Made by a program: the position numbers and the translations under genes
Shown: positions 1 to 64,000 of the stretch, one piece after another
Numbering within the stretch: the first letter of the stretch is position 1
Layout of the letters: each line of letters starts with the position of its first letter
Assembly: GCF_005405585.1 (NCBI RefSeq)
Contig: NZ_BJEQ01000005.1
Span: 62,001-126,000, forward strand
From: Agarivorans sp. Toyoura001
GTDB taxonomy: Bacteria; Pseudomonadota; Gammaproteobacteria; Enterobacterales; Celerinatantimonadaceae
Direction of reading: 5' to 3'
DNA length: 64,000 nucleotides
The notes under the pieces: generated by a model
Database searches by the model: none
Told to the model about the DNA's origin: nothing
The model's input: only the letters and a program-made list of their open reading frames with translations

Positions 1-767
1 CCCTCAATCATAGAACGCTCAAGGGTGGTATTGGTGGCGATAACGCCATCAAGTTTATATTTGAGTAAAGAGTCACTTATCTGTTCAATTTCATCTTCAG
101 ATAAATCTGGTGCAATTTTGATCAATAAAGGAACGTGTTTATTATATTGCTGAGTTAATTGATCTTTACGTTCAGTCAGATCCTTTAATAGATCTTCTAA
201 TGCTTCACCATATTGTAAAGATCGTAAACCAGGGGTATTTGGACTAGATATATTAACAGCAATGTATGAAGCATGTGGAAACGCTTTATTCATGCCTATT
301 AAATAATCATCTTTTCCTTTCTCAACAGGAGTATCAAAGTTTTTCCCAATATTGATCCCAAGGATCCCTTTAAACTGACTTTGTTCTACATTATTTATTA
401 AATTATCGATCCCTAAGTTATTAAAGCCCATACGATTAATTAAACCGTCGGCTTCTAATACCCTAAAGATACGTGGTTTGTCATTACCCGACTGTGCACG
501 TGGTGTAACCGTACCTACTTCAACAAAACCAAAGCCCATTGCGTCAAATGCTTGAATACACTCACCGTTTTTATCTAAACCAGCGGCTAAGCCCACCGGA
601 TTAGGGAATGTAAGCCCCATTAGATCTACCGGGTTAGAAGGTACATGTTGGCGATAAACACGATCTAACAGTGTTCCACCAGTGCGTTTAAACATCTCGA
701 TAGTAAGATCGTGAGCGCGTTCTGGATCAAGTTGGAAAATTAGTTTTCGAGCAAGTGGGTAATACAT
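1..767 (-). CDS. pyrD: Dihydroorotate dehydrogenase (quinone), class 2; 3' end cut by window
   Basis: Oxidises dihydroorotate to orotate in pyrimidine synthesis, on the inner face of the membrane, using FMN and quinone. About 255 codons are present, reading [20 protein letters not shown] at the N-terminus. Class 2 motifs visible are [13 protein letters not shown] (FMN site), [24 protein letters not shown] and LLIKIAPDL; the N-terminal helical extension marks the membrane-bound class. The start ATG at 767 is set by an AGGAG six bases upstream. The C-terminal part of the barrel lies outside the window. It follows the NAD-GDH gene on the same strand after 57 bases containing a hairpin. The identification is secure. 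Confidence 0.96.
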
Positions 768-786
768 TTAAACTCCTAGTATAAGA

Positions 787-812
787 CCCCCGAAGATGCA
801 GGGCTTCGGGGG
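787..812 (-). terminator. Hairpin between NAD-GDH and pyrD, weak terminator or processing site
   Basis: A perfect 9-bp stem (CCCCCGAAG / CTTCGGGGG) with an 8-base loop lies between the end of the GDH gene and the pyrD ribosome binding site. On the minus strand it is followed only by a short, mixed U stretch (GUCUUAUA), so read-through into pyrD is likely. It could be a weak terminator or an mRNA-stabilising end. Confidence 0.4.
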
Positions 813-824
813 CAGTATTTTATA

Positions 825-3800
825 CTAATTTACGGAGCAGTTTAAATTTAAAAGGTTCAATTCCCTCAATAAAACTGAAAATTTAGCAAACTCATGAGTA
901 TTACCAGTCTTAAAGTCCGCTAACATGTGATTCCAACGGTCTAACAGGCCTTCATGGGCAGCTAACCAATCATCTAGCGCGTCGCTACTTTCCATTTTAG
1001 CGGCCCACTTAAGTGCACTCACGGTAAGTTGACGTTGTTGCCAATCCAGATCTTCTCTAAACGAGGATCTTGCTAATGCCTGCCAATGATTATCAACGCT
1101 TTGCAGATTTATTTGCACTAAGAACCAGTGCAAACCAATGTTTGCGCCCAAGTTAAAGTAAAGCTTAGCTACCGCTACAATATCTTGCTCAGCCTGCTCA
1201 GCGACTTCAGTAAGATCTAGTACCGAATAAATCGAATTCATTTTAGCCATTGCACAAGCGATATCCGCAGGTACATGTTGGTCTTGCAATTCTTTCGATT
1301 CGGCGTTTACTAGTTTTACTTCTTCTGGAGCAAGAACTTCCATTAAGCTTCGCTGTAACTGTAAGTAACTAGGTCGGTAACGATCTATTTGTTGGGCAAT
1401 ACTTAACGAACGATCGCGTAGCGTTAAGAAACGACGTGTAGCGCGACGAATAATTCGACGCATGTTATCCATCATCTTAAGCTGCAACTGTGCGTTAACT
1501 TTATTATCGAGGCTCTCAATCTTGTCAAACAACTCCCACACACCAAATACTTGGCAGGCAATCACATAACAAGTACAAATTTCTGCTGGATGAGCACCAG
1601 TTTCTTCGACTAAGCGCGTTACAAAGTTAAAACCAACGTCGTCTACCACTTTGTTTGCCAATCGAGTCGCCACAATTTCGTGACGTAAAGGATGGCTATG
1701 CATTTGCTCTACATAGCGCTCTTGTAGCAATACTGGAAAAGATTTAACTAGGGTTTGACTCAAATATGGATCTTCAGTGACTTCTTCAACATTGAACCAC
1801 TCTTTGAGTACCATTTTCCCGTAAGCCACCAACACAGATAATTCTGGGCGGGTTAACCCTAAACCATTAGATTGGCGCTCTATTAATTCTTCGTCTGTAG
1901 GTAAAAACTCCAGGCTTCTGTTGAGTAAACCATCCCGCTCTAGCGCGTGCATAAAGCGAATGATTTCTTTAACCGTGCTGGCCCCTAATTGCTCAGTAAT
2001 ACTAATCGACTGCCCTTGGCGATAGGCATTTTCGAGCACTATTTCTGAAACGTTTTCGGTCATATCCACCAACAACTTGTTACGTTGTTTCTCGGTAAGA
2101 TCCCCGTTCGTGACTAAACCATTTAGCAGAATTTTGATATTTACTTCGTTATCAGAGCAATCTACGCCACCTACGTTGTCAGTAAAATCGGTGTTTATAC
2201 GTCCGCCATTGGCTGCAATCTCAATTCTACCCAGCTGTGTAATTCCAAGGTTTCCGCCTTCGCCAACAATTTTAGCGCCTAACTGATTACCATTAATCCG
2301 TAGGCTGTCGTTGGCGCGATCTCCCACATCGGAGTCTGATTCGCTGGTAGATTTAATATAAGTTCCAATACCGCCATTCCAGAACAGATCGACGGGTGAA
2401 CACAAAATAAGTTTGATTAACGCGTTAGGCGTTACATTAGTTTCTTTGGTTGCTAGCAGTTGTTGAATTTGTGGGCTCAACTTAATTGATTTAGCACTAC
2501 GCAAGAAAATGCCACCGCCTTCGCTAATTAGGCTGGTGTTGTAGTCTTGCCAAGATGAGCGAGGTAACTCAAATAAGCGTTTACGCTCTACAAATGAACT
2601 CGCAGCATCAGGCGTTGGATCAATAATAATGTGCATATGGTTAAATGCAGCCACTAAACAAGTATGTTCAGATAACAACATACCATTACCAAATACATCT
2701 CCAGCCATATCGCCTACTGCAACACAGCTAAAGTCTGTGGTTTGGCAATCAACACCAATTTCTCGAAAGTGACGTTTTACCGATTCCCAAGCACCACGAG
2801 CGGTGATGCCCATGCCTTTGTGGTCGTAGCCATTGCTGCCACCAGAAGCAAATGCGTCTCCCATCCAAAATTGATACTCGTGGCTTAATTGGTTAGCAAT
2901 ATCTGAAAAGGTTGCCGTGCCTTTATCGGCGGCTACTACCAAATAAGGGTCGTCTTCATCTCGGCGTACCACCTGCTTAGGCGGGACTATTTCACCTTTT
3001 ACATTGTTGTCGGTAATGTCTAGCAAACCACGAATAAAGATGCGATAGCACTCTTTACCTTCCGTTAGCCACGCGTCTCTATCACTGGCGCTTGGTAGGC
3101 GTTTACAAACAAAACCACCTTTTGCGCCAACCGGAACAATCACCGTATTTTTTACTTGTTGTGCTTTAACTAAACCCAACACTTCAGTTCTGAAGTCTTC
3201 TCGGCGATCAGACCAACGTAATCCGCCACGAGCTACTTTACCGCCGCGTAAGTGCACCCCTTCTACTCGAGGAGAATAGACAAAGATTTCAAACATCGGA
3301 ACAGGTTGTGGCATGTCGGAGATCAGGCTTGGATTCATCTTAAATGAGATATAATCTTTAATGCCTTTTTCTTGGTTAAGCTGATAAAAATTGGTACGTA
3401 ACGTTGCTTTAATCATTTCCAAATAACGACGAATGATTCGATCGTCATCAAGGTTCTCTACGCCATCTAACAAGCTAATTAGCTTGGCTTCTATTTTCTC
3501 TTCCGTTTTATCTGAACGTTTTAAACCCGGATTAAAACGGCGACGGAACAACTCCATGAGTAGCATTGAGATATCAGGGTAATTAGCAAAGGTTTCTTCA
3601 ATATAACTTTGACTAAAATTGCTACCTATTTGGCGCATATATTTAGCGTAAGCGCGCAATAACGCCACATCTCTCCCTGAGGCTTGTGCAGCTAATACCA
3701 AACGGTTAAAGCCATCATCTTCAAGTTGGCCAGACCAAATCTCGGCTAAGGCATGCTGGAAGTTATCTCGATTTTGTTCAATATCTAAGTCTTGTGCGCC

Positions 3801-5654
3801 AACAAACAACATCGCGAAATCTAGTACCCAATACACTTTGTCGTCGCTAGTAGTTAGCCGATAAGGTGTTTCACCAATAACGCGAAGCCCCATATTTTCT
3901 AACATCGGGAGAATGTCGGATAAGTGCAAAGGCTCATTTAAGTGAAATAGCTTTAAGCGTACATGGTTGGTATTGAGCTTTTCTTCCTGTGGGCGATAAA
4001 ACAACATACCGAGTTGGTTTTCATCACTTAAGTCTTCAAACTGAATAATGTCTGCCACTGCAGAGCCTGGTAGCACGTTTTCTTTATAAGAACGTGGAAA
4101 GGCTGTTTGGTACTTGTTGCTTAACTGAATCGCGCGTTCTTCGCCAAAATTAGAAATCAGTGAGTCAACTAGCCTATCTTCCCAAGTTCTAGCCGCTTCA
4201 ATGAGGTTGGTTTGTAACTCGCTCAAGTCGAACTCCTGATTATTATCTACTCTCACAAGGTAATGAGTTCGTGCCATTGACCCTTCGGTGAAATAGGTAG
4301 AAAACTCCACATCTTCTTTAGATTTAAAATGTTGCTTTAGAATCTGCTGGCTATGAATACGTAAAGCCGTGTTGTAGCGCTCTTTGGTGGTGTATACCAA
4401 ACAAGAATAGAAACGACCATAGATGTCTTTGCGTACAAACAGCTTCACTAAATCGCGTTCTTGAATCTGTTCGACACCCAAGCCAATATCGAGCAACTCA
4501 TCTTCGGTGGCTTGAATTAACTCATCGCGCGGATAAGTCTCCATAATATTCAGCAAAGACTTGTAAGCGTGGGAGCCGGCCGGCAAATCGGAGTTCACCA
4601 TAATTCTGGCAAGCTTTTGATTGATTAACGGGATCTCTAAGGCACTGCGGTTATAAATGGATGAAGCATATAAACCGATAAAGCGATGTTCACCAATTAC
4701 TGTGCCTTTACTATCGAAAATCTTCACGCCAACGTGGTCGATATAGGCGGGACGATGTACTCGTGACTTGTGATTGCTTTTATTAAGCACCAAGGGCGTT
4801 TGATTAGTGGCGAGATCTCGTCCGGCACTTGTGTAACTCGATAGGGTCACCACTTGACTGGTGACATATTCTCGGTACAAACCTAAGCTGCCGCTTTCGT
4901 CCGGAATCAGTTGTAAATCACCTTTTATCTTTTTCAAACTGTAGTGGCGGTAGCCCATCAAAGTGAAATTATTATCTGCCATCCAGGCCAAAAAGGCGGT
5001 ACTTTGGCTCAACGATTCTTCACCCGCTAAACCTTTACTCTTAGCCAATTCATTACTAACCGTTTTCAGCTTTTCTAACATCAAAGCCCAGTCATTTACC
5101 ACTACATTGACTTCGTCTAATACGGTATTTAATTCTTTGCTTAAACGACGCAGCGCTTTTTCGTCACTTTGGCGATCAATCTCAATCATGAATACGGTTT
5201 GATTGCCCAACTCAGCATGCTGCACATCATGCACTGCGGTGATTTGATTGTTCGCATCTCTATCTAAACGCATTGGCTGATGCATTAGCAGATGGGTATT
5301 TATGCCACTACGCCCTAACGCCATCCGCATAGAGTCCACCAAAAAAGGGGAATCTGGAACCACAATCTCGATAATAGTATGAGTAGATTGCCAGCCATGG
5401 CGGCTTAGTTCAGGGTTATAAACATTGATATGACGGTCGCAGGTTTGAGTAAGATTGAGGGCATTCCATAAGCCCACCCCTACCCCATATAAATCGCTGT
5501 CGCTGCGATTGGCGAGATCGTCGCTGCCCATGCCAGAAAACAGCCGAGAGAGAAACTCCTCGGCTAATGGCGCAGCCTTTGAATCAAGTTTCTGATTAAC
5601 AATTTGGTAGACTTTTTTAAGCAGTACGGAGGCGTGTTGCTGCGCTCTTGTCAT
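825..5654 (-). CDS. gdhB: NAD-specific glutamate dehydrogenase, large (GDH180) type
   Basis: Catabolic, cytoplasmic enzyme converting glutamate to 2-oxoglutarate and ammonia with NAD. At 1609 residues it has the usual length of the 180-kDa GDH family. The N-terminal half carries the long ACT-like regulatory modules. The catalytic part begins near residue 780, with GGLRWSDRREDFRTEVLGL and the glutamate-binding lysine region VGAKGGFVCK. The nucleotide-binding part contains VAVGDMAGDVFGNGML and KIVGEGGNLGITQLGR. AAGGAA ahead of the ATG supports the start. Nothing looks damaged. In this family activity is often modulated by amino acids, which the N-terminal domains would sense; that is family knowledge, not seen here. 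Confidence 0.96.
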   Translation of the reverse strand: MTRAQQHASVLLKKVYQIVNQKLDSKAAPLAEEFLSRLFSGMGSDDLANRSDSDLYGVGVGLWNALNLTQTCDRHINVYNPELSRHGWQSTHTIIEIVVPDSPFLVDSMRMALGRSGINTHLLMHQPMRLDRDANNQITAVHDVQHAELGNQTVFMIEIDRQSDEKALRRLSKELNTVLDEVNVVVNDWALMLEKLKTVSNELAKSKGLAGEESLSQSTAFLAWMADNNFTLMGYRHYSLKKIKGDLQLIPDESGSLGLYREYVTSQVVTLSSYTSAGRDLATNQTPLVLNKSNHKSRVHRPAYIDHVGVKIFDSKGTVIGEHRFIGLYASSIYNRSALEIPLINQKLARIMVNSDLPAGSHAYKSLLNIMETYPRDELIQATEDELLDIGLGVEQIQERDLVKLFVRKDIYGRFYSCLVYTTKERYNTALRIHSQQILKQHFKSKEDVEFSTYFTEGSMARTHYLVRVDNNQEFDLSELQTNLIEAARTWEDRLVDSLISNFGEERAIQLSNKYQTAFPRSYKENVLPGSAVADIIQFEDLSDENQLGMLFYRPQEEKLNTNHVRLKLFHLNEPLHLSDILPMLENMGLRVIGETPYRLTTSDDKVYWVLDFAMLFVGAQDLDIEQNRDNFQHALAEIWSGQLEDDGFNRLVLAAQASGRDVALLRAYAKYMRQIGSNFSQSYIEETFANYPDISMLLMELFRRRFNPGLKRSDKTEEKIEAKLISLLDGVENLDDDRIIRRYLEMIKATLRTNFYQLNQEKGIKDYISFKMNPSLISDMPQPVPMFEIFVYSPRVEGVHLRGGKVARGGLRWSDRREDFRTEVLGLVKAQQVKNTVIVPVGAKGGFVCKRLPSASDRDAWLTEGKECYRIFIRGLLDITDNNVKGEIVPPKQVVRRDEDDPYLVVAADKGTATFSDIANQLSHEYQFWMGDAFASGGSNGYDHKGMGITARGAWESVKRHFREIGVDCQTTDFSCVAVGDMAGDVFGNGMLLSEHTCLVAAFNHMHIIIDPTPDAASSFVERKRLFELPRSSWQDYNTSLISEGGGIFLRSAKSIKLSPQIQQLLATKETNVTPNALIKLILCSPVDLFWNGGIGTYIKSTSESDSDVGDRANDSLRINGNQLGAKIVGEGGNLGITQLGRIEIAANGGRINTDFTDNVGGVDCSDNEVNIKILLNGLVTNGDLTEKQRNKLLVDMTENVSEIVLENAYRQGQSISITEQLGASTVKEIIRFMHALERDGLLNRSLEFLPTDEELIERQSNGLGLTRPELSVLVAYGKMVLKEWFNVEEVTEDPYLSQTLVKSFPVLLQERYVEQMHSHPLRHEIVATRLANKVVDDVGFNFVTRLVEETGAHPAEICTCYVIACQVFGVWELFDKIESLDNKVNAQLQLKMMDNMRRIIRRATRRFLTLRDRSLSIAQQIDRYRPSYLQLQRSLMEVLAPEEVKLVNAESKELQDQHVPADIACAMAKMNSIYSVLDLTEVAEQAEQDIVAVAKLYFNLGANIGLHWFLVQINLQSVDNHWQALARSSFREDLDWQQRQLTVSALKWAAKMESSDALDDWLAAHEGLLDRWNHMLADFKTGNTHEFAKFSVLLRELNLLNLNCSVN

Positions 5655-5812
5655 AACGCATTCCTTATCCTAGTAGAGTAAAATTATTATTGTTTAAAAC
5701 AACGGCTTATTGTTTATTTTAGTGTAGTTCGGTTTAGAGAATAATCGATAAGATATACGCTAAACCTTACAAACAATTAGACCATGCTTTTACATTTTTA
5801 CAACATTGTTGA

Positions 5813-6031
5813 CTAGATTTTTTGAAGCGATAGGAATTTATTTTCGTTATTGGTAGATAAGACAAAACGACCGCTCACTCCACCAGAATTTAAAAAAGGT
5901 AAAAAGCGAAGTGCAGGAATTTGGATCCGCTTACCGGTTTGGTCGGTAGCGATAACTGAACGGGCGCTACCTTTGTAGACCCGTTCAAATTCCAAGTAAG
6001 AAATGTGTAAATTAAAAATGTACTGCTTCAT
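5813..6031 (-). CDS. DUF2835 family protein
   Basis: A 72-residue protein matching the DUF2835 pattern: an N-terminal YIFNLHISYLEFERVYKG, a central IQIPALRFLPFL and a C-terminal GRFVLSTNNENKFLSLQKI. No catalytic residues can be proposed; the family has no known function. It starts 15 bases after the pepN stop on the same strand. This pepN-DUF2835 pairing recurs in other gammaproteobacteria as far as I recall, so co-transcription with pepN is likely. The family call is good; the role is unknown. Confidence 0.85.
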   Translation of the reverse strand: MKQYIFNLHISYLEFERVYKGSARSVIATDQTGKRIQIPALRFLPFLNSGGVSGRFVLSTNNENKFLSLQKI

Positions 6032-6046
6032 CGGATACTTGGTTAA

Positions 6047-8671
6047 TTAAGCCTTTAGTTGCTGTAAACCATTAGTGACTTTTTCAAATAAATCTTTACT
6101 AAGATCGTCCAAGCTAGCTAATCGTTCTAATTGCTTAATTATCAGTCCTTTGCGTTCATCGTCAAGTTTCACCGTTTGAATTAATGGTGTGATTAAACGA
6201 GACGCTACCTGTGGGTTTTGAGTATTAAGAATACACAGAATATCTGTTAAGTAGCGGTAACCAGAACCATCTTTAGCATGGAAATGACGAGCATTGTTAT
6301 TAGCAAAGCTACCCATTAAGGAACGAACTCGATTTGGGTTTTCCATGGTAAAGCTTGGGTGTTGGCTTAGACCCTTAACCCGTTCTAATGCGCCATCCTC
6401 TGAAAAGCTCGCTTGTAATGCTAACCACTTATCCATCACCAAACCATCGTGCTGCCAGTTTTTTTCATAATCGTTAAACATGGCTGCACGCTGTTCGATA
6501 GCAGCATTATTTGCAGCAGACATGGCAGCAAGTTTATTGGTCATTAATGGGCTTTCAAAATAAGCGTCTGCCACTAGACTAGGTTTGCTATAGGCCAAGT
6601 ACTGTAAACAAGCCGCGCGTAATGAGCGCAAGGCAATATCTGAATGGGCTAAGCTTTGTTGGTCTTGTTCAGCGCAGCGTTGTTCTAGCAACAAGAACTG
6701 CTCGGCTAAGTGCTCTGCCAATTTATCGATAAAGAAATCACGCGCCTTAGCGATAGCATCAATATCTACTCGCTCAAAACTATCGGCGATTTCATTTTCA
6801 CCACTAATCGTTAGCAACTCTGCCAATAAACCTTTATCGATATTTTGATCTTCCAGTAACTGGCGGAACGTAGCCACAATTGCTTGATCAATTTCTAGGG
6901 CTTTATCTTGCTGAATAGCGCTCACCGCTTGAACCATCCACCCAGTCACTAATTTTTGCATACCGTCCCAACGGGCGAAGGTATTTGAAGCATGATTAAT
7001 AATCAGCAATAGCTGCTCGGTAGAATAAGACAGATCTAACTTAACCGGCGCAGAGAATTCTTGCAGCATGACCAAAGTAGGTTGTTCGCTAATGTTATCA
7101 AACAACCACGTTTGCTTATCTTCAGTTAACTCCAGCACCTCTGACACAGCTAAACCATTAATTTCTAGCGCAAAAGCCTGTCCACTGTTAGCCAATAGCT
7201 CAATAGATACCGGAATATGCAGCGCTTGTTTGTTGGTTTGCTCGGCCGTTGCAGGAGTATGTTGGCGAATACTTAAACTGAATTGCTTGTTTACTTCATC
7301 GTAAGTACTTTCAACATTAAGTATCGGTGTACCCGATTGGCTATACCAGCGTTTAAACACCGTTAAATCTTTTCCACTGGCATCTTGCATTGCGCTAACA
7401 AAGTCATCGCAGGTGGCTGCTTGGCCATCATGGCGTTCTACATATGTTTGCATACCAGCCTGAAAGCCCTCTTCGCCCAATAAGGTATGTAACATACGAA
7501 TCACTTCTGCGCCTTTCTCATACACCGTAAGGGTGTAAAAGTTGTTCATCTCAATCACTTTATCGGGGCGGATTGGATGCGCCATTGGGCCTGCGTCTTC
7601 AGCAAACTGGTGGCTACGCAGTACTCGAACATTCTTAATACGGTTTACCGCGCGCGAGCCTAAATCAGAGCTAAACTCTTGATCACGAAATACGGTTAAC
7701 CCTTCTTTTAACGACAGTTGAAACCAATCACGACAAGTAATGCGGTTACCCGTCCAGTTGTGAAAGTACTCATGACCGATCACGGCTTCAATGCCTAAAA
7801 AGTCGTTATCTGTAGCACTTTCTTTGTTGGCCAATACATACTTTGAGTTAAATACGTTTAAGCCCTTATTCTCCATCGCACCCATGTTGAAAAAATCAAC
7901 CGCCACAATCATGTAAATGTCTAAGTCGTATTCAAGATTAAAGCGCTCTTCATCCCATTTCATAGAGGCTTTTAAAGACGCCATTGCATGCTCGGTGCGA
8001 TTTAGGTTGCCCTTATCAACAAATAATTCTAATGCAATCGTTCGACCAGACTGAGTCACAAAGCTGTCTTCGAGTAAATCAAAGTCACCTGCGACTAAAG
8101 CAAACAAATAACTAGGTTTTGGAAATGGGTCTTGCCAACTGACCCAGTGTTTGCCGTTTTCTAATTCGCCTTGGTCAACCTTATTACCATTGGATAGCAA
8201 AAATGGATATTGAGCTTGGTCAGCAATAATCTTGGTAGAATACGTCGCCAGTACATCGGGACGATCTAAGAAAAAAGTAATGCGGCGAAAACCTTCTGCT
8301 TCACATTGGGTACAAAACGCATCACCCGATTGATATAAGCCTTCAAAGGCTTTATTTTCTGCCGGATTAATTTGAGTAACAATGGCTAGTTCAAACTGTT
8401 CTGGAAGGTTTCGAATGACCAGTTGAGAATCACTCATTTGATAATCTTGGTGTGTCTCGCCGTTAACTCGCAAACTAACTAACTCAAGCTTTTCGCCATC
8501 TAATATCAAGTCACAAGCGTGTTCAGCTTTACGCACGACGGATGACACCGCAGTAACTCGAGTAGATTGAGGTTCTAAATCAAACTCTAAGGCCACACTA
8601 TCAATTGTGTAAGCAGGTGCTTGGTAGTCTGAGCGGAATTTGGCTGTAGGTTGAGCTGAAGAGTCGGCCAT
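6047..8671 (-). CDS. pepN: Aminopeptidase N (M1 family zinc metalloprotease)
   Basis: Cytoplasmic aminopeptidase that removes N-terminal residues from peptides during protein turnover. The exopeptidase motif GAMENKGLNVFNS is followed by the zinc site HEYFHNWTGNRIT with the third ligand in LKEGLTVFRDQE (HExxH-x18-E). The 874-residue length matches the bacterial PepN class, with the C-terminal helical domain present. The open frame extends 11 codons further upstream, but I place the start at the ATG at 8671 because AAAGGACG lies just ahead of it and the protein then begins MADSSAQPTAKFRSDYQAP. DUF2835 follows closely downstream. Confidence 0.95.
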   Translation of the reverse strand: MADSSAQPTAKFRSDYQAPAYTIDSVALEFDLEPQSTRVTAVSSVVRKAEHACDLILDGEKLELVSLRVNGETHQDYQMSDSQLVIRNLPEQFELAIVTQINPAENKAFEGLYQSGDAFCTQCEAEGFRRITFFLDRPDVLATYSTKIIADQAQYPFLLSNGNKVDQGELENGKHWVSWQDPFPKPSYLFALVAGDFDLLEDSFVTQSGRTIALELFVDKGNLNRTEHAMASLKASMKWDEERFNLEYDLDIYMIVAVDFFNMGAMENKGLNVFNSKYVLANKESATDNDFLGIEAVIGHEYFHNWTGNRITCRDWFQLSLKEGLTVFRDQEFSSDLGSRAVNRIKNVRVLRSHQFAEDAGPMAHPIRPDKVIEMNNFYTLTVYEKGAEVIRMLHTLLGEEGFQAGMQTYVERHDGQAATCDDFVSAMQDASGKDLTVFKRWYSQSGTPILNVESTYDEVNKQFSLSIRQHTPATAEQTNKQALHIPVSIELLANSGQAFALEINGLAVSEVLELTEDKQTWLFDNISEQPTLVMLQEFSAPVKLDLSYSTEQLLLIINHASNTFARWDGMQKLVTGWMVQAVSAIQQDKALEIDQAIVATFRQLLEDQNIDKGLLAELLTISGENEIADSFERVDIDAIAKARDFFIDKLAEHLAEQFLLLEQRCAEQDQQSLAHSDIALRSLRAACLQYLAYSKPSLVADAYFESPLMTNKLAAMSAANNAAIEQRAAMFNDYEKNWQHDGLVMDKWLALQASFSEDGALERVKGLSQHPSFTMENPNRVRSLMGSFANNNARHFHAKDGSGYRYLTDILCILNTQNPQVASRLITPLIQTVKLDDERKGLIIKQLERLASLDDLSKDLFEKVTNGLQQLKA

Positions 8672-8775
8672 GAAACGTCCTTTTATAGAATGTCGAAAAT
8701 ACACGAATTAAGATGAAGTTATTGTAAAAGATATTAGTTAGAGCAGCTAACCTTTTCAGCTTAAGGCTAAAAACA

Positions 8776-8801
8776 AAAAAGTCGGCCTAAGCCGACTTTT
8801 T
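8776..8801 (-). terminator. Rho-independent terminator after the NSS symporter gene
   Basis: GTCGGC-CTAA-GCCGAC stem flanked by A5 and T5, so it can act in both directions. It lies 13 bases past the symporter stop on the minus strand and separates that gene from pepN. Confidence 0.85.
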
Positions 8802-8814
8802 AATAGCAATAAAC

Positions 8815-10194
8815 TTAGAACGACAGTAAACCCACCGCATTCAAAAATACTACTGCAATAGCGATAGGCGATATGAAGCGCACGCTTTTAGAGAACATTT
8901 GAAAAGCTTGGCTTTCTAAACCCATTCCTTTCTTAACATTGTCAGCTTGAACAATCCAACCGACAAATACGGCAATGAATAAGCCACCAAGTGGTAGAAG
9001 TATGTTCGCGGTAATGTAATCTAAAACTTCAAAGAAGTTTTTACCCATTGGGCTTTCTTCAAATTGGAATATCTCCCAACCTGCAAATGAACCAATCGTA
9101 CCTAGGCTTAATAACCAAACCGCGCCACCAGATACAATAGCAGCAATATTACGGCGGAAACCTTTACGCTCAACAAGGTATGCTGAAGTAGACTCAAGCA
9201 ATGCTAATGCCGACGTAAATGCCGCTACCGTAACCATTACAAAAAATATTGTTGATACCACTCCACCTAGCGGCATAGTACCAAAGGCAATAGGTAACGA
9301 TACAAAAAGTAAACCTGGGCCCGCACTTGGCTCAATGCCATTGGCAAATACAATTGGGTAAATGGCTAAACCAGCCATTAGTGCAACAACGGTATCGGCG
9401 ATAGCAATGTAGATAGAGGTTTTAGCAATAGACGCACCTTCAGGCAGGTAAGCGCCATAAACCATCATAATGCCCGAAGACAAACTTAGCGTGAAGAAGG
9501 CATGGCCAAGAGCCATAAGCACGCCATTTATGGTCAGTTTAGAAAAATCAGGACTAAACATGAAGCTAACTGCGGCGGCAAAATCACCGGTTATAGCTGC
9601 ATAGATCATGATAATGGTAAGCAATACAAATAGCGCAGGCATTAACAAGGTAACGATGCGCTCTAGGCCTTTAGTAACGCCCTTAGCCAAAACGACTACA
9701 GTGCCAACTATTACCAACGTAGCCCAAAGAATAAGTTGCTTTGGATCAGAGGTTAAATCGCCAAATAGCGCACCAATTTGTTTCGCATCGCCTGCTGCAG
9801 CAGAAATGTCGCCACCAGCAGATTTGAATACATACGCAACCGCCCAACCGGCAATAACGATGTAAAAGCTCAATACTAAAAAGCCTGCAAGTACGCCCAT
9901 GCCACCAATGAAAGCCCAGTTTTTAGAGCGACCATTTTCTAAGGCCACTTTTGCGACAGCGTTCGCCGGTGTCGAACGGCCTTGTTTACCTAAATAAACC
10001 TCGGCCATCATCACCGGAATACCAATGAAAAGAATACATAGTAGATACACTAGAACGAAGGCACCACCGCCATTTTCGCCCATAATGTAAGGGAATTTCC
10101 AAATATTACCTAAACCTACAGCAGCACCGGTAGCCGCTAAAATGTAAGCAAAGTTACTCGACCAGCGATTGCTCACTGAAGTGTTATTACTCAT
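8815..10194 (-). CDS. Sodium-dependent transporter, neurotransmitter:sodium symporter (NSS/SNF) family
   Basis: Inner-membrane, sodium-coupled importer, probably of an amino acid or related amine; substrate not deducible. The signature GLGNIWKFPYIMGENGGGAF near residues 23-42 (unwound TM1 region, sodium site) is diagnostic. The protein is 459 residues with roughly twelve hydrophobic segments, the length of the shorter bacterial members. It is a single-gene unit with its own terminator and about 200 bases of upstream DNA before dacB. That upstream DNA contains a direct repeat, TGAATCTTTATGC then TGAATTTATGC at 10285-10308, which might be a regulator site. Confidence 0.9.
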   Translation of the reverse strand: MSNNTSVSNRWSSNFAYILAATGAAVGLGNIWKFPYIMGENGGGAFVLVYLLCILFIGIPVMMAEVYLGKQGRSTPANAVAKVALENGRSKNWAFIGGMGVLAGFLVLSFYIVIAGWAVAYVFKSAGGDISAAAGDAKQIGALFGDLTSDPKQLILWATLVIVGTVVVLAKGVTKGLERIVTLLMPALFVLLTIIMIYAAITGDFAAAVSFMFSPDFSKLTINGVLMALGHAFFTLSLSSGIMMVYGAYLPEGASIAKTSIYIAIADTVVALMAGLAIYPIVFANGIEPSAGPGLLFVSLPIAFGTMPLGGVVSTIFFVMVTVAAFTSALALLESTSAYLVERKGFRRNIAAIVSGGAVWLLSLGTIGSFAGWEIFQFEESPMGKNFFEVLDYITANILLPLGGLFIAVFVGWIVQADNVKKGMGLESQAFQMFSKSVRFISPIAIAVVFLNAVGLLSF

Positions 10195-10392
10195 GATTTT
10201 CTCTTTTTATATTGTGTTTGCTAATTGCGTCCGTGTTTTAGGCCGCCGATCTAAGCATAAACAGAATGAGAATTACAGATAAAATGAATCTTTATGCTGA
10301 ATTTATGCGATCCGTCATTACAAGCAATCTATATAACACTCAATAGTCAGTTTAATATGCCGAATAATAATTCTTCAACAATGCATAAATTG

Positions 10393-11781
10393 CTATTTTA
10401 TTGCAGCTAACTGTTGTTTAAGCCAGTCCCTTTCATAGCCTAGTACTGGATGAATTATTTGTCGTTGCCTTAGGGCCTTAGTTTGTTGCTCATTTAACGA
10501 TACCCCATTTGTCATAAATACAAAGGGCGTCATTTCTCCCTGTTTTTCAATAAAACCCACTAGGTTTATTACGCCGTTTACATAGCCACTTTTAGCATGA
10601 ATATGTGCTTTCAACGGTGGGCGCGTTACACTGCGTCGATACTTTAAAGTGCCACTCACCCCAGCTACTGGCAACTTATCAATAAGCGGGGTTAAATCAG
10701 GATCTATTAACCAAAGCTCAAGCAGATTGTAGAGCAACTCGGCGCTGACCAAGTTTTCTCGAGATAAACCAGAGCCATCTCTTAAAGCCGTATAGCTAAG
10801 ATCTAGACCTAGCTCGGTTAATTGTTGCTTAACCAACTCGCTAGCGGCTTGATAACTACCCGCCCGTTGTTGCTCCACGGCAATCGTCTTAAACAAACTA
10901 TCGGCAGTGAGGTTGTCCGATTCCACCAGCATGAATTCTACTAAATCGATGAGCGGAACCGAGCGGTGACTGAATGTTGATTCATATGCAGATAACTGGG
11001 TGCGATAACTTATTTTACCTTGGTAAGTCACCCCAAGTTGACGTAATACCCTGCGTAACTTAAGCGTGAAATATTGCTGTTCATCATTAATCGAAAAACG
11101 TAACGGCATCATCCTAGCGTTTTGGTTAATACAACCTTTGAGTTGATACTGGTTGTTATCCCCCACTATCAAGCTTTGTTCGCAATCTTGATGCTCTCTA
11201 CTCACCGTGGTTATCTGGTTATCAATACTCAATAACTGAGTATCACTCACATGAAGTTTGCTTAACTGGCCTAATTCTCCTGGCTTTAAGTTGCCATTGA
11301 CACAATTGCTATCGATGTTCAGCGCACTCACAGGTGAGGCAAAACAAATGCCTATATCATTCCAAACTTGGCCTTGGCTACGGCTATGACCACTAAAAAC
11401 CCCCTCATCTATGGTTATTGAGGCCACTTTTTTTCCAAAACCTTTAGTGACTTGAGCTAATAGAGATTTAAGATCATGGGAGGTAAAACTGGGGTCTCCA
11501 CGCATATGTAAGCGAAGATGCAGCCCTTCGGGACTAGCCTTCACACTCACTTGGGTATTAAAGCGATAATCTGCGCCAAGTTGTTTAATGGCTGCAGTGG
11601 CGGTAATCACCTTTAAAGTACTAGCCGGGGTAAGCAACAATTGGCTGTTTTGAGAACCATTAGGCCCAACAAAGCTAACAATGGTTCCAGGAGGCGAAAC
11701 TAGTTCAGCTTGACTAGCCAGTGAGAAAAAACAAAACCAGAGAAGGGAAATTTTAATAAACAGGGGCATGTTAATCGGCAT
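10393..11781 (-). CDS. dacB: D-alanyl-D-alanine carboxypeptidase/endopeptidase, PBP4 (DacB) family
   Basis: Periplasmic penicillin-binding protein that trims peptidoglycan side chains and cleaves cross-links. A signal peptide (hydrophobic ISLLWFCFFSLASQA) starts the 462-residue protein. The three active-site motifs of the S13 family are present: STLK (SxxK) near residue 54, SDN in VESDNLTADSLFK, and KSG in HAKSGYVNGV. The start is uncertain: ATGs at 11781 and 11769 are both without a clear Shine-Dalgarno sequence, and either leaves the signal peptide intact. deaD lies upstream on the same strand, separated by a terminator, so this is probably its own unit. Confidence 0.92.
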   Translation of the reverse strand: MPINMPLFIKISLLWFCFFSLASQAELVSPPGTIVSFVGPNGSQNSQLLLTPASTLKVITATAAIKQLGADYRFNTQVSVKASPEGLHLRLHMRGDPSFTSHDLKSLLAQVTKGFGKKVASITIDEGVFSGHSRSQGQVWNDIGICFASPVSALNIDSNCVNGNLKPGELGQLSKLHVSDTQLLSIDNQITTVSREHQDCEQSLIVGDNNQYQLKGCINQNARMMPLRFSINDEQQYFTLKLRRVLRQLGVTYQGKISYRTQLSAYESTFSHRSVPLIDLVEFMLVESDNLTADSLFKTIAVEQQRAGSYQAASELVKQQLTELGLDLSYTALRDGSGLSRENLVSAELLYNLLELWLIDPDLTPLIDKLPVAGVSGTLKYRRSVTRPPLKAHIHAKSGYVNGVINLVGFIEKQGEMTPFVFMTNGVSLNEQQTKALRQRQIIHPVLGYERDWLKQQLAAIK

Positions 11782-11807
11782 TCATAAAATCAGTACCGAG
11801 AGTATAT

Positions 11808-11837
11808 AAAAAAGGTGAACCGAAGTTCACCTTTTGC
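11808..11837 (-). terminator. Rho-independent terminator after deaD
   Basis: AAAAGGTGAAC-CGAA-GTTCACCTTTT stem-loop directly after the deaD stop. On the minus strand the stem is followed by a U-rich run into TTTTTATA, so it ends deaD transcription ahead of dacB. Confidence 0.85.
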
Positions 11838-11853
11838 TTGTTATTTTAACTGC

Positions 11854-13587
11854 CTATTGAGCTATCAACTCTAAACGCATCGCACGTTGGCGAACAAAAC
11901 TACGTTTTAGATGATTGAAAGTTTTCTCAGGCATACCGCTTGGTAGCTCTACCGTTGAGTAGCTATCAAACAATTTTACGCTACCAATGTAATCGCTGCT
12001 GATATTCGCTTCGTTGGCAATGGCGCCTACAATGTGTTTAGTTTGAACACCATGTTCTTTACCTGCGTCTACGCGGTAAGTGTTCATTTCAACATCTGCA
12101 GTGCGGCGTTTACGTTTAGCGGCACCAGCTTCGTTACGACTTGGGCGTTCACCGCGCTCTCCACCACGTTGACCGCGATGATTACGCTCACCACGTTCGC
12201 CGCGTTGCGAGCGTTCGCCACGTTGTCCGCGTTCATTGCTGAAGCGTGAAGAACGAGGTTCTGGGTCGGTAGGCAATTTAAACGGACGTGCTGTTTGAGC
12301 TTGGAACAACAAAGCTGTAGCGAGTTCAAGTTCGCTCATGCCAAGGTTGGTCGCAAGTTCAGAAGCAATCGTTTGGTAATCTTCTAATTGTGCATTTTCT
12401 ACTGCTGCAGCAAGCTTTTCTTGGAAGCTAGAAACACGTTTCTTCTCAATCTCTTCACGAGTAGGTAGCTGCATTTGCTCAATTTTTTGACGTGTTACGC
12501 GTTCAATGTTGCGCAACAAACGCTGTTCACGGTAACCAACAAACATTACCGCTTTACCGCTACGTCCAGCACGACCAGTACGGCCAATACGGTGAACGTA
12601 AGCTTCTGCATCGTATGGAATGTCAAAGTTAACCACTAAGCCAATGCGTTCTACATCTAAACCACGTGCTGCAACATCAGTTGCTACTACGATGTCTAGC
12701 TTGCCAGATTTCAAACGAGTAATCGTGCGCTCACGCATGCTTTGGTTCATGTCGCCGTTCAGTGCAGCAACACTGAAACCTTTAGCTTCCAATCGCTCAG
12801 CAATATCAGTGGTTGAGGTTTTTGTGCGGGCAAAAATAATTGAAGCGCTGTCGCTGTTAACTTCTAGAATACGGGCCAACGCTTCTATTTTGTTTAAACC
12901 AGCAACGTGCCAATAGAACTGCTCAATATTTGATACAGTTTGAGTCTTAGCCGCAATTTTTACTTCTTTTGGCTCAGACATGTAATTTTTAGTGATGTTT
13001 TTGATTGCCGGCGGCATCGTTGCTGAGAACAACGCTGTTTGGCGCTCTTTAGGCATATCGCGCATAATGCGTTCAACATCATCAATAAAGCCCATACGTA
13101 GCATTTCATCTGCTTCGTCTAATACTAGGGCTTTTAGTTGGTCAAGCTTAAGCTTGCCACGATCTAGGTGATCGATAGTACGTCCAGGCGTACCAACAAC
13201 AATTTGTGGGCCACGACGTAGCTCCTTAATTTGTTGTCCGTAATCTGCACCACCATAAATAGGCAGCACGCGTAAACCAGGAATATGACGACTAAAGTCT
13301 TTAATGGCATCGGCTACTTGGTTAGCTAGTTCACGCGTAGGAGCAAGAACCAACATTTGTGGCGCGTTTAGCTTAGGGTCTAACTTTGCAATTAACGGCA
13401 AAGAGAAAGCAGCGGTTTTACCGGTACCTGTTTGTGCTAAGCCAAGTACATCATGTCCTTCCAGCAGCAATGGAATGGTTTTTTCCTGAATAGGAGACGG
13501 CGTCTCGAATCCAATCTCGGAAATAGCTTTTAAAATGGTTTCAGGTAGAGCGAATTGCTCAAAACTTGAACTGCTGGATTCGGTCAT
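11854..13587 (-). CDS. deaD: DEAD-box ATP-dependent RNA helicase DeaD/CsdA
   Basis: RNA helicase acting in ribosome assembly and mRNA turnover, typically important in the cold. Helicase motifs run in order: Q motif around GFETPSPIQ, AQTGTGKT (Walker A), PTRELANQ, VLDEADEML (DEAD), SAT in FSATMPP, ARTKT, and HRIGRTGRAGRSG. After the helicase core comes an RG-rich low-complexity stretch (about residues 445-490, repeated RGERG/RGQRGG), then a DbpA-type RNA-binding domain ending RSFVRQRAMRLELIAQ. The 577-residue length is normal. The RG-rich part produces long open frames on both strands that are only shadows. Confidence 0.95.
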   Translation of the reverse strand: MTESSSSSFEQFALPETILKAISEIGFETPSPIQEKTIPLLLEGHDVLGLAQTGTGKTAAFSLPLIAKLDPKLNAPQMLVLAPTRELANQVADAIKDFSRHIPGLRVLPIYGGADYGQQIKELRRGPQIVVGTPGRTIDHLDRGKLKLDQLKALVLDEADEMLRMGFIDDVERIMRDMPKERQTALFSATMPPAIKNITKNYMSEPKEVKIAAKTQTVSNIEQFYWHVAGLNKIEALARILEVNSDSASIIFARTKTSTTDIAERLEAKGFSVAALNGDMNQSMRERTITRLKSGKLDIVVATDVAARGLDVERIGLVVNFDIPYDAEAYVHRIGRTGRAGRSGKAVMFVGYREQRLLRNIERVTRQKIEQMQLPTREEIEKKRVSSFQEKLAAAVENAQLEDYQTIASELATNLGMSELELATALLFQAQTARPFKLPTDPEPRSSRFSNERGQRGERSQRGERGERNHRGQRGGERGERPSRNEAGAAKRKRRTADVEMNTYRVDAGKEHGVQTKHIVGAIANEANISSDYIGSVKLFDSYSTVELPSGMPEKTFNHLKRSFVRQRAMRLELIAQ

Positions 13588-13696
13588 ATTTGGCCCACAA
13601 TTATTTAAAGGATGCGCACTATACGCTTTTGATCACAAAAAGTCTCATTGATTTTACATTTTTATGGAAAAACATTAGCCGTCTTGATAGGCGACA

Positions 13697-13722
13697 ATAA
13701 AAAACCGCTCTAGTGAGCGGTT
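13697..13722 (-). terminator. Rho-independent terminator after grxD
   Basis: AACCGCTC-TAGT-GAGCGGTT stem; read on the minus strand it is followed by T6. It closes the grxD transcript before deaD. Confidence 0.85.
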
Positions 13723-13748
13723 AGTAGCTTTTAGTATAGGCTATCTTT

Positions 13749-14087
13749 CTATTCTTCTTCCGCTGCTGGGTACTTTTCAGCAGTTTCTTTTATAAGAGGT
13801 TGTAACTCACCAGTGCGGAACATTTCCATGATGATGTCACAACCGCCCACTAGCTCACCTTCAACCCAAAGTTGTGGGAAGGTTGGCCAATCAGCGTAAT
13901 TTGGTAGCTCTGCACGAATGTCTGGATTTTGTAGAATATCTACATACGCGAAACGTTCACCACATTGCATAACGGCTTCTACTGTTTGCGCAGAAAAGCC
14001 ACAGCTTGGGAACTTAGGCGAACCTTTCATGTAAAGTAGAATTGGGTTTTCAGCAATTTGCTGTTTGATTTTGTCAATCGTTTCCAT
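13749..14087 (-). CDS. grxD: Monothiol glutaredoxin, Grx4 type
   Basis: Small cytoplasmic protein that binds and delivers [2Fe-2S] clusters with glutathione. The monothiol site CGFS is present in KGSPKFPSCGFSAQ. The later TFPQLWVEGELVGGCDI segment is the glutathione-binding cis-proline and GG region. Length is 112 residues, as expected. It is divergent from sodB: the two genes share a 214-base upstream region, and both relate to iron or oxidative balance. The identification is secure. Confidence 0.95.
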   Translation of the reverse strand: METIDKIKQQIAENPILLYMKGSPKFPSCGFSAQTVEAVMQCGERFAYVDILQNPDIRAELPNYADWPTFPQLWVEGELVGGCDIIMEMFRTGELQPLIKETAEKYPAAEEE

Positions 14088-14301
14088 TTTAAACTTCTCT
14101 AATTTTTACACTAAGTCTATTCTAGGTGTTGGGCGTACCCTAGCAAAAATAGTCGCCGATTTCACCACTTTGCGCTAGATCAATTTTTTTTAGTGTTTTT
14201 GCTTTGCCACATAAAGCACTAGTGCTAAACTCGTTTGTAAAGTTTTTACTATATAAAAGATTGCGCTGATTCAGCCAATTATAACAAGGAGAGAAAAAAC
14301 A

Positions 14302-14883
14302 ATGGCATTTACATTACCTGCTTTACCGTACGCACAAGACGCGCTTGAGCCACACATCTCAGCAGAGACTTTGTCTTTCCACTACGGCAAGCACCACAAC
14401 ACTTACGTAGTAAAGTTAAACGGCTTAGTTGAAGGCACCGATTTAGCAGAAAAAAGCCTAGAAGAGATTATTAAAACTTCTACTGGTGGTGTATTCAATA
14501 ACGCTGCTCAAATATGGAACCACACCTTCTACTGGAACTGTTTAGCGCCAAACGCTGGCGGTCAACCTACTGGTGCTTTGGCAGCAGCAATTGACGCAAG
14601 CTTCGGTTCTTTCGATGAGTTCAAAGCAAAATTCACTGATAGTGCAATTAACAACTTTGGTTCTAGCTGGACTTGGTTAGTTAAAAACGCTGACGGTAGT
14701 TTAGCCATCGTTAATACTAGCAACGCTGCTACACCTTTAACTGATGAAGGCGTTACACCACTATTCACTTGTGATTTGTGGGAACACGCATACTACATTG
14801 ATTACCGTAACGTTCGCCCTGATTACTTGAACGCTTTTTGGGCTTTAGCTAACTGGGAATTTGCTGCTGCAAACTTCGCATAA
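14302..14883 (+). CDS. sodB: Superoxide dismutase, iron type
   Basis: Cytoplasmic enzyme dismutating superoxide. The 193-residue protein has the Fe/Mn-SOD metal ligands: His in LSFHYGKHHNTYV (two segments), Asp and His in DLWEHAYYIDY. FNNAAQIWNHTFYW and NNFGSSWTWLV favour the iron type. AAGGAGAG eight bases ahead of the ATG makes a strong start, and a strong terminator follows, so the gene is monocistronic and likely highly expressed. Codon use looks optimised relative to neighbours. Confidence 0.96.
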   Translation: MAFTLPALPYAQDALEPHISAETLSFHYGKHHNTYVVKLNGLVEGTDLAEKSLEEIIKTSTGGVFNNAAQIWNHTFYWNCLAPNAGGQPTGALAAAIDASFGSFDEFKAKFTDSAINNFGSSWTWLVKNADGSLAIVNTSNAATPLTDEGVTPLFTCDLWEHAYYIDYRNVRPDYLNAFWALANWEFAAANFA

Positions 14884-14910
14884 GCTAAATACCTAGCAAG
14901 GCAATAAAAA

Positions 14911-14936
14911 AGGGCGCTATTAGTAGCGCCCTTTTT
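14911..14936 (+). terminator. Rho-independent terminator after sodB
   Basis: AGGGCGCTA-TTAG-TAGCGCCCT stem followed by TTTT, 27 bases past the sodB stop. A-rich sequence before the stem means it may also stop minus-strand transcription from the rdx/hrpA unit. Confidence 0.9.
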
Positions 14937-14959
14937 GTTATCTAACTTTTACCTGCCGC

Positions 14960-15256
14960 TTATTTGCGATCGCTATGACCCAAGCTCATATCTGGAGCAA
15001 TCACATCTCTTACTCGCTGCTTAAGGATCTTCGCTTCAGGGAAGCCTTCATCTGCAACGCGACACCAAATCAATTGGTCGTTAACATATATTTGAAAGCG
15101 CCCTTTGCTGGCCGGACGCAGCGCAACTTCGCCGAGCTCTTGAGAAAAAGTAGTCAGCAACTCTTGGCTTAACCACGAAGCTCTTAATAACCAGCCGCAT
15201 AAACTGCAGTAATATATTGCTACTTTAGGTAAGGCGACATCTTGCTCTACCGACAT
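14960..15256 (-). CDS. SelW/Rdx-family thioredoxin-fold protein (Cys form)
   Basis: A 98-residue protein with YYCSLCGWLLRA near the N-terminus, the CxxC redox site of the Rdx (SelW/SelT/SelH) family; the second position is Cys where selenoproteins carry Sec. The rest (GEVALRPASKGRFQIYVN, DEGFPEAKILKQRVRD) matches the family's short beta-alpha fold with the FPEAKxLKQxVRD tail. A thiol-redox role is the family expectation; the partner is unknown. Its start lies two bases after the hrpA stop, so the two genes are translated from one message. Confidence 0.85.
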   Translation of the reverse strand: MSVEQDVALPKVAIYYCSLCGWLLRASWLSQELLTTFSQELGEVALRPASKGRFQIYVNDQLIWCRVADEGFPEAKILKQRVRDVIAPDMSLGHSDRK

Positions 15257-15258
15257 GC

Positions 15259-18200
15259 TTATTTCCTTTTCTGTAAATCAGTAATGTGGTTAAGCACCCG
15301 CTTTAAAGAAACAGGATATTTAGTCCCTAACTGCTGAGCAAATAAAGATACGCGTAACTCTTCTATCATCCAGCGCAGTTCTTCACCCTCTTTACTGTAT
15401 ACTGGCAACGCCAGCTCTTTCTCTCTTTCGATAGCGGTATCAATTTGCTGCATCGCTAAGCGATCTTTATGAGAATCTATCGCTAGCTTTTCTAAGCGGC
15501 GCTCTATGGCTTTAAGATAACGTTGCACATCGGCTAAACGCTGTAAGCCAACCTCTCGAACAAAACCTTTGTGCACCAATGCCGCCAGTTGCGCTTTTAT
15601 ATCGGCATGTGCCAATACACGGTCAAAACCTACTTTGCCTTTTAGCTGCTTGTTAATTTGGTAGTGCAAACTTAATATTTGCTCTACCTGTACCACTGCT
15701 TCTAGGGTTTCGGTGGCTAATTCTGCTCGCACTGTGTCACATAAAGATGCGAAGTCATCAGGGTTATCGACTTGATGCAGCTGGGAGTATTTATCTATTA
15801 CTGCCAAACAACAATCATCAAGCAATACATCCACTCGGCCGAAAGGATTAAAATACAAACCCAATTTGGCTTTATTTGGCAAATGCTGTTGTAAATAACT
15901 CAATGGCGAAGGAATATTAAGCTGCAATAACTTACTTAAACCGCGTGTTTGGCTCCAGCTGGCTTCCTCTTGTTTATCAAATAACTTCAACGCAACGGTT
16001 TTACCTTGATCCACTAGCGCGGGAAACGCAGTGATTTGATAACCCTGACGCTGCTCTTCAATCATTGAAGGCAGCTCACCAAAACTCCATTCTGTTACCT
16101 TAGCTTGCTCAGCAAAAGAACTAGGGGCAATTTCAGCAATACTTTGTTCAACTTGATCTTGTAACTTATTTTGCAGAGCTTGATAGCTTCGTCCTTGCGC
16201 CACTACTTTGCCTTTATCATCAATCACCTTAAAGTTAACTTTTAGGTGATCGGCCACCGAATCCATATTCCAAGCATCTTCGGGGATCTTCATTCCTGTC
16301 ATTCTAAGCAGTTGCTTAGTTAATACTTCAAACAGCTGCCCTTCTGCATTTGGCACTGCTTGCAAAAACGCTTTTACGTAGTTAGGCACCGGCACAAAAT
16401 TGCGTCGAATCGGCTTTGGCAGAGATTTAATTAAACCGCTAATCAGCTCTTCCCTAAACGCAGGGATTTGCCAATCAAAACGCGAGAAGTCTAATTGGTT
16501 TAATAGTGCCAAAGGAATATGCGCACTAACACCATCATCGATCTCGGCCGGCTCAAATACATAACTCAAGGCCACCGATACTTGTTCAAACTGCCATTGC
16601 TCTGGATATTGTTGTTCTGTTATATGGCTAGCATCATGCTGATAGAGCATTTGCTTAGAAAAACTCAGTAAGTCAGCTTGCTGCACGCTGGCTTTTTTCC
16701 ACCAGCGATTAAAATGGCTAGCCGATACTACGTCTTCGGGAATTCGCTCAGCATAGAAATCGAATAGCACTTGATCATCAACTCGCACATCACGACGACG
16801 CTGCTTTTGCTCTAGCGCTTCAGCGTCATCAAGCAATTGCTGGTTCTGTTTAAAGAAATCATGCTTAGCAGGCCATTGGGCTTCTACCAATGCTGAACGA
16901 ATAAACACTTCACGCGCAACCACCGGGTCGATACGCCCGTAGTTAACCAAACGTTTGTTCACCAAGCTTACGCCGTATAAACGAACACTTTCGTAAGCCA
17001 TTACAGCCTGTTGTTTAGTTGACCAATGTGGCTCGCTGTATGATTTTTTTATCAGGTGCTTAGCTTGTTCTTCTAACCAAGCGGGTTGAATCTTAGCGAC
17101 CCCCCGAGCAAACAAGCGAGAGGTTTCCACTAGTTCAGCCGCCACTACCCATTTAGGTGGCTTTTTAGCTTGGCTAGAACCAGGGAACACCACAAAACGA
17201 GCATTACGTGCACCTAAAAATTCACGGTCTTTATCTTTAAAGCCTAAATGGCTTAACAAACCCGCGGTGATGGCTTGGTGAATCGCGTCGTAATTAGCTT
17301 CTTCTTGATTAACTGAATAATCGAGCTCTTTAACTACCGTGGACAGTTGAAAGACTAAGTCTTGCCATTCGCGAATTCGCATATAGGCTAGAAACTCTTG
17401 CTTACATTGTTTGCGAAATTGATTACCCGACAAGGCTTTTTGCTGTTCTTGTAGATAGCGCCACAACAATAGGTAACTAGAAAAGTCTGAATCTTTATCT
17501 ACAAAACGAGAATGTTTTTGGTCCGCCGCTTGTTTGCGATCATTGGGCCGTTCTCTTGGGTCTTGAATGGATAGCGCAGCACAAATCACCATCATTTCCT
17601 GAACACAGCCAAACTGCTTAGCTGCCACCATCATTCGCGCTAAACGAGGATCAATGGGAAACTTAATCACTTCGCGCCCAAGCGGGCTCAAGCTCGGTTT
17701 ACTTAAGCCATCTTTTAACGCGCCAATTTCTTCAAGTAAATTTAAACCATCTTTAATATTGCGCTGATCGGGCATATCAATAAATGGGAAATCTTCCAAT
17801 TTACCCAATTTTAGACCAAGCATTTGCAAAATAACCGAGGCTAAATTGGTCCGCAGAATCTCTGGATCAGTAAATTCTGCGCGGCCTTCAAAGTCTTCTT
17901 CGCTATATAAACGAATACAAATACCTTCGGCAACCCGCCCACAACGGCCTTTACGCTGATTGGCACTGGCTTGAGAGATGGCTTCGATAGGTAATCGCTG
18001 TACTTTAGAACGATAACTATAGCGGCTAATACGAGCAGTACCAGGGTCAATCACATAACGAATACCCGGAACCGTTAAACTGGTTTCAGCAACGTTGGTC
18101 GCTAATACAATGCGCCTTCCCCGATGCGAAGAGAAAATTTTGTTTTGCTCTGCATTAGACAAACGAGAATAAAGCGGCAGTACTTCGGTATCACGGAAAT

Positions 18201-19119
18201 TTCGTTTTTGCAGATAATCAGTTGCATCGCGAATTTCTCGTTCACCATTCATAAAGATAAGAATATCACCCGGCTTCTCGCGATATAGTTCTTCAACCGC
18301 TTCCGCTAATCCTTCTAATACATCTTTAGTCTGTTCGCCTTCATGCAACGGGCGATAACGAGTTTCTACGGGGTAAGTTCGCCCGGAGACTTCAATCACT
18401 GGAGCATTGTTAAAATGCTTGGAGAAACGCTGCGGGTCGATAGTCGCCGAAGTAATAATTACTTTTAAATCAGGGCGTCTAGGTAGCAATTGCCTTAATA
18501 CGCCCAAAATGAAATCAATGTTTAGGCTTCGCTCGTGTGCTTCATCAATAATCAGTACTTCGTACTGCGATAAAAACCGATCTTGCTGCATTTCTGCCAG
18601 GAGCATACCGTCGGTCATTAATTTGATTAAGCTATCGTTTTTAATTTTGTCGTTGAAGCGGATTTTATAACCCACTAATTCACCAATCGGTGTATCTATT
18701 TCTTCGGCTATTCGCGCAGCGACTGTTCTGGCGGCTAATCGACGAGGTTGAGTATGGCCAATGTAACCTCGACTACCCAAGCCAAGCTCTAAACAAATCT
18801 TAGGAATTTGAGTGGTTTTACCGGAGCCTGTTTCACCGGCAATGATCACCACTTGATTGTCGCGAATCGCCTCATAAATAGTTTGCTTTTGTTCAGCAAC
18901 CGGCAGCTGTGGTGGGTATTCAATACGTGGAATAGCGCTACGACGACGCTTAGCTAAATCTAGAGATTTAGCTAAGCTTGAACTGAATTTTTCAAAAGCG
19001 GCACTTTGCTTGGCCTGATCTTCTGATTTTAGCTGAGCAAGCTGCCGCTGCAGACGATAACGGTCTTTGGCTAGCGCGAGAGAAATTTGTTGTTTTAGAT
19101 CTGAAAAAGCCGACTGCAA
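15259..19119 (-). CDS. hrpA: ATP-dependent RNA helicase HrpA (DEAH box)
   Basis: DEAH-box helicase; in Escherichia coli HrpA acts on mRNA and on stalled or collided ribosomes. Motifs run in order: GETGSGKTTQIPK (Walker A), QPRRLAA, IIDEAHERS (DEAH), TSATID, then helicase C with RGRRIVLATNVAETSLT and QRKGRCGRV. The long C-terminal DUF3418-like part makes 1286 residues, the HrpA length. The start is a TTG with GAGGCG seven bases upstream; that Shine-Dalgarno lies in one arm of a 9-bp hairpin (19127-19152). The Rdx gene follows almost immediately. Confidence 0.95.
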   Translation of the reverse strand: MQSAFSDLKQQISLALAKDRYRLQRQLAQLKSEDQAKQSAAFEKFSSSLAKSLDLAKRRRSAIPRIEYPPQLPVAEQKQTIYEAIRDNQVVIIAGETGSGKTTQIPKICLELGLGSRGYIGHTQPRRLAARTVAARIAEEIDTPIGELVGYKIRFNDKIKNDSLIKLMTDGMLLAEMQQDRFLSQYEVLIIDEAHERSLNIDFILGVLRQLLPRRPDLKVIITSATIDPQRFSKHFNNAPVIEVSGRTYPVETRYRPLHEGEQTKDVLEGLAEAVEELYREKPGDILIFMNGEREIRDATDYLQKRNFRDTEVLPLYSRLSNAEQNKIFSSHRGRRIVLATNVAETSLTVPGIRYVIDPGTARISRYSYRSKVQRLPIEAISQASANQRKGRCGRVAEGICIRLYSEEDFEGRAEFTDPEILRTNLASVILQMLGLKLGKLEDFPFIDMPDQRNIKDGLNLLEEIGALKDGLSKPSLSPLGREVIKFPIDPRLARMMVAAKQFGCVQEMMVICAALSIQDPRERPNDRKQAADQKHSRFVDKDSDFSSYLLLWRYLQEQQKALSGNQFRKQCKQEFLAYMRIREWQDLVFQLSTVVKELDYSVNQEEANYDAIHQAITAGLLSHLGFKDKDREFLGARNARFVVFPGSSQAKKPPKWVVAAELVETSRLFARGVAKIQPAWLEEQAKHLIKKSYSEPHWSTKQQAVMAYESVRLYGVSLVNKRLVNYGRIDPVVAREVFIRSALVEAQWPAKHDFFKQNQQLLDDAEALEQKQRRRDVRVDDQVLFDFYAERIPEDVVSASHFNRWWKKASVQQADLLSFSKQMLYQHDASHITEQQYPEQWQFEQVSVALSYVFEPAEIDDGVSAHIPLALLNQLDFSRFDWQIPAFREELISGLIKSLPKPIRRNFVPVPNYVKAFLQAVPNAEGQLFEVLTKQLLRMTGMKIPEDAWNMDSVADHLKVNFKVIDDKGKVVAQGRSYQALQNKLQDQVEQSIAEIAPSSFAEQAKVTEWSFGELPSMIEEQRQGYQITAFPALVDQGKTVALKLFDKQEEASWSQTRGLSKLLQLNIPSPLSYLQQHLPNKAKLGLYFNPFGRVDVLLDDCCLAVIDKYSQLHQVDNPDDFASLCDTVRAELATETLEAVVQVEQILSLHYQINKQLKGKVGFDRVLAHADIKAQLAALVHKGFVREVGLQRLADVQRYLKAIERRLEKLAIDSHKDRLAMQQIDTAIEREKELALPVYSKEGEELRWMIEELRVSLFAQQLGTKYPVSLKRVLNHITDLQKRK

Positions 19120-19126
19120 GAATTAA

Positions 19127-19152
19127 CGCCTCGTAGGGTTGCATACGAGGCG
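19127..19152 (-). promoter_or_regulatory. Hairpin that includes the hrpA ribosome binding site
   Basis: Perfect 9-bp inverted repeat (CGCCTCGTA ... TACGAGGCG, 8-base loop). On the minus strand the 3' arm ends GAGGCG, the only good Shine-Dalgarno for the TTG start of hrpA. There is no U-run, so it is a poor terminator for the upstream CBS gene; RBS occlusion is the alternative. Inference from sequence only. Confidence 0.45.
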
Positions 19153-19185
19153 CAAATGCTAACAATAATCACTGAGAAAACAAGT

Positions 19186-19605
19186 CTAACTCACTTGTTT
19201 GTAGCAACTATGCAAATGTTTATCGATACCACCAAGCACTTCTTCGCGCGTGATAATGCCCAAAAGTTTGCCCCGCTCGATAACTGGGTACATTTTGGGC
19301 TTTTGCTGAAGCATGCTTTGAGCAAGTTCTAGTATGCTAGTGTCTGGGCCTACAATAAGTACATCGCTACGCATCACGTCTTCCACTAAAGATACGGTTT
19401 CGCAATGGTAGGTGGCCTCTAACAAACTCTTTAAACAGTCTTGTTCTGATATCCAACCAATGACATGTTTTTGTTCATCAATCACTGGCGCGCCTAGCTG
19501 CTTGTGTTCCAATAAACTATGCACCACTTCGGCAATCGGCTGCTTAGAGGTAAAGCACACCGGACGAGTCAGCATGTAATCGCGAACTTTAAGATTCTCT
19601 GGCAT
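19186..19605 (-). CDS. Stand-alone CBS-domain pair protein
   Basis: A 139-residue protein made of two CBS repeats: VRDYMLTRPVCFTSKQPIAEV with GAPVIDEQKHVIGWISEQDCL, then VEDVMRSDVLIVGPDTSILEL with MYPVIERGKLLGIITREEVL. Such pairs bind adenine nucleotides and sense energy state; the partner is not identifiable. The frame stays open two codons upstream to a TTG, but GGAG eight bases ahead of the ATG at 19605 fixes the start there. It is alone on its transcript upstream of hrpA. Confidence 0.85.
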   Translation of the reverse strand: MPENLKVRDYMLTRPVCFTSKQPIAEVVHSLLEHKQLGAPVIDEQKHVIGWISEQDCLKSLLEATYHCETVSLVEDVMRSDVLIVGPDTSILELAQSMLQQKPKMYPVIERGKLLGIITREEVLGGIDKHLHSCYKQVS

Positions 19606-19712
19606 AACCAATACTCCTAATAAGTGCTGTTACTTTGAGCTTAGTTGTCCAGAGACAATTACACCAGCAAGCCAATCAACTCTGCTGGAAACCACTATTT
19701 TAGGGATGTTAG

Positions 19713-19876
19713 GCAATTTCACCCATTTGGGTAATAGTAGAGGACAGCTTAGCGGAGTAGTATTTATATCGACTGAGTCGCTAACTCAGTCATCGCGTTT
19801 AGTTACCTATTGCTGTGTACACCTTTTACACAAATTATGCAGGCCCTTTGTTTTTATAAACAAAGGGCTTTTTTTT
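19713..19876 (+). ncRNA. Putative small RNA, copy 1 of a tandem pair
   Basis: About 164 nt of non-coding DNA with ordered structure: a CCCATTTGGG hairpin at the 5' end, a GACTGAGT-CGCTA-ACTCAGTC hairpin, a nearly invariant stretch (CGCGTTTAGTTACC then TATTGCTGTGTACACC), and a terminator GCCCTTTGTTT-TTAT-AAACAAAGGGC followed by T8. A second copy starts 64 bases downstream; loop bases and arms change together while stems are kept. No gene follows on the plus strand, which argues against a riboswitch. No convincing -35/-10 pair was found. I do not recognise the family. Confidence 0.7.
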
Positions 19877-19940
19877 GCTTGTTTAACAAGCAAAAAGTTT
19901 ATGCAAGCTATTGAATATCAATAAATAAATAGCTAAAGGA

Positions 19941-20100
19941 GCAATTTCACCCATTTGGGGAATGGTGAACTAAAGCCGCTGAGGATAATATTTATCGCGA
20001 CTGAGTAGCTAACTCAGTCACGCGTTTAGTTACCTATTGCTGTGTACACCTTTACACAATTACGCAAGCCCTTTGCTGCTATAGCAAAGGGCTTTTTTTT
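19941..20100 (+). ncRNA. Putative small RNA, copy 2 of a tandem pair
   Basis: About 160 nt, clearly homologous to the copy at 19713. It has the same start (GCAATTTCACCCATTTGGG), a GACTGAGT-AGCTA-ACTCAGTC hairpin, the conserved CGCGTTTAGTTACC and TATTGCTGTGTACACC block, and a terminator with stem GCCCTTTGCT-GCTAT-AGCAAAGGGC and T8. The terminator stem differs from copy 1 by paired changes, showing selection for structure. It ends two bases from the convergent pyrC stop codon. An A/T-rich stretch (ATAAATAAATAG) just upstream could hold a -10 element, but no promoter is assigned. Confidence 0.7.
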
Positions 20101-20102
20101 GC

Positions 20103-21137
20103 CTACTTAACTTGCCACTGTAGGGTTTCACCAGCAAAAAACGGTACTAAGGTCTCATCTTCAACCATTACACTTTCTGGCACTTGCCATGCTTGCTTGC
20201 TTAACGTAATCGTTTCGCTGTTACGTGGTAAACCGTAAAAGTCAGGGCCATTAAAACTTGCAAACCCTTCTAACTTATCCAGTATGCCTAGCTGGTCAAA
20301 AATTTCTGCATATAGTTCAATGGCAGCCGGCGCACTGTAACAACCCGCACAACCACATGCACTTTCTTTGGCTCCTTGCACGTGAGGTGCAGAATCAGTT
20401 CCCAAAAATATCTTCTTAGTGCCAGTAGCCACTGCTTTTTGCAACGCCTGTTGGTGAGTTTGACGCTTTAATACGGGTAAACAATAGTTGTGAGGGCGTA
20501 AACCTCCCGCTAACAAATGATTTCGGTTGTACATTAAATGCTGCGGAGTAATAGTTGCTGCGACATTATCTGGCGCACTCATCACAAACTCGGCGGCCTC
20601 TGCAGTAGTAATGTGCTCAAACACTATTTTAAGGTCTGGCAAAGAAGCGACTAAGTCGCGCATGTGTGCGTCAATAAACGCAGCTTCTCTATCAAAAATG
20701 TCGATATCTGAATGCGTTACTTCGCCATGCACTAACAGCAATAAACCTTGCTCAGCCATTGCTTGGAAAACTGGACGTAAAGCACTTACATTGGTTACGC
20801 CGTGGGCAGAATTTGTTGTTGCGTTTGCTGGGTACAGCTTACAAGCTTTAACAATGCCGCTGGCTGCTGCCTCGGCGATCATTTCAGGACTCGTGGCGTC
20901 GGTTAAATATAAAGTCATTAACGGTTCAAACTGACATTGCTCAGGCAGGGTTTGTTTAATACGCTGATAATAAGCTTTAGCGTCACTGACTTGGGTAACC
21001 GGCGGAGTAAGATTTGGCATAATAATCGCGCGCGAAAAATGCTTAGCGGTCGCATTTGCTGCAACATTAAGCATTGCTCCGTCACGTAAATGTAAGTGCC
21101 AATCGTCTGGTCTAGTAATAGTAAGTGTTTGAGTCAC
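20103..21137 (-). CDS. pyrC: Dihydroorotase, class II (PyrC)
   Basis: Zinc amidohydrolase cyclising carbamoyl-aspartate to dihydroorotate in pyrimidine synthesis. [12 protein letters not shown] at the N-terminus carries the HxH metal ligands. Further motifs are IMPNLTPPV, the lysine region [13 protein letters not shown] (carboxylated Lys), [24 protein letters not shown] and [10 protein letters not shown] take the GTG at 21137 as the start because AGGGG lies about six bases upstream; the frame reads nine codons further to a TTG without a binding site. This gives 344 residues, close to the E. coli enzyme. It is not in an operon. Confidence 0.95.
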
Positions 21138-21219
21138 AACAATCCCCTGAGTCGATATTAACAATTCGCGGGAAGTCTACCCCAAGTGACTAAACAAGTC
21201 TTGTGAGCCTTGGCTATGC

Positions 21220-24200
21220 CTATGAATTATTTGCAACTAATTGCTGCATTTCATTAACAATGGTCTCGGCAGCTTCGTAATCATATTCTTCTATCAACTG
21301 CTGCAAGCGTTTTGCCTGAGACGGGAACCGCTGCAAAATAGCCTCATGTTGATCAAGAAAATCATTACTTTCGCTATCAAAGTCATCCAGCAATTGTGAC
21401 AAAGTTTGTAAATCAGAGAGTATTTCTTCATCGCTAACATTCGATTGAACAGCCGATTCAGGTTGAGCTTGCCGCTCACTACTAAGCTCAAATTGTTGTA
21501 AGGCTGCTTGTAGTGGTTGCAAGTGACTCGCCAGTTCGTCTAGTTGTTCACTTAATACTTCGCCCTGCTCTGCTGCCAGTTCTATCACTGCGGCTAAATC
21601 TGAAACAACTTGCGCACCTAAAGTTGCTGCCACGCCTTTTATGGTATGTGCAATACGTTGGACATCGGCTGTTTGGTGTTGCTGAAATGCCTGCTGTAAA
21701 TCAACCAAAGACGTATTATTAACACTGGCAAATTTGGCTATCAATTTCAAATATAGGGTTTTGTTTTCAGCTGCATTGGCTAGACCAACCGCAGTATCCA
21801 AGCCTTTAACAACTGGCAGTGCTTGGTATCCGTTGTCACTAGCGGTAATCGCCGGGTCAGCTGCAGACTCAAGTGCTGGCGCACTAGGCGTAATCCATTT
21901 AGCCATCACGCTAAACAAGCTATTTACATTAATGGGTTTGGGTATGTGATCATTCATGCCCGCTTCTATAGCTTTTTCTCTGTCGCCCGCTAATGCATTT
22001 GCCGTAAGCGCAATGATCGGCAGGTCTTTTAAGGCCAACTGATGACGTATCACTTTGGTGGCGGTGTACCCATCCATTACTGGCATTTGGCAATCCATTA
22101 ATACACCGTCTACTTGATGCGTTTTTAGATACTCGGCCGCTTGCATTCCATCCCCACAAACAACGCAGGAAATACCATTGGTTTTAAGCAGCTCAGTAAT
22201 CAACTCTTGGTTAATTTCATTGTCTTCGGCCACCAGTATATTTGCGCCACCTAAATGAGCTATATCTTGGTTTGCTCCATGCTGTTGAGCTTCTCGTCTA
22301 GTTTGCTCAAACACTTCTATGCGCCTTACGTCAATAACTGTATCGAATAAATGAGAAGGGGTCACTGGCTTGGTAAGAATGGCGTCTATTTTAATATCTT
22401 TGGCTTCTTTACTTAATTCATCGCGACCAAATGCAGTGATCATCACTACATCTAAATCGATACCTAGCGCTTCAATCTTACGTACTGTTTCAATGCCATC
22501 CATTTCTGGCATTTTCCAATCCATAAACACCATATCAAAAGGCTGTACATCAGACTCTTGCAGCACGACTAAAGCCTCTTTACCACTAGCGGCAGACTCT
22601 ACCGAAATTCCAAAGCCCTGTAGTACCTGAACATTGATTTCTTTGGCACTTGGATTGTCGTCAACCACCAGCGCTTTTAAGTTAGATAGCTGCGAATTGT
22701 TTGTATCGCGTAAGGCCTTGGCGTTTTTCTGAATCGCCATCGGTAAGTCGAAATAGAAACAACTGCCCTTACCTAGCTCACTGCTTAACGCAATTTTCCC
22801 GCCCATTATTTCAGTTAGTTTTAAACAAATCGCTAACCCTAATCCTGTACCGCCATGTTTACGTGTGGTCGAACTATCGGCTTGTGAAAAAGGTTTAAAT
22901 AACTTGGCTTGCTGCTCAGGTGTCATACCTATACCGGTATCACTTACCGAGAAATACATTTGTACTTGAGCGTCGGTGGTTTCTTTAGCCTCTATTTTTA
23001 CCACTACAACGCCTTGCTCGGTAAACTTCACCGCGTTGTTACACAAGTTCACGAGTATTTGTGTCAATCTAAGTGGATCTCCTAACAGTGCTGTTGGCAT
23101 GTTAGGGTCTATATCAAATAGTAACTCTAGGTTTTTTTGTTCGGCACGTAAGCCTACTAAATTAGCTAAATTGTCCAGAATATCTTCTAAACGAAACTCA
23201 ATCGCTTCGATGTCTAGCTTGCCAGCTTCTATTTTGGAGAAGTCGAGAATATCGTTAATGATGCCTAACAAAGCCTCTGCCGAGCGGTGTACCTTATCAA
23301 TGTAATTTCGCTGTTTATTGTCTAGTTCAGTTTCTAACGCTAAGTAAGACATACCAATAATCGCGTTCATTGGTGTTCTTATTTCATGCGACATATTGGC
23401 TAAAAAGTCACTCTTAGCTTGGTTAGCACTGTCTGCTTGAGCGCGAGCGTCATTTAACTGGTCTTCCAGTTGTTTAATCTCGTTAATATCAACATGAATA
23501 CCGTTAATTCGTATTGGTCGTCCCTCATCATCGAGCTCGGACACGCGGCCAATGCTTAATATCCAGCGGTATTGGCCGTTTTTACAGCGCAAACGTATTT
23601 CGTTACGTAATAAATCCGTTTCCCCGGCTAAGTGCTCTTCTAGCTTGTCATTGTTACGAATTGCATCTGTAGGATGAATTAACTTAAGCCACGCTTCGGT
23701 ATCCCCTTTTAAACGTGCCCACAATCCATCACCCGCACGTAATTCGCCAGCAGCGTAGCCAAGCATACTCTCGTAAATAGCATTCACTTCTATCCGGTCT
23801 TCTTGCGGATAGTAATCCCACATCCCTAAGCCTGCGCCAGACGCCGCAGAATCTAATCGCTCTTCACTTTCGCGTAATTGCGCCTCTACTTGTTTAATTT
23901 CAGAAATATCGAAGATAGCGCCATCAGAAAAAGTAGCTTGCCCCTCTTCACCTAGGGAAACAAAAGCTTTTTGCAGCACGTGTTTTTCGCGGCCGTGAGC
24001 ATCAATAATTCTAAACTCTTGAGAAATAGCGCCGCCTTTTTGATTGAGATCTTTCGAACGGTCAATGCTTTCTTGATAATCATCAGGGTGAACAAGATCT
24101 TTATAACGCCGGGGCGCATTAGGCCCTACAAAGTCTTCGACTGGGTAACCCGTTTGCTCAAGCACTTGCTCGCTAACATACAACCACTCTGGTGCTTCAC

Positions 24201-26295
24201 CTTCTACCAGTTTTACCCGATAAATTACGCATTGTAAGTTGTTGGTCAGGGTTCTAAATTGACGTTCGCTGTCGGCCAATTTTTGCTGGGCTTTTTTACG
24301 TTCAGTAATATCGCGAATGATACCGGTGAAGTGGCGTTTTCCTTTTAGGAACACCTCTTTAACTGCCAGTTCCATGGGAAACTCTTCACCGCTTTTACGT
24401 AAACCAAATACTGCGCGCTCGTTACCAATAACGACCGAGTTTGGTTTTGGTTGATAATCAGCTAAGGTTTGATCGTGATGGTCGGCAATAGACTTTGGCA
24501 TGAGCATTTTAACGTTATTACCTACAACTTCTTGCTCGGTGTAGCCAAATATTTGCTGAGCAGCAGGGCTAAAACTACGCACAATGCCAGATTGCTCTAT
24601 CAGCACAATACCGTCGGCAATGGTATCCACAATGGTGCGGATCCTTTCTTCATTATCGGCCAAGGCCAAACGCGCTTGGTAGCGCTCGGTCATATCAATA
24701 AGTGAGACTTTTACTTCAACGATTTTGTCGTTTTCCACAACACCTGGCGCAATATTAACACTGACATTTTTTTGCTGGCCATCAGCGCAAATAATGCTCA
24801 ATGTTTCATCGTTAAAGCTTTTTCCTTGTAGCGCACTTTGCAGCAGCTGTTTAGCCCACTGCTGGTTCGCATCATCTACACCTAATTGGTGCCAATGCAG
24901 ATGTTTAAATTGATCTCTCTGCTGATCGATTAACTCCGCAAGACTAAGATTATGTTTTAAAAACTTACCGTCTTCATTTAGCGAAGCATAAGCAATAGGG
25001 GCGTTTTCGTAGAGATCCCACAAGGTTTTTTCGCGTACCTGTAACTCTGCTGTGCGGTCTTCTACTTCTTGCTCTAATTCTGCTTTAGAGCGCTCTAAAC
25101 GCAGGTTTATTTTGCGAACTAAGGCAAACACCAAAACAAACAATAGAATGCAAAATGCGAGGGCCGAACCCAGTACCAACAACACAATATTACGAAAACG
25201 TAAGTAACCCTGCATCACTTCTTCATGATCAATCTCGGATACTAAGCCTATTTCTAGCTCCGGATCCCAGCGCCATGCACCAACAACGGCTACTCCTCGA
25301 TAATCTTTGTAGCCAATAAAATTGCCGCCGTCTTGCTTGGCAATAATTGAATAGCCGCTCTCCGTCCAGACTGGATCACCGCCTTTACGATTAGGGACTT
25401 GAAGCTTAATGTTAAGTACTGAAGATTGCTTGTCATTAAGTAAACCTAAAGCGGTCAACTCATCTTCAAATTTACTGGGTGAAATCATATAACCTGAACG
25501 GCTAACCAAATAGGTTTCGCCGGTTTTACCAATACGAGCACCTTTTAATAGTTGCGAGAACTCGGTCTGCGGATCCATGCGCAGAGTCAACAATGCCACA
25601 ACCTTACCATCTCGATTTTTTATCGGTGCGGCAATAAACATGGTGGAATGCACATTTTGCACTTTACCTTGCAACATGCCGTCTAAATTTATCTCGGGGC
25701 GAATGGGCGGAATAATCACCGTTTCACCGTTAAACGCGCGATTCAGCAAATGTGGGTAGTAACGAGTAATAACGTTGATTTCACCAAGGTTTTCATCTCG
25801 CATTGAGGCAATATTTATGCGGTCTCTAGAAATGATGAAAAAACCTAAATCATCAAAAATCGCACGATAATTTTCAACAGACTGACGCAAGCCTTCTAAT
25901 GCGGGGTCATCAATTAAACTGTCTTTTGAATGTTCTGCTTCAATTAGCACTGTAGAAAAATGCTTAAAGGTGGGATCTAAGGCAATCGCATCAACTTTAG
26001 ATTGCCAGCCTTGCTTCCATTCGTCCAAGCCAGCATCAGAAGTATCAAGCACTGATTCAATAACATCTTCTAACTGGGAGAACTGATGATGTTTTAGTTG
26101 TTGCAGGCCAATACTGGTTACCGCAGCGATAAAAGCAATAGCTGCCGTACATATGGCAACAATCACTAAAATACTTTTACGCGAGCTAAGTAATAAGCTG
26201 ACATTTTCAATGGTTGATTTACGCAACCTGTTCAAAAGCATCACGATTAAAATGAGTAAGGCAAACAGTACCCATAACAATTGCTCAACTTGCAT
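21220..26295 (-). CDS. Hybrid sensor histidine kinase: Cache, four PAS, HisKA/HATPase, two receivers, HPt
   Basis: A 1691-residue membrane phosphorelay kinase. In order: a short N-terminal TM helix, a second TM helix (IVAICTAAIAFIAAV), a periplasmic double-Cache-like sensor to about residue 365, a third TM helix (LLVLGSALAFCILLF), four PAS/PAC units, HisKA with the phospho-acceptor in ANMSHEIRTPMNA, and HATPase_c (DTGIGM, GGTGLGLAI). These are followed by receivers with VFMDWKMPEMDG and VLMDCQMPVMDG, and a C-terminal HPt with HTIKGVAATLG. AAGGAAAG before the ATG at 26295 sets the start; the open frame runs 16 codons further upstream. No cognate regulator is nearby, so output partner and ligand are unknown. 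Confidence 0.92.
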   Translation of the reverse strand: MQVEQLLWVLFALLILIVMLLNRLRKSTIENVSLLLSSRKSILVIVAICTAAIAFIAAVTSIGLQQLKHHQFSQLEDVIESVLDTSDAGLDEWKQGWQSKVDAIALDPTFKHFSTVLIEAEHSKDSLIDDPALEGLRQSVENYRAIFDDLGFFIISRDRINIASMRDENLGEINVITRYYPHLLNRAFNGETVIIPPIRPEINLDGMLQGKVQNVHSTMFIAAPIKNRDGKVVALLTLRMDPQTEFSQLLKGARIGKTGETYLVSRSGYMISPSKFEDELTALGLLNDKQSSVLNIKLQVPNRKGGDPVWTESGYSIIAKQDGGNFIGYKDYRGVAVVGAWRWDPELEIGLVSEIDHEEVMQGYLRFRNIVLLVLGSALAFCILLFVLVFALVRKINLRLERSKAELEQEVEDRTAELQVREKTLWDLYENAPIAYASLNEDGKFLKHNLSLAELIDQQRDQFKHLHWHQLGVDDANQQWAKQLLQSALQGKSFNDETLSIICADGQQKNVSVNIAPGVVENDKIVEVKVSLIDMTERYQARLALADNEERIRTIVDTIADGIVLIEQSGIVRSFSPAAQQIFGYTEQEVVGNNVKMLMPKSIADHHDQTLADYQPKPNSVVIGNERAVFGLRKSGEEFPMELAVKEVFLKGKRHFTGIIRDITERKKAQQKLADSERQFRTLTNNLQCVIYRVKLVEGEAPEWLYVSEQVLEQTGYPVEDFVGPNAPRRYKDLVHPDDYQESIDRSKDLNQKGGAISQEFRIIDAHGREKHVLQKAFVSLGEEGQATFSDGAIFDISEIKQVEAQLRESEERLDSAASGAGLGMWDYYPQEDRIEVNAIYESMLGYAAGELRAGDGLWARLKGDTEAWLKLIHPTDAIRNNDKLEEHLAGETDLLRNEIRLRCKNGQYRWILSIGRVSELDDEGRPIRINGIHVDINEIKQLEDQLNDARAQADSANQAKSDFLANMSHEIRTPMNAIIGMSYLALETELDNKQRNYIDKVHRSAEALLGIINDILDFSKIEAGKLDIEAIEFRLEDILDNLANLVGLRAEQKNLELLFDIDPNMPTALLGDPLRLTQILVNLCNNAVKFTEQGVVVVKIEAKETTDAQVQMYFSVSDTGIGMTPEQQAKLFKPFSQADSSTTRKHGGTGLGLAICLKLTEIMGGKIALSSELGKGSCFYFDLPMAIQKNAKALRDTNNSQLSNLKALVVDDNPSAKEINVQVLQGFGISVESAASGKEALVVLQESDVQPFDMVFMDWKMPEMDGIETVRKIEALGIDLDVVMITAFGRDELSKEAKDIKIDAILTKPVTPSHLFDTVIDVRRIEVFEQTRREAQQHGANQDIAHLGGANILVAEDNEINQELITELLKTNGISCVVCGDGMQAAEYLKTHQVDGVLMDCQMPVMDGYTATKVIRHQLALKDLPIIALTANALAGDREKAIEAGMNDHIPKPINVNSLFSVMAKWITPSAPALESAADPAITASDNGYQALPVVKGLDTAVGLANAAENKTLYLKLIAKFASVNNTSLVDLQQAFQQHQTADVQRIAHTIKGVAATLGAQVVSDLAAVIELAAEQGEVLSEQLDELASHLQPLQAALQQFELSSERQAQPESAVQSNVSDEEILSDLQTLSQLLDDFDSESNDFLDQHEAILQRFPSQAKRLQQLIEEYDYEAAETIVNEMQQLVANNS

Positions 26296-26446
26296 ATACT
26301 TTCCTTGTCGCTCGCATTTAGTCACCCCATCTTTTAGGGTCAATCACTTAACTATAATCCCCAATCAAAACTAAATACAATGCTTAGGCCATAAAGCTAA
26401 AAATCAATTAAATTCAAAAGATAAGCTTACTACTTTAGCTAAATAA

Positions 26447-26473
26447 AAACGCCCTTATTAATTAAGGGCGTTT
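26447..26473 (-). terminator. Rho-independent terminator after the dienelactone hydrolase gene
   Basis: AAACGCCCTTA-TTAAT-TAAGGGCGTTT stem-loop, 20 bases after the stop on the minus strand, with T-rich flank (TTTTTATTT) in that direction. Confidence 0.8.
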
Positions 26474-26492
26474 AACTAAAACTCTCTCAACT

Positions 26493-27266
26493 CTAATTGA
26501 AAGATTCAGCAAAAAAGTTATCCATGGCAATAAATGAGCGCGCTGCTGCTTTAGGGTGATATTCCGCTTTCCCGGTCATTGCAGCCGCTGGATTAGTAAA
26601 AGAGTGAACTGCACCGCCGTAGGCCACAAACTGCCAATCAACTTTTGCTGCGCTCATTTCTTGCTCAAAATCGGCCACTTGTTTTGCCGGAACAAAAGGG
26701 TCTATAGCGCCATGCAGCACTAATACTGGCGAGGTGATGTTGTTAGCGTCTGTAGGATTCGGGGTATCTAAGTTACCGTGAAAAGACACCACACCATTGA
26801 TGGCTTCGCCCGCACGCGCTAATTCAAGCACCGCGCCACCGCCAAAGCAAAAACCGATTGCACCGACTCTATCGGCGTCTGTATTTGCACTGGGCAAATT
26901 GGCTTTCATCGCATCTAGCGCAGCCTTAGTTCTAGCACGTAGTAAGGGCCTATCGCTGCGAAGCGCTGTTGCCGCCACTTTTGCTTCATCTGCATTAGAG
27001 GGTCTAACGTCAGTACCATAGACATCGGCCATCATTACCGCATAGCCCATTTCTGCTATTTTTTTAGCCTTAGTTAACGAGCCTTCGGTAGGGCCCATCC
27101 AATTTGGAACCATCAGAATAGCCGGTAGCCCTTTCTTTGCATCATCAAATACTAAGGTAGACTCGAAACTTTTATCACCAATGGTATGGGTTACCGTTTG
27201 GCTAACCATGGTTGCGTTAGCACTTGAAGCGAGCATGATGCCGCCGAGTAGAGTGAGCGTTTTCAT
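26493..27266 (-). CDS. Exported dienelactone hydrolase family protein
   Basis: An alpha/beta hydrolase of the dienelactone hydrolase family, 257 residues, with a Sec-type signal peptide (MKTLTLLGGIMLASSANA). The nucleophile is the Cys of GFCFGGGAV, the Asp is in VLHGAIDPFVPA and the His in AYGGAVHSFTNP. The natural substrate is unknown; exported members are often annotated only by family. It has its own terminator and about 200 bases of upstream DNA divergent to sbcB. A second family member, Tat-exported, is at 58515. Confidence 0.85.
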   Translation of the reverse strand: MKTLTLLGGIMLASSANATMVSQTVTHTIGDKSFESTLVFDDAKKGLPAILMVPNWMGPTEGSLTKAKKIAEMGYAVMMADVYGTDVRPSNADEAKVAATALRSDRPLLRARTKAALDAMKANLPSANTDADRVGAIGFCFGGGAVLELARAGEAINGVVSFHGNLDTPNPTDANNITSPVLVLHGAIDPFVPAKQVADFEQEMSAAKVDWQFVAYGGAVHSFTNPAAAMTGKAEYHPKAAARSFIAMDNFFAESFN

Positions 27267-27468
27267 TGCATATCCCTATGTTGTGTAGTTTGCTCTAACA
27301 ATACGCACAGTGTAGTAGAAAAGTTTTCTGTGGCGGATAAATCAAAAACTTTTGGCGAAAAGCTAAGCAAACTAAGCGTTTATTGCACCGTTCAAGCGAC
27401 CTCAAACAGATTTGTGTTATGGTTAGCGATATAGCTTTTACTTACAGCGACAAGATTAAAAACAGGTC

Positions 27469-28881
27469 ATGAGCGACAACACTTTTCTGTTCCACGATTA
27501 CGAAACCTTTGGTATTCATCCGGGCAAAGATCGCCCTTGTCAGTTTGCTGCAATTCGAACAGATTGGGATCTTAATCCTATCGGTAAACCTATCGAATGG
27601 TTTTGTCAGCCGCCAAATGACTATGTTCCTCACCCTCAAGCGTGTTTAGTAACAGGTATCACACCACAGTTGGCGCAAAAAAAAGGCCTAGTTGAAAGTG
27701 ATTTTATTGCGCGTATAAATCAAGAGTTCAGTGTTCCTGGTACCTGTGGTGTTGGCTATAACAGTATTCGCTTTGATGATGAAGTTACGCGTTACACTCT
27801 ATTTCGTAACTTTTTAGATCCTTATGAGCGTGAATGGAAAAATGGAAATTCGCGCTGGGATTTAATAGACATGGTGCGGGCATGTTACGCGCTTCGACCA
27901 GAAGGCATTGAATGGCCAACTAACGATGATGGTCTAGTGAGCTTTCGCTTAGAGTTGCTAACAGCAGCAAATGGCCTAAGCCATGCCAATGCACACGATG
28001 CGGTATCAGACGTGTACGCCACCATCGCTATGGCTAAGCTGATTAAAGACAAACAACCTAAACTCTTTAGCTATTTGCTTAACCTTCGTAACAAAAAAGC
28101 AGTGGCTCAGCAGTTTGATTTACTTAATAACAAACCACTGGTGCATATATCAGGTATGTTTGGCGCCGCTCAAGGCTGTGCTTCATGGGTATTGCCAGTT
28201 GCCTGGCATCCAGTAAATAAAAACGCCATGATAGTGGTCGATTTAAATAAAGATGCCAGTGTATTGCTTGAGTTAAGCGCGGAGCAAATTCACCAACGCC
28301 TTTATACTTCACACGCTAATTTGGCCGATGGTGAGCTTCCCATTCCGGTGAAGCTAATTCATACCAACAAGTGCCCAGTGTTAGCCCCCGCCAGTACACT
28401 AACACCTGAACGCGCCGAAGAGCTTGGCCTTAATCGCAGCCAGTGCCGTCAAAGCTTAGACTTAATGGTACGAAACAAGCCGCAAATAGAAGCAAAACTT
28501 AATCAAGTATTCGCCATTGAGCGCGAGTTTGCCGAAGACGACAACCCAGATACCTCTTTATATAAAGGCTTTGTGGGCAATGCAGATAAAAACCTGATGC
28601 AGGTATTAAGATCGAGTGATCCGCAGCTAATTACTAAACAGCAGTTTCAGTTTAGTGACCCTCGCTTGAACCGTTTGATTTTACGTTTTAAAGGGCGTAA
28701 TTACCCCGAATACTTAAGCGAAAACGAATTACAGCAATGGCAAGCCCATCGCCAAGCCACACTGGCCGAGCAAATTGCGGTGGTTTATCCAGAGTTGGAA
28801 ATGCTAATGAACGAGTATCAAAATGATACTAATAAGATAAATGTGTTAAAAAGTCTGCATAACTATATAGAAAACCTTTAA
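27469..28881 (+). CDS. sbcB: Exodeoxyribonuclease I
   Basis: Single-strand DNA-specific 3'-5' exonuclease acting in recombination and mismatch repair. The DEDDh exonuclease motifs are seen: FLFHDYETFGIHPGKDR (DxE), YNSIRFDDEVTRYT and ANAHDAVSDVYATIAMA (HD..D). The ExoI-specific central and C-terminal domains follow to residue 470, the normal length. It is transcribed divergently from the exported hydrolase. The Shine-Dalgarno AGGT is weak. Confidence 0.95.
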   Translation: MSDNTFLFHDYETFGIHPGKDRPCQFAAIRTDWDLNPIGKPIEWFCQPPNDYVPHPQACLVTGITPQLAQKKGLVESDFIARINQEFSVPGTCGVGYNSIRFDDEVTRYTLFRNFLDPYEREWKNGNSRWDLIDMVRACYALRPEGIEWPTNDDGLVSFRLELLTAANGLSHANAHDAVSDVYATIAMAKLIKDKQPKLFSYLLNLRNKKAVAQQFDLLNNKPLVHISGMFGAAQGCASWVLPVAWHPVNKNAMIVVDLNKDASVLLELSAEQIHQRLYTSHANLADGELPIPVKLIHTNKCPVLAPASTLTPERAEELGLNRSQCRQSLDLMVRNKPQIEAKLNQVFAIEREFAEDDNPDTSLYKGFVGNADKNLMQVLRSSDPQLITKQQFQFSDPRLNRLILRFKGRNYPEYLSENELQQWQAHRQATLAEQIAVVYPELEMLMNEYQNDTNKINVLKSLHNYIENL

Positions 28882-28958
28882 AACGTGAGCAAAATGCTAC
28901 TTTATTCCGCCGACTAGGTTATAATTGGCGGCGCATTAGGGATGAACAAGAAAATTCA

Positions 28959-29501
28959 ATGGAAATGGCTCAGAAGGTAAAATTGTCGGTAGCATCAACA
29001 GCAAGTATTGCTGTCGCTATGACTTTATGTTTTTCCTCCCCGTGCTTCTCTTCCGACGAACATTTATCCTTACGCCCGTCTTCTTTACTTCGTTTAAGTG
29101 CTGAGCAATTTGCTCTATTAGGCGATATTTTCGAAAAGACTTACGAAGATACCGATTTCTCCCCCACTCTCACTAATAGTTATTTCTCTAAATCAGAGCT
29201 TTACGACATGGTGGCGGTACCGGTAATTCAAACCCCTTTTAATTCTTTTCGCGTAGAGTTATTTAGTCACATTTACGACCCTAAGTATTCGGTATATAAC
29301 CAACTTCATGAAGACTCGATTTACCACAGCCTAGGACAACGTCAAATGTCTTATTTGGTAGACAAAACTGATATTGCCGTAGGTTTAGGTTTTGTTGCGC
29401 CACTCAATGACAAGGTGTCAATGAAAACCATTGTTTCAAGTCACGACATACCAGGTTACGGCGACAGTAACTTCTCTGTGGGCTTAGAATTTAAGTACTA
29501 A
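28959..29501 (+). CDS. Secreted or outer-membrane hypothetical protein
   Basis: Not recognised. A 180-residue protein with a signal peptide (VASTASIAVAMTLCFSS, cleavage near FSSDEH). The mature part has alternating hydrophobic and polar strands and ends VGLEFKY, an aromatic C-terminus like that of small outer-membrane barrels. Two cysteines lie around the signal-peptide end. The first ATG at 28959 and a second two codons later are both possible starts. It follows sbcB by 77 bases on the same strand but probably has its own promoter, and is convergent with the glycosidase gene. Confidence 0.6.
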   Translation: MEMAQKVKLSVASTASIAVAMTLCFSSPCFSSDEHLSLRPSSLLRLSAEQFALLGDIFEKTYEDTDFSPTLTNSYFSKSELYDMVAVPVIQTPFNSFRVELFSHIYDPKYSVYNQLHEDSIYHSLGQRQMSYLVDKTDIAVGLGFVAPLNDKVSMKTIVSSHDIPGYGDSNFSVGLEFKY

Positions 29502-29519
29502 ACCCACTTTCAGCTGCAA

Positions 29520-31253
29520 CTACGCTTTTCTTTCAAATACCACTGCACTGTTTGGCACTAAAACAATAGTTTGTTTATTACCCTTGCCTTGCACCGTGAA
29601 GTCAGCATCTGCCCATAGAACTTGCCACTGCTCACTATCAAGCTCAATCTCTATATGTAAGCTTTGTTGCTCGCTCCAGTTAAACCAGTATTGGCGCACT
29701 AACTGCTGTTGTTGATATTGCTTTGCGTGTTGCAAAGAAAAATCGTCAAAACGTGCGGCGTCTGCACTATTTTGCTCTAGTACTGTTAGCACGTCGCGCT
29801 GTTGAGCATTTAGCTGATTTAGGCGGTCACCAGAAAATACTAACCCGCTGCTGGCCAACACACTTATACGGTGCCAATTGTAAGCGGCGGCGTTAGTTTG
29901 CTGATGTGGAATATTATTTAAAGTCACACAATCTGGGTCGTTATGCCATAAACGTTGGTCTTGCCAATTGCGGAAAAACGTTTCTTTAGCAATTTGCTTA
30001 AAGCGGCCAATGTTTCGATCAACATCATCGGCGATACGCATACCGTGAACTAAACCTAACGACGGCCACATCGGCGCATTACAGCCCAAGATATATGCAT
30101 CACCATTGCACGCTTTATTGATCGTTTCCATGCCCATACGATAGGCTTCAATACGTGTTTTATTGGGATCGGCTCGATAACCTTTAGCCAGGGTACCCCA
30201 GTAAATGGCATCCAATTTAAAGTAACGCACGCCCCAATGGTGGTACATATGGCTAAATACATCATGTAGATAACGGTTCACGTCTGGCTGAGTGGTATCT
30301 AACACATACCAAGGTGTACAGCGCCAGCCGCCATAAGTAACTTCTTCAGCCGCTAAGGGTTGGCCAAATTGATTTTTTACAAACCACTCTGGGTGTTGTT
30401 GGAACAAACGAGATTCAGCTTGGGCAATAAACGGTGCCACCCAAATAGCAGGCTCTTTACCTTGCTCACGGATCCGCTTGCATAGGCTTTCTACCCCGCC
30501 ACTGAAACGCTCGGAAGGGTATAACCAATCCCCCATAAACTCTTGGTAACCGTCGTCAATTAATAAGTACTCAAGTTGATCATGAGGGCTAATTAATTGC
30601 TGTAAATTCTCTTCAATATCAGCGGCGCTAATATCGGCGTAATAGTGATACCAAGAACACCAACCGTTTGGTTTACTCGGCCACTGTAGGCGTGGGTGCT
30701 GCTGTTCAATAGCCTCCGCAAATTCTTCAAGCAGTGCTTCGCGGCTAGCATTCTGGCCCACAAACAAGCTTTCACTCGTTATATGGTGACGAGCGGCTAC
30801 AGCTAAGGTATCGGTATCAATACCAATGATCAATCGACCATCAGGGTACACTTTAAAGTAGCCATTAAAACGCTCGCAGGAACTAAAACCTAAAAGGGTA
30901 TATTGCCCGTCACACTCAATAAGTAACTGATTGTAAGCGGTGAAATGATCGCGGTCTTCACTTAAGCGATACTCACCAGCATCAGGGCAACGACCAATGG
31001 CTGTAATGTGCTCGGCGCTGCCATAATTTTGCGCCAGCATTTGAAACCCTTCACCATGAAATTGGGCGTTCTCAGGTAATTGCCCTGAAAACAAATCAAT
31101 TGGACCCAATTGCAAACTATTCGCAGACAAGTTGTCGATTCGTACCACACATTGTTGCTTGTCCCACTGAGGGGTGTATAAGATTTGATGTTGTGGCGAA
31201 GGCAGTTGCCACTGGCGAACCAATTGAAGAACAGAGTCTAAGTTAGAAAACAC
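29520..31253 (-). CDS. Alpha-galactosidase-like glycoside hydrolase (GH36/clan GH-D)
   Basis: Cytoplasmic-looking glycosidase of 577 residues without signal peptide. An N-terminal beta-sandwich is followed from about residue 195 by the TIM barrel starting NGWCSWYHYY. Clan GH-D signatures are LLIDDGYQ, the nucleophile Asp in YFKLDAIYWG and the acid/base region HGMRIADDVDR. It probably hydrolyses alpha-galactosides from algal glycans, but GH36 covers other specificities. The start is a GTG with AAAGGTG upstream. No transporter or regulator lies beside it; cdd is divergent. Confidence 0.82.
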   Translation of the reverse strand: MFSNLDSVLQLVRQWQLPSPQHQILYTPQWDKQQCVVRIDNLSANSLQLGPIDLFSGQLPENAQFHGEGFQMLAQNYGSAEHITAIGRCPDAGEYRLSEDRDHFTAYNQLLIECDGQYTLLGFSSCERFNGYFKVYPDGRLIIGIDTDTLAVAARHHITSESLFVGQNASREALLEEFAEAIEQQHPRLQWPSKPNGWCSWYHYYADISAADIEENLQQLISPHDQLEYLLIDDGYQEFMGDWLYPSERFSGGVESLCKRIREQGKEPAIWVAPFIAQAESRLFQQHPEWFVKNQFGQPLAAEEVTYGGWRCTPWYVLDTTQPDVNRYLHDVFSHMYHHWGVRYFKLDAIYWGTLAKGYRADPNKTRIEAYRMGMETINKACNGDAYILGCNAPMWPSLGLVHGMRIADDVDRNIGRFKQIAKETFFRNWQDQRLWHNDPDCVTLNNIPHQQTNAAAYNWHRISVLASSGLVFSGDRLNQLNAQQRDVLTVLEQNSADAARFDDFSLQHAKQYQQQQLVRQYWFNWSEQQSLHIEIELDSEQWQVLWADADFTVQGKGNKQTIVLVPNSAVVFERKA

Positions 31254-31423
31254 TTATCAACACCTTTAGTTACAATAAATTACACGCTAGCATCTACCTT
31301 AGATATTAGTGATCTATCTTCAGTAAACACGATTGCGGCAGATTATAATCGAAGCCTTAGCAAACTAATCATGACTAAATCATGATTTCTTGCTAGCTTC
31401 GACAAAATAAAGGGAACGATAAT

Positions 31424-32269
31424 ATGTCTGAAACCACCCCACAAGATCTATCTCTGCTCAATGCGCTAAAAACGGTTGTTAATAGTGAACTATTACCAAG
31501 TCGCTTAAATAGCGAACAAACCGCTGCGCTTTGCCAAAGGTTAAACTGCACGACAATTGAATTAGCCGAACGACTATTACCACTAGCCGCGAGCTTCTCT
31601 TTTGCACCCAAGTCTAATTTTAATGTTGGTGCAGTGGCAGTAGATAAACAGCAACAACTGTTTTTAGGCGCTAATTACGAGTTAGCCTATGGCCCGCTCA
31701 CTGGCAGCTTGCACGCCGAACAAAGCGCGATTTTTAATGCCTTAAGCCACCAAGCCAGCGAGCTCACTCACTTAGTGATTAACGCTGCGCCCTGTGGTTA
31801 TTGCCGCCAGTTCATTAATGAATTAGCCAATGCCAATCAGCTAAGTGTTCGCTTTAATCAGCAGAGCTATAATTTTCCAGAGTTGTTACCACAATCCTTT
31901 GGTCCTGAAGATTTAGGTGTTACTACTCCGCTAGCCCGTTTAGCGTTAAGCACCGCCTCAAAAGCGCCCGATTTTGCAAAAGCCAGCTACGCGCCCTACA
32001 CCCAAGTACAAAGTGCGATGTTTGCTTACGCTGGCGACAAAGTGCTCGCTTGGAGCTGTTACCTAGAAAACGTTGCGTTTAACCCTTCTCTCTCGCCGCT
32101 TCTCACTTTATTATCACAGCTAACGCTAAATCATCTGAGCTTAGACAAAGTAGAACGTTTCGAATTATGGGAACATAAGGACAATCAATTCAGCTTTAAG
32201 CAAGAATTACAGAATTTTGCGGAACATTCTCAAAAACCTATGGTCCACCATAGCTACCCTTCAACGTAG
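31424..32269 (+). CDS. cdd: Cytidine deaminase (dimeric, two-domain type)
   Basis: Deaminates cytidine and deoxycytidine to uridine forms in pyrimidine salvage. The zinc site is present: HAEQSAIFNAL (HAE) and APCGYCRQF (PCxxC). The C-terminal pseudo-catalytic domain is retained, giving 281 residues like the E. coli type. GGGAA lies about nine bases before the ATG. It is ten bases upstream of purT, so both are co-transcribed in a nucleotide-metabolism unit. Confidence 0.94.
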   Translation: MSETTPQDLSLLNALKTVVNSELLPSRLNSEQTAALCQRLNCTTIELAERLLPLAASFSFAPKSNFNVGAVAVDKQQQLFLGANYELAYGPLTGSLHAEQSAIFNALSHQASELTHLVINAAPCGYCRQFINELANANQLSVRFNQQSYNFPELLPQSFGPEDLGVTTPLARLALSTASKAPDFAKASYAPYTQVQSAMFAYAGDKVLAWSCYLENVAFNPSLSPLLTLLSQLTLNHLSLDKVERFELWEHKDNQFSFKQELQNFAEHSQKPMVHHSYPST

Positions 32270-32279
32270 GAGTATTTAA

Positions 32280-33455
32280 ATGTTAGGAACTGCGCTAAGC
32301 GTTTCTGGAACGAAAGTGTTATTGCTCGGAGCTGGCGAACTCGGCAAGGAAGTTGCCATTGAATTACAACGTTACGGCGTTGAGATTATCGCGGTAGATC
32401 GCTACCCCAATGCTCCTGCAATGCACGTAGCTCACCGCAGTTATGTGATTGATATGCTTGATGGCGAAGCGCTTAAGGCGCTGATATTAAAAGAACAACC
32501 GCAGCACATTGTTCCAGAAATTGAAGCCATAGCAACCCAAACTTTAGTTGAGTTGGAGCAGCAAGGCTTTGCTGTTACCCCTAGCGCTCGCGCTACGCAA
32601 CTCACCATGAACCGCGAAGGTATTCGCCGTTTAGCAGCAGAAACACTAGGCTTGCCGACCTCTGCTTATCAATTTGCCGATAGCTTAAAAGAATGCCAAC
32701 AGGCCGTTGCCAATGTAGGTTTGCCCTGCGTACTTAAACCGGTAATGAGTTCATCGGGTAAAGGCCAATCGACGCTACGTGATAACAGCCAAATCAACGC
32801 CGCTTGGGATTACTCACAGGAAGGCGGCCGTACTGGCGCGGGCCGAATTATCGTAGAAGGCTTTGTTGATTTTGATTACGAAATTACCCTGCTCACCGTT
32901 AGTGCAGTAGACGGTATTCATTTTTGTGCACCCATTGGTCATCGCCAAGAAGACGGCGACTACCGTGAGTCATGGCAGCCTCAAGCCATGTCTGAGCAAG
33001 CATTAGCTAAATCTCAAGATGTAGCGCGTAAAATTGTCACCGAACTTGGTGGTTATGGTTTATTTGGTGTAGAGCTATTCATTAAAGGTGACGAAGTGTT
33101 CTTTAGTGAAGTATCACCGCGGCCCCATGATACCGGTATGGTTACCCTAATTTCTCAGGACTTATCTGAGTTTGCCTTACATGCAAAAGCCATATTGGGT
33201 TTACCGATTAAACAAGTTCGCCAGTTTGGCGCCAGCGCCTCTGCTGTCATTATGGGCGACGGTAACTCAGAAAATATTCGCTATAGTGGTTTAGCCGAGG
33301 CTTTAGATTTCCCCGACAGCCAATTGCGTTTATTCTCCAAGCCAGATATTAATGGCCAGCGCCGTTTAGGCGTAGCGCTAAATCTTAGCGACAGCATCGA
33401 GCAAGCGGTAACTAACGCTAAGCACGTAGCCGCTAAGGTTAAGGTCACTTACTAA
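32280..33455 (+). CDS. purT: Phosphoribosylglycinamide formyltransferase 2 (formate-dependent)
   Basis: ATP-grasp enzyme that forms formyl-GAR from GAR, formate and ATP in purine synthesis. Visible features are the N-terminal [20 protein letters not shown] nucleotide-fold motif, the ATP-grasp stretch [30 protein letters not shown] and the metal-binding end [16 protein letters not shown]. Length 391 is typical. GGAG lies eight bases before the ATG. It sits between cdd and an unrecognised gene that starts two bases after its stop. Confidence 0.95.
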
Positions 33456-33457
33456 GC

Positions 33458-34819
33458 ATGACCTCGGGGTCATTTTCCATAAATGACGATGAATTGGCGC
33501 TATTACTGGCGCCAAGTACCACCCCTGTCTCCTCAAAATTACTCAGAATATTGTGGTTTCAGCAAACTGCCATCCCATCTCACTATCCCTTAGAAAATGT
33601 AGAAGTCACGCAAATTGACGAATTGCAGTTACAACTGCAGCAGTCTAATGAATTTGATGCCATTGTATTTAACTGCGCTCAGCTTGATAGCAACCAACTC
33701 ACGTTATTAGCGGGTTTATTAGAAGAACAATCGCAGATTTCGGTATTTTTGGTAGGGCAAATGCCCAATATGGCCTTTAATTTACCGGACTTTACTTACT
33801 GCGAAAGCCAACAAGAGTTGATTGAGCAGTTTACCCATTGGTGTAATTCAATTAATGCGCAATATCGTGAGTGGGCAGCGAACAAATCGGTCTACATTTA
33901 TAGCCCAGTGGCAGACCAAGATTTACAACAGCAGATGAAAAACCTAGGGTTTGGCGAAACCCATACCTGGCAAGCTAAACAAGACAATGTGCAAATGCTA
34001 TTGCAGCAGGCAAATTTGGTAGTGGTATCGGTATTTGATGATGACCCAGAAATCATCGACGTGATAGAAAGTCTCGCCTCAGTGTTACACCGTCCTGGCT
34101 TGTTTTTATTGTTTCAAGAACAATCTACCCTTAAAAACAGCATTACCTTGCTCACTAAACACTATGGTTTAAACCTTTATACGTCTTTGCTTTATAACCA
34201 GTTTACGCATCAAGTTGCCTACCTTAGCCGTCAATTTTTCCGGCTTTATCGACATAAACTTAATCAGCTCAGCCATACTACTAAACATAGCCACTACTTA
34301 ATTCATTGTACCTATGAAAATGAACTAATAGGATATTGGGACTGGCCAGAAACGCAGCGCCAAAGCGACGAAACACTCGAATTTAGTGAACCGGTTAACG
34401 CGGTGTATTGGCATCACTTCAAATATGAGCTGTTAAAAAACAACATAGAGCTAACGTGTATTGCCAAGCACTATAGCAACATCATGCTGGCCTTTAGCCC
34501 TGAATTTCCCATGGATAATTTGTCGAGCCTGATAAGAATTAAGCAACAACAAGTAAAATTAGCTTGGCAGCCTAACTTAGTAGCTCAACTCAAAAACCAC
34601 CCTACGGTATTAGATTTAGTAGATGTATTAGTGATTTCACTGGATATGTGGATTTTGCTAAACGTGAATAATGATAACCGCGCTTTTTGGCAAAGCGTAA
34701 AACAACGCTGCCAAGATCAGCAAGTGTCGCTGGCGATCCTAGGAGTACAATCTGAATTGATTCAATATTGGCGGGATAAAGGTTTTGACTTGCTGATCCA
34801 CCGCGATGATGCGGAGTAA
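33458..34819 (+). CDS. Hypothetical protein, possibly degenerate receiver/EAL-like
   Basis: Not recognised with confidence. The 453-residue cytoplasmic protein starts two bases after purT. Residues about 28-105 and 140-230 have receiver-like beta-alpha alternation without a conserved phospho-acceptor pattern. The last third reads LVDVLVISLDMWIL, then VSLAILGVQSELIQYWRDKGFD, resembling the closing strands of an EAL barrel; the catalytic ExL motif is absent. Two cysteines and many Gln/Leu repeats are otherwise unremarkable. A non-catalytic c-di-GMP-type or scaffold role is only a hypothesis. Tight coupling with purT suggests co-expression, not shared function. Confidence 0.5.
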   Translation: MTSGSFSINDDELALLLAPSTTPVSSKLLRILWFQQTAIPSHYPLENVEVTQIDELQLQLQQSNEFDAIVFNCAQLDSNQLTLLAGLLEEQSQISVFLVGQMPNMAFNLPDFTYCESQQELIEQFTHWCNSINAQYREWAANKSVYIYSPVADQDLQQQMKNLGFGETHTWQAKQDNVQMLLQQANLVVVSVFDDDPEIIDVIESLASVLHRPGLFLLFQEQSTLKNSITLLTKHYGLNLYTSLLYNQFTHQVAYLSRQFFRLYRHKLNQLSHTTKHSHYLIHCTYENELIGYWDWPETQRQSDETLEFSEPVNAVYWHHFKYELLKNNIELTCIAKHYSNIMLAFSPEFPMDNLSSLIRIKQQQVKLAWQPNLVAQLKNHPTVLDLVDVLVISLDMWILLNVNNDNRAFWQSVKQRCQDQQVSLAILGVQSELIQYWRDKGFDLLIHRDDAE

Positions 34820-34832
34820 GTAGCCCAATATG

Positions 34833-35024
34833 TTAGGCTACTTCGTAGTATTTTGGGGTTATTTCTAATTCTTTATCAATGATGGTTTTAGCCATTCTGG
34901 CACATTTACCACATTGCGACGCAACACCGTGCTTTTCTCGTACATCGGCTAAGCTTTCGCAGCCTTGCTGCACCGCTTCTTTAATTTGCTTGTCGGTAAC
35001 TCCGTGGCATAAACATACAAACAT
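34833..35024 (-). CDS. bfd: Bacterioferritin-associated ferredoxin
   Basis: A 63-residue [2Fe-2S] protein that reduces bacterioferritin to release stored iron. The four cluster cysteines are in CLCHGV near the start (CxC) and SQCGKCARM (CxxC), the Bfd spacing. It is monocistronic, convergent with the purT unit. The upstream promoter overlaps a Fur-box-like palindrome, matching the usual induction of bfd on iron starvation. Confidence 0.93.
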   Translation of the reverse strand: MFVCLCHGVTDKQIKEAVQQGCESLADVREKHGVASQCGKCARMAKTIIDKELEITPKYYEVA

Positions 35025-35053
35025 TGCTGCACCTCACTAATAACAATACAGCA

Positions 35054-35083
35054 ATTATATTGCGAACCATTATCATTCGCAAT
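35054..35083 (-). promoter_or_regulatory. bfd promoter with overlapping Fur-box-like palindrome
   Basis: On the minus strand TTGCGA (35082-35077) and TATAAT (35059-35054) are separated by exactly 17 bases, a near-consensus sigma-70 promoter. Between and over them lies ATTGCGAA-N9-TTCGCAAT (35059-35083), whose core GAATGATAATGG resembles a Fur box. Repression by Fur with iron is the likely control. Confidence 0.7.
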
Positions 35084-35095
35084 ATCTTTTTCAGT

Positions 35096-35848
35096 TTATA
35101 CTGGATTATCTATATCAATAAAGCTGACATCAAGACCATGCTCTACTGCCAACCACTCACCTAATGCTTGTGCGCCGTAGCGCTCGGTAGCATGGTGACC
35201 CGCCGCAAAGTAGTCAATACCCATCTCTCTGGCTGTATGTACGGTATTTTCCGATATCTCACCGCTAATAAAGGCATCTAAGCCCTGCTCTGCGGCCAAT
35301 GTTAAATATGATTGACCACCACCTGTACAAATACCGACTTTCTGAATATTTTTCTGATTGGAGATGTGTAAAGGCTTACGCTGTAATACTTGTTCAATAC
35401 GCTCTGCAAAAGCTTCACCTGAGACAGGTTCGGCGAGCTTGCCTACCATTGCCACACTGCGTGGATCCCACGGCTCTAAACCACGTTTTAAAGTAATCCC
35501 CAAATGCTTGGCTAACTGTGCGTTATTGCCTAGTTCGGGATGAACGTCTAATGGGAGGTGATAAGCATAAAGGTTGATATCGTGATTTAACAACGCTTGT
35601 AGACGACGGCGTTTCATACCGGTAACGACTGCAGCTTCGTTTTTCCAGAAAAAACCATGATGAACCAATATAGCATCGGCGTTTACTTCAATAGCTTGGT
35701 CAATTAAGGCTTGGCAGGCAGTAACACCTGTAACCACTCGCTTAACCTGCTCACGGCCTTCTACTTGCAGACCATTAGGGCAATAGTCTTTAAACTTAAC
35801 GCTTTCTAAATGCTGGTTTAATATGTTTTCTAATCGGGTATTTTTCAT
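35096..35848 (-). CDS. Nif3-like dinuclear metal centre protein (DUF34/YbgI)
   Basis: A 250-residue protein of the widespread NIF3/YbgI family. Metal-binding motifs are HHGFFWKNE near the N-terminus and GHHATERYGAQALGEWL near the C-terminus, which form the two-metal site of the toroidal hexamer. CTGGGQSYL is the central glycine-rich loop. The biochemical role is unsettled; GTP cyclohydrolase-like and metal-handling activities have been suggested. It lies upstream of bfd on the same strand, with the bfd promoter between them. Confidence 0.9.
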   Translation of the reverse strand: MKNTRLENILNQHLESVKFKDYCPNGLQVEGREQVKRVVTGVTACQALIDQAIEVNADAILVHHGFFWKNEAAVVTGMKRRRLQALLNHDINLYAYHLPLDVHPELGNNAQLAKHLGITLKRGLEPWDPRSVAMVGKLAEPVSGEAFAERIEQVLQRKPLHISNQKNIQKVGICTGGGQSYLTLAAEQGLDAFISGEISENTVHTAREMGIDYFAAGHHATERYGAQALGEWLAVEHGLDVSFIDIDNPV

Positions 35849-35925
35849 TACATTAACTCACAATGGTTTGGCACATTGTAAGTAGCAGACCCGATCAGAA
35901 ACAAGCTTTAGCTGGTAGGCTTTAC

Positions 35926-36129
35926 TTAAAACAATACAAACTGGCTGTTTTGCTCTGCTTGTTGCATCCAGCTTGGACGATCGTTACGTTTGATCCACTG
36001 GCGGTGTAATGCGCTGTAAAATGGCGCTCTAACACCAGCCATTGCTACAAAAGGGAAAGACACTAGGCCAACTAGAAATAACGCGATACGACGAACGATG
36101 ATAATGCTGGTAGAAAATTGCTTACTCAT
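35926..36129 (-). CDS. Small inner-membrane hypothetical protein
   Basis: Not recognised. I start it at the ATG at 36129 (GAGGTG seven bases upstream), giving 67 residues: a short basic N-terminus (MSKQFSTSIIIVRR), one hydrophobic helix (IALFLVGLVSFPFVAMAG) and a hydrophilic tail rich in Arg, Trp and Gln. A single-pass membrane topology is likely. It sits between the Nif3-family gene and the divergent DUF1853 gene. Confidence 0.6.
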   Translation of the reverse strand: MSKQFSTSIIIVRRIALFLVGLVSFPFVAMAGVRAPFYSALHRQWIKRNDRPSWMQQAEQNSQFVLF

Positions 36130-36265
36130 TTCGAACACCTCGACTGGTTTGACCACTAAATAGTAGCCAACATTTAGTAATAAAACTACAAAAACCGTGG
36201 AAAACGTCGAAATAAAAAGCTATCGGTTTAAAAAGATGTAAAAAAATAACAAAGGGGTAACATTT

Positions 36266-37084
36266 TTGGATAGGCAGAGTTTCATTGAGGATTTACGTTG
36301 GTGTTTACACGCCCCTGCTCTGCTAGGTATTAACCCGCTTCCTTTTACCGTAGATAAGGGTTGGCAGAAAAGCTGGCAACAAGCAGTAGAGCAGCATTTA
36401 GCATTAGCCGAGCAAGTTGATGTTAATCCTCGCTTAGGTTTGTACTTTGAGCAACTGTGGCGCAGTTTAATTGCGCTTCACCCCGATTGGCAATTATTGG
36501 CCGACAATGTAGCGGTGCAACAAGATGGTCGCACTCAAGGAGCTATCGATTTTCTATTGCTTAATCATTCGCAGCAACAGATAGAACATTGGGAACTGGC
36601 GGTAAAGTTTTACCTAGCTACTCAATCATCTCCGCAGAGTGAACATTATTTAGGGCCCAACCAGCAGGATCGGCTCAACAGTAAGCTCAGTAAACTATTG
36701 CTAAAGCAGGTGCCGCTTGGCCGCCATCCGCAGATTCAAAAACTGCGCAGCCCCTACCCTAATTACACATTTAAACAACGAATCTTATTACCGGGTTATT
36801 TATTTAAACTTGCTGATCCTAATCACACTCAACCACAAGATCTTCATTGGTATGACCTTCAGCACTGGCAATACATGCAGCAAAGCCAGTGGAAGCGTTT
36901 AACTAAGCAGCAATGGTTAAATCCAGCGGCTTATCATCTCAGCGAATGTGAACAAGACTTAGACCTCAGTAAAGGACCAGTACAGTTGTATCTACCTAAA
37001 AATGGCCAACAATCTGCTAAACGAATATTCATTTGCCCTAACAATTGGCTCGTTAGGGCAAATGCTAAGCTACATAGCCGGTAA
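36266..37084 (+). CDS. DUF1853 family protein
   Basis: A 272-residue protein with the DUF1853 pattern: DLRWCLHAPALL at the start, GLYFEQLWRSLI, GAIDFLLLN, HWELAVKFYLA and YLGPNQQDRLNSKLSKLL. The D..E..K arrangement in these segments recalls nuclease-fold proteins, but that is my inference; the function is unknown. The start is a TTG eight bases after AAAGGGG; no better ATG exists. It ends two bases before the convergent fbp stop. Confidence 0.82.
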   Translation: MDRQSFIEDLRWCLHAPALLGINPLPFTVDKGWQKSWQQAVEQHLALAEQVDVNPRLGLYFEQLWRSLIALHPDWQLLADNVAVQQDGRTQGAIDFLLLNHSQQQIEHWELAVKFYLATQSSPQSEHYLGPNQQDRLNSKLSKLLLKQVPLGRHPQIQKLRSPYPNYTFKQRILLPGYLFKLADPNHTQPQDLHWYDLQHWQYMQQSQWKRLTKQQWLNPAAYHLSECEQDLDLSKGPVQLYLPKNGQQSAKRIFICPNNWLVRANAKLHSR

Positions 37085-37086
37085 AT

Positions 37087-38103
37087 TTAGCGCTTTCGCT
37101 CTTCAGAGGAATATTCACGCATCATGCCTTCTACGGTTTCTACCATCTGAGTACTGCCGCAGAAAAACGGAATACGCTGATGAAGCTCGCTAGGAACAAT
37201 GTCCATAATCCGATCAAAGCCATCGCTGGCTTTACCACCTGCCTGCTCAATCAAAAAGGCCATTGGGTTACATTCATATAATAAGCGTAACTTACCCTCT
37301 GGTGCCGAAGCCGTGGAAGGATATATATAAATCCCGCCTTTTAATAAATTACGGTGAAAATCAGAGACCAACGAGCCAATGTAACGCGAGGTATATGGGC
37401 GCTTAGTGTCCGGTTCTATTTCTTGGCAGTACTTAAGGTATTTTTTCACGCCCGTAGGAAACTTAAGATAGTTACCTTCGTTAATTGAATAAATCACACC
37501 ATCTTCTGGAATGGACATATTCTCGTGAGATAAATAAAACACTCCTAGCGATGGGTCGCAAGTAAAACCGTGAACCCCATGACCCGTGGTATATACCAAC
37601 ATTGTTGAGGAGCCGTATACCACATAACCTGCTGCCACTTGCTGGTTACCCGGCTGTAAAAAATCTTCTAATACTGCAGGCGTACCACAGGGACTGATAC
37701 GCTTATAGATAGAAAAAATAGTGCCTACTGATACATTTACATCAATATTCGACGAACCATCTAAAGGATCCATCAATACGACGTATTTACTGTCTATGGA
37801 GCGCGAGCTATCAAAACTCACAAACTCATCTTCTTCTTCAGAGGCTACACCACATACCTCACCACGGGCTTCTAAGGCCGCTTTAAATTTCTCGTTCGCA
37901 TACAAATCTAGCTTTTGTTGTACCTCTCCTTGAACGTTTTCAATGCCCGTGGCACCAATAATATCAACCAGGCCGGCTTTGTTGATTTCACGGTTAACGA
38001 CTTTAGAAGCTAAACGAATAGCCCCCAACAGCTGGGTTAGCTCCCCTGTTGCATCGGGAAACTGGTGTTGTTTTTCTATTATGTATTCACCAAGAGTTAT
38101 CAT
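37087..38103 (-). CDS. fbp: Fructose-1,6-bisphosphatase class 1
   Basis: Gluconeogenic phosphatase giving fructose 6-phosphate. The metal site reads SEEEDEF then [24 protein letters not shown], the class 1 signature, and [21 protein letters not shown] is the C-terminal substrate-binding segment. Length 338 is typical. It is monocistronic and divergent from the SOS-controlled imuA gene, with about 220 bases between the two starts. Confidence 0.96.
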
Positions 38104-38256
38104 TTTTATCCCTATTTATTAGCACGCTTCCTAATGAAAACCTTTTCAGTCCTCAATGTTATTTTGCAAGTATTTACGAAAAATTACTAGCGCCGAGGAC
38201 TAATTGTCATACATATAGTTGAAAAAAATATTTGCAAATTCTTTGAACAGGTAATA

Positions 38257-38287
38257 CTGTATATCCATACACTGTATATAAACACAG
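38257..38287 (+). promoter_or_regulatory. Two abutting LexA (SOS) boxes upstream of imuA
   Basis: Box 2, CTGTATATAAACACAG (38272-38287), is a perfect CTG-N10-CAG LexA site. Box 1, CTGTATATCCATACAC (38257-38272), differs only in the final CAC and shares one base with box 2. They end about 37 bases before the imuA start, where a repressor would block transcription. Control of the imuA-imuB-dnaE2 operon by LexA is expected from this cassette in other bacteria. Confidence 0.88.
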
Positions 38288-38324
38288 TTAAACTTCGACA
38301 TTGACTTAGAGCATGGAGCGAACA

Positions 38325-38951
38325 ATGGCACAACAAATTGAACAACTGCTACAAAGCAACAAGGTATGGCAAGGCAGCCAATGGCAACACAGTCATCTTG
38401 ACGTTCATTCAAGTGGCTTTGAACAGCTTGACCAACAGCTACCTAACCATGGCTGGCCACAAGGCGGTATTACCGAGGTGCTTTATCAGCAACACGGAAT
38501 TGGCGAATTACAGTTGCTGCTTCCTGCTCTGGCAAAATTGAGTCAACAATCTCAATGGATCATTTGGGTAGCACCGCCATTTATGCCTAATGCGCCTGCC
38601 CTACAACAACATGGCGTAGACATAAGCAAAGTCATTGTTATTCGCCCAGAGCAATGTAGCGATATAACGTGGACCATTGAACAAGCCTTAAAAAGTGGCT
38701 CATGCAGTGCGGTATTAGGTTGGGTAGATGGTTTAGATTTAAAAGCCAGTCGCCGTTTACAACTGGCTGCAGAACAGGGCGACTGCCTAAGTTATTTATT
38801 TAGACCGCTACAGCAACAACAGCAAAGCTCTAGCGCCAGTGTACGAATGGCCCTACACCCTAGTAAGGCGCCTAACCAAATTAACTACCACCTGCTAAAA
38901 CGCCGTGGTGGCGCGCCGCTCTACGAGCAAAGCATGCCACGACTTAATTAA
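38325..38951 (+). CDS. imuA: ImuA, SOS mutasome accessory protein
   Basis: A 208-residue RecA/SulA-like protein of the ImuA type, needed with ImuB and DnaE2 for damage-induced mutagenesis. Typical features are SGFEQLDQQLPNHGWPQGGITEVL, the conserved opening segment, and WIIWVAPPFMPNAPAL in the RecA-like core; the end reads NQINYHLLKRRGG. The frame starts four codons earlier, but GGAG six bases ahead favours the ATG at 38325. It is first in the operon imuA-imuB-dnaE2 and preceded by LexA boxes. Confidence 0.9.
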   Translation: MAQQIEQLLQSNKVWQGSQWQHSHLDVHSSGFEQLDQQLPNHGWPQGGITEVLYQQHGIGELQLLLPALAKLSQQSQWIIWVAPPFMPNAPALQQHGVDISKVIVIRPEQCSDITWTIEQALKSGSCSAVLGWVDGLDLKASRRLQLAAEQGDCLSYLFRPLQQQQQSSSASVRMALHPSKAPNQINYHLLKRRGGAPLYEQSMPRLN

Positions 38952-38977
38952 GCCGGTGCTAATGATGCAAGCAACAC

Positions 38978-40360
38978 ATGTACTGGATTTACCTTGATTT
39001 TCCTCAGCTCGCGCTGGACTTACTACAGCGCGAGCACCCCGCTGAGCACGCTTTGGCGATTCATCACAACAAACAGATCATTCAACTTAACCAAGTCGCT
39101 TATCAGCTAGGTGTCTATTTAGGTAGCTCTCTAAACACAGCCTACCAACTAGCGCCACAATTACATTTGTACCAACAAGCCGATTTATCATGCGAGTCCT
39201 ATTTCGACAGCTTGGCTCAACAAGCTTTACAGTATTGTGCTCAAGTGGCTTTACATGAAGAGCAGGGTTTATATATCAGCGGGGCTGGCATGTTGAGTAT
39301 TTATCAGCAACCAGAAAAGCACCTAAAACAACTAGCAGAACATTATCAGCGCCAGCAAGTTAGTTTTCGCATCGCTTACGCAGAAACAGCCATAGCCGCG
39401 CGTTGGTTAGTGCGCTCGCAAGATATAAAGCACCCTGAAACAGGTACCAAGCATTTGCCCGACCTCGCTTTAAGTTATAGCGATCTTCCTAGTGCCCAAG
39501 TCACTAGCTTGCAGGCAATGGGTTTATATACCATCAAACAACTTAGCAACCTGCCCCGTCCCGAATTGCGTAAACGCCTTGGTGAAGAGAGCTTAGGTGC
39601 TCTAGACCAAGCGCTGGGGTTGCAAAATACGCCGTTTACTTTTATTCAAACAAAGGCCTGCTATCAACAACGTTTCCCCTTATTAAGTGAAACTCACACT
39701 ATTCAAGGTTTAAGCTTTCCCCTCAAGCAAGCCTGCCAGCATTTACAGCAGTGGTTAAGGCAGCGCCAGTTAAGCAGTAACACCTTACTGCTTACTTTAT
39801 CTTTTCGCGATAAACCCAGTGAGCAAGTAAGCCTTAAAAGCGCTCGCTTATTACAAACCAGCCAAGATTGGTTAGCCCTATTTAGGCTAAAACTAGACAC
39901 GCTACGCCTGCCTGCGGCGGTGCTTGAGTTTTCCCTATATTGCCAGGCGCTTTATCCATTAGGTAGTGAGGTGAGTAGCCTATTTGAACAGCAGCAATCC
40001 AGCGATGACAACTTATTGTTTGATCAGCTCAGCGTACGTTTAGGCGAGCACACCATCAGCCGCTTAAGTTGCCAAGCCGATTATCGCCCCGAGCGTGCCA
40101 GCCAGTATTTACCTCTGCAACAGCAAGACACGCTTAGCTACCCGAGCCTATTTCCTCGGCCCTGCTGGCTATTGCCTCAGTTAAAACCTATTAATATTCG
40201 GCACTTCACTTTGCTTTCGCCACCAGAGCGTATCGCCAGTGGTTGGTGGGACGAACAAAGCATTAATCGAGATTACTATATGGCGCAATGCCCGCAGCAA
40301 GGCATAGCGTGGATTTTCCAAGAAAATAAACAGTGGTTTTTACATGGCTGGTTTGCCTAA
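38978..40360 (+). CDS. imuB: ImuB, Y-family polymerase-like mutasome protein
   Basis: A 460-residue Y-family homologue that acts as a hub linking DnaE2, ImuA and the sliding clamp rather than as a polymerase. The first acidic position is kept (IYLDFPQLALDL), but the palm motif that should hold the catalytic DE reads EEQGLYISGAG, so the triad is broken, as in known ImuB proteins. The finger/little-finger part and the C-terminal RIASGWWDEQSINRDYY segment are present. EVSSLFEQQ could be a clamp-binding motif. Its TAA overlaps the dnaE2 ATG by one base. Confidence 0.92.
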   Translation: MYWIYLDFPQLALDLLQREHPAEHALAIHHNKQIIQLNQVAYQLGVYLGSSLNTAYQLAPQLHLYQQADLSCESYFDSLAQQALQYCAQVALHEEQGLYISGAGMLSIYQQPEKHLKQLAEHYQRQQVSFRIAYAETAIAARWLVRSQDIKHPETGTKHLPDLALSYSDLPSAQVTSLQAMGLYTIKQLSNLPRPELRKRLGEESLGALDQALGLQNTPFTFIQTKACYQQRFPLLSETHTIQGLSFPLKQACQHLQQWLRQRQLSSNTLLLTLSFRDKPSEQVSLKSARLLQTSQDWLALFRLKLDTLRLPAAVLEFSLYCQALYPLGSEVSSLFEQQQSSDDNLLFDQLSVRLGEHTISRLSCQADYRPERASQYLPLQQQDTLSYPSLFPRPCWLLPQLKPINIRHFTLLSPPERIASGWWDEQSINRDYYMAQCPQQGIAWIFQENKQWFLHGWFA

Positions 40361-43300
40361 TGAGTACTCTCCCTTTTGCCGAACTTAACGCACAAAGTAA
40401 CTTCAGTTTTTTGTATGGCGCGTCTCACCCAGAAGAAATGGTGGAACAAGCTGAACGCTATGGCTACCAAGCCATCGCAATTACCGATGATTGCTCGTTA
40501 AGTGGTGTCGTTCGAGCTCATCAAGCGGCCGAGCAACTCAATATTAACTTGATCATTGGCAGCCAATTCACTACCGATGAGCAATGCCAATTAGTGGTAT
40601 TGGCTAAAAACCTTAATGCTTATCAGCAACTTTGCCGATTTGTTACTCAGGCCAGAAAACACAGTAAAAAAGGCAGCTATCAACTAAGTTTGGCGCAGTT
40701 TGATCAAGGCTTAGATCAGTGTTTGGTGCTGGTAAAAGCCAATAAAAATCTGCAAGCCACTCAACTTAGTCAACTTAAACAGCAGCTGAAGCAGCCTATT
40801 TATTTGCTGCTGCATAACGATTTATCGCAACCTGTTAGCCTGCTTGATAACTTTCGCCAGCTTGCTAAACAACAACAAATAGATTGCGTAGCGTCTATCA
40901 ACCCCCGCATGCACCTTGCTAATAGAAAAAAACTAACCGATATACTCGATGCCATTCGCCAACACAGCACGGTACAGCAGGCAGGTTTTTTACTTAGCAG
41001 CAATGCCGAGCGGCGTTTATTACAGTGGTCGCATTTACAACAGCGCTATTTGGCCGAAGAGCTAACACGCAGTGCAACACTGGCAGCACAGTGCAGCTTT
41101 AGCCTAAACGAAATACGCTACCAATACCCCAAAGACAATGTCCCTAAAGGCTACAGCGCCGAGCAATATTTGCGTCAACTAGTAGAAGCAGGCATTAAGC
41201 AACGTTTTGGAGATAACCTATCGACAGAGTTACGCACACAAATAGAACATGAGCTGGCGTTAATTAGTGAGCTACATTACGAGCACTACTTTCTCACTAT
41301 CTACGACATTGTGGCGTATGCAAGGCGCCAAAAAATACTCTGCCAAGGGCGCGGTTCGGCCGCTAACTCGGTGGTCTGTTACTGCTTAAACATAACCGAA
41401 GTTAACCCCCAGCAAGTGGGTTTATTGTTTGAGCGTTTTATTTCAAAAGAACGCGATGAGCCACCTGATATTGATGTTGATTTTGAGCACCAACGCCGCG
41501 AAGAAGTCATTCAATATATCTACAACAAATATGGCCGTGACCGTGCAGCGTTGGCAGCCAGTATTGTCACCTATCGCACTCGCAGTGCAATTAACGAAAT
41601 AGGTAAAGCCTTGGCGATCCCCGCGCACATTTTACATGGGCTAAACCACAATATTGATTGGCGCGATGGCAACAGCAATACGGTGAATAAGATCGTGCAG
41701 GCGGGTTTGTTACCCGAAAATAATGCCCGCAGCTTTGCAGAGTTAGTATCGCAATTACGTGGTTTTCCTCGGCACTTATCACAGCATGTTGGCGGCTTTG
41801 TGATTGCGCAGGATAAGCTCTGCGATTTAGTGCCGATAGAAAATGCCGCCATGCCTGACCGAACCATAATTCAATGGGATAAAGACGACTTAGAAGCACT
41901 GCATTTAATGAAAGTAGATGTGCTCGCCCTTGGCATGTTAAGTGCTATTCGCCGCTGTTTAGCCAGTTTAAGCCAGCGAGAACAACACACCATTAGCCTT
42001 AGCGATATTCCTCAAGATGATAAGGCCACCTACGACATGCTCTGCCAAGGTGACAGTGTAGGAATTTTTCAGGTGGAATCGCGGGCGCAAATGAGCATGC
42101 TACCGCGGCTAAAACCGCGTAACTATTATGACCTAGTCATTGAAGTGGCCATTGTTCGCCCAGGCCCCATTCAAGGAGACATGGTGCATCCCTATCTACG
42201 CAGGCGTAATGGTGAAGAAACTGTAGACTACCCTAGCCCCGAAGTAGAGTCGGTATTAGCCAGAACCCTAGGCGTGCCTATTTTTCAAGAACAAGTGATT
42301 AAACTCGCGATGGTGGCCGCAGGGTTTAGTGGCGGCGAAGCCGATCAGTTACGCCGCGCAATGGCCAGCTGGAAACGTAACGGCAAACTGGCTTACTTTA
42401 AAGACAAACTGATTAACGGTATGCAAGCACGTGGCTACCCTGCAGATTTTGCCGAGCGCGTGTTTTCACAAATTCAAGGCTTTGGCGAATATGGTTTTCC
42501 AGAATCGCATTCCGCCAGCTTTGCATTATTGGTGTATATATCGTCTTGGTTAAAATGTCATGAGCCCGCCGCGTTTTGCTGTGCCTTACTCAATAGCCAA
42601 CCCATGGGTTTTTATAGCCCTAGCCAGCTAATTCAAGATATTCAGCGCCATGGCGTAACCATTCTACCTATCGATATAAACCAAAGTGATTGGGAGCATA
42701 GCCTTGATTACAGTCAACATGCTAAAGGGGCGATTAGGCTGGGTTTAAAACAAATTAAGGGCTTAAATAAAGGCAAATTTGCTCATCTATTAGCAAACCG
42801 CCCTAGCCAAGGGTTTAGCCACTTAAATCAACTCACCCAACAGTTAGATAAAACCAGCCTAGAGTCTTTAGCTACCGCCGATGCTTTTGCTTGCCTAGCG
42901 GGTCATCGCCATCAAACTCGCTGGCAAATGAGTGGCACAGAAGCGCCACTGCCATTATTTGATATGCCCAATGAAGCCGAGGTAAACCTCACAGCCCCTA
43001 GCGAAATTGAAGATATTAAACAAGATTACCTCGCTACACGCTTGAGTTTACGGCGCCACCCCATGCATTTATTGCGCGAACATCAAGCACTAAAAAATTG
43101 TTACTCGCAAACGCAATTACATCAGTGTAAGCACGGTCAGTTGGTTAAGGTGGCAGGTTTAGTCGTGGGTCGACAACGACCTGGTTCTTCGGCAGATGTC
43201 ACCTTCGTTACCTTAGAAGATGAAACAGGCAACAGCAATGTGATAGTCTGGTCAGCAACCGCTAAAGCGCAGCGCCAAGCCCTTATCTCATCTCGTTTAC

Positions 43301-43419
43301 TTAAGGTTCATGGTCGTTTAGAGCGCTGCGATGAGGTAATACACATTATTGCAGGGAAGCTAGAAGACTGTTCGTGGTTATTAGCCGATCTTTCAGTGCG
43401 TTCACGCGATTTTCACTGA
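40360..43419 (+). CDS. dnaE2: Error-prone DNA polymerase DnaE2 (ImuC)
   Basis: Alpha-subunit-like C-family polymerase performing translesion synthesis in the SOS mutasome. The N-terminal PHP domain starts FAELNAQSNFSFLYGASHPEE. The polymerase core has QGRGSAANSVVCYCL, the catalytic acidic motif PDIDVDFEHQRREEV, VAIVRPGPIQGDMVHPYLRRR and FPESHSASFALLVYISSWLK. An OB-fold (FVTLEDETGNSNVIVW) closes the protein at 1019 residues. The start ATG at 40360 lies in TAATG at the end of imuB; the open frame extends further upstream only by overlap. No second lexA copy accompanies the cassette. Confidence 0.95.
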   Translation: MSTLPFAELNAQSNFSFLYGASHPEEMVEQAERYGYQAIAITDDCSLSGVVRAHQAAEQLNINLIIGSQFTTDEQCQLVVLAKNLNAYQQLCRFVTQARKHSKKGSYQLSLAQFDQGLDQCLVLVKANKNLQATQLSQLKQQLKQPIYLLLHNDLSQPVSLLDNFRQLAKQQQIDCVASINPRMHLANRKKLTDILDAIRQHSTVQQAGFLLSSNAERRLLQWSHLQQRYLAEELTRSATLAAQCSFSLNEIRYQYPKDNVPKGYSAEQYLRQLVEAGIKQRFGDNLSTELRTQIEHELALISELHYEHYFLTIYDIVAYARRQKILCQGRGSAANSVVCYCLNITEVNPQQVGLLFERFISKERDEPPDIDVDFEHQRREEVIQYIYNKYGRDRAALAASIVTYRTRSAINEIGKALAIPAHILHGLNHNIDWRDGNSNTVNKIVQAGLLPENNARSFAELVSQLRGFPRHLSQHVGGFVIAQDKLCDLVPIENAAMPDRTIIQWDKDDLEALHLMKVDVLALGMLSAIRRCLASLSQREQHTISLSDIPQDDKATYDMLCQGDSVGIFQVESRAQMSMLPRLKPRNYYDLVIEVAIVRPGPIQGDMVHPYLRRRNGEETVDYPSPEVESVLARTLGVPIFQEQVIKLAMVAAGFSGGEADQLRRAMASWKRNGKLAYFKDKLINGMQARGYPADFAERVFSQIQGFGEYGFPESHSASFALLVYISSWLKCHEPAAFCCALLNSQPMGFYSPSQLIQDIQRHGVTILPIDINQSDWEHSLDYSQHAKGAIRLGLKQIKGLNKGKFAHLLANRPSQGFSHLNQLTQQLDKTSLESLATADAFACLAGHRHQTRWQMSGTEAPLPLFDMPNEAEVNLTAPSEIEDIKQDYLATRLSLRRHPMHLLREHQALKNCYSQTQLHQCKHGQLVKVAGLVVGRQRPGSSADVTFVTLEDETGNSNVIVWSATAKAQRQALISSRLLKVHGRLERCDEVIHIIAGKLEDCSWLLADLSVRSRDFH

Positions 43420-43467
43420 ACTAAGCAACGACAATGTACAGTTAAGCAGCAAGTAAATAGGACAACA

Positions 43468-44097
43468 ATGTTAGACCGCTACGCCATAAAAATCATAAAG
43501 ACGCCATTAGATTTAAGCGCACAAATCCTCGACAAAGCAGGCCTTAGTGCTAATCAAGTCACCATTATCGGCTTTTTTATTGGCTTAAGTGCCATTCCAT
43601 TTTTAGCCTTTCAACAATATCAAATAGCTCTGTTATTGATAATCCTCAATCGGATCTTTGATGGCTTAGACGGCGCATTGGCAAGACGACAAGGCTGTAG
43701 CGATTTTGGCGGATATTTAGATATTGTCTGTGACTTTATTTTCTACTCCGGCATTGTATTGGGATTCGCCCTCGCCGCGCCAGAGCAAAATGCCATCGCA
43801 GCCAATGTGCTTATTTGGACATTTATGGGCACCGGGTCTAGCTTTTTAACCTTTGCCATTATGGCCGCTAAACGCGACATAGATAATACCGTGTACCCGC
43901 ATAAGTCGTTGTACTATCTGGGAGGGTTAACTGAGGGAACCGAAACCATTGCCACCTTTGTATTGTTTTGTTTGTTTCCGCAGTACTTTGCCGTTTTGGC
44001 GTTTACCTTTGCAGCATTGTGCAGCATTACCACTGTCACTCGAATATTGGCGGCCAAAGCTACTTTTATCGACGCCAGCCCCAAAGAGTGCGACTAA
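43468..44097 (+). CDS. CDP-alcohol phosphatidyltransferase family protein
   Basis: Integral membrane enzyme of phospholipid synthesis, 209 residues. The family motif D-G-x2-A-R-x8-G-x3-D-x3-D is seen in DGLDGALARRQG, then DFGGYLDIVCD. About six hydrophobic helices follow. Which alcohol it uses cannot be told from sequence. It starts 49 bases after dnaE2 on the same strand, so LexA-driven read-through is possible; I see no terminator between them. Confidence 0.88.
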   Translation: MLDRYAIKIIKTPLDLSAQILDKAGLSANQVTIIGFFIGLSAIPFLAFQQYQIALLLIILNRIFDGLDGALARRQGCSDFGGYLDIVCDFIFYSGIVLGFALAAPEQNAIAANVLIWTFMGTGSSFLTFAIMAAKRDIDNTVYPHKSLYYLGGLTEGTETIATFVLFCLFPQYFAVLAFTFAALCSITTVTRILAAKATFIDASPKECD

Positions 44098-44116
44098 CAA
44101 AGCGTTTTTAGAACCT

Positions 44117-44147
44117 AAAAAAACCGGTAATACCGCGTATTACCGGT
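44117..44147 (-). terminator. Rho-independent terminator after the decayed dehydrogenase
   Basis: ACCGGTAATA-CCGCG-TATTACCGGT, a 10-bp stem. On the minus strand it is followed by T6, so it serves the dehydrogenase pseudogene and not the plus-strand phosphatidyltransferase, although its position after that gene could mislead. Confidence 0.8.
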
Positions 44148-44229
44148 GGCTAATAAAGCTATGAATAAGCACCAAAGTGGCAGCAGGCAGTGATTACCAC
44201 TCACCAGATACTTATCGGTTTATGTAAAC

Positions 44230-44843
44230 TTAACTCTCGGCTAAGCAGTTATAAGCATTCATGCTCATACCTACAGCAAAACCACCGTCTACACCAATAG
44301 TTTGGCCATTAACAAAGACGCAATCAGGCGCAGATAAAAAATGAATGATAGCCGCAACTTCTTCTGGTTCGGCGATTCGGCCAAGCGGCACAGCTTTTTG
44401 CTCACCAAGCTCTAAGGCGGCAGTTCTAGTTATACCCAACATTGCCCACTTAGAGCTAACATAGGGAGCTAAATATGGCCCCCCTTGCATACCTGCGGCT
44501 GAGGCGACATTCACAATGCTACCGCCTGTTGGCATATGAGGAGTCGCATGTTTAATTCCAAACACCACCCCCATGGTATTAACCTTAAAGTTGAAGTCGA
44601 AATCTCCGTACTCAGACTCCAATAGCGTGTTGTAACCACGATTTACACCAGCACAGTTAACCAAAATATCGATTTTCCATAGAGATCATGGGCGACAGCC
44701 ATTAGGTTTTTAACCGACGTTTCATCAGAGACGTCGGTTTTAACAAAACTTCCGCCTAAGCGCTCAGCAGTTACAGCACCAATGCCAGACGTACCGCCAG
44801 TAATTACCGCTACCTTTTCATTTAAATTAAAAAAGTGATTCAT
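44230..44843 (-). pseudogene. Short-chain dehydrogenase/reductase, broken by a frameshift and two internal deletions
   Basis: The remnant keeps the SDR nucleotide motif (VITGGTSGIG), NCAG, the serine region IVNVASAAGMQGG and the YxxxK site (YVSSK). Near 44673-44676 GGAAAATCG should read GGAAAAATCG: one A is missing, shifting GK-IDILVNCAG out of frame. AERL joins GGSFVKTDVSD with about 25 residues absent, and LELGE joins QKAVPLGR with about 40 absent (the substrate-loop region). About 205 codons remain of a usual 250. Beside an alginate lyase it may have been the uronate reductase of alginate catabolism; that is inference. Its terminator survives. Confidence 0.85.
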
Positions 44844-45153
44844 TGCTTACCCCTACTCTGTTTGTGCAGCCACTTGCTGCTCTGGAATGACGCTAAGTTA
44901 ACGCTTACGGCGCGAGTAACAGAGTTACAAACCAGAGGCACAAGGTAAGTTACCTAGCAAATCGCCAAGCAGTGACTTGCTCAATGCATCTAAAAGACTA
45001 AAAACGAATTAAACAGGTAAAGGCGCTAAGTAAATGATTTAAATAGAACATCGAAATTTCAGAAGCAGTAAAAACAAAATAATTAAAATAAACGTGAACA
45101 TAAACACAAAAACAAACGTTCTATTTAAGTGTAATCAATAAGAGGAAAGAACA
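44844..45153. other. Intergenic region between decayed dehydrogenase and small secreted protein
   Basis: 310 bases, A/T-rich toward the plus-strand gene. It holds an 11-bp inverted repeat, TTAAATAGAAC (45039-45049) and GTTCTATTTAA (45118-45128), with 68 bases between the arms, and a short palindrome GTAACAGAGTTAC. Promoters in both directions are expected but none is clear. Confidence 0.5.
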
Positions 45154-45408
45154 ATGAATAAAATACTAATCGCATTAAGTTTATTTATGGGAATGTTTTA
45201 TTCTAGCCTAGGTATGGCCAGCGGCCCTTGCTGTAATAAGCATTACTCTACCATTAGCATGTGGGAAAAAACTGAGGACATGCAGCGCAACATGTACACA
45301 GCGCCGTCGATAAAACAGTATTCGACAGTAGATAGCTACATCAAGGTAAACGATTTAACTAGACCTAAGAACGTATCATACAGCCGTCGTATATATGCAT
45401 CGCATTAA
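45154..45408 (+). CDS. Small secreted hypothetical protein
   Basis: Not recognised. An 84-residue protein with a clear signal peptide (MNKILIALSLFMGMFYSSLGMAS). The mature part starts GPCCNKHYST with adjacent cysteines, then is polar and rich in Tyr, Ser and Met (DMQRNMYTAPSIKQYSTVDSY). AGAGGAAAG eight bases before the ATG and a terminator after it mark it as a real single-gene unit. The vicinal cysteines could bind metal or form a dimer; this is only a possibility. Confidence 0.7.
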   Translation: MNKILIALSLFMGMFYSSLGMASGPCCNKHYSTISMWEKTEDMQRNMYTAPSIKQYSTVDSYIKVNDLTRPKNVSYSRRIYASH

Positions 45409-45416
45409 AATAGAAG

Positions 45417-45441
45417 GCGACAGCCATAGGCTGCCGCTTTT
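45417..45441 (+). terminator. Rho-independent terminator after the small secreted protein
   Basis: GCGACAGCC-ATA-GGCTGCCGC stem with one mismatch, followed by TTTTATTT, starting nine bases past the stop. Confidence 0.7.
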
Positions 45442-45459
45442 ATTTATTCAACAGTTAAC

Positions 45460-47295
45460 TTAGTAAGAATAACCATTGTGGGTATTACTCAAAGAATAAA
45501 AAGTTGCTTGAACATAGTCTGAGCCATTGCCACTTTTATTTTGATTATAAACCCCAGCTTTAAAATACATATATTGGCTAGAGATATCGTAACCGCTATT
45601 ACTCATATCAACCACTTGAACAACATCACTCTTACCAGGGCGACTAATAGTTACCGTTAAGGTATTTGCAACTACTTTAATCTGATATGAAAAACGCTCA
45701 TTCAATTTAATACCGTCTGCAGGATCATTGGCACTATTGTCTCGGCTACCAATCATCTCGTAGTATTGTTCACTGCCACTGCGTGGCTCATGAGCAATGT
45801 AGATTGAACCACGTACATTGTCTTTTAACTTACGGAAGTAAATACGCACTGGTTCGTCATCATTTGCATGGATCTGACCAATAATCACTCGGCCTACATG
45901 ACCACTATCACCACTGGTTGTTACATGGTTTACTGCCAAGGTTGCGTCTAATACCCCGTTTACCCCACCCGCTGCATTTTGAGCCGACGAAGGAGCGCTT
46001 GAGAATACCCAATTGTTTTTGCCAACCCCTTTCGTGCTATGGCTGGTATCGCCACGACGCAACATTTCACGTAATTCAGAGCGAGTGTAAGAGGTGCTCG
46101 AGGATGTTTTAGCACCACTAATCGGCGCTTTAAATACCATGCCTCCGTCTGTCGTTGTATAGAAAAACTCGCTGCTTTGATAACCGCTTGATAAGGCTTG
46201 TTCTTTAATCGTATCGGCTTTACCGTCACCGTTATCATCTACTGGAACACTTAAGGTCCAATCTAACAAATCAAAGTTACCCGATGGGGGTAAAGACGGA
46301 TTAAGGTTAGGATCAACCGGTGCAGGATCTACTGGGTCTACGGGATCTGGGTCAACCGGATCGACAGGGTCAACGGGAGCACTTCCATCAATACAGCCAA
46401 ATACTTTCGCTTCAATAATGCTATTCCAGTTATTGGCAGAATTCCCTTGCCCGGTAACTCTTACATAACGAGCGTCACTGTCGCTAATATCAAAACTTTC
46501 ATAACCGCTTTCAATACCACTCGACATCGCACCCGTTAATACCGGTGTCCAATTACTGTTATCACTAGAGGTAGCCACATCGAAGTAACTCGAACGCTGG
46601 TCGCCTTTTAAAAACACCACATCCATACTCGTCACATTGGCGTTAGCTTGTAAATCAAACACTATCTGCTTGCCAATACCTTGAGATGACCAACGAGACT
46701 CAGTGCTTAGGTTGCCGTCTATAGCGTTTTCTGGGCCATGACCATCATTACTGCCATTATCACTGGCAGACGCAATAGTAAGGTTAGCTGGCGAAGAACA
46801 TGAACCAGCACTGACAGGCGGAGTAACAGAGCTAGGTTCAGAACTGCCGCTCAAAGAGAAATCATCAAAACGGCCTTCAGCACCGTTGTATTCTGCGAAT
46901 ACCGTCACTTGGTTAGCAGAGCCAGCACTGGCGGTTACGCTCACTTTCGTCCAATCGCTGCTAGCGCTAATTTTCTTAGTATATTCTTGCGAACCAAAAC
47001 GCAAACCAATAGTGCCAGAGCCTTTAACAAAGGCCGTTAGCGTATAGGAAGTATTAGCCGCAATGTTAAGCGTTTGCTCTACACTTCCACCACTGCCGTT
47101 AATTTTTACTGATTTACTCCCGGTTTGAGCAACACCAGACAAAGAAGAAGGATCGGTATCTGTCCAGCCATCAAATTGGCTGCTACTTTCAAATCCGGGG
47201 TTAGTAAGAGAAATTGTTTCTGCTAGCAATACAGGAGATTGCAACAATACTAAGGCACCTAGCCCAGCAGTGATGCGATTTCGCGTCAGTTTCAT
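45460..47295 (-). CDS. Modular secreted alginate lyase, PL7 with two carbohydrate-binding domains
   Basis: Extracellular lyase cleaving alginate by beta-elimination; 611 residues. A signal peptide (ITAGLGALVLLQSPVLLA) is followed by a CBM4/9/16-like sandwich (about residues 27-155, NPGFESSSQFDGW), a discoidin-like CBM32/F5-8C domain (about 165-300, ending VFGC), a PVDP-repeat linker (about 305-330) and the PL7 domain. The PL7 signatures RSELREM, IIGQIHANDDEPV and YFKAGVYNQN are all present. The ATG at 47295 has AGGA upstream and leads directly into the signal peptide; the frame stays open 45 codons further up, without sense. It forms a locus with the GntR regulator and SSS symporter. Confidence 0.93.
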   Translation of the reverse strand: MKLTRNRITAGLGALVLLQSPVLLAETISLTNPGFESSSQFDGWTDTDPSSLSGVAQTGSKSVKINGSGGSVEQTLNIAANTSYTLTAFVKGSGTIGLRFGSQEYTKKISASSDWTKVSVTASAGSANQVTVFAEYNGAEGRFDDFSLSGSSEPSSVTPPVSAGSCSSPANLTIASASDNGSNDGHGPENAIDGNLSTESRWSSQGIGKQIVFDLQANANVTSMDVVFLKGDQRSSYFDVATSSDNSNWTPVLTGAMSSGIESGYESFDISDSDARYVRVTGQGNSANNWNSIIEAKVFGCIDGSAPVDPVDPVDPDPVDPVDPAPVDPNLNPSLPPSGNFDLLDWTLSVPVDDNGDGKADTIKEQALSSGYQSSEFFYTTTDGGMVFKAPISGAKTSSSTSYTRSELREMLRRGDTSHSTKGVGKNNWVFSSAPSSAQNAAGGVNGVLDATLAVNHVTTSGDSGHVGRVIIGQIHANDDEPVRIYFRKLKDNVRGSIYIAHEPRSGSEQYYEMIGSRDNSANDPADGIKLNERFSYQIKVVANTLTVTISRPGKSDVVQVVDMSNSGYDISSQYMYFKAGVYNQNKSGNGSDYVQATFYSLSNTHNGYSY

Positions 47296-47802
47296 TATTA
47301 TATGTCCTATGTATATGCGCCCAATAAAGGCTGTCCATTTCGTGCCCTCGCTCTCGTCGTTGGCATCGCTTACACATCCATGCGCTAACAGGCTAGCCGC
47401 TATACCACATTGCGGTAATTTCCTATTCACTACTGCTTAGAAATGTTAAATAAACCTTAGCAATAAATAATACAATACCACCTTTGTGATGATCACATTT
47501 CTGACCACCGAGCTAATTCTCTGCCAAAAACTTGAGGCAGCTCACTAAGCCTGGTTAATTAACTTCAATTACATAAGTGCAATAAAATCAGTAAATTAAA
47601 CGAAGAATAGTGATTTAATGTAAATATCACTGAATTTACAGAGTAAGCCGTCAATTTAACCAATGGACGAAATAAGTTGGCAGGATGTTTTTGTGCAAAA
47701 GCGGTAATGAATGAGGATTTAGTGATTTTTTAAGACAAAATATAATGAGGTAATACGCTACCAATTGTATGGCATATAAGGTGTAAGCTAACTAAATGAA
47801 AT
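47296..47802. other. Long leader/intergenic region upstream of the modular alginate lyase
   Basis: About 500 bases, strongly A/T-rich beyond 47430. It should hold the lyase promoter; on the minus strand TATTGT/TATTAT stretches near 47468-47480 are possible -10 elements beside the palindrome at 47485. No gene-like reading frame, RNA gene or riboswitch was recognised. Confidence 0.5.
47485..47497. promoter_or_regulatory. Palindrome TGTGATGATCACA upstream of the alginate lyase
   Basis: Perfect 13-base palindrome about 190 bases upstream of the lyase start. The half site TGTGA recalls CRP, but the spacing is three bases too short for a CRP site, so a GntR-family operator is the other option. No experiment or second identical copy supports either. 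Confidence 0.3.
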
Positions 47803-47832
47803 AAAAAAGCCTCGCGACGCGAGGCTTTTTTT
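47803..47832 (-). terminator. Rho-independent terminator after the GntR regulator gene
   Basis: GCCTCGC-GAC-GCGAGGC stem flanked by A6 and T7, so it works in both directions. It lies 14 bases past the regulator stop and insulates the lyase from it. Confidence 0.9.
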
Positions 47833-47846
47833 CATTACTAACCGTT

Positions 47847-48569
47847 TTAAGCCACATCTTCCTCTGGAAGGCGGTGCTTACTGTTATTTAAGAGCTCTAA
47901 ATTAGCTGCTCGGGCTTTTTCAGAGTCACCTGCCATAATGGCTTGATAAATAGCAGTATGCTCGGCCATACATGTGCCCCCTTCTTTTGAAGAGTGTTTG
48001 AAGAAACCCACAAACATTACCTGCAGCACGTTAGCAAATGGAATATAGAAATTATTCGCGGTTGCTAAGTAAACCAAACGGTGGAACTGTAAATCAGCCT
48101 GTACCCAACCAGAGGCATCTTCATCGCCATTAGCAATGGCTACCATCTGCTGAAAGCATTCAGACAACAATACCCGTTGTTCAGCCGAAGCGTTCTTTGC
48201 CGCTAGCGCTGCGGCCTCTGGCTCAATGGCACGTCGCAGTGCTAAAAACTCGGTTAGCAGGTCTTGGGTTTCGCCTATCCCTGCCATCCAACTTAACAAC
48301 TGAGAATCCAGCATATTCCAATGGTCCCTAGTTTTCACTCGGGTGCCAATTTTGGGGCGCGATTCTAACAAGCCTTTAGAGCTGAGGTGTTTAATTGCTT
48401 CACGCAACGCGGTTCTGCTTACGCCAAACTGCTCACACAATTCCATCTCTGAAGGAATAATACTGTCTTGAGGAAGCGCGCCAGACAAAATGCTTTTAGC
48501 TATTTCCCTTGCTACCTGTAAGTGTAAGCTGCGCGATGCGCCTTCAATCATTGCAAATTCGTTAGCCAT
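47847..48569 (-). CDS. GntR/FadR-family transcriptional regulator (FCD domain)
   Basis: A 240-residue regulator. The N-terminal winged helix has the GntR pattern IPSEMELCEQFGVSRTALREAIKHLSSKGLLESRPKIG (in part), residues about 35-80. The C-terminal FCD domain (about 95-230) shows DLQFHRLVYLATANN and the metal-type His in EHTAIYQAIMAGD. FCD regulators usually sense organic acids or sugar acids and repress uptake genes. Sitting between a PL7 lyase and a divergent SSS symporter, it is the likely regulator of alginate or uronate use; this is from context. Confidence 0.88.
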   Translation of the reverse strand: MANEFAMIEGASRSLHLQVAREIAKSILSGALPQDSIIPSEMELCEQFGVSRTALREAIKHLSSKGLLESRPKIGTRVKTRDHWNMLDSQLLSWMAGIGETQDLLTEFLALRRAIEPEAAALAAKNASAEQRVLLSECFQQMVAIANGDEDASGWVQADLQFHRLVYLATANNFYIPFANVLQVMFVGFFKHSSKEGGTCMAEHTAIYQAIMAGDSEKARAANLELLNNSKHRLPEEDVA

Positions 48570-49046
48570 AGGTGTCCTTTTGCTATCCTATGAAATCAAC
48601 CATACATATTAATTTAGTGCAGCATATTCAATACCGCTCAACTAAAGTGTGTCTACGTTAACAGATTTCAACATTTACACTAGCTAACTGCACATAGGAT
48701 TTTGATATTACTGTACTTTTTTCAATACAGTCACTACCAAAAATGACTAAATGTGTTGCCTATTCCCGACAGTATCGCTTAAAAAACCACCACATATGTA
48801 TTACAATTAATGTTATTTTCTCTTCCCCCTAAACGTAATAGCTAAACACTGTTTGTGCGAGAGAGTCACCGATAACTAAAAATTAAATAAGAAGCTTGAG
48901 ACTATTTTGATGGGATCTAGATAACGTTTTCAATCTGACAAGATATAAAAGTGAGATCATAATCTCACTTAGCTCCTTATGTAATACAATAATGCCATAG
49001 TGCTTGTTAAGGTAAGGTTATCTACTATGGAAGAGGAATTACAGGC
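48570..49046. other. Divergent promoter region between GntR regulator and SSS symporter
   Basis: 477 bases, A/T-rich, without coding sense. It must contain promoters for both genes. The only strong symmetric element is the inverted repeat at 48949-48970; TACAAT at 48985-48990 is a candidate -10 for the symporter. Confidence 0.5.
48949..48970. promoter_or_regulatory. 22-bp inverted repeat, probable operator of the SSS symporter gene
   Basis: AAGTGAGAT-CATA-ATCTCACTT, 9-bp perfect arms, 76 bases before the symporter ATG. It agrees with the 22-bp CRP consensus at most positions, but with a symmetric TGTGA-to-TGAGA change in both halves. It is either a CRP-type site or the operator of the adjacent GntR regulator. 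Confidence 0.5.
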
Positions 49047-50825
49047 ATGGATTTAAACGTCCTTATCGTACTCATTTATTTTTGTTTTCTAATCGCAATC
49101 GGTTGGATGTTCCGTACATTTACCAATAATACCAGTGACTATTTCCGCGGGGGCGGCAAGATGTTGTGGTGGATGGTAGGTGCAACCGCCTTCATGACAC
49201 AGTTTAGTGCTTGGACATTTACCGGTGCCGCCGGTAAAGCCTACACCGACGGCCTAGCCGTTGCCATTATCTTCGTAGCCAATGCCTTTGGTTACTTTAT
49301 GAACTACGCCTACTTCGCGCCTAAATTCCGTCAACTTCGTGTTGTAACGGTAATTCAAGCAATCCGCATGCGTTTTGGTAAATATAACGAGCAAGTATTT
49401 ACTTGGTCTGGTATGCCAAACAGTGTGGTATCTGCCGGTATTTGGCTAAATGGTTTGGCCATTATTGCCTCTGGTATTTTTGGCTTCGACATGACCTGGA
49501 CCATTGTACTAACCGGTTTAGTCGTACTTATTATGTCTGTAACGGGTGGCTCTTGGGCGGTAATCGCATCTGACTTTATGCAGATGGTGGTGATTATGGC
49601 CGTAACAGTAACCTGTTGTATTGTTGCCATTATCCACTCTGGCGGTGTAGGTAACATTCTAGATGACTTCCCGCGTGACTTCGTTATTGGTGACAACCTT
49701 AACTACGTAAGCATCTTAACTATTTGGGCATTCTTCATCTTTGTTAAACAGTTCAGCATTACCAATAACATGCTTAACTCTTACCGTTACCTAGCGGCTA
49801 AAGATTCAAAAAATGCTAAAAAAGCGGCTTTGTTAGCCTGTTGTTTAATGACCTTAGGCCCGGTGATTTGGTTTATTCCACCATGGTTCTTAGCAGGCCA
49901 AGGCGTAGATCTAGCCGCCATGCACCCAGAAATGGGCAGCAAAGCTGCCGACGCAGCATACCTAGCCTTTGTTGAGCTTTACATGCCTGCAGGTATGGTA
50001 GGTTTGCTTATCGCTGCAATGTTTGCCGCAACAATGAGCTCAATGGATTCAGGCCTTAACCGTAACTCTGGTATCTTTGTTAAAAACTTCTACGAACCAG
50101 TACTACGCCCTGACGCATCAGAAAAAGAGTTAGTCGCCGTTTCAAAAATTACCTCTACAGTGTTTGGTGTACTAATTATCTTATTCGCCCTATTCATTAA
50201 CTCGCTCAAAGGGTTAAGCCTGTTCGACGCAATGATGTTTGCCGGTGCCATGCTTGGCTTCCCAATGACCATTCCTGCCTTCCTTGGCTTCTTCATTAAG
50301 AAGACACCAGATTGGGCTGGCTGGGGAACACTACTAGTAGGTGCTTGTGTATCTTACGTAGTAGGTTTTGTGATTGGTCCAGAGCATATCCAAGATATCT
50401 TCAACCTAGACCAAGACTTAACCAACCGTGAGTGGAAAGACCTTAAAGTAGCCATTGCTCTAATTGGCCACATTGTTCTTACCGGTGGTTTCTTTGTAAT
50501 GTCTCAGTTGTTCTACAAAGGCTTGAGCGAAGAGCGTTCTAAAGATGTAGACAAGTTCTTTAACAACTTGCATACACCACTAGTGAACGAGTCTGCAGAA
50601 CAAGAAGTGCTAGATAACAAACAACGTAGCATGTTAGGTAAGTTAATCGCCGCAGCAGGTGCCTTTGTTATGCTGTTAGTGGTATTGCCAAACAGCATGG
50701 GTGACCGTTTAGTGTTTATCTTATGTGGAGCCATTATCCTTTGTGTTGGTGTGCTACTGATTAAAGCGAACACCAGTAACAAAACACCCCCTACTAGCCA
50801 ACCAGCAGTAGAATCAGAATCATAG
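49047..50825 (+). CDS. Sodium:solute symporter (SSS family), probable alginate-oligomer or uronate importer
   Basis: Inner-membrane sodium-coupled importer of 592 residues with about fourteen hydrophobic segments. SSS features include the start YFCFLIAIGWMFR, GGKMLWWMVGATAFMTQFSAW, and the TM8 region AAMFAATMSSMDSGLNRNSG. SSS members are known alginate-oligomer importers in marine vibrios (Toa proteins), and the neighbours here are a PL7 lyase and an FCD regulator, so that substrate is likely but not proven. AGGA lies upstream of the ATG. A strong terminator follows. Confidence 0.88.
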   Translation: MDLNVLIVLIYFCFLIAIGWMFRTFTNNTSDYFRGGGKMLWWMVGATAFMTQFSAWTFTGAAGKAYTDGLAVAIIFVANAFGYFMNYAYFAPKFRQLRVVTVIQAIRMRFGKYNEQVFTWSGMPNSVVSAGIWLNGLAIIASGIFGFDMTWTIVLTGLVVLIMSVTGGSWAVIASDFMQMVVIMAVTVTCCIVAIIHSGGVGNILDDFPRDFVIGDNLNYVSILTIWAFFIFVKQFSITNNMLNSYRYLAAKDSKNAKKAALLACCLMTLGPVIWFIPPWFLAGQGVDLAAMHPEMGSKAADAAYLAFVELYMPAGMVGLLIAAMFAATMSSMDSGLNRNSGIFVKNFYEPVLRPDASEKELVAVSKITSTVFGVLIILFALFINSLKGLSLFDAMMFAGAMLGFPMTIPAFLGFFIKKTPDWAGWGTLLVGACVSYVVGFVIGPEHIQDIFNLDQDLTNREWKDLKVAIALIGHIVLTGGFFVMSQLFYKGLSEERSKDVDKFFNNLHTPLVNESAEQEVLDNKQRSMLGKLIAAAGAFVMLLVVLPNSMGDRLVFILCGAIILCVGVLLIKANTSNKTPPTSQPAVESES

Positions 50826-50865
50826 TAAGACCTGTAGTATATAGGAACTGACCATTCCTTCTTTT

Positions 50866-50902
50866 GCAGTGTTTAGGGTGTTGGCCTAAACACTGCCTTT
50901 TT
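50866..50902 (+). terminator. Rho-independent terminator after the SSS symporter
   Basis: GCAGTGTTTAGG-GTGTTGG-CCTAAACACTGC, a 12-bp stem followed by CTTTTT. Confidence 0.88.
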
Positions 50903-50951
50903 GGTGCTAGGCCTTGGTAAAAACGCCAAAGCTGGGTCTCTTCTAGTAGAT

Positions 50952-50985
50952 AAAAAGCTAAGCGTAACCTGCTTAGCTTTTCTTT
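50952..50985. terminator. Bidirectional terminator between symporter and P-loop kinase genes
   Basis: AAAAGCTAAGC-GTAACCT-GCTTAGCTTTT with T-rich flank on both strands. It can stop read-through from the symporter and end the minus-strand kinase transcript. Confidence 0.75.
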
Positions 50986-51067
50986 TTGCTTTTTCTAAAG
51001 AGCCGAACAACACGAGTTTGCTAGGCTCTCGCTTAAAGTAAGCCGCCATTTGCCAGTGTATACGCCA

Positions 51068-51583
51068 CTACTTAGTCACACACCTAACAAAACCATTTAG
51101 CTCAGCAACACTCTTAATATGATGCAACTCTTTATCTTGAGACCGCTCTGTTAAGCCTTTTACAAAATCATCATTCCAGAATGTTGGACTTAGCTTGAGC
51201 ATTTTATAGCTCTGCAGCGTGCCTTTTAGCACCGAACTACCATCTGGCCAACCCTCAGGCTTTACCCACAAGCCTTTAAGCATTCGTTTAGTCGCAAGCC
51301 AATAACTGGTTGGATAAGGCAGGTCGATGTAAATCAAAGTGTCTGCCGCTGTTAAACGCCGGTTGAAGGAAGCTAAAGGACCAAAGCCGTCGATGATCCA
51401 CTGCTCGCGAGACAAGATGTCCTGATGTGTTTGGTCATATATCTCACGCGCTACCCTTTCGCCATTTGCCTTAAACACCAGCGAATCGAGTTGATATAAG
51501 GGAATGCCTACCGCTGAGGCCAACGCTTTGCTTAAGGTGGATTTACCACTGCCCGGCTTACCAAAAATCGCTATTTTCTTCAT
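51068..51583 (-). CDS. P-loop kinase-like protein (adenylate-kinase/DNA topology modulation type)
   Basis: A 171-residue P-loop NTPase. GKPGSGKSTLSKALA is the Walker A; IPLYQLDSLVF and QWIIDGFGP correspond to the substrate and Walker B areas of the small kinases often annotated as FlaR or topology modulation protein. LIYIDLPYPTSYWLATKRML continues the fold. The substrate is unknown. AAGGAG seven bases ahead of the ATG gives a strong start. The transcript arriving here must pass the leader peptide and terminator at 51623-51735, so expression is probably attenuated. Confidence 0.82.
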   Translation of the reverse strand: MKKIAIFGKPGSGKSTLSKALASAVGIPLYQLDSLVFKANGERVAREIYDQTHQDILSREQWIIDGFGPLASFNRRLTAADTLIYIDLPYPTSYWLATKRMLKGLWVKPEGWPDGSSVLKGTLQSYKMLKLSPTFWNDDFVKGLTERSQDKELHHIKSVAELNGFVRCVTK

Positions 51584-51622
51584 GTGAACTCCTTGTAGTA
51601 ATAATCCTCATGAGGCAGATAC

Positions 51623-51651
51623 AAAAAACCCACCTCTTTGGGTGGGTTTTA
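51623..51651 (-). terminator. Attenuator terminator upstream of the P-loop kinase gene
   Basis: Stem AACCCACC / GGTGGGTT with a short loop and, on the minus strand, T6 after the 3' arm. It sits 40 bases before the kinase start and 34 bases after the leader-peptide stop. Its 5' arm CCCACC can instead pair with GGTGGG at 51675-51680, which would form an antiterminator. Confidence 0.75.
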
Positions 51652-51684
51652 CACATCAACAGCGCATTAACAATCCCACCATTC

Positions 51685-51735
51685 CTAAGGAATGATGATA
51701 ATTCGTAGCGCTGCTTGCGTAAGATAAGTATTCAT
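51685..51735 (-). CDS. Leader peptide with four consecutive Ile codons, part of an attenuator
   Basis: Sixteen codons reading MNTYLTQAALRIIIIP, with AAGGAT seven bases ahead of the ATG. Its last codons (51689-51698) can pair over ten bases with 51676-51685 just past the stop, giving the 1:2 hairpin. Part of that second segment (51675-51680) pairs alternatively with the 5' arm of the terminator at 51623. This is the arrangement of amino-acid operon attenuators; stalling at Ile codons would favour read-through. No ilv gene is present in the window. Too short for homology; the call rests on architecture. Confidence 0.65.
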   Translation of the reverse strand: MNTYLTQAALRIIIIP

Positions 51736-51825
51736 AGCTTTATCCTTAACGATGGAGAGGACGTTGTCAATTGGTGTTGAGTGAAAAACAATCAAGCATG
51801 ATTCTTTGAACAACAAGAGGACTTG

Positions 51826-52311
51826 TCAGAAGGTTGTTTTAGCACAAGGTAAATGGAAACAAACACCGTCATCAACAGAATGAAACTTAAGTGAATGACA
51901 ATAGTAAGTGAAAATTTCCTTAGGTAGCTCAACGAAACCGAGTTTTCTTGCCAACGCTATACTCGCAATGTTCGATTCATTAGTCTGAATGACCAAACCA
52001 TCACTAAATATATTGGTAATCTTAGCTAATGCACCACTTAGCAATAGTGATGCAACCCCTTTCCGGTGCCAATGAGGATGAACATGGTAGCCGACATTTG
52101 CCATTTCAGCTGACTCGCCTACCCTAAAAATATTGATTTGCCCGACTAAGTCACACCCTTCAACAGCAAGCAAAGTAAGTACATGCCAAGGATGGGTTTC
52201 ATCATATGCCATTCGGTTACATTGCTGAGTGTCCCAATCAGGGTATATCGAGGCAAACAAATCAGCAACAGCAGCGCCCCAACGATTTTTGTTATAGTTT
52301 ACAACACGCAC
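51826..52311 (-). CDS. GNAT family N-acetyltransferase
   Basis: A 161-residue acetyltransferase-fold protein. The acetyl-CoA motif A is seen as VGYHVHPHWHRKGVASLLLSGAL (in part) and motif B as NESNIASIALARKLGFVEL. The acceptor is unknown. The start is a GTG with GAGAGGA some twelve bases upstream. It lies directly upstream of the leader-peptide region on the same strand. Confidence 0.8.
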   Translation of the reverse strand: MRVVNYNKNRWGAAVADLFASIYPDWDTQQCNRMAYDETHPWHVLTLLAVEGCDLVGQINIFRVGESAEMANVGYHVHPHWHRKGVASLLLSGALAKITNIFSDGLVIQTNESNIASIALARKLGFVELPKEIFTYYCHSLKFHSVDDGVCFHLPCAKTTF

Positions 52312-52389
52312 CGCTGAAATTTTCCTCTCAAAGCTTAACAGCTGAAAACTAGATGGTTGACACCATCTTTTAATATCTCACGAACTAAA

Positions 52390-52659
52390 TCAAAAACTAA
52401 AAATGCTGGCGATTCCTTCGAAAACAGCACTAAGGCCTTCAACAAAGACTTCGGTTAGAGTAACTAAAAAATCTAGCAAACCTTCACTGTATACAACACT
52501 GGTAGTTGCCAAGCCACCAAACGCAATCGTCACTATTAGTGCTGCCGCTACTTCGAAACCAAAGACAAGCAAATAGAAAGCTGCGCCGAGAAACGTCATT
52601 GAACAAGTCGCGCAAACAAGCCTTGTTAGAAAAGGTCGTTTCTTCTTAGGTGTATCCAT
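52390..52659 (-). CDS. Small integral membrane hypothetical protein
   Basis: Not recognised. 89 residues: a basic, lysine-rich N-terminus (MDTPKKKRPFLTRL) followed by two or three hydrophobic helices (SMTFLGAAFYLLVFGFEVA, ALIVTIAFGGLATTSV) and a C-terminal amphipathic stretch. AAGGAAGG lies upstream of the ATG on the minus strand. It is 22 bases downstream of the exonuclease gene, so it may belong to that operon. Confidence 0.65.
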   Translation of the reverse strand: MDTPKKKRPFLTRLVCATCSMTFLGAAFYLLVFGFEVAAALIVTIAFGGLATTSVVYSEGLLDFLVTLTEVFVEGLSAVFEGIASIFSF

Positions 52660-52681
52660 TATTACCTTCCTTGTAACAACT

Positions 52682-53383
52682 TTATTTTTTAATCAGTGAC
52701 CCAATCACTTGCGGAGATTTTGCAAAAATGCGCTTAGTTTGGGCGAGAAATAACTCGCCAGTGGCTACCGCATCCATCAGTGCATTGTGCCCATGGTACT
52801 CGGGTAAGCCATAACGTTGGCGAATGGCCGACAATCGAAAATCCCCGGTTTTTTGATGATTGGCATTGGCAATTAAAGATTTCTCTAAACTTAGGGTATC
52901 TACCCAAACCAAAGGCAAGGTATTCAACTGGTATCGCTGCTTTAGGTAATAATCAATAAATTGCTGCTCTACACAACAGCCATGCACCAGTAATACTCGG
53001 CCCTGCATCGCTTCAAAAAGCTGATCCATAGCTTGGTCTAGGCTAATCCCTTGCGCGAGCATTTCTGGCACAATCTGATTAATAACCGCGGTTTCTGCTT
53101 TAACTTTGTTGCCACTGTTGATGTAACAATGCGAGGCGCTGTTTAGGTCTATGCTCAAATTCTTCATCACGGTGTAGCCAATACTAAGAATATGATCGTT
53201 TTCTGGGTGCAAGCCGGTGGTTTCAAGATCGAAGGCGAGAAACTCGAGGTCTTTAATATTGGAGCTTTCACTGGGAAGCGTGGCTTCTAACAGCCCAATA
53301 AACTTTTTAGGTAAACCACCACTAGCTATCACCTTTGCGCGGGCGCGGCCTAGCTTCGCCAGTGGTTTAAAACGTGTGAACAT
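52682..53383 (-). CDS. DnaQ-like 3'-5' exonuclease domain protein
   Basis: A 233-residue DEDDh exonuclease. ExoI motif: FLAFDLETTGLHPEND; ExoII region around LVHGCCVEQQFIDYYL; ExoIII: EYHGHNALMDAVATGELFL (H..D). It lacks the polymerase partner regions of DnaQ itself, so it is one of the stand-alone RNase T/PolC-like members. It follows the cNMP/CBS/DUF294 gene by eight bases; this pairing recurs in other genomes and suggests nucleotide or RNA-turnover signalling. Confidence 0.87.
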   Translation of the reverse strand: MFTRFKPLAKLGRARAKVIASGGLPKKFIGLLEATLPSESSNIKDLEFLAFDLETTGLHPENDHILSIGYTVMKNLSIDLNSASHCYINSGNKVKAETAVINQIVPEMLAQGISLDQAMDQLFEAMQGRVLLVHGCCVEQQFIDYYLKQRYQLNTLPLVWVDTLSLEKSLIANANHQKTGDFRLSAIRQRYGLPEYHGHNALMDAVATGELFLAQTKRIFAKSPQVIGSLIKK

Positions 53384-53391
53384 TGCTTACC

Positions 53392-55257
53392 CTATTTTTC
53401 GCTAAAACGCAGCTTAGCAGCATCTTGCAGGTTATTAATGATGCGAAACGCGTCTTTTAAGTGCTCTCGTTCAAAGTTACCAAAACTTTTAGGGGCAATA
53501 TAGTTATCTGGCGCAGAACCTTGCTTTAACGCTTTAAGTTGATGGCGGAATCTAAGTTGTGTAATGAACCGATAAGCGCCTAGTACGTCTTTTAGGGCGT
53601 CTTCACTGAGTATTTTTTTCTTTGCAGCACTGGTGAAGCGTTGCTCGGTGCCGGTATCGTCACTATTGACCGCTAAACCGTAAATGCGGCCTAAGTCGAC
53701 AATAAGCAATAAGGCGTACTTTTTAATATCAAGCATTTCACTGTGTTCGCCGCCCTTCTCCAACACTAGGTTGTTAAAAATACCTAGGGGTGGTTGTACC
53801 GATACAGAGTCTGTGACCAGTGAGTTTAAGAAGGTTTTATTGTTATTAAGCAGAGCGTACAAATGCTGCTGAAGCTGCTCCGACAAACTGGCGTCGCCAT
53901 ATATACTGCGAACTTCCATAAACACCGTGGCGTTTAACAACATGCTGTATTCAGGGTTAGACACCCATTTACGGTAATACTCTGTCCATACATTAATCGG
54001 CTGACACCACTTTGGTGTCGCTGCCATAAACTTGCCGGTACATAAGGGGTAACCACAGGTGTCCATGGCATTACACACGTACATGGCTAAATGGGTAAAG
54101 TACATGCGGTCAGACTTACTAACGTTCTCTGGCAAAATAATAGCACTGTCTTGATCAGACAACATGTGTACTTCGTTACGAGCGTGAGAGCCCGCTACTA
54201 CCCAGGTATATGCACAAGGTGGATCGCCTAGTTTGGCTTCGGCCATTTGAATCAGTCGGCGATTATAGGCATCCATTATCATGGCCATAACTCGGCCTAT
54301 TACCTCTACCCTCACCTTGCCTTCGACCAGTGCTTCAAATATGGCTTGGCGCTCTGAAGTAAGTTTTGCTAGCCCTTCTACAGTTTCGGTGTACTTAATT
54401 TTTTCAATCAGGAAGATCGCCTGCACGCGGTGCTTTTGCACTAAATGTGAAGTAGTGAGCAAGCCCAATACCTGATTGTTCTCCACCACTGGTAAGCTGC
54501 GAATGTTGTGTTCCATCATCAGTGAGGCGGCGGTAAGAATAAGATCGTTCGGTTTAGTGGTGACAGCTGGCGAGGTCATTACGTCACTAATCGGGCGAGT
54601 GATGTCGTAGCCTTCGGCAATCACCCGTTTGGTCATATCACGGTCTGAGATTAAGCCGCATATAACACCGTCTTTTTTAATCACCGCGGTAGACGAGCGG
54701 CACTGCACTCGCATTTCGTTCGCCACCGCTTGTATCGACATATCAGCAGTGACCACAGCAACCGTTCCGCTAGCAACTTCCGACACCTTTTTAAAGAATA
54801 AGCCTTTCTCGTTGTCAGACCACACCACGTTAAGCGCCGACTGCAGGCGTACTCGCGCTTTAGAAGCAAAGCTGTCGGCGTATTCTGGGTGTTGCTCAAG
54901 CAGTTGGGTTAACTCGGTATGCGGCACCATGTACAGCAAGGTATTTTCTATCGCTGTTGCACTATAGCCATCTAGCGCGTCTTTTAGTGGCTCTAAAAAA
55001 GTAAAACCAAATAAGTCTTCTTCGCCGAGTTTTGAGCGTAACACCCCATCAGGTTTACGCTGCTCCATTACCCCGGTGCGAATAATGTATAGGAAACACT
55101 CTGATTTATCTGAACCGAAGCGAATTTGCTCGCCTCGCGCCAAATAACTAATGGTTACCGACTCTCCAATTTGCCGCTGCAAGGCTGGCGGCAATAAATT
55201 AAATGGATAAATCTGCGACAAAAATTCGATAATGTTCGGCAACAGTGTTTGCGGCAT
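53392..55257 (-). CDS. cNMP-binding, CBS-pair and DUF294 nucleotidyltransferase protein
   Basis: A 621-residue cytoplasmic multidomain protein. In order: a cyclic-nucleotide-binding-like domain (residues about 15-130), a CBS pair (about 160-275, MRVQCRSSTAVIKKDGVI and VMTSPAVTTKPND), a nucleotidyltransferase of the DUF294/GlnD type with VAGSHARNEVHMLSDQDSAII (metal D-x-D; about 345-400), and a helical C-terminal DUF294_C region. The likely role is sensing of adenine nucleotides coupled to protein or nucleotide modification; no target is known. It forms an operon with the DnaQ-like gene. Confidence 0.88.
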   Translation of the reverse strand: MPQTLLPNIIEFLSQIYPFNLLPPALQRQIGESVTISYLARGEQIRFGSDKSECFLYIIRTGVMEQRKPDGVLRSKLGEEDLFGFTFLEPLKDALDGYSATAIENTLLYMVPHTELTQLLEQHPEYADSFASKARVRLQSALNVVWSDNEKGLFFKKVSEVASGTVAVVTADMSIQAVANEMRVQCRSSTAVIKKDGVICGLISDRDMTKRVIAEGYDITRPISDVMTSPAVTTKPNDLILTAASLMMEHNIRSLPVVENNQVLGLLTTSHLVQKHRVQAIFLIEKIKYTETVEGLAKLTSERQAIFEALVEGKVRVEVIGRVMAMIMDAYNRRLIQMAEAKLGDPPCAYTWVVAGSHARNEVHMLSDQDSAIILPENVSKSDRMYFTHLAMYVCNAMDTCGYPLCTGKFMAATPKWCQPINVWTEYYRKWVSNPEYSMLLNATVFMEVRSIYGDASLSEQLQQHLYALLNNNKTFLNSLVTDSVSVQPPLGIFNNLVLEKGGEHSEMLDIKKYALLLIVDLGRIYGLAVNSDDTGTEQRFTSAAKKKILSEDALKDVLGAYRFITQLRFRHQLKALKQGSAPDNYIAPKSFGNFEREHLKDAFRIINNLQDAAKLRFSEK

Positions 55258-55372
55258 GGTAATAACCTATTTACAGTAATAGTATTATTATATTGTTATT
55301 ATATGTAATTACTATGAGCCAACTCGAATTTGCTGCCCATTTAACCACTTATCAACAATAGAACAGTGACAA

Positions 55373-55753
55373 CTATAGAGGCGCAATAGCCAATAGGACC
55401 AAAGCTTGTATCTGTTGCAAAGAGCCTTGGTCAGAAAAACCAAGCTCTATCCAGGCCGAACCAGGGCTGCGTTTAGGATGGGATACAGAGAATTCAGGAT
55501 GCTGCAAGCCATGTTCAGCAATGCTTGTTCGCCCGAGTTTTAAATCTAACTCATCACCTTGATGAAAGTGAGCAAACTCTTTGCCCTTATAAACAAAGCC
55601 GTAAAAGCCTCCGCTGTCGTTTGGCCAAAACGTCTCGCTAATACCCGCTTGCGCTAACAGCCAAGCATGTAGTTGCTGTTTTAGTCGCGAGTAAGAATGC
55701 TTTACCTGCTGCTGTAAAGCGGCAATTTGCTCTGAGTTTTCTTGTTTAGCCAT
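55373..55753 (-). CDS. DUF5519/luciferase-domain-like hypothetical protein
   Basis: About 126 residues from the ATG at 55753; the frame reads six codons further up inside ada. The core GFVYKGKEFAHFHQGDELDLKLGR then HPKRSPGSAWIELGFSD resembles the small DUF5519 (luciferase-domain) family, with the HFH motif. The function is unknown. Its start overlaps the end of ada by eight bases, so the two are translationally coupled. Confidence 0.6.
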   Translation of the reverse strand: MAKQENSEQIAALQQQVKHSYSRLKQQLHAWLLAQAGISETFWPNDSGGFYGFVYKGKEFAHFHQGDELDLKLGRTSIAEHGLQHPEFSVSHPKRSPGSAWIELGFSDQGSLQQIQALVLLAIAPL

Positions 55754-56792
55754 TGCGCAAACCTGCTTCATGTTTCAGCAACCAGTCTTTACGATGAATA
55801 CCACCGCCGTAGCCTGTTAGCTGGCCGTTGGCACCTATCACTCTGTGACAGGGAATAATAATGCTAATACGGTTTTGGCCGTTGGCCGAGGCTACCGCGC
55901 GCACGGCATTAGGTACCTCTAAGTACTCTGCTTGTTGGCCGTAACTGCGTGTTTCGCCATAGGGAATATCCATTAGCCCACGCCATACCAATTGCCTAAA
56001 TTCGGTACTGGGGGTGTCTAGCGCTACGTCAAACTGTTTGCGGGTTCCAGCAAAGTATTCAGCAATTTCTGTCTGAACTTGATCCAGATGAGGGTTATCT
56101 CCTGGCAGAATAACGGCTTTTAAACGTTTAGTGAGATCGTTAAATTCGGTCTCCAACATTCGGCGGTCGGTAAACTCCAACAAACAGATCCCCTGCTGAG
56201 TGGCGCAGGCATACATGGGCCCAATTGGCGTGGTAAAACGCACAATATTAATCACGTTGCTGGTTTTGCCAGTTGGCGCGCCACCAAACACTTTTTTAAA
56301 GCCTTCGTTAAACCCACTCAAGGATTCATAACCTGAATCAAAGGCTGAATTACTAATGCTGTCGCCTTGTTGAATTTGGCTAAAGGCCGAGTTAATTCGC
56401 ACCATGCGTTGATAGGCATGAAAAGTAATCCCATGATGCTTCTTAAACCAGCGGCGCACTTGAGCCGGGTCTAGGTTACGGGCGCGCAAATCACCGTCTT
56501 TTATCCGCGTGAAATTATCTTGCTGAATATCATCTAACAGCGCTTTTATATAATCTGGGGCTTCGTCTAAAGCTTGCATCGGTTTGCATACTTTACAGGC
56601 TCTATAGCCGTGTTGCAGAGCTTCTTGCGCGCTGTTGTAAAAGGTGACGTTTTCAATTTTAGGTTTGCGCGCTCGACAGCTTGGCCGACAAAAAATACCG
56701 GTGGTTTTTACTGCGGTGTAAAACACCCCTTCGTACTGAGCATCCTTGCGGCTCATTGCGTCATACTTTTGCTGAAAGCTTAGTGGTTCCAT
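55746..56792 (-). CDS. ada: Ada: methylphosphotriester/O6-methylguanine methyltransferase and AraC regulator
   Basis: Bifunctional 348-residue repair protein and activator of the adaptive response. The N-terminal zinc site has FCRPSCRARKP and ACKVCKP (four cysteines; the first accepts methyl from phosphotriesters). An AraC-type helix-turn-helix follows (about 85-180, RWFKKHHGITFHAYQRM). The C-terminal methyltransferase carries the active-site IPCHRVIGANGQLTGYGGG. The domain order and length are those of E. coli Ada. A small gene overlaps its end. Confidence 0.95.
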   Translation of the reverse strand: MEPLSFQQKYDAMSRKDAQYEGVFYTAVKTTGIFCRPSCRARKPKIENVTFYNSAQEALQHGYRACKVCKPMQALDEAPDYIKALLDDIQQDNFTRIKDGDLRARNLDPAQVRRWFKKHHGITFHAYQRMVRINSAFSQIQQGDSISNSAFDSGYESLSGFNEGFKKVFGGAPTGKTSNVINIVRFTTPIGPMYACATQQGICLLEFTDRRMLETEFNDLTKRLKAVILPGDNPHLDQVQTEIAEYFAGTRKQFDVALDTPSTEFRQLVWRGLMDIPYGETRSYGQQAEYLEVPNAVRAVASANGQNRISIIIPCHRVIGANGQLTGYGGGIHRKDWLLKHEAGLRNG

Positions 56793-56939
56793 AAACCTTT
56801 ACTGCTTAATAAGAGTTGATAAAACCAAAATAACTCAGTGTAGATTTAACGGCTACCGAAAAATGAACAAGTATTTTTTCTCCGGCCCGTTGTTAGGCAA
56901 TCCGCTAAATAACGGCGCCAAAAGCCAACTAGATTTTAC

Positions 56940-57404
56940 CTACTGGGTAATGGTTTTAGACATGTTGTAGCCGGTAACCACAAAACCAATCTCTTGGTAC
57001 AATGCTAACGCGCGCTGATTACTAAATGCGACTCTAAGCTTGATTTGGTTAATACCAAACCCCGTCAACTGCTGTTCAAGCGCCTTCATCGCCAGTTTCC
57101 CAAACCCTTTGTTGCGCTGCTTGGGGAAAACATAAAAATCGTAAATGTAAGTGGACTGGTCACTGGCTTGAATAGAGTGCCATAAATAACCAATCAACTC
57201 TGATTGTTGCTCGATACACAACAGTTGGTGGCCTTGGCTTTCTGCCCCTTGCGGAAAGCTTTGTTCTAGTGTTTGTTGGGCTAACTCTAACGCCCTTTCT
57301 TTAGAGTGCCCTTGATTCGCTGCGATATCGCGGCTGTAATCATCAACAAAATACTCGCAGTAGTCTGCAAACTCCTTAGCGGTAATTGCCCGTAGCGTAA
57401 CCAT
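56940..57404 (-). CDS. GNAT family N-acetyltransferase
   Basis: A 154-residue acetyltransferase. Motif A reads YIYDFYVFPKQRNKGFGKLA, motif B ends VAFSNQRALALYQEIGFVVTGYNMSK. Its ATG shares bases with the arginase-family stop (TAATG), so it was probably translated together with that gene. Acceptor unknown. Confidence 0.83.
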   Translation of the reverse strand: MVTLRAITAKEFADYCEYFVDDYSRDIAANQGHSKERALELAQQTLEQSFPQGAESQGHQLLCIEQQSELIGYLWHSIQASDQSTYIYDFYVFPKQRNKGFGKLAMKALEQQLTGFGINQIKLRVAFSNQRALALYQEIGFVVTGYNMSKTITQ

Positions 57405-58327
57405 TAGGTTCTAAATCCCCACACTGCATCTATCAGCTTAATCATCAGTTCTTTGGATACTCCATTGTCATCCAGTTCTGGCATATATTCTACAAAGTCA
57501 GCGCCGACAAATTTAGGGCTAGATGCAACCGAATAGACCAAGTGGATTGCCTCTCTGGCGCTTAAGCCACCTACATTAGGCGTAGCGCACGCTCTATAAA
57601 TACTGCCGTCTAATGCATCGTAATCGAAAGACAAATAAATATGATCGTAGTTGTCATTTAGCTCAGTCATCAAACTAGAAATAACGCCGTTTATACCTAA
57701 GCTATCTATGCTTGGCATACCGTAATGGCGAATACCAAGTTCGCTAATCAACCGTTGCTCGTTAGGCATTACATCTCGTACCCCAATGTAATAAATATCT
57801 TGAGGATTAAGCACTCGTTCTGGATCTATTTCCCACGCTTTATCGGGGTATTTGTCCATAAGCATCGCTAAAGGTTTACCATGCAAATTGCCATCTAGCT
57901 TATCGTTACAATCTGCATGTGCGTCCACCCAGATAACCGCTACCTTTTTGTCCCGTTGTTTCTGATAAAAGGTCATTACCGCCTGCAGTGTGCCCACCGC
58001 GATAGAATGGTCCCCACCAATAGTGATGGGAGTGCGCCCTTGGTCAAAACTATTGAGTACGGCAGCGCAAAGCGCGCCTCCGTAATCCGCTAAGGCGCTT
58101 ACGTTTTGTTCTGCCTCAAGCAAGCGTAATACCTCACAAGAAGGGCTCACATCACCGCAATCTTTAATGTCCGCATTCCAGCAGCTATTTCTAACATCAA
58201 TCCAATTCGATAGCCCTACCCAAGTATTTTAGCTAGCTTGCCTAAGACCATCTACGGTATTTTGCTTAGTGGTCACGCAACCTAAATGATTGAAGGGAGC
58301 ACCGATGATGTCAAAGCGTTTGGTCAT
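57404..58327 (-). pseudogene. Arginase/agmatinase-family gene with an in-frame stop at codon 33
   Basis: The full frame starts at the ATG at 58327 (MTKRFDIIGAPFNHLGCVTT), runs 32 codons to a TAA at 58231-58229 and continues in the same frame through NTWVGLSNWIDV and DCGDV to the metal motifs GGDHSIAVG, WVDAHADCND and SFDYDALDGS, ending at 57404. Without the TAA it would encode about 307 residues, the family length. A GTG at 58150 could give a 248-residue product, but it lacks a ribosome binding site and the first strand of the fold. A ureohydrolase role is a family inference. Could also be a sequencing error. Confidence 0.75.
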
Positions 58328-58465
58328 ATTAGGTAAACTCGCGAGTGGTAGCTAACGCTAAAAGTAGAGATCAATTAAACCACTAACAAATAACTTATTC
58401 ATCAGTAATCTATTGATTAAACGGGAAAATGAAGTGGGCAGCTACCGTGGCAGACAAATCTAAAA

Positions 58466-58502
58466 TAAAAAGGGCTTTGCTAACACCAATAAGCAAAGCC
58501 CT
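58466..58502 (-). terminator. Rho-independent terminator after the Tat-exported hydrolase
   Basis: AGGGCTTTGCT-N10-AGCAAAGCCCT, 11-bp stem; on the minus strand it is followed by CTTTTTATTT. It begins 12 bases past the stop of the hydrolase gene. Confidence 0.85.
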
Positions 58503-58514
58503 AGATGGGATTAA

Positions 58515-59429
58515 TTAAGCTAAATGCTGCTTAAAGAAAGCGATGGTTCTGTTCCACGCTAGCTCAGCGTTGTCTTTGTCATAACGGCCTGTGGAGTCAT
58601 TATGAAATCCATGATTGGCTTGCGCGTACATATGCATGTCAAAGTCGACGTTATTGGCCCTTAAGTCTTGCTCGTACTCAGGCCAAGTAGCGTTTACCCG
58701 TTTATCTAACTCAGCTAACTGAATCTGCAACGGCGCTTTAATGTTGGCTCTTAACTCTTTTGCAGCAGGGGTGCCGTAAAACGGTACGCCTGCATTAAGC
58801 TCTGTGCCCATGCGCGCAGCCAGCATGTTCACCACATAACCACCAAAACAAAAACCAACTGCACCTAACTTACCGTTGCTGGCAGAATGGCTTTTTAAAA
58901 AACTAGCGGCAGCTAAAAAGTCTTGTTCAATTTTGGCGCGGTCTAAAGATTTTTGCATACTGCGGCCTTCATCATCATTGCCAGGGTAGCCGCCTAAACT
59001 ATGTAACGCGTCTGGTGCAAAGGCGATAAAGCCATCTTTCGCTAAACGTCGCGCGACATCTTTAACATAAGGATTAAGCCCTCGGTTTTCATGAATAACC
59101 AAGACCACAGGAGCGCTTCCTTGCAAATTGGTAGGCATCACTAAATAGCCACGCCCTTCTCCATACCCTTTGGGGGAATCAAAAGTCGCAAACTGCGCTT
59201 TTATTTCTGGGTCGTTAAACGACACTTGTTCTGCCAAGGCATAATTAGGTAACAAGGCAGACGACAGCACCGCCATGGAAAACCCCACAGCCGCTAATTT
59301 AGATAAGCGCGCTAAAAAAGTACGGCGGTCAATAAGGCCATGAGCATACTCGTCGTACCAATCAAAGGCCTCTTGAGGAATGGCATACTGTGGTTTGCTG
59401 TGTTGCGGTCCTGTCATTGGTGTTTCCAT
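58515..59429 (-). CDS. Tat-exported dienelactone hydrolase family protein
   Basis: An alpha/beta hydrolase of 304 residues. It has a long N-terminus with a twin-arginine signal (DRRTFLARLSKLAAVGFSM, cleavage near YALA), suggesting folding before export to the periplasm. The catalytic Cys is in GAVGFCFGGYVV, the Asp in LAELDKRVNA and the His in QANHGFHND. The ATG at 59429 has GGAG seven bases upstream; the frame reads one GTG codon further. It resembles the Sec-exported paralogue at 26493 in family only. Substrate unknown. Confidence 0.85.
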   Translation of the reverse strand: METPMTGPQHSKPQYAIPQEAFDWYDEYAHGLIDRRTFLARLSKLAAVGFSMAVLSSALLPNYALAEQVSFNDPEIKAQFATFDSPKGYGEGRGYLVMPTNLQGSAPVVLVIHENRGLNPYVKDVARRLAKDGFIAFAPDALHSLGGYPGNDDEGRSMQKSLDRAKIEQDFLAAASFLKSHSASNGKLGAVGFCFGGYVVNMLAARMGTELNAGVPFYGTPAAKELRANIKAPLQIQLAELDKRVNATWPEYEQDLRANNVDFDMHMYAQANHGFHNDSTGRYDKDNAELAWNRTIAFFKQHLA

Positions 59430-59541
59430 CACTTGCTCCTACCTTTTGGTTTAATGTATTACTTTAGCTCAATTAAAAGTACTTAGTATTACTTTACAAA
59501 CTATCACTTCGATCACTTAAGTTAGATAAGCAAATATCCAT

Positions 59542-59970
59542 TCATGCTTTGGGTTTACGCGGTGGTAATGCAGCGAATTGCGGAAGCTGCTGGTTGTCGA
59601 CAAACCAAGGTGCCTTATCGGCACAAAAAATATTCTGAATCGGTTCTATATTGGGGTGCTGGTCTAAGGTACCGGCTGGGATCACCATAGTTTTGCCCGT
59701 TTTCGCTAGCCAAGGCAAAGACGAACCACAAGTGCGACAAAAGGCAGTAGCAAAGTACTTAGTGTGCTCAGGTTGATACTGCTGAACCTTGTCTTCACCG
59801 GCCAACCACCTAAACTGGCTGGGCAATACAAACAAATTAGCTGCATGGGCACTACCGGTAAATTTACGACATCGAGAGCAATGACAGTATTGAAAAATGC
59901 CTAAATTGCCGTTTATTTGGTAGTGCACCTCTCCACATAAACAGCTCCCCTCTATATCGGCTTCTTGCAT
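59542..59970 (-). CDS. GFA family (glutathione-dependent formaldehyde-activating-like) protein
   Basis: A 142-residue zinc-binding protein of the GFA/CENP-V fold. The cysteine motifs are GSCLCGEVHYQI, YCHCSRCRKFTGSAHA and FCRTCGSSLPW, with PAGTLD in the usual place. Most members have no shown formaldehyde activity, so the enzymatic role is open. Single gene, minus strand. Confidence 0.87.
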   Translation of the reverse strand: MQEADIEGSCLCGEVHYQINGNLGIFQYCHCSRCRKFTGSAHAANLFVLPSQFRWLAGEDKVQQYQPEHTKYFATAFCRTCGSSLPWLAKTGKTMVIPAGTLDQHPNIEPIQNIFCADKAPWFVDNQQLPQFAALPPRKPKA

Positions 59971-60323
59971 ACATCCCCCCCTTGGTTTCCTTGCTTACTG
60001 AACAACTTAAGTGTAGCGAGTATTACTGAGGCAGCAGTGACTATATGCTTCTCCCAAAAAACTTAAAATACCTTAGTTGAAAGACGCTATGGCACTAACA
60101 AATGCAGCTAATGGTGTTTTAATAATGGGCTTAACAACGTTGTTCCAAGCCTAGAACCTTGCTTTGAGTTTGATACATCAGCTCAATTAAACGCTGATAA
60201 TTTGAGTGAAGACAGTTTGATGTCTCATTTAGCACAAGCTCTAATTGACCTTGGTTTTTAACCAGAGGTATCTTGGTGTTATTGTAGTACAAAATATCAA
60301 TCTAAGTAGTTGAAGGTGAGCTT
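59971..60323. other. Intergenic region upstream of the second alginate lyase
   Basis: 353 bases. It includes a 150-base coding-like stretch at 60112-60261 and, nearer the lyase, a weak promoter candidate (TTGGTG at 60273 and TATCAA at 60295, 16 bases apart). Nothing else was recognised. Confidence 0.45.
60112..60261 (+). pseudogene. Possible C-terminal remnant of a lost gene
   Basis: A frame open from 60112 to a TAA at 60259-60261, without a start codon at its head. It reads with protein-like composition (VVPSLEPCFEFDTSAQL, then DSLMSHLAQALIDLGF). Its origin is not recognised. It may be chance; low confidence. Confidence 0.25.
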
Positions 60324-61253
60324 ATGAAAGTAAAAACTCTTGCTGTTATGATGCTAGGAGCTTTAAGCACTAGTGTATCCGCTGCCAATACCACGCCAGC
60401 AGAGGTGCTAGACCTATCTTGTTGGAAAGTAACGTTGCCAGTGTCTTTAGACAATGGCGATCGCCCTACTGAATTCAGTGAAAAAGAGATCGCTAAAGGC
60501 GCGATGCACGCTGATTACTTTTACGTAAATGAAGCAAAAGACGGCGTTGTTTTCCGTTCTCCTGTTCAAGGGATAAAAACCTCTAAAAAAACGAAGTATG
60601 TTCGCTCAGAGCTTCGTGAAATGATGCGTTGCGGCAACACCAGCCACAAAACTAAAGGCGTTAACGGTAACAACTGGGTATTTGGTCATAACGAGTCAGC
60701 AGATTCATTGAAAAATGCAGCGGGTGTGGATGGTAACTTAAAAGCGACTCTGTCTGTTGATCACGTAACCTCTACCGGTGAAATTTGGCAACAAGGCCGC
60801 GTTATTATTGGTCAAATTCATGCACCCGATGATGAGCCAGTTAAAATTTACTACCGTAAACTGCCTAACCATGAAACGGGTTCGGTATGGATAAGCCACG
60901 AGCCAAATGGTGGCGATGATATTACCTTCCCAATGATTGGCCCAACTAAACCAAATTACTGGAAACAAAAAGATAAAGACATCGCTAAGTCATATGATGA
61001 CGGTATCGCTTTAGGCGAGAAGTTCTCTTACGAAATTGACATTAATGGCGCTGATATGACAGTAACGATTAGCCGTGAAGGCAAAGCCGATGTGGTGCAA
61101 AAAGTAGATATGCAAAATTCTGGCTACGGCTTAGAAGACCAATGGATGTATTTCAAAGCGGGTGTATACAATCAAAACCGCTCTGGTGACCCAGAAGACT
61201 ACGTTCAAGCAACGTTTTACAGCTTAGACGTCACTCACGGCGCGGCTAAATAA
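60324..61253 (+). CDS. Secreted single-domain alginate lyase, PL7
   Basis: Exported alginate lyase of 309 residues: signal peptide (MKVKTLAVMMLGALSTSVSA) followed directly by the PL7 domain. Signatures are SELREMM, IIGQIHAPDDEPVKIYYRK, and YFKAGVYNQNRSG; these are the catalytic-cleft strands with the Gln-His pair. It is clearly homologous to the catalytic domain of the modular lyase at 45460 but has no binding domain, so it may process soluble oligomers. GAAGGTGA lies upstream of the ATG, and a terminator follows. Confidence 0.93.
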   Translation: MKVKTLAVMMLGALSTSVSAANTTPAEVLDLSCWKVTLPVSLDNGDRPTEFSEKEIAKGAMHADYFYVNEAKDGVVFRSPVQGIKTSKKTKYVRSELREMMRCGNTSHKTKGVNGNNWVFGHNESADSLKNAAGVDGNLKATLSVDHVTSTGEIWQQGRVIIGQIHAPDDEPVKIYYRKLPNHETGSVWISHEPNGGDDITFPMIGPTKPNYWKQKDKDIAKSYDDGIALGEKFSYEIDINGADMTVTISREGKADVVQKVDMQNSGYGLEDQWMYFKAGVYNQNRSGDPEDYVQATFYSLDVTHGAAK

Positions 61254-61283
61254 ACACAAGCCATTGTAGCTATACAACCAATA

Positions 61284-61322
61284 AAAAAGCGCGTTGAAGT
61301 TAAACGTTCAATGCGCTTTTTT
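61284..61322. terminator. Bidirectional terminator between PL7 lyase and outer-membrane protein
   Basis: AAAAGCGCGTTGAA-N8-TTCAATGCGCTTTT stem (one G-T pair) with T-rich ends on both strands; it serves the two convergent genes. Confidence 0.85.
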
Positions 61323-61342
61323 CTATTCAGCCATAATGAGCG

Positions 61343-62401
61343 CTAGAAACGTTTACCCACACTAAAGCGGAATAAGTCGGCATCATCTTGGTGGCCTTTA
61401 CGGTCAATCACCCGACTAATACTTACCCCAAAGTAACCATCATCGAAAAATGACCAATGCGGGTAGTAATTAGCACCAAAGCTCACAATGCCTTTCAAAT
61501 CATAAGCGCTGGTGTGTTCAACCTTGTCTACGACAAAGTAACCACCACCGCCCATTCTGCCTTCAAAGTTGTTACCCAGAGGAATAATTTTCCATAGCTG
61601 CGTGGTAAATCCGCTACGGTCTGTTGCGCCGTTGTAGCCACCCTCATCAATGTAACCCAGTGATAAGGCAAGGTTGTTATGGAAGCGCTTGGCCATATCT
61701 ACGCTATAACCCACCTTGGTTTCAGGTCCGCCATGATTAATTTTTACATTCATCACTGAGGCCCAAACGTCATCAACCCAGCGATAGCGTGCTTCTCTTG
61801 GCTGGTAATCTGAGTTATCGATATCCCAACCCACACCAATCAGTAGGGAGTTGCCGTTTGGTCGTGCAGACATAAGATAGCTGTTTAACTGCAAGCGCAA
61901 ATGCGCGCTTTCGCTAAAGCGCTTTAAGGGATAGATAAAGGCCAATGTACTCATCGCCCCCACCCTTTTTTCGTTTAACTCTAAGCCTGTTTCATCCACT
62001 GTTGTATCGAAAGACATATACGGGCCAGCACCAACTTCTAAGCGAAAAGCATCTGAAGGCACATACACATAGGTAGCGTGAGCAGAAAACCCATCTCGAT
62101 GATGGTTATATGGGTGACCTTCATTGGCGTGAATTAAATCGACCCGCCAATTGCGATGAAAATGCTGGCCAAAACGAATATCAAAGGAGCGAAATTGTTG
62201 CTTCTCTTGTTCTTCTGTTGCGCCGTCATCTAGATGGGTAACACCACTGCCACCAGTAATAGAGAAGTAACTATCTGCACTGGGCTTAAGCAAGGTTTTT
62301 GCGCTAACCGGAGCAATAGTGACTAAAGCACTAAGGCTTAGCAATAAACAACGAACAGTGATGGTTGATTGAATAAGAGATCGAACAGAATAGATAGGCA
62401 T
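61343..62401 (-). CDS. Outer-membrane beta-barrel protein
   Basis: A 352-residue exported protein. After a signal region (CLLLSLSALVTIAPVSA) the mature part consists of alternating amphipathic strands with many Gly, Tyr and Trp and ends FRFSVGKRF, the C-terminal Phe typical of barrels inserted by the Bam complex. It has no recognised catalytic motif; a weak resemblance to lipid A deacylase-like barrels is not enough for a call. It is convergent with the PL7 lyase, so a joint role is possible but unproven. Confidence 0.65.
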   Translation of the reverse strand: MPIYSVRSLIQSTITVRCLLLSLSALVTIAPVSAKTLLKPSADSYFSITGGSGVTHLDDGATEEQEKQQFRSFDIRFGQHFHRNWRVDLIHANEGHPYNHHRDGFSAHATYVYVPSDAFRLEVGAGPYMSFDTTVDETGLELNEKRVGAMSTLAFIYPLKRFSESAHLRLQLNSYLMSARPNGNSLLIGVGWDIDNSDYQPREARYRWVDDVWASVMNVKINHGGPETKVGYSVDMAKRFHNNLALSLGYIDEGGYNGATDRSGFTTQLWKIIPLGNNFEGRMGGGGYFVVDKVEHTSAYDLKGIVSFGANYYPHWSFFDDGYFGVSISRVIDRKGHQDDADLFRFSVGKRF

Positions 62402-62587
62402 CGGCTTTAAAGTTTAGTAAATACTTAAATAAATGTATAAAACAGCAGCTTAGCTGCTATTTAGCGTAGAGCTAGCCTAACCTATTAATCAAAGTTTTAT
62501 CAGCAAAACGACCGAATGAATAGAAAACAGGCGCTTTTAAGCCATGTTCAGTACATTTTGGCGGAGATCGTAGTGACCCGAACCGTT

Positions 62588-63133
62588 TTATTCTCTATTT
62601 TCGCTATTTTTTAAACGATAGTGATAAAACTGAGCAGTGTTATCTGCGCCGCCTTGAGTGGAAAATCCTAGCTTATTTAATAACTTTTGAGAGGGAGTAT
62701 TATCTTGGCTTACGCCTGCAATAACAGTAGTAAATTCTCGTTCCTGCTCTGCCCAAGTAATAAAACCCTTTAGCAGCTCTAGCGCAAAACCTTGCCGCCA
62801 ATAATTTTCACCCAGTAAGTACCCTAAATGCGCGCGGTTTTGGTCATCAGGGTAAACAAACATAAAACCAATCACCTGTTGGTCACTCATTTTCGTTACC
62901 ACAAACAAGCGACTGCCTTGGCTCACCTGTGTTAACCATTGCTCAGCCTTACCTAAGTCGGTTACGTTCTGGAAATAAGGCGGCAACTCACTGGTTACTG
63001 CTGGAGTGAGTAACTCCACAGCGCGCAACATAAGCAAAGGTTTGTTTGTTGCAATGTAAGCGGCATCAGCAGCTTCCACATAGAGTCGCTTGGTACTGTA
63101 AATACTCAAGTTTGGTATAGGCGCATTACTCAC
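62588..63133 (-). CDS. GNAT acetyltransferase, RimJ/RimL-like
   Basis: A 181-residue acetyltransferase. It opens NLSIYSTKRLYVEAADAAYI, and the acetyl-CoA region reads LGYLLGENYWRQGFALELLKG followed by SQDNTPSQKLLNKLGFSTQG, the pattern of RimJ/RimL-type enzymes. Substrate unknown. Its upstream region is divergent to mepA. Confidence 0.85.
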   Translation of the reverse strand: MSNAPIPNLSIYSTKRLYVEAADAAYIATNKPLLMLRAVELLTPAVTSELPPYFQNVTDLGKAEQWLTQVSQGSRLFVVTKMSDQQVIGFMFVYPDDQNRAHLGYLLGENYWRQGFALELLKGFITWAEQEREFTTVIAGVSQDNTPSQKLLNKLGFSTQGGADNTAQFYHYRLKNSENRE

Positions 63134-63278
63134 AACACACTCCTAATAATCTTTACTGCTGTTTTGTACAAGCACTTCATTGAATATTCTCACCCGATCA
63201 ACGCCATGCCCGCTACACTAAGTGATAGATTTGTTTAAGCGAATAGTTGCTATCAATGTTAAGGAATAAAGGCGCTAA

Positions 63279-64000
63279 ATGAAATTGTTAAAGGTGATTG
63301 TTTCACTACTCATATTGCTAACTTGCAAACAAACATTTGCGCAAAACAACCCATGGGAAGCGGCCACCAGCACCTATAAAGCGCCCGCTGCTGCGATTGG
63401 TTCTTATGCAAATGGTTGCTTAGCCGGTGCACAAGCGTTACCGCTTGAGGGCGAAGGTTATCAAGTTATTCGTAGCCAACGCCAGCGCTACTATGGGCAT
63501 CCCAATTTGGTGAACTTCATCAGTGATTACGCCAAACAACTGAAACAACAAGGTATCAACAATATTTTGGTGGGTGATATGTCTATGCCACGCGGCGGCC
63601 AGTTTAATTTTGGCCATAGCAGCCATCAAATAGGCTTAGACGTAGATATTTGGCTCAAACTTGAAAACGATACACTCAGCGCTAAGCAACTGGCTAAACC
63701 ATATGCGGTAAGTGTAGTAGACAAAAAACAGCTAACCATTAATAAAAGCAACTGGAAGGGTGAGCATAGAACCATGCTTAAAGTTGCCGCTCAAGATGAG
63801 CGCGTTGCGCGTATTTTTGTCAGCCCTGTGATTAAAGAGCAGCTCTGTAATCAGCGTACCGAGCAAGACGATTGGCTGCAAAAAATTCGTCCTTGGTGGG
63901 GGCATACCTCGCATATGCATGTGCGATTAGTGTGTCCAGCTGGCGATAAACAGTGTAAAAACCAAAAGCCGATTGCCAAAGGCCATGGCTGTGACGAATT
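63279..64000 (+). CDS. mepA: Penicillin-insensitive murein endopeptidase MepA; 3' end cut by window
   Basis: Periplasmic zinc endopeptidase (M74) that cuts D-Ala-DAP cross-links in peptidoglycan. A signal peptide (KVIVSLLILLTCKQTFA) starts the protein. Metal and active-site motifs are present: MPRGGQFNFGHSSHQIGLDVDIW (in two parts, H..H..D) and PWWGHTSHMHVRLVCP (HxH). AAGGAATAAAGGCGC lies before the ATG. About 240 codons are inside the window; the last cysteine-rich part (GHGCDE) has just begun. Opposite-strand frames here are shadows. Confidence 0.93.
   Translation, partial: MKLLKVIVSLLILLTCKQTFAQNNPWEAATSTYKAPAAAIGSYANGCLAGAQALPLEGEGYQVIRSQRQRYYGHPNLVNFISDYAKQLKQQGINNILVGDMSMPRGGQFNFGHSSHQIGLDVDIWLKLENDTLSAKQLAKPYAVSVVDKKQLTINKSNWKGEHRTMLKVAAQDERVARIFVSPVIKEQLCNQRTEQDDWLQKIRPWWGHTSHMHVRLVCPAGDKQCKNQKPIAKGHGCDE

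Follow-up and report, generated by a model that had tools for sequence, protein, structure and literature searches.

Two genes of a new family of sibling small RNAs (sRNAs), restricted to one genus, probably lie in the window, by which is meant the whole 64,000-nucleotide stretch analysed; the RNAs would act by base pairing of the Hfq type and would add to each other's dose under a single activator. Both the trans action and the base pairing are what we infer from features of the sequence. Two homologous, non-coding units were found head to tail where an earlier note on this DNA had placed them, with a mean column identity of 84% when both were aligned. The alignment showed that the hairpin, the central block and the terminators were common to both units, while the loops and the stretch between box and hairpin differed. 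As the note had described, each unit carried a GACTGAGT/ACTCAGTC hairpin and a terminator of its own, with a central block that hardly differed between the two. The features of the two copies are given below, with putative sRNA start sites placed from the -10 hexamer and hairpin 1; comparisons refer to 19 copies recovered from seven genomes of the genus.

19719..19735 (+): promoter box of copy 1, TCACCCATTTGGGTAAT, a putative activator site; the pattern TCACCCATTTGGGNAAT is exact in 19/19 copies, 51 nt to hairpin 1
19758..19763 (+): -10-like hexamer of copy 1, TAGTAT; TANNAT in 18/19 copies
19770..19876 (+): sRNA copy 1, predicted transcript of ~107 nt; 116.2 bits with covariance model R1, which was built from these copies
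19771..19791 (+): hairpin 1 of copy 1, from folding; relatives show C-G replaced by U-A
19795..19813 (+): invariant segment GCGTTTAGTTACCTATTGC of copy 1, putative seed; unchanged in 19/19 copies
19815..19831 (+): inner hairpin GUGUA/UACAC of copy 1, from folding; five pairs without variation
19841..19876 (+): intrinsic terminator of copy 1, from terminator scan and covariation
19947..19963 (+): promoter box of copy 2, TCACCCATTTGGGGAAT; fixed spacing, exact pattern match
19986..19991 (+): -10-like hexamer of copy 2, TAATAT, from sequence; TANNAT in 18/19 copies
19998..20100 (+): sRNA copy 2, predicted transcript of ~103 nt; 124.3 bits with R1, built from these copies
19999..20019 (+): hairpin 1 of copy 2, from folding
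20022..20040 (+): invariant segment of copy 2, putative seed; unchanged in 19/19 copies
20042..20057 (+): inner hairpin of copy 2, from folding
20066..20100 (+): intrinsic terminator of copy 2, from terminator scan and covariation

A DNA search recovered copies from 7/7 genomes of the genus (2, 3, 3, 4, 3, 3 and 1 in G000, G001, G002, G003, G004, G005 and G006, respectively), always confined to one locus per genome. The tandem pair of the earlier note was thus accurate for the window and not as a rule, the array comprising 1–4 copies. In every genome the array adjoined a convergent gene (ORF 20103–21164 in the window) presumed to be pyrC, a name taken over from the earlier note, while its other flank was a divergent CBS-domain gene (PF00571). 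The order of a putative hrpA-like gene, the CBS gene, the array and pyrC was common to 6/7 genomes. In the remaining genome, G006 (L095), a single copy lay between pyrC and a PQQ-dehydrogenase gene; the latter and another ORF separated the array from the CBS gene, which was ~5 kb away. On the far side of pyrC, the window contained a very large hybrid sensor kinase (21223–26295, minus strand) with PAS, HisKA and HATPase domains, two receiver stretches, Hpt and a weak dCache; it occupied the same place in the six genomes with the common gene order. Elsewhere in the window, an alginate lyase (60324–61250, plus strand; PF08787, 220.9 bits) is consistent with a marine degrader of polysaccharides.

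In a tree built from the units, G001, G002, G004 and G005 had their first, second and third copies grouped according to position (support of 0.986, 1.000 and 1.000), while the four copies of G003 clustered together (0.977). The G003 copies (L092:7457–8294) were arranged at a 227-base period, reflecting recent tandem amplification. Since units grouped by position in the one case and by genome in the other, old duplications have persisted and a newer amplification has occurred.

Conservation of the block in relatives was evident in 7/7 congeners, and it was found within one genus only. Within the taxonomic family, model R1 matched 7 of 12 genomes, every one in that genus, and within the order it matched 8 of 394, 7 of which were the genus; searches over 40 genomes used stricter filters, under which weak matches are lost. 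The eighth match, in G058 (35.1 bits), covered hairpin 1 and the terminator only, with the central 45 positions missing, and was rejected. When R1 was applied to the window and 12 loci, it returned the 19 copies (from the window and the regions of six relatives) and 13 weaker matches of at most 22.6 bits, most of them antisense to the arrays. Short DNA matches concerned 29 bases upstream of the copy 2 transcript in G013, and sequence outside the RNAs or their seed in L014 and L015. The seed occurred in a genome contig collection in five stretches titled as Bacteroidetes or Mucilaginibacter MAGs, which were taken as chance. Two 17-base parts of the seed had no exact match in viral contigs, the box matched five viral stretches without an R1 match in any, and scans of phage and plasmid records gave no match; these collections, genomes included, may omit records close to the window's genome.

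The region upstream of each RNA had the look of an activator-dependent promoter, comprising a conserved box and a -10-like hexamer with no clear -35. The box element TCACCCATTTGGGKAAT was positioned exactly 51 nt 5' of hairpin 1 in 19/19 copies; equally, TCACCCATTTGGGK began exactly 51 nt ahead of CGAYTG in all 19. A TANNAT hexamer started at box +39, 6 nt ahead of CGAYTG, in 18/19 copies, the exception being G006 (TAAGCT). Mean pairwise identity was 0.85 in the box region, 0.37 in the 18-nt spacer and, ungapped, 0.34 in the 30 nt 5' of the box. The best match to TTGACA reached 2–4 of 6 bases with spacers of 16–20 nt, in a scan window set one base left of the hexamer. The centre of the box would fall at about -42.5 to -44.5; taking the C of CGAYTG as the RNA start places it near -43.5, some 2 bp beyond the position of a class II activator site of the classical kind. 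The 5' segment shared by the units had been noted earlier as part of the RNA; its conservation in both units stood, but with the box 51 nt from the hairpin and a -10-like hexamer between them, it probably lies outside the RNA. Because this segment looks like a promoter element, the length of 160 nt proposed earlier gives way to a predicted transcript of ~105 nt.

Exact boxes numbered 19 in the seven genomes, all of them at the arrays. With up to two mismatches, there were 60 sites (41 outside the arrays) against 53 in a reversed control; since the exact boxes are the arrays themselves and degenerate sites did not exceed the control, no wider regulon was visible. Across the order outside the genus, the box produced 7 sites in 6 genomes against 4 control matches. 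Four of these sites lay inside long open frames, three of the four being homologous. The other three (L103, L104 and L105, at about 1501, 1501 and 884) fell in the gap separating a small gene of LuxR type (GerE) from a DUF4199 gene (Pfam was applied to L103 and L105 alone), and came from three genera that belong to another family. Here a one-mismatch box formed a full 7-2-7 palindrome, TCACCCATTTGGGTGA, a conserved island in otherwise diverged DNA, which is possibly the site of the adjoining LuxR-type regulator; the product of the small LuxR-HTH gene had a hydrophobic N-terminus by eye. The -10 spacing of the sRNA promoters was not seen by eye at these loci. These sites are hints of a LuxR-type regulator for the box. 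However, this regulator was dropped as a named candidate, and no activator is named, because DUF4199 occurred in 0/12 genomes of the taxonomic family and the regulator had no full-length match there, matching by its C-terminal HTH only (E of 1e-8 or better). No paper was found in the literature for a VpsT consensus.

The predicted transcripts of the 19 copies were 101–108 nt long and shared one layout: hairpin 1, the invariant GCGTTTAGTTACCTATTGC, the GUGUA/UACAC hairpin inside a GCGU/AYGC stem, and the terminator. Box and terminator were present in each of the 19 copies, and comparison showed every copy to be complete in itself, running from box and -10-like hexamer through hairpin 1, the invariant segment and the inner hairpin to the terminator. 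Four of the RNAs were folded with shuffled controls and gave z-scores of -6.15 to -7.0, the two units in the window scoring -6.15 and -6.61, respectively. In the predicted folds of all copies, mean unpaired probability within the segment GUUUAGUUACCUAUUGC was 0.46–0.65, and the AC of ACCU was unpaired at 0.8 or above in 19/19. The four b-type copies had AGUU paired and ACCUAUUGC open, while most non-b-type copies had UUAC open and its flanks largely paired. No ORF in a consistent frame was found in the 19 transcripts; short frames opening with TTG inside the shared block reach at most 22 codons and diverge.

Selection on RNA structure, which the earlier note had read from base changes that kept pairing, was borne out when the intervals beside pyrC were compared between relatives. 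A structure set by hand was evaluated on 16 distinct rows (19 sequences) with 500 shuffles. Paired cells amounted to 98.6% (93.6% in shuffles), cells with both sides changed to 28 (7.7 in shuffles), and the covariation score was 0.238 (0.131 in shuffles); none of the 500 shuffles was as high for any of the three. Six pairs changed on both sides, one in hairpin 1 and five in the terminator, a number reached by 15/500 shuffles, and 'further pair types' were not above shuffles (410 of 500). Structures slid by 1–3 columns paired at only 24–50%. Two terminator pairs had three unpaired cells apiece. No variation occurs in the inner hairpin, which therefore gains no support from covariation. As a single genus supplied all the rows and relatedness is not preserved in the shuffles, independent covariation events are few.

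Taken with the compensatory pairs, the box and terminators, the lack of an Rfam match or ORF and the presence in 7/7 congeners, these results favour the earlier proposal of structured, duplicated, trans-acting sRNAs outside known families. The following mechanism is proposed. Given that the box geometry is fixed, an activator would bind the box, reaching the place of a -35, and turn on all copies together. The ~105-nt RNAs would then be stabilised by Hfq through their U-rich 3' ends, a step suggested by general knowledge of such RNAs; Hfq-bound sRNAs end in U-runs, as these RNAs do, and Hfq is encoded in 7/7 genomes of the genus. Because it is invariant and partly accessible, the conserved segment is expected to pair with mRNAs in trans and repress them, where ACCU could pair with ribosome-binding sites of the AGGU type. 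The chief effect of additional copies would be a higher dose, because all 19 carry the same segment, whereas their spacers and loops drift.

Targets were sought with two scans. A 15-mer seed scan returned 116 non-self sites, a modest excess over the 84 in the reversed control; 60 of the 116 were examined, and no string at a likely start codon recurred in a second species within that list. A start-site pattern gave 246 matches against 228 in the control, a count that includes the antisense of some array copies. No conserved start-site target was found among the matches listed, where orthologous sites with more than two mismatches would escape. Seed sites in single species lay upstream of a panB-like gene (G000), a U32-peptidase/ubiV-like gene (G006), a TRAP-permease-like gene (G000) and unnamed ORFs (G003 and G006); the gene names are putative, given from the protein text.

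One seed match concerned a prophage in G006, with Mu-type transposition genes, regulators, terminase and portal genes. An 18-nt exact match was located on the minus strand (L203:6910–6927; G006:C1 at about 1982909–1982926), flanked by a regulator-type gene and by one of unknown function. These two genes match successive parts of phrog_17822, and may for this reason be one gene elsewhere. On the RNA-sense strand, a hairpin came after the match and, ~3 nt beyond it, six consecutive T. Chance, a target site or a mimic of the seed could each explain the match; with base composition assumed, ~0.012 matches of 18 nt are expected in the seven genomes. This expectation, the regulator-type neighbour and the hairpin with its T run speak for RNAs that act mainly against phages, or are exploited by them, the prophage copy being target or mimic. 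Yet the match occurs in one genome only, the two seed parts lack exact viral matches, the surrounding 201 bases match no phage record and R1 finds no sRNA at the site, which leaves a primarily phage-directed role quite unlikely. It is conceivable, though unlikely, that the array is one side of a host–phage RNA contest, in which a genus-specific seed with a dedicated activator has been copied (seed and terminator) by a Mu-like prophage, or has a complementary site there next to a regulatory gene. A precedent for this prophage lead only is AgvB, described as a phage-encoded anti-sRNA that mimics the mRNA side of GcvB, and thus a phage-borne RNA engaging the seed of a core sRNA (PMC4104026). AgvB mimics the mRNA side, whereas the G006 site could be seed complement or seed copy.

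Comparison with known families was made through Rfam, where no family reached its cut-off at the gathering threshold, in keeping with the claim of the earlier note that the family is not a known one. A permissive search gave 19 matches, all weak, below cut-off and mutually unrelated. The best was Qrr (RF00378), aligned over its full length to both units at 29.8 and 29.4 bits (E = 0.0018 and 0.0022), and these RNAs share with Qrr the order of hairpin, linker, nested hairpin and terminator, as well as multiple copies. That they are divergent Qrr RNAs, a version in this genus of the quorum-sensing sRNAs of Vibrio, is nevertheless very unlikely. The gathering score is 50, and on the same DNA an unrelated trpB motif scored 29.4 bits and JA02, on the opposite strand, 27.8 bits. 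In the alignment, 11 positions adjoining the model's ACCUA are missing, and the core is thus not kept in full. A Qrr family search of 13 genomes (E of 0.001) matched 0/13, but carries little weight, as control genomes were likewise without a match. The sigma-54 consensus, GG-N10-GC at -24/-12, was absent at that position from 19 promoters; it was lacking altogether in 17/19, and the two matches lay misplaced at -70 and -34 from the hairpin. Finally, the copies here are tandem, whereas Qrr genes are listed as distal (PMC4211561).

Cis-acting elements (a leader, attenuator or 3'-end) rather than independent RNAs would account for two terminators lying so near each other in a short gap between genes, and a consensus sigma-70 promoter scan over the array found 0, compared with 1.7 in shuffles. 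Against this, and as the earlier note had argued, there is nothing downstream to regulate in cis: no plus-strand gene follows, the CBS gene is divergent and pyrC is convergent, its ORF ending at 20103. Every unit has its box, 18/19 a -10-like hexamer, and the terminator-like sites within 19550–20200 (2, against 0.5 expected) are both on the plus strand, all of which makes cis elements a very improbable explanation. Protein-titrating RNAs of the CsrB/RsmY type are also multi-copy and structured, with their own promoters, but GGA motifs numbered 0 in 19/19 transcripts and this identity is extremely unlikely. A repeated DNA element without RNA function would fit the variable tandem copy number and the recent amplification in G003, but is hardly credible for copies that are confined to one locus per genome and that preserve pairs, box and segment despite drift in their loops and spacers.

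The favoured reading, sibling sRNAs, agrees with the gene arrangement: by sequence, at least two homologous genes, each with its own promoter and terminator, occurred in 6/7 genomes (2–4 copies), and 1/7 had a single gene. When compared with the Fur box consensus, as a test for RNAs of the RyhB/PrrF type, the best sites over 19 copies matched 10–14 of 19 bases, with 14 in G000_b only and none conserved. OmrA/OmrB and PrrF1/PrrF2 resemble the array as tandem, paired short sRNA genes under a transcription factor, and Omr copy number varies between species (PMC4211561). OmrA and OmrB share their ends (PMC4211561), while the invariant part here is the middle. PrrF differs in that no conserved Fur-like box is present here. 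Neither pair was among the Rfam matches of these units.

Listeria is a distant host relative to the genus of the array. LhrC1-5 of Listeria monocytogenes nonetheless resemble the array as a set of similar sRNAs under one activator, in which every copy has a promoter of its own with conserved bases; these bases are important for activation by LisR, the five copies need this one two-component regulator and the authors propose additive action (PMC4132741). LhrC has C-rich segments and, unlike the RNAs here, a known target (PMC4132741). The sequence relation between the two was compared through Rfam only. Literature on small RNAs of Agarivorans, or on pyrC/Alteromonadales intergenic sRNAs, contained nothing on this locus in the portions available.

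These genes would represent an sRNA family without earlier description. The same seed and box, present in 1, 2, 3 or 4 copies among sister species, constitute a clean natural experiment in which the effect of sRNA gene dose would be testable. The box, in turn, would provide a handle on an activator that has its exact sites at these sRNAs alone.
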